A stretch of 21,566 nt of DNA from a virus, in the IMG/VR virus record IMGVR_UViG_3300009008_000285, positions 1 through 21,566 of that record. One strand, 5' to 3'. The notes beneath the pieces were generated by a model. It ran no database searches. It worked only from the letters and a program-made list of their open reading frames with translations, and was not told the origin of the DNA. Below are positions 1 through 21,566 of the stretch, in pieces (the first letter of the stretch is position 1; the number at the start of each line of letters is the position of its first letter). Position numbers and translations under genes: made by a program.

Positions 1-61
1 TATACACAACAAAACAATTCCTGAAAGCAATAAAAGACAAGCCCAGATTAATTTGAAAAAC

Positions 62-424
62 TTAATTATCATTGTCATTATTACACTCCCAACATATTTC
101 TTTTTTCATGGGTATTCCTCCAAAATTTTCTAAATATTCGACATATTTGGTTCTTTTAGGATCAGTAGTTACTACATGCCATTCTCTATGACATTTAGTA
201 CAGTAACGTGGTGGATTTAAAGTAGCAGTATTTGCTCCTTTACTTCTGCTAGCCAGCGGTCTACTTCTTCTCCAGGGATCATCTGGATTGCCCTCAAACC
301 ATTCACTATCTTTCCCAAAATAATATAATAGTGAAGCATACTGTGCATTAGTACGTTTATAGAATATATTACGTCTGTAAGTACCTTCATCTGCAGTATT
401 TCCTCTATATCGTTTATTTTTCAC
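62..424 (-). CDS. Small zinc-ribbon protein, function unknown
   Basis: This protein of about 120 residues is basic in its N-terminal half (many Arg, Lys and Tyr). Its C-terminal half has two Cys pairs, CTKC and CWEC, about 35 residues apart, which is the layout of a zinc ribbon. Two GTG codons stand in a row at 427 and 424. The second is preferred because the GGAGG ribosome site lies about six bases before it and only three before the first. The gene overlaps the end of the HNH gene, so translation is probably coupled. It lies next to an HNH nuclease and replication genes, so DNA or RNA binding is a reasonable guess, but no family was recognised. The 61 bases beyond its stop show no gene start. 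Confidence 0.72.
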   Translation of the reverse strand: MKNKRYRGNTADEGTYRRNIFYKRTNAQYASLLYYFGKDSEWFEGNPDDPWRRSRPLASRSKGANTATLNPPRYCTKCHREWHVVTTDPKRTKYVEYLENFGGIPMKKEICWECNNDNDN

Positions 425-858
425 CACTTTCCTCCCTTAGCTAACTTTTTCATAAGATAAGTCTTAAGTTCCATCGTTTGGGTATTGACCCAATCTAATA
501 GCTGTATAAACTCTTTCTCATCTAATGGTCCTTTCCGCGTATTACATGACTTACAGATTAATTGCAAGTTGTCTTTAATGCTTTCTCCTCCTTTGACAAG
601 AGGAACTATATGATCACATGCCATATTTCTATAAGTTAATTTTGTAGAACAATATTTACATGGAGCATTATAAGCCTCCAGGAACAGTGCTTCTAATTCC
701 TTTGAGGTAATGTCATATAAAACATCAACCTTTTCAGAACGTACTTTTAAATTACTATTCAAAGTACGTATCTTAGCTTTAACACGTTTATAGGCTTGTT
801 GCCAAAACGTATTATGTGAAATTTTCAGCACTGGTTCCCAGAGTTGCTTGTTGGTCAT
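421..858 (-). CDS. HNH endonuclease
   Basis: This protein of about 145 residues is a probable metal-dependent nuclease of the HNH (beta-beta-alpha metal) family. The C-terminal half carries CKYC, then the core CDHIVPLVKGGES, then the Asn-containing segment DNLQLICKSCN. This gives the two zinc-binding Cys pairs plus the catalytic D-H, the central N and the closing CxxCN. The N-terminal 70 residues are basic and probably helical. The ATG at 858 shares one base with the TGA of the upstream gene, with GTAAGG a few bases before it; an in-frame TTG at 861 is less likely. Phage HNH proteins act in packaging (beside terminase), as homing nucleases, or as accessory recombination nucleases. Its place at the end of the replication operon, far from terminase, favours the last two. 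No group I intron was seen nearby. Confidence 0.88.
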   Translation of the reverse strand: MTNKQLWEPVLKISHNTFWQQAYKRVKAKIRTLNSNLKVRSEKVDVLYDITSKELEALFLEAYNAPCKYCSTKLTYRNMACDHIVPLVKGGESIKDNLQLICKSCNTRKGPLDEKEFIQLLDWVNTQTMELKTYLMKKLAKGGKW

Positions 859-1481
859 CAACTACGCCTTACCTTCTCTACTCTTAAAATAGAAATACCA
901 GGAGGCATTGTATCTCCATTTTTGTGTGCAGACATGGCAGCTTTGCGAGCTTTTACCTTATCTACTGACTCTTTAATAACAACTTTTTTAAAATCGTCAC
1001 TTACTAAGTCAGGGTCTACCATTACACTACCATAAGTTTCATATAAAGTATAACGGGCTATATCAGTTTCCCATTTACCATCTTTACCAAGAGATTTAAC
1101 AAACATAGGTAATAAATAGTCATTAAAATATTTTTTCGTTGACTGTAAAGCATTCTTTCTTTTAACAATACGTGCTTGTTCTGTCTTTAGATGTTCAATC
1201 TCAGCATCTAATAAATATTCTCTTTTTTGAATATTAACTAAAAATTTATCTACATTTTGAACTTTTCTTTTAATAGAACTTTGTAACACTTTAAGATTAT
1301 CTTGATGTGTATTCAAGTCTACGATCCATTCCGAATATAACTCAGACTCAGCAGGAGGTTCTGAATTGATTAAAGCCTCAATCATTTCTACTTCGTCTAC
1401 GTAAGAACCGATAAGTTCAATACTAGTCAGTTCTGCATAATCTGCTTTAGTTAAAATTGTATCTCCAGTACTTGTTGTCAT
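858..1481 (-). CDS. Gp157-like coiled-coil protein of the phage replication module
   Basis: This 207-residue protein has an acidic N-terminal part, a long coiled coil over about residues 60-120 rich in Lys, Glu and Leu, and a C-terminal segment in which a TDIARYTLYET strand is followed by VMVDPD and a closing PPGISILRVEKV strand. This arrangement matches the Siphovirus Gp157 family: coiled coil, then a small beta domain ending in a PG-x-x-L/I motif. Members sit in phage replication and recombination operons. Their biochemical role is poorly known, and a resistance-related role has been proposed for one streptococcal phage member. The ATG has an AGGA site overlapping the stop of the helicase gene. 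The family call rests on pattern recognition, not alignment. Confidence 0.75.
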   Translation of the reverse strand: MTTSTGDTILTKADYAELTSIELIGSYVDEVEMIEALINSEPPAESELYSEWIVDLNTHQDNLKVLQSSIKRKVQNVDKFLVNIQKREYLLDAEIEHLKTEQARIVKRKNALQSTKKYFNDYLLPMFVKSLGKDGKWETDIARYTLYETYGSVMVDPDLVSDDFKKVVIKESVDKVKARKAAMSAHKNGDTMPPGISILRVEKVRRS

Positions 1482-1489
1482 AATTTTTC

Positions 1490-3322
1490 CTAATCTTCTG
1501 CAAAGGTGAATCCTACTCTTCCAGATGGTTCTTTATGGCATATTCTATCATAACGTTTTAATCTGAAAGAGGGCGTCCATTCTAATTGAACAGAAAAAAG
1601 TTCACCATCTGTGTTTTTAAATAATTCTACATTCCTTTGAGTATGCTGTGCATTCCCTCCAATACCAAGAACTTTTCTACTTGCATTTTCAATTGCTCCA
1701 CTTCCTTTACCTGCATAAAGGTCTAAAACCTCGGAACGACTGTATTCGCGTGAAGTTTGTGATAATTGAATTACAATAATATCTAGCTGTACTGCAAGAG
1801 AACTCAGACTGTGTGATATATGCCTAATAGTTTCATATTCACCACGTATTTGTCGAGGTGGTTCAATGAGGTCAATATAATCCACAACCACACATTTGGG
1901 CTGAATATCCAGTACCATTTCTCTAATCTTTTGCACGGTAGGACTAACCGTTTGAACTACAATATGATTAACATTGTGTTTGTGATGAGCATACACTTCT
2001 CTAAAATGTCTATTGATATCTGTTTTAGGTAAATCAGATACTATTTGGAGATTGCGTTTATGTGTGTACCAATCAGTAAGTTCTAAACTAAGATAAAGAG
2101 TGGGTATTTGTAATTCAGGACAAATCATATCATTATATGCGTCATATCCTAAGACTATGTTCTGTGCTAAAGTGGTCTTATTGGCTCCTGTAGGCCCGAA
2201 TATGGTCATTAATTCACCTGGATATACTACAACCTCTTTATTGGTCAGTCCAAATAATTTGTCAAGGTGTATACTACGTCCTTGATAATCTGTGCTCATT
2301 CTTTCTTCAAGACTTTGTTGCATCTGGCTAGCTGTTTTAATTTCTACTAAATAATCCTTATTTTTATAGAATTTACAACGAGGGTTACAATAGTCTTTTA
2401 AAAGAAAGTCATTACATCCATATTTATAGCCACGATTATATACATCTTCTACAGCTTTAGTAATTACATTGTTATCTAAATTGTCTTCATTCCAATATAA
2501 TATACCAGCTTTAGCTATTTCTGATGGAAATCCATGCCTAGCAAAATGACTTGCAAGACGTAATACGCTATTATTTCTTGTTCCTGGAGATGGTCCATCT
2601 AGAAATATTTTCTGAATACATGGTACTAAGTCTTTTGGTTCTGTTGTGGCTTGTAGTTTTCTTATACGTGGTATTTCTTTAATCACTTTATCTTCTAATT
2701 CACCTTCACCGAATATGTCTTCATATGCATAATCTAAGCGTCTGGCTTTAGCTAATTGAAAAATTTGCTCTGTTGACAAATCAAACAATTCTTTAGCTGA
2801 TAAAGGGATTTTATAATAACCACGTTTAGTATTAAGGGAATGTTCTACTCTATAAATGCCTGTACGATTGTATATTGAACAATCTATTTCATCTAACAAT
2901 ACCTTTATAGTTTCTTTAATAATAAAAGGCATGTCTGCTGTGGGTTTAATCTGAAATACGTCTGCATGAACTACAATATGATATCCAGTCCCACTAAAAT
3001 ATATCTGAAAATTATGGTTAGCCAAACCACTTTCATACAACTCTAATACACATCCCTGTGCTCGTTGTAAAGTATAATTATCGCTGTCTGTTCCTTTGTC
3101 TATATCAATAGGAACTAAATCAATTCCCCTTATACCCATAAAATCCCTTAAAGTTCCATGAATTTTACGATATTCAAGTGCATCATCGTAATATGTATAC
3201 ACACTACGATAGACGGCTTTGTCTTTACCTTCTACAGCAATAATATCGGGTAAATTATCCAGGGGAATCAGGAGCCCCCTTTTACGAGGGCTCCCAATTG
3301 CTACTTCAACAAAAGGATTCAT
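1490..3322 (-). CDS. Primase-helicase: archaeo-eukaryotic-type primase fused to a DnaB/RecA-like helicase
   Basis: This 610-residue protein is a likely replicative primase-helicase. The N-terminal domain (about 1-205) shows archaeo-eukaryotic primase motifs: PIDID (D73, D75), FSGTGYHIVV (S110, H115) and YRVEHS (R158, H161). The middle (about 230-325) has four Cys, at 235, 303, 312 and 316, with YCNPRC near the end; this resembles the Cys-rich PriL/PriCT-like domain that can hold Fe-S or zinc. The C-terminal domain has Walker A GPTGANKTT (376-384) and Walker B CVVVDYIDLI (477-486), the latter typical of DnaB-type helicases. The ATG shares one base with the TAA of the upstream gene and has no clear ribosome site, so translation is probably coupled. 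It plays the part of T7 gp4 but uses a different primase fold. Confidence 0.9.
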   Translation of the reverse strand: MNPFVEVAIGSPRKRGLLIPLDNLPDIIAVEGKDKAVYRSVYTYYDDALEYRKIHGTLRDFMGIRGIDLVPIDIDKGTDSDNYTLQRAQGCVLELYESGLANHNFQIYFSGTGYHIVVHADVFQIKPTADMPFIIKETIKVLLDEIDCSIYNRTGIYRVEHSLNTKRGYYKIPLSAKELFDLSTEQIFQLAKARRLDYAYEDIFGEGELEDKVIKEIPRIRKLQATTEPKDLVPCIQKIFLDGPSPGTRNNSVLRLASHFARHGFPSEIAKAGILYWNEDNLDNNVITKAVEDVYNRGYKYGCNDFLLKDYCNPRCKFYKNKDYLVEIKTASQMQQSLEERMSTDYQGRSIHLDKLFGLTNKEVVVYPGELMTIFGPTGANKTTLAQNIVLGYDAYNDMICPELQIPTLYLSLELTDWYTHKRNLQIVSDLPKTDINRHFREVYAHHKHNVNHIVVQTVSPTVQKIREMVLDIQPKCVVVDYIDLIEPPRQIRGEYETIRHISHSLSSLAVQLDIIVIQLSQTSREYSRSEVLDLYAGKGSGAIENASRKVLGIGGNAQHTQRNVELFKNTDGELFSVQLEWTPSFRLKRYDRICHKEPSGRVGFTFAED

Positions 3323-3918
3323 TAAAACGTTTGTGCGCTTTGCGATGCACTGGCTTGAACGTGCACTGCTGATTCTGTTGAAGACTCGGCTTCTTTTAAA
3401 TAACCTTTACTCTTCATAAAAGTTATCCACGATTCTAAATCGTCTTTTTCTCTCTGTAAATTACGAACAATCTTAGAAGCAACACGTGTATAAGTTTTTC
3501 CATTTTTCGCATTTTCTTTATACACGTAGATATAAAATGGAGTTGCTTCACTTGTTAATGCATCTGGACTAATATGATGTGTATTGAGATAGGTAGCAAT
3601 ATCATCTATTGCAATATCATCTTCATCTACCCATTTACCATATCTATCAGGTCCAGCTTGACATTCTAATGCATCAAATAGAGAGTAAATACGTTTGAGT
3701 AAAGAACTATCTTTTATTGTACCATCGTCATTATACTCATATGATCCCTTTAATTGATATATCACAGGATATTGTGATGTAGGAATCTTAAACGTGACCT
3801 CTAATAAAACATCTGCCCAATCATAATCATCTGATCTATCTGCAATATCTATAATTTGGGCAGGTTGGAATCCCAACCAGTTTCCTGTTGTAACTTCTGC
3901 CTTTGGTCTATATGGCAT
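3322..3918 (-). CDS. Putative ssDNA-binding or recombination accessory protein
   Basis: This protein of about 198 residues was not matched to a family with certainty. It directly follows the Sak4-like ATPase with a one-base gap and precedes the primase-helicase, a slot often held by a single-strand DNA-binding protein. The N-terminal two thirds alternate short beta-like segments (VLLEVTFKIP, PVIYQLKG, PFYIYVYKE), compatible with an OB fold. The tail is Ser/Ala/Gln-rich and ends in Phe, but lacks the acidic stretch usual in bacterial SSB tails. The ATG at 3918 was chosen over longer in-frame starts because a perfect AAGGAG lies seven bases upstream. The extra 19 codons would lie inside the preceding gene. 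Confidence 0.7.
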   Translation of the reverse strand: MPYRPKAEVTTGNWLGFQPAQIIDIADRSDDYDWADVLLEVTFKIPTSQYPVIYQLKGSYEYNDDGTIKDSSLLKRIYSLFDALECQAGPDRYGKWVDEDDIAIDDIATYLNTHHISPDALTSEATPFYIYVYKENAKNGKTYTRVASKIVRNLQREKDDLESWITFMKSKGYLKEAESSTESAVHVQASASQSAQTF

Positions 3919-3919
3919 G

Positions 3920-4780
3920 TTAACTCTCCTTTTCTTTGTAGTTGGTGATTTCTTTTTTAACAACTTGATAGTCAAATAATAGTTTCTTTTGTGCTAATGG
4001 TTTAAGGCGGCTTCCTATCATCCGCTCATCATAACTAACAAAAGAAATATAATATTTACCATCTTTCTTATCTGCAGTAACATAGCCTATGACATCAGCT
4101 TTAGCTGTTACTGCTCGTGCTAATCCTCTTGGCAATTCTGGAGATAATTGTACTTTATTATCTGTAATTGCACTAGGTTTTGCATGTGCAATGAGAATTA
4201 ATTGAGCTCCTTTTTGTTTAAGGAATTCTTCATATTTTTTAATCAAATTCACATTACGTTTACGGGCTCTACCCCAATCGGCTCCCCAATCGCCTTCTCC
4301 CATACTTTTTATTTTTAGTTCTTCTACAACTTCGTATTCTATCCATTCGTTGACTTGGTCAATTGTATCAATAACTACTGTATCATATGACAAATCATCC
4401 CAATTTTCTTTGAGATAATTAAAGACTTCTATTAAGGAATAGGTTGCCATTGGCCATCCTTTTTGTGGGCCTGTACGCCAATGATAACCACGTTCTTCTG
4501 GTGGGACAGGTTCTACCTGTGGTATATTTTTAATTACAACCTGTTCACCATTTTCCATTAAAGGACGAACAGGTGTGTTCAAATGCCCAACGGATATGAT
4601 ATTAGCACCATCAACAAAATCAGCTCCATGGTCAGTGTCAATAATCAAAACACCGTCATGTCCTGATTCACTCCATTGAGATGCTTGGGTAGTTTTACCT
4701 GTTTTAGGTTGGCCTATGAACAACCAGGTTAAACCGCCTGGCATTGTAGTCCAGTCATGTTTGACTTTATGTATTAGCAA
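3920..4780 (-). CDS. Sak4-like RecA-fold ATPase (phage recombination)
   Basis: This protein of about 286 residues is a probable single-strand annealing or recombination ATPase of the Sak4 / phage nucleotide-binding (AAA_24) type. Counted from the TTG start, Walker A GQPKTGKT lies at about 23-30, an acidic LIIDTDHG strand at about 45-52, Walker B TVVIDTID at about 134-141, and LILIAHAK (sensor-like His) near 195-202. The C-terminal part, with ADVIGYV and a short beta sheet, is also typical. The start is TTG at 4780 with AAGGAG six bases before it. The 32 codons farther upstream run through a promoter and terminator and are not believed. This is the first gene of the leftward replication unit and has its own promoter. 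Confidence 0.88.
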   Translation of the reverse strand: MLIHKVKHDWTTMPGGLTWLFIGQPKTGKTTQASQWSESGHDGVLIIDTDHGADFVDGANIISVGHLNTPVRPLMENGEQVVIKNIPQVEPVPPEERGYHWRTGPQKGWPMATYSLIEVFNYLKENWDDLSYDTVVIDTIDQVNEWIEYEVVEELKIKSMGEGDWGADWGRARKRNVNLIKKYEEFLKQKGAQLILIAHAKPSAITDNKVQLSPELPRGLARAVTAKADVIGYVTADKKDGKYYISFVSYDERMIGSRLKPLAQKKLLFDYQVVKKEITNYKEKES

Positions 4781-4818
4781 GTCCCTCTCCTTTCTTATTA
4801 TTCTGTAATTGCTATTAG

Positions 4819-4848
4819 AATATAATATATTAAATATACACAATGCAA
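4819..4848 (-). promoter_or_regulatory. Probable sigma70-type promoter for the replication operon
   Basis: On the minus strand TTGCAT (4843-4848) and TATATT (4819-4824) are separated by 18 bases, in very AT-rich DNA. They lie just after a terminator and about 40 bases before the TTG start of the Sak4-like gene. The -10 matches five of six consensus bases, the -35 only three. The -35 lies in an 11-base motif, GACTTGCATTG, preceded by an A-run; the same motif occurs in the rightward promoter near 11752. This suggests a phage-specific promoter signature. Confidence 0.5.
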
Positions 4849-4851
4849 GTC

Positions 4852-4898
4852 TTTTTTTGAAAAAGAATTTGGGCAAGCAAAATAATTACCTGCCCAAA
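4852..4898 (-). terminator. Rho-independent terminator ending the ubiquitin-like cassette
   Basis: Three bases after the stop of the E1-like gene, the minus strand forms a 10-bp stem (arms at 4889-4898 and 4868-4877, one G-U pair) with an 11-base loop. It is followed directly by TTCTTTTTC. It cleanly separates the cassette from the replication operon downstream. Confidence 0.8.
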
Positions 4899-4901
4899 CC
4901 T

Positions 4902-5549
4902 TTATTGTACTTGTAATAACATTGCTGGAAAGTTGAAAACTGTATTATGATGTACAGGTCTATTACTTAAGACTCGTCCAACAGTTTCCGTAATAAAGCT
5001 ACCTGCCATGTTGGAACAATAGCTAGTGGCTTTAGCTGTACAAGGCTCAGTTGAGCCCAATCTGTCTGGAAACCATACATCTTCATAAGCTTTGAGAGTA
5101 ATTTTAGGAAATACGTATTGTATGTAAGTTTCACTTCCCATTCTGCCATCTATTACTAATGTTGGAAGTGGTTTTCTTTTTAGTATTTCTTTAATTACCT
5201 CTAGTCGTCCGACCATATTATCAAAACCAAGAATTACAATATCTTTCCCTTGTGGAGTATATGTTGTAAATTTACCTGGATACAAATTAATATTTGGACG
5301 TATACATATGTCATTGAGTATCTGTTCGAGTGCTTCTACTTTCATCATCCCAATATGCTGAAGGTTATATTGGCTTACACCAACATTTTCTTCTCCTACT
5401 TCATCCATATCATAGAGAACAAATTGTTCTGCTCCTGTTCGAGCAATCTGTAAAGCTGCAGAGCTTCCAATAGCTCCGCAACCTATAATATGAAATGTAT
5501 AACTATTTATATTAGGAATAATGTCTTTAAAGCGAATTGTCCTACTCAT
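4902..5549 (-). CDS. E1-like / ThiF-fold adenylating enzyme
   Basis: This 215-residue protein has the minimal Rossmann-type adenylation fold of ThiF/MoeB/E1 enzymes, which use ATP to adenylate the C-terminus of a ubiquitin-like protein. Visible motifs are GCGAIG (23-28), LYDMDEV with D47 and D49, N55, Q60, K70 in HIGMMKVEAL, and GFDNMVGR with D110 and R115. The usual RQ after the Asn is replaced by SQ, with one extra residue. C170 in STEPCTAKATSYC is the best candidate for the thioester Cys, with C178 nearby. There is no CxxC zinc pair and no C-terminal ubiquitin-fold domain, so it is shorter than MoeB (about 250). The ATG shares one base with the TAA of the JAB gene. It is the last gene of the Ubl-E2-like-JAB-E1 cassette. 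Confidence 0.9.
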   Translation of the reverse strand: MSRTIRFKDIIPNINSYTFHIIGCGAIGSSAALQIARTGAEQFVLYDMDEVGEENVGVSQYNLQHIGMMKVEALEQILNDICIRPNINLYPGKFTTYTPQGKDIVILGFDNMVGRLEVIKEILKRKPLPTLVIDGRMGSETYIQYVFPKITLKAYEDVWFPDRLGSTEPCTAKATSYCSNMAGSFITETVGRVLSNRPVHHNTVFNFPAMLLQVQ

Positions 5550-6400
5550 TATGTTGTAGCACTGAATCTTGATTTAATCATACGAGTTTCAGCCATAATT
5601 TTAGGATCATCTATCATTTTGATTAATTCTTGTTCAGTCTTTGGCAGTTGAATTTTGCAATGGAACAATTTTTTGTTATAACGATATATTTTCTGTTGAT
5701 ATTCATGCCAAGATAAAGCCTTTTGGTCTTTGTCTTTTTTGCCAATATGAAAATTATCATTAAGTTTCATTAGCCAATCATTTGCATCCCAATATTCATC
5801 TATATCATCAATTGCATTATAAGCTCTTGGATGTAAACTCTGTTGCTGTCCATAAGGGTGTTTTCCCCAATACGTATGTGTATGAGTATATGTTGTCTTT
5901 TTGCATTTAGCTTCGACTTCTTCATAGATACTTTTTGGAATTTTCTTTGTAGGCTCTAGGATATGCAATTCAATATCTTTATCCATTGGCAATGGGTCAA
6001 AGACATTAATTCTGAATTTATATTCATTTTTGCAATTGACTACTAGATTTGCAGCCCAACCTTTGCTGGCCTGTGCTGCCATATTCGTTGTATCTGTTGC
6101 AGACCAAAATACGCCCATATTTGCATGGCTATGCCACCATACAAACTTTACATTAGGTCTTTTTTTACCAATTTTAGCCATAGTAGCAGCAAAATATTTA
6201 GCACTTTCTTCTGCTTCAATTTCACATGTACTGCCTGTAACTTCTTGTGGTAAAATAACAGGACTATGCAAAACATAATCTCCGTCTTGATCTTGTTCCA
6301 TGAGCAAATATCCAGTAATTTCACTGGATAGTTTTTCATATGCAGCCTTAGCATAATCTAAGACTTTATTCCATGCTTTTTTGTCAATATAAAAAGCCAT
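5549..6400 (-). CDS. JAB/JAMM metallopeptidase (deubiquitinase-like)
   Basis: This 283-residue protein is a predicted zinc isopeptidase of the JAB/MPN+ family, which cleaves after the terminal Gly of ubiquitin-like proteins. The JAMM site is complete: E27 (SSEITGYLL), H90 and H92, then seven residues, S100 and D103 (HSHANMGVFWSATD). The catalytic domain covers about residues 1-150. The remaining 130 residues form an extension not typical of the minimal domain, with a His/Thr/Tyr-rich stretch near 165-180 and a Lys-rich, helical C-terminus. The ATG has an AAGGAGG site six bases upstream. Likely roles are maturation of the Gly-Gly-Lys tail of the small protein at 7947-8150 and removal of conjugates. 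A Mec+-type role in amino-acid biosynthesis is less likely because no sulfur-transfer genes are nearby. Confidence 0.92.
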   Translation of the reverse strand: MAFYIDKKAWNKVLDYAKAAYEKLSSEITGYLLMEQDQDGDYVLHSPVILPQEVTGSTCEIEAEESAKYFAATMAKIGKKRPNVKFVWWHSHANMGVFWSATDTTNMAAQASKGWAANLVVNCKNEYKFRINVFDPLPMDKDIELHILEPTKKIPKSIYEEVEAKCKKTTYTHTHTYWGKHPYGQQQSLHPRAYNAIDDIDEYWDANDWLMKLNDNFHIGKKDKDQKALSWHEYQQKIYRYNKKLFHCKIQLPKTEQELIKMIDDPKIMAETRMIKSRFSATT

Positions 6401-6413
6401 TATTTCCTCCTTA

Positions 6414-7880
6414 TTAGTTTAATGATTGAGCTTCTGCCCAAGTGGCCATACTTCTTCTAACTGCATCTCTTTCTTCGTCAGTTGTTGGGACTGGTATTTC
6501 TACAGAACCTTCTGCAACAGGGTCTATAGGCGATGTTGTAGGAGACAAGTCTGGTATATCGTCTGTTACAACCTCACAAGCATCTGTATCTTCAGATGGT
6601 TGGTCAGAAGTTATTTTTGTTAAAACCTCTTTTTTACTTCGATCGTCAAATTTACAGTTCCAATTATAGTCATATTTCTCATTAATCGCCATGCGTAAAT
6701 CCTTACATTCTGTACATTTGTCCAATATTTCTTTATTAGGATTACCATTGTCAATTAATTTATTATAACATGCAGTCGCATGTGATCTATCAAAATAAAT
6801 TGCATTAATTTGCGCTTTATTTAACTTGTGTTTATTCTCATTTGGATCAAGTCTGCTGTCATTAACATTGTTAAAAACACCATTAAAATGATTAATACGT
6901 TTGTGTAAAGGGCTAGTAATCCCCATGCGATATGTATTTAACCATTGACGTAATTTTGCAACAAAGCTAATGAATGATAGGCCATTATAGAGACTGCTCA
7001 AAAGGCTGAAACTACCCTCACAATAGTTGGACCAACTATTAAACAACCGATGTATAGTGATGTCTGGCCAATTACTATACATTGCCCCACTGTTTAAAAA
7101 TGGATGTCTTACATCTGTTTCATAAGCATAGCCATACATTTCTAGTCTAAATTGCCGATCTGATCGCTGTCCAAGTATCTTTTGTAATAACATCATTTTT
7201 TGACCATTAAGTACCCAATAGGCCCAGCCGAAGTCAAAAGATTCGATTGCTACTTCATCATATCTCATAAAATATTCCAAGTGAATAGGTACACATCCTA
7301 TAATATCAAGGTCTACTTTATTTTGTATTGTGCAGAAGTAAATATTCTGTAAATCTGGAGTGGAATTTTTCAACAAATCTCTAAACCATTCTTTTTCTTC
7401 TTTTTTGTTTAAGAAATGTTTGTGTATTAATTGATATTCCATGTCGTTAAGGCGCATACATTCTTCTTGAAATACACTATTTAAACGAGCTACTTCAACT
7501 TCAACTTCTGTTTCTTTATCAGGCAATGTTAGGCCTTTTCTTCGACATTGCATGAGATATGCATCTGCATCTCTACAGGCTTTATAATAGTTGGTGATTT
7601 GAGAACTATAATGTTGATCAGCCACACTATTTATAAGGTCTGTTACTGAACGATAAGATTCTTTACTGGTTGTTACAATAGTATCAGTTGCTGATTTGAT
7701 CAGGGGATATGATCCTCTAGCCCAAGTATAGGTATTTGTTACTCCAGGTTTATCAACACCTTTTGGATGATATTGATATATTTTATCCAAATACTGTTGT
7801 AATTCAGCACGTGGGCCAAATGGAATAGATTGTGCAAATTCCAAACTATCTTCATGTAATTGTGTAAAAAGTTGTTCCAT
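6414..7880 (-). CDS. 488-aa protein of the ubiquitin-like cassette with an E2-like signature
   Basis: This 488-residue protein lies between the ubiquitin-like gene and the JAB gene, where an E2 would be expected. Residues about 245-315 read RLEMYGYAYETDVRHPFL, then NSGAMYSNW, then a helical stretch with LFNSW and LLSSLYNGLSF. This resembles the E2/RWD core, in which HPN...G...C is followed by a Trp and helices. H259, P260, G265, N270 and W271 fit, but the position of the catalytic Cys is held by Met-Tyr-Ser (267-269). C287 is the nearest Cys. The first 240 residues are mostly helical and charged. C389, C392 and C409 could bind metal. Residues about 425-470 are an acidic, Pro/Ser/Thr-rich linker. 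The ATG has AAGGA nine bases upstream. The E2-like call is an inference from weak motifs and context; the reading frame itself is secure. Confidence 0.6.
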   Translation of the reverse strand: MEQLFTQLHEDSLEFAQSIPFGPRAELQQYLDKIYQYHPKGVDKPGVTNTYTWARGSYPLIKSATDTIVTTSKESYRSVTDLINSVADQHYSSQITNYYKACRDADAYLMQCRRKGLTLPDKETEVEVEVARLNSVFQEECMRLNDMEYQLIHKHFLNKKEEKEWFRDLLKNSTPDLQNIYFCTIQNKVDLDIIGCVPIHLEYFMRYDEVAIESFDFGWAYWVLNGQKMMLLQKILGQRSDRQFRLEMYGYAYETDVRHPFLNSGAMYSNWPDITIHRLFNSWSNYCEGSFSLLSSLYNGLSFISFVAKLRQWLNTYRMGITSPLHKRINHFNGVFNNVNDSRLDPNENKHKLNKAQINAIYFDRSHATACYNKLIDNGNPNKEILDKCTECKDLRMAINEKYDYNWNCKFDDRSKKEVLTKITSDQPSEDTDACEVVTDDIPDLSPTTSPIDPVAEGSVEIPVPTTDEERDAVRRSMATWAEAQSLN

Positions 7881-7900
7881 AATATTATTCCTTATGGTTG

Positions 7901-7932
7901 AGTAGGGGGAAAGAATAATCCCTCCCCCTACT
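7901..7932 (-). promoter_or_regulatory. Perfect 10-bp hairpin between the Ubl gene and the E2-like gene
   Basis: AGTAGGGGGA at 7901-7910 pairs exactly with TCCCCCTACT at 7923-7932 around a 12-base loop. It fills the only sizeable gap inside the cassette. No U-run follows on the minus strand, so it is not a standard terminator. It may be a weak attenuator, or a 3' end stabiliser or processing site that raises the level of the ubiquitin-like protein over the enzymes. Confidence 0.6.
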
Positions 7933-7946
7933 ATATGGTTTATGGA

Positions 7947-8150
7947 TTATTTGCCACCTTTTTCATTTGTTTTCACTGCAGCAATAAACGATCCATCTGT
8001 TAATTGTGCATCATCTGCTGCACTCACACCGTTTACGTTAATTTTCACATTACTCCATCCAAGCTCTTCTTTTAGAGCTCCAACAGTAGTTGCTGTGACT
8101 GTTCGTTGTGTAAAATCACGTGATTCATACATTATATTAAGTTGAGGCAT
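7947..8150 (-). CDS. Ubiquitin-like (beta-grasp) protein with a Gly-Gly-Lys C-terminus
   Basis: This 67-residue protein looks like a small beta-grasp protein of the ThiS / PRTRC-C / ubiquitin-like class. The order is two N-terminal strands (LNIMYES and FTQRTVTA), a helix (VGALKEELG), a strand with a Gly turn (VKINVNGV), then a ThiS-like LTDGSFIAAVK strand and the tail NEKGGK. In this class the exposed diglycine is adenylated by an E1. Here one Lys follows the Gly pair, so removal of Lys67 would be needed, and the JAB peptidase two genes downstream could do it. The start has a strong AAGGAGG site. It is the first gene of the cassette, as expected for the protein needed in the largest amount. 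Identification rests on size, motif order and neighbours. Confidence 0.82.
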   Translation of the reverse strand: MPQLNIMYESRDFTQRTVTATTVGALKEELGWSNVKINVNGVSAADDAQLTDGSFIAAVKTNEKGGK

Positions 8151-8172
8151 TATGCCCTCCTTCTTTTTTTTT

Positions 8173-8200
8173 GTGTTATGTAGTAATTACCATAGGTCAA
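8173..8200 (-). promoter_or_regulatory. Possible promoter for the ubiquitin-like cassette
   Basis: On the minus strand TTGACC (8195-8200) and TAACAC (8173-8178) are 16 bases apart, just before the ribosome site of the Ubl gene. The -35 is good and the -10 is poor. The element overlaps the hairpin at 8194-8214, which could be an operator. Read-through from the small genes upstream is equally possible. Confidence 0.3.
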
Positions 8201-8270
8201 TAGGCGCCTGACCTGTAACCCTTATTATGCAAAGCATTCGGGGGTTTAGCGTGCAAGATTACAACTTGCA
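8194..8270 (-). promoter_or_regulatory. Structured leader upstream of the Ubl gene (three hairpins)
   Basis: On the minus strand three stems follow each other. The first is TGCAAG with CTTGCA around a 7-base loop (8252-8270). The second is AACCC with GGGTT enclosing an inner ATGC-TTT-GCAT hairpin (8217-8246). The third is AGGTCA with TGACCT around a 9-base loop (8194-8214). The segment lies in the 128-base noncoding gap between the last paralog gene and the Ubl gene. The first stem-loop looks like a Tyr anticodon arm (loop TTGTAAT), but no D-arm, T-arm or acceptor stem was found. Function unknown; it may be a regulatory leader or repressor target. Confidence 0.45.
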
Positions 8271-8278
8271 TATTACGA

Positions 8279-8569
8279 TTAATTTGTTTTGAAATCAAAG
8301 ACATGATATTTTTGCATTTTGAGTAAAGGCAATTCAATATCCATGATAAAGTCTTGCCATCTATTATCGAGCTGTTCCCAATAGTCATATCCTTCGGATG
8401 TGTGACCCCATCTAAAGGCATGATCAATCATACTTTCTTGATCTTCACGGCTATCACATTGTTGTATATAATATTCATCTATACAAGAGATATTTTGATC
8501 TATCTGTATATTGTTGCAAAAATAAAAGTATGCATCATGTTTTTTTAAGAATTGTGTTAATAAGTTCAT
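8279..8569 (-). CDS. Small phage protein of the tandem W-T-EG family, copy 3
   Basis: This 96-residue protein of unknown function is the third gene of a tandem paralog set. It shares with its two neighbours the block IDHAFRWGHTSEGYDYWEQL, followed by a Trp (NRW) and a final VFDF near the C-terminus. The N-terminal LLTQFLKKHD helix also matches the first copy (LISFLKNHG). Motifs of the form W-x2-T-x-EG-x2-[FY]W recur in small phage proteins of unknown role. The ribosome site is weak (GAAAG), so it may depend on coupling with the preceding gene 12 bases upstream. Confidence 0.75.
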   Translation of the reverse strand: MNLLTQFLKKHDAYFYFCNNIQIDQNISCIDEYYIQQCDSREDQESMIDHAFRWGHTSEGYDYWEQLDNRWQDFIMDIELPLLKMQKYHVFDFKTN

Positions 8570-8581
8570 TTTTCGATTCTT

Positions 8582-8878
8582 TCAGAAAACAAAAGCATAT
8601 CGTTTAATATCAGAAAAGGGAAATGTGTTATTTTCACAACATTTTACCCATTCTTTATGTATCTCATACCAATATTCGTCTTTTTCTGGTGTACAATACC
8701 AGAAAAATGATTGGTCTATCCATTGAGAAGTCTTTCCCCAATGTGCAGGATCAGACCAAAATAATGGGGATTTTGGCCTGTTCTTTTCAGTATGTTTTTG
8801 ATTGTTTTTAGTAAACTCTTCTTCGATATTGTGATATCTTAAAAAAGCTTCAAACTTTTGAATCATGTTTTCTTTCAT
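8582..8878 (-). CDS. Small phage protein of the tandem W-T-EG family, copy 2
   Basis: This 98-residue protein is the most divergent of the three paralogs. It keeps IDQSFFWYCTPEKDEYWYEI, a Trp nine residues later region (KEW) and a final YAFVF, but the EG of the motif is EK here. An insertion rich in Lys, Pro and Trp (about residues 25-55) is absent from the other copies. The ATG overlaps the stop of copy 1 by four bases (ATGA), with GGAG nine bases upstream. Function unknown; the three copies are probably translated from one message. Confidence 0.75.
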   Translation of the reverse strand: MKENMIQKFEAFLRYHNIEEEFTKNNQKHTEKNRPKSPLFWSDPAHWGKTSQWIDQSFFWYCTPEKDEYWYEIHKEWVKCCENNTFPFSDIKRYAFVF

Positions 8879-9159
8879 AATGTTATCTCCGTTCCAAAAT
8901 CAAATGCACGAGGTCTTGTAGTATTATAATTACCTAGCTTTAACTCTTCTTGCCATTTGTGTGAGATATCAAACCAAAAAGAACCACCTTCATTTGTGTG
9001 GTCCCACTCCAAAGCATGGTCAATAGCCTTAGGAGAAACCTCCATGCGGACACTATAATCTGCAAAATTTGATGCTACACCTTGAAAGGCTGGATCAAAT
9101 TGTTCTTCTAAACGATTTAGTACACCGTGGTTTTTAAGAAAAGATATTAGGTTGTTCAT
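8875..9159 (-). CDS. Small phage protein of the tandem W-T-EG family, copy 1
   Basis: This 94-residue protein is the first of the tandem set. It has the clearest motif, IDHALEWDHTNEGGSFWFDI, then HKW and a closing AFDF. The fold is unknown; the sequence is soluble and acidic with no membrane segment. The ATG has AAGGAG eight bases upstream, the best start of the three, so this gene probably carries the main entry site. A 142-base leader rich in inverted repeats precedes it. Confidence 0.78.
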   Translation of the reverse strand: MNNLISFLKNHGVLNRLEEQFDPAFQGVASNFADYSVRMEVSPKAIDHALEWDHTNEGGSFWFDISHKWQEELKLGNYNTTRPRAFDFGTEITL

Positions 9160-9301
9160 GTATTTACTCCTTGGTTAAATTGGAAAATGTGTAGACGCGT
9201 TATTCCTTTCAATTAAGCTGTGGCCGCTTGCTAGGCGTATAGGAACTTCCCCTATATATTAAGAACTGGTTTAACGTCTTAGGTTAGACGACAGGAATAG
9301 A
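9160..9301 (-). promoter_or_regulatory. Structured 142-base leader before the three-paralog operon
   Basis: This noncoding stretch holds at least two short hairpins: TATAGG with CCTATA around a 7-base loop (9238-9256) and CGTCT with AGACG around a 6-base loop (9279-9294). A GGCC...GGC pairing is possible beside the first. On the minus strand TTGAAA near 9206-9211 could be a -35, but no good -10 follows. No known riboswitch or ribozyme core was recognised. Confidence 0.35.
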
Positions 9302-9604
9302 TTAAGACCTAAAATAACTGTGTATAATTTCTTTATCTATATAAGATTTTAATTTTTTCACAGTTCTTCTTGAAGGTCTAATTGTATCATTAACTATCAT
9401 AATTCCATAGCTATATGGATAATTACTTGTCCATATAGTAAAAGGCCCTATAATAATGTTGCAATCACTTTTTTGTTTTACAGAAGCATGACTATTAATA
9501 ATAACATTCATAATTTCATCATAATCTCGATTATAAGAGCTATTCATTATCCAAAATGATGGATGGAATATGGTGAATACTATATCCTTAATAATTCTTA
9601 TCAT
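9302..9604 (-). CDS. Hypothetical protein, about 100 residues
   Basis: Unknown function. The start at 9604 is chosen because GGGAG lies a few bases before that ATG. It begins MIRIIKDIVFTIFHPSFWIM, a hydrophobic N-terminus that could be a weak membrane anchor. It continues with a beta-rich middle (CNIIIGPFTIW, YGIMIVND) and a basic C-terminal helix (RRTVKKLKSYIDKE). It overlaps the end of the Cys-rich gene upstream by 17 bases, so translation is probably coupled. A longer in-frame start would lie deep in that gene and lacks a ribosome site. Confidence 0.65.
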   Translation of the reverse strand: MIRIIKDIVFTIFHPSFWIMNSSYNRDYDEIMNVIINSHASVKQKSDCNIIIGPFTIWTSNYPYSYGIMIVNDTIRPSRRTVKKLKSYIDKEIIHSYFRS

Positions 9605-9992
9605 TTGTCTCTCCCTTTGTTTGTTTTTTTCTTTTTTCAAATATTGGCTTACAACTTTTGAGTATTGCAATAAATTGTTTAATGGTTTCTGGAAGCGATT
9701 TATCATTATTAATAAATTGCTTATAAATCTTTGTCATGAGAATTTTATCATTTTCTTCTTTAATTGTTAAAGAGCAATATTTAGGATGTAATGGACATTC
9801 TTTGCAAAAATGTTTTCCGTCTGGAGACCGAAATTCAAAACAAAACCCACAACTGGTCCAGATATGGCCATACCAATATGTTCTTCTATCTCGCTGGTCT
9901 TTTGCACAGGGTTTTCCTTCAAGACAATTCTGAAGGATATTTTCCCATTTGTCTATTGAAGATTTATACCTGCTCATTGCAGAATATTTCAT
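9588..9992 (-). CDS. Cys-rich, probably zinc-binding protein
   Basis: This protein of about 134 residues has no recognised family. Its first 80 residues hold eight Cys: two in the segment CLEGKPC, then CGFC, then FCKEC, then a PLHPKYCS segment. The layout suggests two metal sites. The rest is a Lys-rich helical tail. The ATG at 9992 has AAGGAG six bases upstream; a TTG two codons earlier would abut the ribosome site and is rejected. Small Cys-rich proteins in phage early regions often bind nucleic acid or host transcription factors, but nothing here proves this. Confidence 0.72.
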   Translation of the reverse strand: MKYSAMSRYKSSIDKWENILQNCLEGKPCAKDQRDRRTYWYGHIWTSCGFCFEFRSPDGKHFCKECPLHPKYCSLTIKEENDKILMTKIYKQFINNDKSLPETIKQFIAILKSCKPIFEKRKKQTKGETNDKNY

Positions 9993-10080
9993 AACCAACT
10001 CCTTTTTAATGTTTTAACAGATTATAAACCCTGTGGGCAAACTTCATCTGCTCATTAAGTTTTTAGTCTTTTTTATCCTC

Positions 10081-10533
10081 TTATAATAATGGTTTTGCTT
10101 GTTCTATCAAGTCTCTAAAATTATTAAGGAATTTACGGCTAAGTTCTCGAGTCTTAAATGTAAGAAAATAATGTTGATATTTACTAATGGATGTTGTTGC
10201 TCTATTATGATAAAAACATACAGCCCATTTATCCGTATTGTTTTCCCAATCTGGTGTCCACCCGTCATTATAGACTGCCATTAATAGACTAAGTTGAGAC
10301 AATGCTATGCTCGCTTTGGCTTGTTTGCTTGTTGCAAAGAGTTGCTCACAAGAGAAAAACGGAGTTGTTCCAGATTTATAAACATGACCATTTAATCCAT
10401 CAACATAAAAACCGTGGGGATACTTCAATTCCTTCCATGATGTTGGAAGTGCTCGTTCTTTTTGTAAGTTGTCGAGATATCTCTTCAAGGTTTCTTCTGA
10501 GATATCTTTTAATTTCATTTCCTCTGTTTTCAT
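10081..10533 (-). CDS. Conserved-type phage hypothetical protein, 150 residues
   Basis: No function is known. The N-terminus is a charged helix (about 1-30). The centre has FFSCEQLFATSKQAKASIALSQ followed by YNDGWTPDWENN and KWAVCFYHN. The end has HYFLTFKTRELSRKFLNNF then DLIEQAKPLL. The pattern of a helix, a GW-PDW turn and a closing TFKT-REL...FL-NF...LI segment is familiar from uncharacterised phage and prophage proteins. The ATG has AAGGAG seven bases upstream. The leader before it carries two interleaved inverted repeats (10562-10628) that may control it. Confidence 0.75.
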   Translation of the reverse strand: MKTEEMKLKDISEETLKRYLDNLQKERALPTSWKELKYPHGFYVDGLNGHVYKSGTTPFFSCEQLFATSKQAKASIALSQLSLLMAVYNDGWTPDWENNTDKWAVCFYHNRATTSISKYQHYFLTFKTRELSRKFLNNFRDLIEQAKPLL

Positions 10534-10561
10534 TTTATTCTCCTTTATTAATAAAAGCTAC

Positions 10562-10628
10562 TTACCAGGCAAGGGTAGGGATTACCTGGTAAATAGCGTC
10601 TGGTGCTTCGTAACCATAATTCCCTACC
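10562..10628 (-). promoter_or_regulatory. Interleaved inverted repeats: possible pseudoknot leader
   Basis: On the minus strand GGTAGGGA (10621-10628) pairs with TCCCTACC (10574-10581), and TTACCAGG (10585-10592) pairs with CCTGGTAA (10562-10569). The halves alternate, as in an H-type pseudoknot with two perfect 8-bp stems and connecting segments of 28, 3 and 4 bases. The 4-base crossing segment is short for an 8-bp stem, so two alternative hairpins are also possible. It lies in the 109-base gap directly before the 150-residue protein gene. Confidence 0.5.
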
Positions 10629-10642
10629 ACTTTAAATAGGCT

Positions 10643-10810
10643 CTATCTAATCATTGCTGCTACTACATGCCCTAAGACATACATCGACAACAATAAGCAG
10701 ACTATGACTAAGATTAAGTCTGCCATTATGTGGTATACCCAATATAAAGTTTTATACCACCTAGGTGGTGTTCTATACCACTTTCCTGTGTTATGATTGT
10801 ATTTATTCAT
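10643..10810 (-). CDS. Small single-span membrane protein
   Basis: This protein of about 55 residues has a Tyr/Trp/Arg-rich N-terminal half (MNKYNHNTGKWYRTPPRWYK) and a single hydrophobic span near residues 29-53 (ADLILVIVCLLLSMYVLGHV), ending in Arg. The ATG at 10810 has AGGAGG four bases upstream; longer in-frame starts lack a ribosome site. Function unknown. No holin was found beside the lysozyme, but this gene lies in the opposite, probably early operon, so a holin role is only a remote possibility. A perfect palindrome, ACCACCTAGGTGGT, at 10756-10769 lies inside the coding region. Confidence 0.62.
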   Translation of the reverse strand: MNKYNHNTGKWYRTPPRWYKTLYWVYHIMADLILVIVCLLLSMYVLGHVVAAMIR

Positions 10811-10852
10811 GATTCCTCCTATGATAAAAAAATAATAAAGCGTGAGCAACAA

Positions 10853-10888
10853 GGACATAACCCTAGTCATAAGACTAGAGCTATGCCC
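10853..10888 (-). promoter_or_regulatory. 16-bp hairpin with TTAT tetraloop
   Basis: The minus strand forms an uninterrupted 16-bp stem (three G-U pairs) closed by a TTAT loop. It starts ten bases after the stop of the 119-residue protein gene. No U-run follows on the minus strand within ten bases. On the plus strand the stem is followed by TACAATTTT. It could be an attenuator, an RNase III processing site, or a barrier to transcripts from the other strand. Confidence 0.55.
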
Positions 10889-10898
10889 TACAATTTTC

Positions 10899-11258
10899 CT
10901 AAAGGACTACATTCACTACAGTCGGCTTACTTACTGTAGGCTCTGAATCCATATAAGGTAGGAAGTAGATGACTGAACCTTCATCCGATTTAGACACGTT
11001 CTTCTTTGGGTCAAAGAACGGTGCTAAGTAATAGGTCTTGGTAGAATCAATCTTCACCTGTTTATTCCCTATTACGTCTGCAATCTTCTGTAAGCTCTTG
11101 CCTGATACTTCAGCCAGTTGAGGTAATGATTCGCTGACTACTGTGATTCGAGTAGTATCCCTCATTCCTCTAATGGTTTGACCATTTACTCTTACAAATG
11201 GGTTCTTGATTGCATGAAACGTACCCTTAGACTGAGCTTTTTTACTTTTACTTGCCAT
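10899..11258 (-). CDS. Hypothetical protein, first gene of the leftward block
   Basis: This 119-residue protein has a Lys/Ser-rich basic N-terminus (MASKSKKAQSKG), a central SLPQLAEVSGKSLQKIADVIGNK segment that could be two short helices, and a beta-rich acidic C-terminus with several TV repeats. The ATG has AAGGAG nine bases upstream. It is the gene nearest the operator-like palindromes at 11292-11450, so an autoregulatory role is possible, but no clear helix-turn-helix was seen. No family was recognised. Confidence 0.72.
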   Translation of the reverse strand: MASKSKKAQSKGTFHAIKNPFVRVNGQTIRGMRDTTRITVVSESLPQLAEVSGKSLQKIADVIGNKQVKIDSTKTYYLAPFFDPKKNVSKSDEGSVIYFLPYMDSEPTVSKPTVVNVVL

Positions 11259-11291
11259 GATAATGACTCCTTACGTTAGTTGATGATTAGT

Positions 11292-11306
11292 TACCTCGCA
11301 GAGGTA
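11292..11306. promoter_or_regulatory. Operator-like palindrome 1 (TACCT-N5-AGGTA)
   Basis: TACCTCGCAGAGGTA is part of a 17-base hairpin-like palindrome (11291-11307). It shares half-sites with the three palindromes at 11357-11450 and lies close to the start of the 119-residue protein gene. Confidence 0.5.
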
Positions 11307-11356
11307 AGAAGGGGGCAGGCTTCGCCTGCTACAGAGCCCTATAGCACCACTCTTTA

Positions 11357-11370
11357 TACCTCTATAGGTA
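11357..11370. promoter_or_regulatory. Operator-like palindrome 2 (TACCT-N4-AGGTA)
   Basis: TACCTCTATAGGTA is the exact reverse complement of the site at 11437-11450. The match extends outward to 21 bases with one mismatch (11350-11370 against 11437-11457). It would lie just downstream of the predicted leftward start of transcription. Confidence 0.55.
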
Positions 11371-11382
11371 TCTATAGTAGGT

Positions 11383-11411
11383 ATTATATATAGTGTACTT
11401 AAACTACTAAT
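11383..11411 (-). promoter_or_regulatory. Possible leftward promoter
   Basis: The minus strand has a perfect TATAAT at 11383-11388, between the operator-like arms. The -35 region 17 bases away (about 11406-11411) is poor. An AGGTA half-site overlaps the -10. Its position fits the start of the leftward operon. Confidence 0.42.
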
Positions 11412-11424
11412 AGAACTAATACTC

Positions 11425-11450
11425 AACCTAAAAAGGTACCTATAGAGGTA
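11425..11450. promoter_or_regulatory. Operator-like palindromes 3 and 4, overlapping
   Basis: AACCTAAAAAGGTA (11425-11438) and TACCTATAGAGGTA (11437-11450) share two bases and have the same half-sites as the other copies. They lie upstream of the leftward -35 region, so a repressor bound here and at 11357 could loop the DNA between them. Confidence 0.5.
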
Positions 11451-11638
11451 AAAAGAGAGGGGCTGTGGGCTATGTATATCTAGTACTCCCATTCTACTGC
11501 AATTTTTAGTAAGCACTAGTTATTAGTACGTATTTTAACGTGGTATTAATCTCAACCTTATTAGTGGGTATAGTTAGGGCTTATAGTAGTGGGAGGATAG
11601 GGGTATTATATATTATTTTTTGGTATAATTTTAGGAAT

Positions 11639-11720
11639 GGGTACTCAGTTTAGGAGTTATGGGTATTGTAGGGTTAGATTGGGTACAGGATTAGCTCTAG
11701 GTAGTGGTATATATTGGGTT
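11639..11720. repeat. Helically phased G-rich direct repeats
   Basis: GGGTA or GGGTT occurs on the plus strand at 11639, 11661, 11671, 11681 and 11716, with AGGAG near 11652. Most steps are 10 bases or about two turns. Two more GGGTA lie at 11566 and 11601. All are in the same orientation. This resembles iteron-like binding sites placed on one face of the DNA, but the repeat unit is short. Confidence 0.35.
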
Positions 11721-11751
11721 TAAAGTTTTTTTAAAAAAAGTAAAAAAAAGC

Positions 11752-11780
11752 TTGACTTGCATTGAAAAAGGTAGTAAATT
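11752..11780 (+). promoter_or_regulatory. Rightward promoter for the late block
   Basis: TTGACT (11752-11757) and TAAATT (11775-11780) are exactly 17 bases apart, matching five and four of six consensus bases. An A-run precedes it. It overlaps GACTTGCATTG, also present in the leftward promoter near 4842. The first rightward gene starts about 100 bases downstream. Confidence 0.6.
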
Positions 11781-11887
11781 AGTAGTGTTTAGAACTAGGT
11801 TAAACAGGTATTTAGAGGTCTTAAGAGTTTTCAAACGACAAAATACGTGTTGGTCTTGGTTAGGAGAGGTGGAAGAAGAGGAGAGAT

Positions 11888-12085
11888 ATGAAGCATAAGT
11901 ATGAGAAATACATCATTATTAGGGATAAGGGTGATAAGTTGAATTACCAGCGATTGTTTGCTGATATGGCTGATATGAGGGGTTTTAACGCAGCTGACAG
12001 GCAGAAGCAGTATTACGATGGGGTACACGAGTGGTTTGAGCAGCGTGAGTTTATGAAGAAGCATCCAAATGAGGTTCCATTTTGA
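11888..12085 (+). CDS. Small hypothetical protein, first gene of the rightward block
   Basis: This 65-residue soluble, charged protein has many Lys, Asp, Tyr and Arg (for example MKHKYEKYIIIRDKGDKLNY and FNAADRQKQYYDGVHEWFEQ). It is probably two or three helices. No membrane segment is present, so it is not a holin. The ATG has GGAGAG a few bases upstream. Its stop overlaps the TTG start of the lysozyme gene. Function unknown. Confidence 0.72.
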   Translation: MKHKYEKYIIIRDKGDKLNYQRLFADMADMRGFNAADRQKQYYDGVHEWFEQREFMKKHPNEVPF

Positions 12086-12594
12086 AGGATATAGATGGTG
12101 GTTGGGAAGAGGCCATTCCCTATTCAGTACAACAGCACATTGAGTTGAGAGAGGGGAATATAGCTTATTCCTATCTTGATACGCTGGGTATACTGACAGG
12201 TGGAGTGGGTCATCGTCTGAGTCCAGATGAGGCTGATGAGTACCCAGAGGGGACGGATATTCCTGAGTTAGTACGGAGGATGTGGTTGGAAGAGGATTTA
12301 TTCAGGGCCATGCGTTCTGCGAACAGGCAGGTGAAGCAGGTGAATCTGGAGGATGATACTGACAGGCATTGTCTGAGGAATGCTCTTGTCTCTGTGAACT
12401 TTCAGTTGGGTACGGGATGGTACAGAAAGTTTGTCAGGGCTTGGAAGGCTTTAAAGGAGCATGATTGGAGTTGTGTGGCGAAGGAGATTGTGTGGAAGAA
12501 TCCAGATCATGGGGATGAGATGACTCTGTGGTATCATCAGACACCTACTCGTGTTGAGGATTTCATTGAGGCATTGAGATGTTTGAAGTCGTAG
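12082..12594 (+). CDS. T4-type lysozyme (GH24 endolysin)
   Basis: This 170-residue enzyme is predicted to cut the bond between N-acetylmuramic acid and N-acetylglucosamine in peptidoglycan and so release progeny. The catalytic triad has the exact T4 lysozyme spacing: E24, eight residues, D33, five residues, T39, followed by GGVGH. The C-terminal half also follows T4 lysozyme, with NFQLGTGWYRKF and LWYHQTPTRVEDF. The length equals that of T4 lysozyme (about 164) plus a short N-terminal segment. There is no signal peptide, so a separate holin would be needed; none was identified. The start is TTG, overlapping the preceding TGA, with GAGG seven bases upstream; no other start would keep the catalytic Glu. 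It is unusual to find it directly before the terminase genes. Confidence 0.93.
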   Translation: MKDIDGGWEEAIPYSVQQHIELREGNIAYSYLDTLGILTGGVGHRLSPDEADEYPEGTDIPELVRRMWLEEDLFRAMRSANRQVKQVNLEDDTDRHCLRNALVSVNFQLGTGWYRKFVRAWKALKEHDWSCVAKEIVWKNPDHGDEMTLWYHQTPTRVEDFIEALRCLKS

Positions 12595-13430
12595 TCAATC
12601 ATACAAAGGCCAATGGTGGGACAAAGGCGTATACGATCTACACTAAAGAAGAGGCAGATGACAGGGGAATAGACTATGTATACTGGAAGGATGCAGAGGA
12701 GGGTGATTGGGCTCTTTCTGATGATAATTACATTGCCCAGGTCATCAAGGTTAAGGAATATCCCAGTAATAACAATAGCATGACAAAGTATGTGAGGACT
12801 CCATGGGGTTATATCATGTGGGACCAGAAGTACAAGGGGCGAAAGTTTTTAGTAGAGGGCAGGAGAAGTGCTTATACATTTACTGGAAAGCGTAAGATAG
12901 AGGCTCTGGAGCCGAGTTTGTCTAAACTAGCGATGTGTTATGCACAGACAATGAATAAAGATTTAGCGATTGACATGGCTTTTGGTTCTCTTCCAGGGAA
13001 TCAGCATAGTTCATGGAAACGTAGGATGAAATCAGAGGTATTTAAGAACATGGTAAGAGAAGAATTAGCTGCTTTACTGACCCGACATGGGTTAACGGAG
13101 GATTACACTCTAGATTTATTGACAGAGACGATAGAACTGGCTAAAGGCAAGAAAGATGTAACCAATTTGATGCGAGCTGTAGAGAATTTACAGTCTATGC
13201 ATAGTATGGACAGTAAGGATAAGATTAAAACAACGACTCAATTAGAGGGAACCGTAACGAGAAAGTTATTAGATCAGGTTCATGAGGAAGAGCGAAGGTT
13301 AGTAGCAACAAGAATCGAGGAGTCTGGAAATGGGGCACGTGAATTACCATCGTCAGGGGGAGAAGTCAAGGAAGGTGCTGACGAAAAGGGAGAAATTTCT
13401 GAAAAAACAGTGGAAAAAGAAGCTATCTAG
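12579..13430 (+). CDS. Probable small terminase subunit
   Basis: This 283-residue protein lies directly before the large terminase, the normal place for the DNA-recognising small subunit. The N-terminal 85 residues are beta-rich and unusual for the family. Residues about 100-150 (LSKLAMCYAQTMNKDLAIDMAFG, then a basic WKRRMKS) could form a helix-turn-helix. Residues about 155-215 are helical (MVREELAALLTRHGLTEDY, LLTETIELAKGKKDVTNLMR), similar to terminase small subunit oligomerisation helices. The tail is acidic and Lys/Glu-rich. The ATG lies inside the lysozyme gene (16-base overlap). The call rests mainly on position and helix pattern. Confidence 0.62.
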   Translation: MFEVVVNHTKANGGTKAYTIYTKEEADDRGIDYVYWKDAEEGDWALSDDNYIAQVIKVKEYPSNNNSMTKYVRTPWGYIMWDQKYKGRKFLVEGRRSAYTFTGKRKIEALEPSLSKLAMCYAQTMNKDLAIDMAFGSLPGNQHSSWKRRMKSEVFKNMVREELAALLTRHGLTEDYTLDLLTETIELAKGKKDVTNLMRAVENLQSMHSMDSKDKIKTTTQLEGTVTRKLLDQVHEEERRLVATRIEESGNGARELPSSGGEVKEGADEKGEISEKTVEKEAI

Positions 13431-13442
13431 GGCTAAAAAAGA

Positions 13443-14933
13443 GTGGAATACGAAGCAAAATACGAGCGCCTACAGGTTTTAAAGAAATTCTATAGATCAG
13501 TGGGATTATTTGGTAAATTATGCTTTCCCACAGCTCTAAAGAAGGAAACGCCTGCATTTCACAATGAAGTGTATGATACCGTACGCAATCCCGAGAATGA
13601 TAGGGTGCTCATTGCAGCTCCACGTGGAACGGCTAAATCAACTGTATGCAGTTTAATACTTCCACTATGGTATACAGCCTTTAAGAGGGAGGATGAGGAC
13701 CTCTTTATTGTCATTATCTCAGAGTCACAAACACAGAGTATCAATTTCCTCAGTCGGATCAAGTATCACTTGGATCATTCCGATGTCTTCAGGGATATGT
13801 TTGGCGACATGGGGTCTAGCACAGCTATGAGATGGACAAATAATGATGTCATACTGGCTAATGGCGCACGTATTATTGCAGTGGGCACGGGCCAGCGTGT
13901 TAGGGGGTTTATTGAGGGGGATACACGTCCTAATTTAATCATTGTAGATGATTTTGAGTCCGAATTAAATGCGAATACGCCTGAAGCACGTGTGAAGAAT
14001 AGAAAGTGGATGACGGAGGCTGTTATTCCCTCTTTATCCGATGAAGGGCGCTTAGTCATGGTTGGAACTGTTATTTCCGAGGATTGCTTCTTAAATTGGG
14101 GGAAAAGCAGTTCTAGATGGACGACTTTGTGGTATTCCATTATTGATGATGATGGTGAGAGTATATGGCCAGAGAGATTCCCTCTCAAACGAATAGAAGA
14201 GATCAAAGAAGAGTTTACAAGTGTTGGAAACCTCAATGGATTCTATCAGGAGTATATGAATATTGCCCAGGCTCCAGATACCGCACCTTTTAAACCACAT
14301 TATATGAGGACACATGACTATGAATATAAGAGAGTCGATGGATATAATTACCTCTCACGTCAAAGAGGGGATGAAGAAGAGCTTAAACCCGTAGATATCT
14401 ATATGGGAATCGACCCTGCGAGTAGTTTATCTCTTCGTGCGGATTATTTTGTTATTGCTGTCATTGCCGTGGATTATGATAACGTTAAGTACGTGGTGGA
14501 TATCATTCGTGGACGCTTTGACCCAGCGGAGCAACCAGATAAAATCATCTCTGCTTTTAAAAAGTATCATCCACAGCGGACTAAGATTGAAACAGTGGCT
14601 TATCAAGAAGCTCTTAGGAGTGCTGTCAGAAAACAAATGATAGATCAGAATTTATACATTCCAGGATTAGAGTCTGGAGTCAAGCCAAGGGGCAATAAAT
14701 CAGAGAGATTATTAAGTCTTGTTCCCATGTTGGCGAAAAATGAGTTCTATTTTAGACCAAGTGATGTACAAGCACAACAAGAATTTCTGAGTTACCCCAA
14801 GGGAAGGCATGATGATATTATGGATGCGATATGGACAGCTCTGGATAAAGCTATGCCATGCAGAATAGATAAAGTAAAGAATACTACGAAGAAGAATATA
14901 GCAAAAAAAGTAATAGATTGGATGACAATGTGA
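13443..14933 (+). CDS. terL: Large terminase subunit (packaging ATPase-nuclease)
   Basis: This 496-residue motor protein drives DNA into the prohead and cuts the concatemer. Walker A APRGTAKST lies at 59-67, Walker B LIIVDDFE at 165-172, and a coupling-type VMVGT at about 205-209. The RNase H-like nuclease has D324 in YMGIDPAS, E383 in KIETVAYQ, and D457, D458 and D461 in HDDIMDAIW. All expected acidic residues are present. The start is GTG at 13443, 12 bases after the preceding stop, with a weak AGGG site; no better start was found before the ATPase. It acts with the portal encoded next. Confidence 0.95.
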   Translation: MEYEAKYERLQVLKKFYRSVGLFGKLCFPTALKKETPAFHNEVYDTVRNPENDRVLIAAPRGTAKSTVCSLILPLWYTAFKREDEDLFIVIISESQTQSINFLSRIKYHLDHSDVFRDMFGDMGSSTAMRWTNNDVILANGARIIAVGTGQRVRGFIEGDTRPNLIIVDDFESELNANTPEARVKNRKWMTEAVIPSLSDEGRLVMVGTVISEDCFLNWGKSSSRWTTLWYSIIDDDGESIWPERFPLKRIEEIKEEFTSVGNLNGFYQEYMNIAQAPDTAPFKPHYMRTHDYEYKRVDGYNYLSRQRGDEEELKPVDIYMGIDPASSLSLRADYFVIAVIAVDYDNVKYVVDIIRGRFDPAEQPDKIISAFKKYHPQRTKIETVAYQEALRSAVRKQMIDQNLYIPGLESGVKPRGNKSERLLSLVPMLAKNEFYFRPSDVQAQQEFLSYPKGRHDDIMDAIWTALDKAMPCRIDKVKNTTKKNIAKKVIDWMTM

Positions 14934-14941
14934 AAAAAGAG

Positions 14942-14970
14942 TTGCCTATTGTAATATTATACCGTAAATT
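14942..14970 (+). promoter_or_regulatory. Possible promoter before the portal gene
   Basis: TTGCCT (14942-14947) and TAAATT (14965-14970) are 17 bases apart in the 72-base gap between terminase and portal. The -10 equals that of the rightward promoter near 11775. A short palindrome, ATGTTGAACAT, follows it. It would allow extra expression of portal and capsid genes. Confidence 0.4.
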
Positions 14971-15005
14971 TAGTCGCATGTTGAACATACATTTGGAAGA
15001 ATTAT

Positions 15006-17177
15006 ATGGCAGATAAATTGATTGATCAAAGAGTCCAAGATATCCAGGATACCTGGAAGGATTATTCATTAAAAAGAGAACAGTGGGCTATCCACGCTCA
15101 AGAGGACCGCGAATTTCGATATGGAAAACAATGGACTCAAGAGCAGTGGGACACTCTAGTGGCGAGGGGCCAAGCTCCAGTTGTGGTAAATCGGATTCAT
15201 CCTGCAGTAGAGGCTGCTAAGGCGATGTTAACAGCGAATAAGCCTTCTTATCGTGTTAGTCCTCGTGAGGACAGTGATAATAAGGTTGCTCAGGCCTTGA
15301 ATGGTATTTTAGAGTATATATGGCAGATAAGCGATGGAGATCAGGTCTTACGTAATATTGTCGATGATTATTACGTCACGGGCATGGGTGTAGAGCTTAT
15401 CTATCAAGACCCTGTAGCGGATATGGGCAAGGGAGAGGTTAAGAAAATTGACTTAGACCCTATGACCGTCTATGTTGATCCAAATAGTCGTATGCGAGAT
15501 TGCAGCGATGCGAAGAATATTATTATTTCCCGTTTATTCACCAAAGAGCATGCCAAAAAACTTTATCCAATGTATAAAAAAGCTATCTCAGCAGCTACAT
15601 CTGAGAGTTTTCATTCGGATATGCCAGAAACAGATCGTGCAGACCTTGGTGAGGTTGTCTTCCCAGAGACAAGCAATACGAATACAATGACGGGTATGCA
15701 AGAAGGGGATGACTATATTCGGGGATATGAGCAGTATTCCAAAGTCATGAGGGATATGGTTCGCCTGTTTGAATCTTGGAGTGGAAGGGAAGACTTGATT
15801 AGCAAAGATGAGTTTAATAGGTATCTACAAGAGCCTGCTTGGATTATTGCTGGTTCTATTGTAGACGATCCTGCTATGGCCAATGCGATGATGCAGCAAT
15901 TACAGGAACAGTATTCTCAGCAAATAGCTGTGATGAAGTCCAATGCTCAGGGGACACCACCACCGCCTCCAGAAGTACAACAAGTGACGAAGCAGGACTT
16001 GTTAGAGAATGGAGCGATTAAGATGGTGATTGTGCCTACTCCACGGATTGAACAAGTCGTTGTTATGGGGGATAAGCTATTATTCAAACGTATTTTAAAT
16101 ACAGGCTATTATCCCATAGTATTTTATATGAACATGCACACTAGAACTCCGTATCCAGTTAGTGATGTGAGAATGGTAAGAAGTACGCAAGAGTTTATCA
16201 ACAAAACACGCTCTCTTATCATAGCTCATGCGACTACAAGTACAAACATGAAGGTCATGATACCTCGTGGTAGTGTGGATATAGAAGAGTTTGAACAGAA
16301 ATGGTCTCAGCCAGGAGTGGCAATGGAGGTAGATTTTGAGATGGGCCAGCCAGTAGTGGCTCAACCCCATCCTTTACCAGGAGCTTTATACCAGAATGAA
16401 ACAACTGCTAAAGCGGATATTGACCACCAACTTGGATTATATGAGATGATGATGGGTAATACGCAGGCAGCTCCTCATACGTACAAAGCCACTGTTAGTC
16501 TTGATGAATTTGGACAGAGAAAGATTAAGAGTAAGCTTGCTGACATTGAGTTTGGGCTTAGACAGTCTGCCTTAGTCACCATTGATCTCGCACGTGATCT
16601 ATACAGAGAAGAAAAAATCATACGCCTATTAAAGCCAAATAATACGACTTCCGAATATATGATCAACAAGCGTATGTATGACGATAAGGGTGACCCCACG
16701 ATAGTCAATGATATATCCGTTGGTAAATACGACGTCATCGTTGTGACGGGCAGTGTTTTACCCACAAATCGTTATGCACAATTGGAAATGTATATGGACG
16801 CTTATGAAAAGGGCGTAATTGACAAACAAGAAGTGCTGAAGAAAACAGAAGTCTTTGACGTTGAAGGCGTTATGCAAAGGACAGATGTTATTGGACAATT
16901 ACAGCAAGAATTGCAGAGTTCACAAGAGCAGATTAAAAAGTTACAGGGCGATTTACAGACTCGTGAACGTGAGGCATACCATGCAAAACAAAAAGCTGAA
17001 TTGGAAAAATGGAAAGCTGATCTAGACTCTACCTCCACAAAAGCGAAAGCAGCTGGAACAGTCTATGAAAAGCGCTTAGATGATGCACTTGGGGAAATAA
17101 AGAAAATCGTCCGTGAAACGGGCAAAAAGGACTCAACCTCTTCTTCCCCAAAGAAGAGCAGTTCAAAGGAGAAATAA
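15006..17177 (+). CDS. Portal protein, P22-like
   Basis: This 723-residue protein should form the dodecameric ring through which DNA enters and leaves the capsid. The N-terminus has the P22-type order: a helix with REQWAIHAQEDREFRYGKQW, then ARGQAPVVVNRIHPAVEAAK, then DYYVTGMGVELIYQDP and VYVDPNSRMRDCSDA. The central part has a Pro run (TPPPPPE, near 318) in an exposed insertion and a TRSLIIAHATTS helix. The C-terminal 100 residues are a Gln/Lys/Glu coiled coil with a Ser/Lys-rich end, similar to the barrel extension in P22-type portals. The length is typical (P22 gp1, about 725). The ATG has GGAAG eight bases upstream. Confidence 0.92.
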   Translation: MADKLIDQRVQDIQDTWKDYSLKREQWAIHAQEDREFRYGKQWTQEQWDTLVARGQAPVVVNRIHPAVEAAKAMLTANKPSYRVSPREDSDNKVAQALNGILEYIWQISDGDQVLRNIVDDYYVTGMGVELIYQDPVADMGKGEVKKIDLDPMTVYVDPNSRMRDCSDAKNIIISRLFTKEHAKKLYPMYKKAISAATSESFHSDMPETDRADLGEVVFPETSNTNTMTGMQEGDDYIRGYEQYSKVMRDMVRLFESWSGREDLISKDEFNRYLQEPAWIIAGSIVDDPAMANAMMQQLQEQYSQQIAVMKSNAQGTPPPPPEVQQVTKQDLLENGAIKMVIVPTPRIEQVVVMGDKLLFKRILNTGYYPIVFYMNMHTRTPYPVSDVRMVRSTQEFINKTRSLIIAHATTSTNMKVMIPRGSVDIEEFEQKWSQPGVAMEVDFEMGQPVVAQPHPLPGALYQNETTAKADIDHQLGLYEMMMGNTQAAPHTYKATVSLDEFGQRKIKSKLADIEFGLRQSALVTIDLARDLYREEKIIRLLKPNNTTSEYMINKRMYDDKGDPTIVNDISVGKYDVIVVTGSVLPTNRYAQLEMYMDAYEKGVIDKQEVLKKTEVFDVEGVMQRTDVIGQLQQELQSSQEQIKKLQGDLQTREREAYHAKQKAELEKWKADLDSTSTKAKAAGTVYEKRLDDALGEIKKIVRETGKKDSTSSSPKKSSSKEK

Positions 17178-17183
17178 AACACA

Positions 17184-18218
17184 ATGGATAATATAAATCC
17201 AAACCCGATAGATACCCAGGCAGCGCCTGAACCGTCTGCACAGCCAGAACCTAACAAAGGGATTGATCCTTTTGCTGGGCAAGGGCAGCAGCCGCCAGCA
17301 GACCCTAGCTCTATCGTAGATGAAGTCATCTTTGGCACACGTAGTGCTGATGATGAAGCTTTACAGCAACTTGGACAGGATCAACAGGGCTCTCAACAGC
17401 AGATAACCCCTGAAGGAACTCCCGCACCTCAAAATAATGATGAGGTGAGGTATAATTACTGGCAATCCCAGGCCGATAAACGGCAACAAGAAGTGTCTCA
17501 GTTGACACAGACGAATCAATTATTGCAGCAACAACTGAATACAGTGATTGAAAGGATTGGACAGCCTCAAGATGGACAACCCGCAGCAGCGGCTCCAGAG
17601 GGGCCTCAAGTCGAACCGTTCCCCGATCCCCCACAACGTCCTCAGAAACCGTATGGTTATACTCGTGAGGAGGCTTATACTGATCCCACTTCGGAGTCAG
17701 GCGAGTACCTCAGTCAGATGGATGAATGGCGTGATAACATGAGTGAATATAATCACTTAAGAGGCGAATATGACAGAGAACTTTTGGCGATTGAACGCCA
17801 AAATTTCGCGGATGAACAAAAACGTATTCGTCAAGCGCAAGAACAGCAAGCTCGTCAGGGTCAAGAAACCCAGGCGATTAAACAGCAGGTTATGCAGCAA
17901 TATGGTGCTTCTGCTGAAGATGCTGAAAATTTCATTCGTGTGATGAGCGACCCAGCTTCTATTTCTGTGGACAACCTTTGGAGGATTTACTCTATGAATG
18001 CAGGAAATGCTCAGTCACAACCTCAGTCTCAACCAGGTGTAGTACCTCAGATGCCTCAACAGCCGAGCCCTACATTTACGCAGGCTGAACGTACTCAGCA
18101 AATCCCTAGTTCAATGGGTGTAGTCCCAGGAGTCAATCGTGCGACAGATCGTTCGGTTGATGATGTGATCATGGATAATATGATACAAGATTATAACGAA
18201 AAAAATCCATGGTCTTAG
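17184..18218 (+). CDS. Scaffold-like capsid assembly protein
   Basis: This 344-residue protein is very rich in Gln, Pro, Asp and Glu, and lies between portal and major capsid genes, where scaffolding proteins are expected. The N-terminal 85 residues are a disordered Pro/Gln stretch. A coiled coil follows (about 88-125, QQEVSQLTQTNQLLQQQLN), then a Pro-rich spacer, then a long charged helix (about 200-250), and a Gln/Pro linker before the conserved-looking end, VDDVIMDNMIQDYNEKNPWS. Scaffolding proteins guide coat assembly and leave before or during packaging. There is no protease gene or protease motif, so it may exit intact. An AAGGAG lies 12 bases before the ATG, a little far. Confidence 0.75.
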   Translation: MDNINPNPIDTQAAPEPSAQPEPNKGIDPFAGQGQQPPADPSSIVDEVIFGTRSADDEALQQLGQDQQGSQQQITPEGTPAPQNNDEVRYNYWQSQADKRQQEVSQLTQTNQLLQQQLNTVIERIGQPQDGQPAAAAPEGPQVEPFPDPPQRPQKPYGYTREEAYTDPTSESGEYLSQMDEWRDNMSEYNHLRGEYDRELLAIERQNFADEQKRIRQAQEQQARQGQETQAIKQQVMQQYGASAEDAENFIRVMSDPASISVDNLWRIYSMNAGNAQSQPQSQPGVVPQMPQQPSPTFTQAERTQQIPSSMGVVPGVNRATDRSVDDVIMDNMIQDYNEKNPWS

Positions 18219-18253
18219 AAGATAACTAAATCTAAAACTAAGGAGAACAACTT

Positions 18254-19615
18254 ATGGCAAAATATAGTTATAGTCCTGGAAATGCACTGAATAGTTCAGT
18301 GGACATGGATAATTCCAGACGACTATTTAACTTTGGTGAAAGAGTGGCAGAACTTGCTCCTCAGCAGTCTCCTTTTTTCACCTATCTATCCAAAGTTGCG
18401 AAGAAAGCTACAGATGATCCTGTGTTTAAGTTCCTTGAACAAAGACATCAATGGCAGAGACGTAACTTTGAAGTTCAAGCTGCTCATGCAAATAACGATT
18501 TAACATCTGATGCAACTTTGACCACCTTGAAACTAACTTGTTTCTATGATGCTTATGGCAAAATTACGACAAGTGATACTGCTCCGACCTTCTTACTCCA
18601 AAACCAAATGCTTGCTATTGACGCTACTGATGGTAGTGATGACTCTGCTGTAACTGTTTTTGGACGTATTGAAGCTGCTCCGGTAGAAGCTTCTGGCTAT
18701 ACCAGTGTGACTTTTGAGGTATATGCAGTTAGTAAAGCTGGAAGTGTGACTCACGCTTCTAGTGGTGCTGTAGCTGGATATACTGACATTGACTTCGCCG
18801 ATGGTGATAAAGGTCAAGTAGTTGGCTCTGCATGGGCAGAGGCCTCTACCGATCCTGAAGGATGGGCAGACAAACTGTATGACCGTGAAGGTTATGCGCA
18901 GATATTTAAAACAGCGATTCCGCTTTACAGTGGAACTTCTTTGTCTACTAAATATCGTGGAATTAACAATGAGTACAAGCGTGTATGGCAAGAAAAGCTA
19001 ATGGAACACAAAATGGACATTGAGCAGGCAATGCTCTTTGGAATTGGACGTTCTGATGAAACTGGAACTGGCCCAATGCGTTTCACTCACGGTATCCTTC
19101 CTTATACTGAAGCGAATGGAAAAATCTATAACTTCAATTATGCATCTAGTGGTTATGACGCTTTCTTAGATGCAATGGAAGACTATTTTGCACCTGAGAG
19201 TGGAAATAGTGCTGACAAACTTGTTCTTACCAGTCGCAAGATTCTTGGTTACTTGAACAAACTTGGTGATGCGGGCTTCTTAAATAACAGTGTTGGTGCA
19301 AGCCAGTACCGTTTAGACGTTGCTAGCGTTCCTGGAAAGTTTGGACATATGGTAACTGTAGTCGATACGATCTTTGGTAAGTTACACTTTGTAGCCGATC
19401 CTCTGTTGCGTGGAATGTGGGAAGATTATGCAGTAGCAGTTGACTTGAAAAACGTAGCCTATCGCCCATTGGCAGGTAACGGAGTAAGTCGTGATACTCA
19501 TATTCTAACCAATGTACAAAACAACAACGTAGATGGACGGAAAGATATGGTCTTAACTGAAGCTGGTCTTGAAATCAGTCTTCCTGAGACTCATGCTATC
19601 CTGAAGTTTAGCTAG
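18254..19615 (+). CDS. Major capsid protein
   Basis: This 453-residue protein is called as coat protein from its place after portal and scaffold, its strong ribosome site (AAGGAG, eight bases before the ATG) and its composition. The N-terminal arm has FGERVAELAPQQSPFFTYLS, like the N-arm region of N4-gp56/SU10-type HK97-fold coats. Residues about 95-210 are a beta-rich Ser/Thr/Asp/Val insertion (VFGRIEAAPVEASGYTSVTF), likely a surface domain. Then comes a helix (NNEYKRVWQEKLMEHKMDIE), and the P- and A-domain-like rest with FGHMVTVVDTIFG and MVLTEAGLEISLPETHAILK at the end. No N-terminal cleavage domain is evident. The HK97 fold is inferred. Confidence 0.88.
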   Translation: MAKYSYSPGNALNSSVDMDNSRRLFNFGERVAELAPQQSPFFTYLSKVAKKATDDPVFKFLEQRHQWQRRNFEVQAAHANNDLTSDATLTTLKLTCFYDAYGKITTSDTAPTFLLQNQMLAIDATDGSDDSAVTVFGRIEAAPVEASGYTSVTFEVYAVSKAGSVTHASSGAVAGYTDIDFADGDKGQVVGSAWAEASTDPEGWADKLYDREGYAQIFKTAIPLYSGTSLSTKYRGINNEYKRVWQEKLMEHKMDIEQAMLFGIGRSDETGTGPMRFTHGILPYTEANGKIYNFNYASSGYDAFLDAMEDYFAPESGNSADKLVLTSRKILGYLNKLGDAGFLNNSVGASQYRLDVASVPGKFGHMVTVVDTIFGKLHFVADPLLRGMWEDYAVAVDLKNVAYRPLAGNGVSRDTHILTNVQNNNVDGRKDMVLTEAGLEISLPETHAILKFS

Positions 19616-19623
19616 GAGGTAGT

Positions 19624-20067
19624 ATGTCTTGGAAAAAAGAAAGTGCAAACGGCGTATTAGTTGCAAGTGAAACTAATACTCTTCCAAGCTCAGCTACAAC
19701 TGAGTATTCATCTGAAATCAGTTTTTTAAAGGGCAATCCTGCTGTTTCGACTAGAGCAGTTTCAGTTTGGATTAAGGCTAGCGCAGTTTCGGGGACAAAC
19801 CTTGATATTGCGCTTTATGGGGCTGATAAAGCAGGTGGAACAAAGTTTCTTTTAGCTGCTGCTATCGTTAATGCGATTACTGACTTGACCTGTGCTACTG
19901 CTGCAGTCGATTTGCTTGATTTGAATAGATATCCAGCACCTTTTTATTACATCGCTTGGACAAGTGATGCCGATGAAAGTGCTAATACTATTGAAGTGAA
20001 GATTATGACTACAGACCCTGCTGAAGGGACATTCACAGTTGACGGTATTGGAGCCGACCCCTCTTAG
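19624..20067 (+). CDS. Probable head decoration or minor structural protein
   Basis: This 147-residue protein is rich in Ala, Ser and Thr and almost wholly beta-strand (TRAVSVWIKASAVSGTNLDI, YYIAWTSDADES, GTFTVDGIG). It starts eight bases after the coat gene with AGGAGG close to the ATG, and a very similar layout is seen for decoration proteins that follow the coat gene in other phages. No membrane segment or catalytic motif is visible. A jelly-roll or Ig-like fold would fit. The exact role is inferred. Confidence 0.7.
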   Translation: MSWKKESANGVLVASETNTLPSSATTEYSSEISFLKGNPAVSTRAVSVWIKASAVSGTNLDIALYGADKAGGTKFLLAAAIVNAITDLTCATAAVDLLDLNRYPAPFYYIAWTSDADESANTIEVKIMTTDPAEGTFTVDGIGADPS

Positions 20068-20078
20068 GGGATGAAATT

Positions 20079-20104
20079 CTAAGGGGCTTTTCGGAGCCCC
20101 TTAG
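20079..20104 (+). terminator. Strong hairpin with TTCG loop after the decoration gene
   Basis: CTAAGGGGCT (20079-20088) pairs perfectly with AGCCCCTTAG (20095-20104). A T-G pair then closes a TTCG tetraloop. A smaller CCCCT-CTT-AGGGG hairpin precedes it at 20058-20070. No U-run follows, so partial termination or protection of the very abundant coat mRNA from 3' decay are both possible. Confidence 0.6.
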
Positions 20105-20113
20105 ACACATCTT

Positions 20114-20233
20114 ATGGCAAAGGTTATGTACAGTACATCTATTGGCGGTAAGCAACAAAGCAAGAGCGTCAAGAATGATACTCGACGTGAGCCATTGAAT
20201 AGTAAAAAGAAATCTAATGGAAAAAAGAAATAG
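20114..20233 (+). CDS. Tiny basic peptide, 39 residues
   Basis: This short open frame reads MAKVMYSTSIGGKQQSKSVK and ends in a Lys-rich tail (KKKSNGKKK). It lies between the strong hairpin and the next structural gene, whose ATG follows 11 bases after its stop. The ribosome site is weak. A small basic peptide in a head gene cluster could bind DNA or RNA, but coding is not proven. Confidence 0.5.
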   Translation: MAKVMYSTSIGGKQQSKSVKNDTRREPLNSKKKSNGKKK

Positions 20234-20244
20234 GATAGAAGTTT

Positions 20245-21566
20245 ATGTCTACATTTGAAACCAGAATTACCGATTTAGTTGGAGCATTAAATCCAGCAGA
20301 TACTGTTGCATTGACAGATTGGCTTACCGATGAGGCAAAGACGATCTGGGGACTACTGCCTACTTCAGCATTAGAGCAGAATACGGAGATTGCTGCTGTA
20401 ACGGATGGGACAGCGCTTGATATTAGTGATAAAAAGATGTTGGAAGTCACACGTTATGGTTATCAGTGTAGAAAAGTGAATTATGGTTCATACCGTCAGA
20501 TAACAAATCCAGACTCTATGCATTATGCCACAGAGTTCTCACCTGTGTGGTTTACTCTGGATGGTGATGCCTATATTGTTCCGACTCCAGAATCTGCAAA
20601 GGCTGGTATGTTTTTGTATTCACGAGCCCCTGCAGTAGCCTATAATGATACAGCTATAGCTAATTTTCCACCACAAGCAGAGGCTTTAGTTGTGTTAGGT
20701 GCTGCTATACGTACTCGGATTAGACAGTTGCTGGATAAACGCGGTAATTTACCAGAAACGTTTAGCCTAACTGTTTCCCACCCAACAGAGGAGCCGAGTC
20801 TTGTGACGGTCAGTTATACTCCTGTATCAGCAGATGTAGATTCGGATACGGTCTTGGTCACTTCTGTAGATGTGACAGCTGGGGGAACTGCGCCAACATA
20901 TATACAACCTGTGTTAAGCCTTAATACATTAACAGTAACAGATTTAACGATATCATGCATTCCACCTGTTGCTCCTTCTGTTGATTTAAATACTATTACA
21001 GCATTTGGAACAGCACCTGCTTATACTGCTCCTGTTTATGCAATAGAAGCAAAACCAACTATAGCAGATTTATCTATATCAAGTGTAGCTCCAGTTGCTC
21101 CAGTTCTTACTGATAATACTGTAGATACATCTGGCTTGTCTAATCCAACTTTTGTGGCTCCTGTTATGACTGCTCCTAATTGGACTGATGTAGAGACTTG
21201 GATTACTACTGAAGAAGATAGTGAAATGTCTGCTGCAAGAATACAAGCGATTAATGCACAAATACAAGAATTTAGTACTAAATTAGGAGAATCTCAATCT
21301 CAATTTAATAAAGAAAACGAAATTCTTCAAAAAGATTTACAAGTAGCTATACAAAATGCTCAATTAGCATCTTCTGATGATGGACAAAAACTTCAAAAAT
21401 ATTCTTCAGAATTACAAGCTTATCAGTCAAATGTTAATAAAGAGTTACAAGAGTATCAACAAAACTTCCAAAAGGATTTGTCTTTATGGGAAGGTAATAA
21501 TAGTGCAGGATTAAGTAAATATCAAGCTGATATACAAAATCAGCTTAATGTATTTAATGATGCTAA
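20245..21566 (+). CDS. Head-tail or tail structural protein, 3' end outside the window
   Basis: An open frame of 440 codons runs from ATG 20245 to the window end without a stop. Residues 1 to about 155 (MSTFETRITDLVGALNPADT, YIVPTPESAKAGMFLYSRAP, FPPQAEALVVLGAAIRTRIR) look like a phage head-tail adaptor domain. About 175-305 is a beta-rich region with degenerate repeats of V/A-P-V/A/T, L-T/S-I and N-T (for example SVAPVAPVLTDNTV, TAPAYTAPVY). From about 325 on it is a long Gln/Glu/Lys/Ser coiled coil (INAQIQEFSTKLGESQSQFN). This adaptor, repeats and coiled-coil layout suggests a connector or tail-related fibre. The start follows a weak AGGATAG ribosome site. Confidence 0.8.
   Translation, partial: MSTFETRITDLVGALNPADTVALTDWLTDEAKTIWGLLPTSALEQNTEIAAVTDGTALDISDKKMLEVTRYGYQCRKVNYGSYRQITNPDSMHYATEFSPVWFTLDGDAYIVPTPESAKAGMFLYSRAPAVAYNDTAIANFPPQAEALVVLGAAIRTRIRQLLDKRGNLPETFSLTVSHPTEEPSLVTVSYTPVSADVDSDTVLVTSVDVTAGGTAPTYIQPVLSLNTLTVTDLTISCIPPVAPSVDLNTITAFGTAPAYTAPVYAIEAKPTIADLSISSVAPVAPVLTDNTVDTSGLSNPTFVAPVMTAPNWTDVETWITTEEDSEMSAARIQAINAQIQEFSTKLGESQSQFNKENEILQKDLQVAIQNAQLASSDDGQKLQKYSSELQAYQSNVNKELQEYQQNFQKDLSLWEGNNSAGLSKYQADIQNQLNVFNDA

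Follow-up and report, generated by a model that had tools for sequence, protein, structure and literature searches.

The window examined, the whole stretch of DNA that was analysed, is a 21,566-base IMG/VR virus record. Its plus strand encodes a P22-type portal, an SU10-type capsid protein and a terminase; the minus strand encodes, along with the cassette described here, a Sak4-like protein, a primase-helicase, Gp157 and an endonuclease. The cassette is a single leftward unit of four genes, all confirmed as ORFs on the minus strand: a 67-aa ubiquitin-like protein (Ubl; 7947..8150), a 488-aa E2-like protein (6414..7880), a 283-aa JAB/JAMM isopeptidase (5549..6400) and a 215-aa E1-like Ubl-activating enzyme (4902..5549). 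The Ubl ATG is preceded by a ribosome binding site (aaggagg), the JAB stop and the E1 start overlap by one base, and an intrinsic terminator with a 15-bp stem and a T-tract (4866..4900, minus strand), located directly 3′ of E1, closes the operon. Outside the cassette the minus strand continues with the Sak4-like annealing protein (ORF 3920-4876, true start probably about 4780), a 217-aa protein and the primase-helicase (1490..4876 for the three together), and this context is found downstream of E1 in relatives too. A preliminary description, made from the sequence alone, had listed four leftward genes (a 67-aa Ubl ending in GGK, a 488-aa protein, a JAMM peptidase and a 215-aa E1) followed by a terminator, and this held at all coordinates; its claim of a Ubl/E2-like/JAB/E1 cassette beside replication genes was supported as well, the finding being larger than first noted.

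The E1 has a ThiF fold (PF00899, 61 bits with a cut-off of 28). The criterion of conserved ATP-site residues (GxGxxG, Asp, Asn, Lys, Asp) was met; the window protein carries GxGxxG at residues 23-28, D47, N55, K70, D110 and R115. Cys170 (5040-5042) falls into the Cys column of ThiF, MoeB and PRTRC in all 43 aligned E1s and is the predicted catalytic Cys for thioester formation, an inference from sequence made with no activity data. The best NCBIfam model was ThiF, at 64 bits and below its cut-off of 159. In the E1 tree the phage proteins clustered together with only moderate support (82/38), and both PRTRC and E. coli ThiF/MoeB lay outside this cluster; residue D134 is kept in the phage and PRTRC E1s and not in E. 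coli ThiF/MoeB. Matches of the E1 to PPR proteins in phmmer searches, being without a passing stretch, were discarded.

The JAB protein scored 24.6 bits with PF01398, above the cut-off of 22.5. Its JAMM residues E27, H90, H92, S100 and D103 were invariant in 39/39 homologues, thereby meeting the E ... HxHx7Sx2D criterion, and the best match in profile comparison was the archaeal Rpn11 of Caldiarchaeum (E 1e-4).

The Ubl of the window ends in ..EKGGK, with the two glycines at residues 65-66 (7953-7958) followed by a single Lys. Its AlphaFold model is a beta-grasp (pLDDT 89), so the outcome that had been named beforehand as refuting the proposal, a predicted structure other than a beta-grasp, was not met. 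In a Foldseek search of the PDB the top match of this model was Mth1743 (TM 0.76), then ubiquitin, SUMO, NEDD8 and ThiS, with further matches to Caldiarchaeum ubiquitin and MoaD. Both G65 and G66 were invariant among 37 aligned relatives. The relatives end in K-x-G-G, many of them precisely at GG and others after a short extension; three of them, L024, L034 and L039, carry a DUF7303-like domain behind the GG, while the Ubl of a sister group of phages ends in KVxSG. Since the minus-strand protein recurs in 54 loci, with its GG invariant in the 37 aligned, we consider the Ubl a real gene and rule out a chance ORF. By model and sequence it has what is expected of a modifier, a beta-grasp fold and a conserved C-terminal Gly, either mature or exposed by proteolysis. 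An ORF of equal length lies antisense to the Ubl gene.

For the 488-aa protein, sequence searches of Pfam, PHROG and the PDB returned no relative. The preliminary description had labelled it E2-like with no stated basis, and we tested that label separately. Its 44 syntenic homologues have only a few residues in common, among which C287 (7020-7022) and P324 are invariant (44/44), P260 is kept in 43/44, and W313, N326 and C409 are nearly invariant. In the window C287 stands behind H259-P260-F261-L262; across the window's group it is preceded by a [HFY]P[YF] segment in which the position of the motif His varies between H, F and Y. The criterion for an E2, an invariant Cys behind an HPx motif, is therefore met with the His itself varying. 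At the same place in the sister group, directly upstream of JAB, is a protein with the motif HPH[IV]..C.G in 31/34 cases, its H, P, H, C and G being invariant in 21/21 aligned sequences. The two families match each other in profile comparison (E 4e-5), Cys aligned on Cys. The HPH family in turn gave a short active-site profile match to UBE2D2/UBC9 (E 0.023, a reversed decoy giving 0.75), and PRTRC_B, a known E2-like family, matched the same two E2s with E 3e-4; the E2s were represented by these two sequences only. A direct match between the 488-aa family and PRTRC_B was not significant (E 0.075-0.15).

Structural evidence for the 488-aa protein was weak. The AlphaFold model had a pLDDT of 66.5, and a Foldseek search of the PDB with it returned noise and no E2; a BFVD search gave six unnamed viral homologues. 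The profile of the HPH family likewise had no match in the PDB. The N-terminus is a helical region, for which an origin as a fused PRTRC protein F is unsupported, the 488-aa family having no match to F. Near the C-terminus the conserved cysteines C371, C389 and C409 suggest, as far as sequence goes, a metal site. From the motif and the profile matches described above, a divergent E2 is the best reading of the 488-aa protein; it rests on motif, a chain of homology and synteny, with a UBC fold unconfirmed.

An alignment search of IMG/VR found relatives of the E1 on 298 viral contigs; the alignment was required, since scanning with the E1 sequence alone returned no hit. Among the best 80 of these contigs, 44 loci had at least 3.8 kb upstream, and 43 of the 44 contain genes for all of Ubl, 488-aa homologue and JAB, with order and strand conserved; the remaining locus had Ubl and JAB. 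The association of the four genes in 43/44 E1-selected loci is far beyond chance. A second contig (L086) carries an identical Ubl and a stretch 100% identical to the 488-aa protein of the window. We also made an independent search with the adjacent primase-helicase, chosen to avoid selecting for the cassette. The E1 was present in all 36 contigs selected in this way that had >4.2 kb upstream; where there was further room upstream, JAB was found in 22/22 and a Ubl ending in SG or GG likewise in 22/22 (12 detected by profile and 10, with KVxSG, by eye). Both sets of counts contain near-duplicate contigs. Given the presence of E1 in 36/36 contigs selected by the primase-helicase, the cassette is a core rather than an accessory module of the early/replication genes of these phages. 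A scan of bacterial and archaeal species genomes yielded a single distant ThiF-like match, from an archaeon, and no copy in a host or prophage; made with two short patterns, it does not prove absence.

The same gene order, i.e. a Ubl-domain protein, an E2-like protein, JAB and E1, is present in crAss001, cr85_1 and cr126_1 (Steigviridae) and in Flavobacterium phage FpV4. In crAss001 these genes are gp79-gp76, annotated as hypothetical, hypothetical, metalloprotease and ThiF. Profile matches to the crAss/FpV4 proteins were clear for E1 (3e-32) and JAB (1e-10) and modest for Ubl (E 0.001); the crAss-like E1s are 28-31% identical to that of the window. The E2-like protein of crAss has the motif YMHSH..PC.G. 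Unlike the window Ubl with its terminal GGK, the crAss-like/FpV4 Ubl is an N-terminal domain ending in KSG[AG] followed by a tail, which in crAss001 exceeds 100 residues. These cassettes adjoin primase and uracil-DNA glycosylase genes, the crAss context being primase/UDG/exonuclease. No match was found in tblastn searches of phages with the window Ubl, 488-aa protein or JAB, or in a search of plasmids with the crAss E1.

By organisation the closest relative of the cassette is PRTRC, not Bil. The PRTRC cassette is operon class 6d of Iyer, Burroughs and Aravind 2006 (PMC1779556), and its plasmid order, ParB-E-C(Ubl)-F-B(E2)-A(JAB)-ThiF, is matched, with the E2 assignment qualified as above, by the phage order Ubl-488aa-JAB-E1 without ParB and E. 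Profile matches between the phage and PRTRC proteins were observed for E1 (E 1e-12) and JAB (2e-4). The Ubls have no detectable profile homology (the phage proteins end in [GS]G, the PRTRC ones in KG), and the phage E2-like part, unlike that of PRTRC, lies within one long protein. With the NCBIfam PRTRC models the E1 reached 21.9 bits, the cut-off being 144.75, and the other window proteins had no match. Neither ParB nor protein E of PRTRC was recognised in the window or, by annotation, beside the cassette in crAss001, cr85_1, cr126_1 and FpV4; no PRTRC is annotated on p5482 of B. thetaiotaomicron. We infer that the mode of action is that of PRTRC, but since the phage cassette fails the model cut-offs and is without ParB, we do not class it with PRTRC.

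Bil (BilABCD) unites the same four activities, Ubl, E2, JAB and E1; it is a host anti-phage defence, whereas the phage cassette is part of the viral core. None of the stronger PADLOC matches of the window proteins was to a BilA-D model, and the crAss001 E1 had a weak BilD match (2.5e-5). Of the two systems with which the preliminary description compared the cassette, PRTRC is the nearer in organisation. Phage-encoded proteins with Ubl and JAB-NlpC domains are known in TAPI/TAPK tail proteins (PMC1779556); those are tail-assembly genes in a neighbourhood without E1 or E2 (PMC1779556), while the cassette is located in the replication module. A Ubl cascade of phages or crAss is not described in the open-access literature that we searched; subscription papers and preprints were outside the search.

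What the sequence shows is the set of four genes, the catalytic residues that they encode, the fold predicted for the Ubl, its Gly tail, the operon order and the deep conservation. The cassette is likely to be a functional, self-contained and reversible Ubl-conjugation system used early in infection, though no conjugate has been seen. In this view, JAB would trim the residue after GG from the Ubl; the E1 with ATP would adenylate the C-terminal Gly of the Ubl and then carry it as a thioester on Cys170; the Ubl would move to Cys287 of the 488-aa protein and on to target lysines; and JAB would strip it off the targets again. Since the cassette is core to the early/replication module, the targets would most likely be phage replication/recombination proteins, or else proteins of the host that the phage encounters at an early stage. 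The thioester relay, conjugation to lysine, the specificity of JAB, the targets and the benefit to the phage are all inferred.

The preliminary description had left a choice that included tagging viral proteins and tagging host defence proteins, and both remain candidates, as two versions of the same chemistry. The first, that the Ubl regulates phage replication/recombination proteins, survives best, although we would stop just short of favouring it outright. SUMO and ubiquitin act similarly at eukaryotic forks. The cassette adjoins the primase-helicase and Sak4, or in crAss phages primase/UDG/exonuclease, and PRTRC likewise travels with plasmid ParB; yet adjacency shows shared expression only, and no substrate is known. 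The second version, which can be entertained more tentatively, is counter-defence by tagging or untagging host immune proteins (Bil, CBASS-Cap2, Bub substrates). The early-module position of the cassette speaks for it, as does the use of related chemistry for defence by bacterial hosts (PMC10097602; Bil is reviewed in PMC11354881). Against it, an eraser needs less than a full conjugation cascade, and presence in 36/36 relatives is unlike counter-defence genes, which are usually patchy. A decoy against host Bil, another suggestion of the preliminary description, is less likely as the main role because the cassette is core in 36/36 testable relatives. That the cassette is core points to a housekeeping role for the virus more than to optional counter-defence, the substrates being unknown.

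Conjugation without a true E2 is unlikely. Here the E1 would hand the Ubl straight to substrates, a mode proposed for Urm1 and SAMPs, and the role of the 488-aa protein would be that of a substrate adaptor or ligase with a structural or metal-binding Cys. Neither Foldseek nor Pfam detected an E2 fold in this protein, and its conserved C-terminal Cys set looks metal-binding; on the other hand, the HPH[IV]..C.G motif of the sister group, the homologous position in the window family and the presence of an E2 at this place in PRTRC argue against it. Least of all survives a sulfur carrier of ThiS, MoaD or CysO/Mec+ type, with the Ubl converted to a thiocarboxylate and JAB releasing the product, which we regard as very unlikely: the best NCBIfam model of the E1 is ThiF and the Ubl resembles ThiS/MoaD folds, but no rhodanese, ThiG, CysM, MoaE-like or thiazole gene was identified in the window (the earlier claim that sulfur-transfer genes are lacking held for the identified genes), a fourth gene, whose product has an invariant Cys and an E2-like motif, is located between those for Ubl and JAB, and the E1s of the phages form a group separate from E. 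coli ThiF/MoeB (82/38). The other outcome that had been named beforehand as refuting the proposal, placement of E1 and JAB in a cofactor pathway with no conserved link to the Ubl gene, was not observed either, this link being conserved.

Returning to the conjugation system, one could speculate further that the cascade is an ancestral core of the P22-portal phages of the window, the sister group, the crAss-like and the Flavobacterium phages, in which it regulates the replisome. On this possible reading the E2 would have its own Cys-rich ligase-like domain, and the system would be a viral counterpart of replication control by SUMO and ubiquitin. Previously, bacterial Ubl conjugation was known as a host defence or as a plasmid cassette of unknown role, and for phages only Ubl/JAB tail proteins are described in the literature searched. 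A complete cascade, core to a large uncultured group and found in cultured crAss-like phages too, would mean that bacterial viruses have protein-tagging systems of their own. This is directly testable, crAss001 being culturable; for the window tail ..EKGG, trypsin would leave the K-GG mark detected by standard ubiquitin proteomics. The phage cassette, with the same layout, would also give a handle on PRTRC.

The spacer between the Ubl and E2-like genes contains a 14-bp RNA hairpin without a T-tract (7901..7932, minus strand; z = -4.1). The hairpin recurs, with z < -2 in 18 of 25 homologous spacers compared with 6 of 44 control segments taken inside E1. It is possible, by inference, that it serves as a processing or partial-termination element, which would keep the Ubl in excess.

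In three contigs carrying relatives of the window's Ubl, the Ubl is joined through a KTGG motif to a DUF7303-like domain within one ORF (L024:4713-5336, L034:2686-3300 and L039:2288-2878). The same domain is encoded in other contigs by a stand-alone gene close to the cassette, e.g. at L070:101-391 and L142:1222-1557. It is possible that the fused domain serves as a removable tail or as a built-in substrate.

The C-terminal part of the 488-aa E2-like protein (ORF 6414-7880, minus strand) carries the conserved cysteines C371, C389 and C409; the last Cys of the conserved C-terminal set is absent, with Ser415 in its place. Because of this Cys set, we infer that the domain following the E2-like core may bind metal and, perhaps, could be ligase-like.

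Upstream of the window Ubl, three tandem minus-strand genes of 94-98 aa each (window 8279-9159) are likely to be diverged paralogues, as judged by BLASTP (first versus third, E 1e-11; remaining pairs, about 1e-3).

In part of the sister group of phages a conserved gene of 145-147 aa (MMTVPQKKYFC..), with no function assigned, lies between JAB and E1 (L128:4390-4833, L144:3717-4154, L160:4408-4845 and L173:4416-4853).

Among plasmid PRTRC cassettes, those of Pseudomonas nitroreducens (L090:11219-14350), P. fulva (L100:1230-4454) and Alteromonas (L097:1217-4393) lack a gene for JAB (protein A) in the interval from B to ThiF. In Planktothrix agardhii plasmid p1 (L098), a PRTRC-like cassette, comprising a Ubl-sized ORF ending in SKG, a PRTRC_B-like gene and ThiF, adjoins a siphovirus Gp157 gene, a gene also present in the window.
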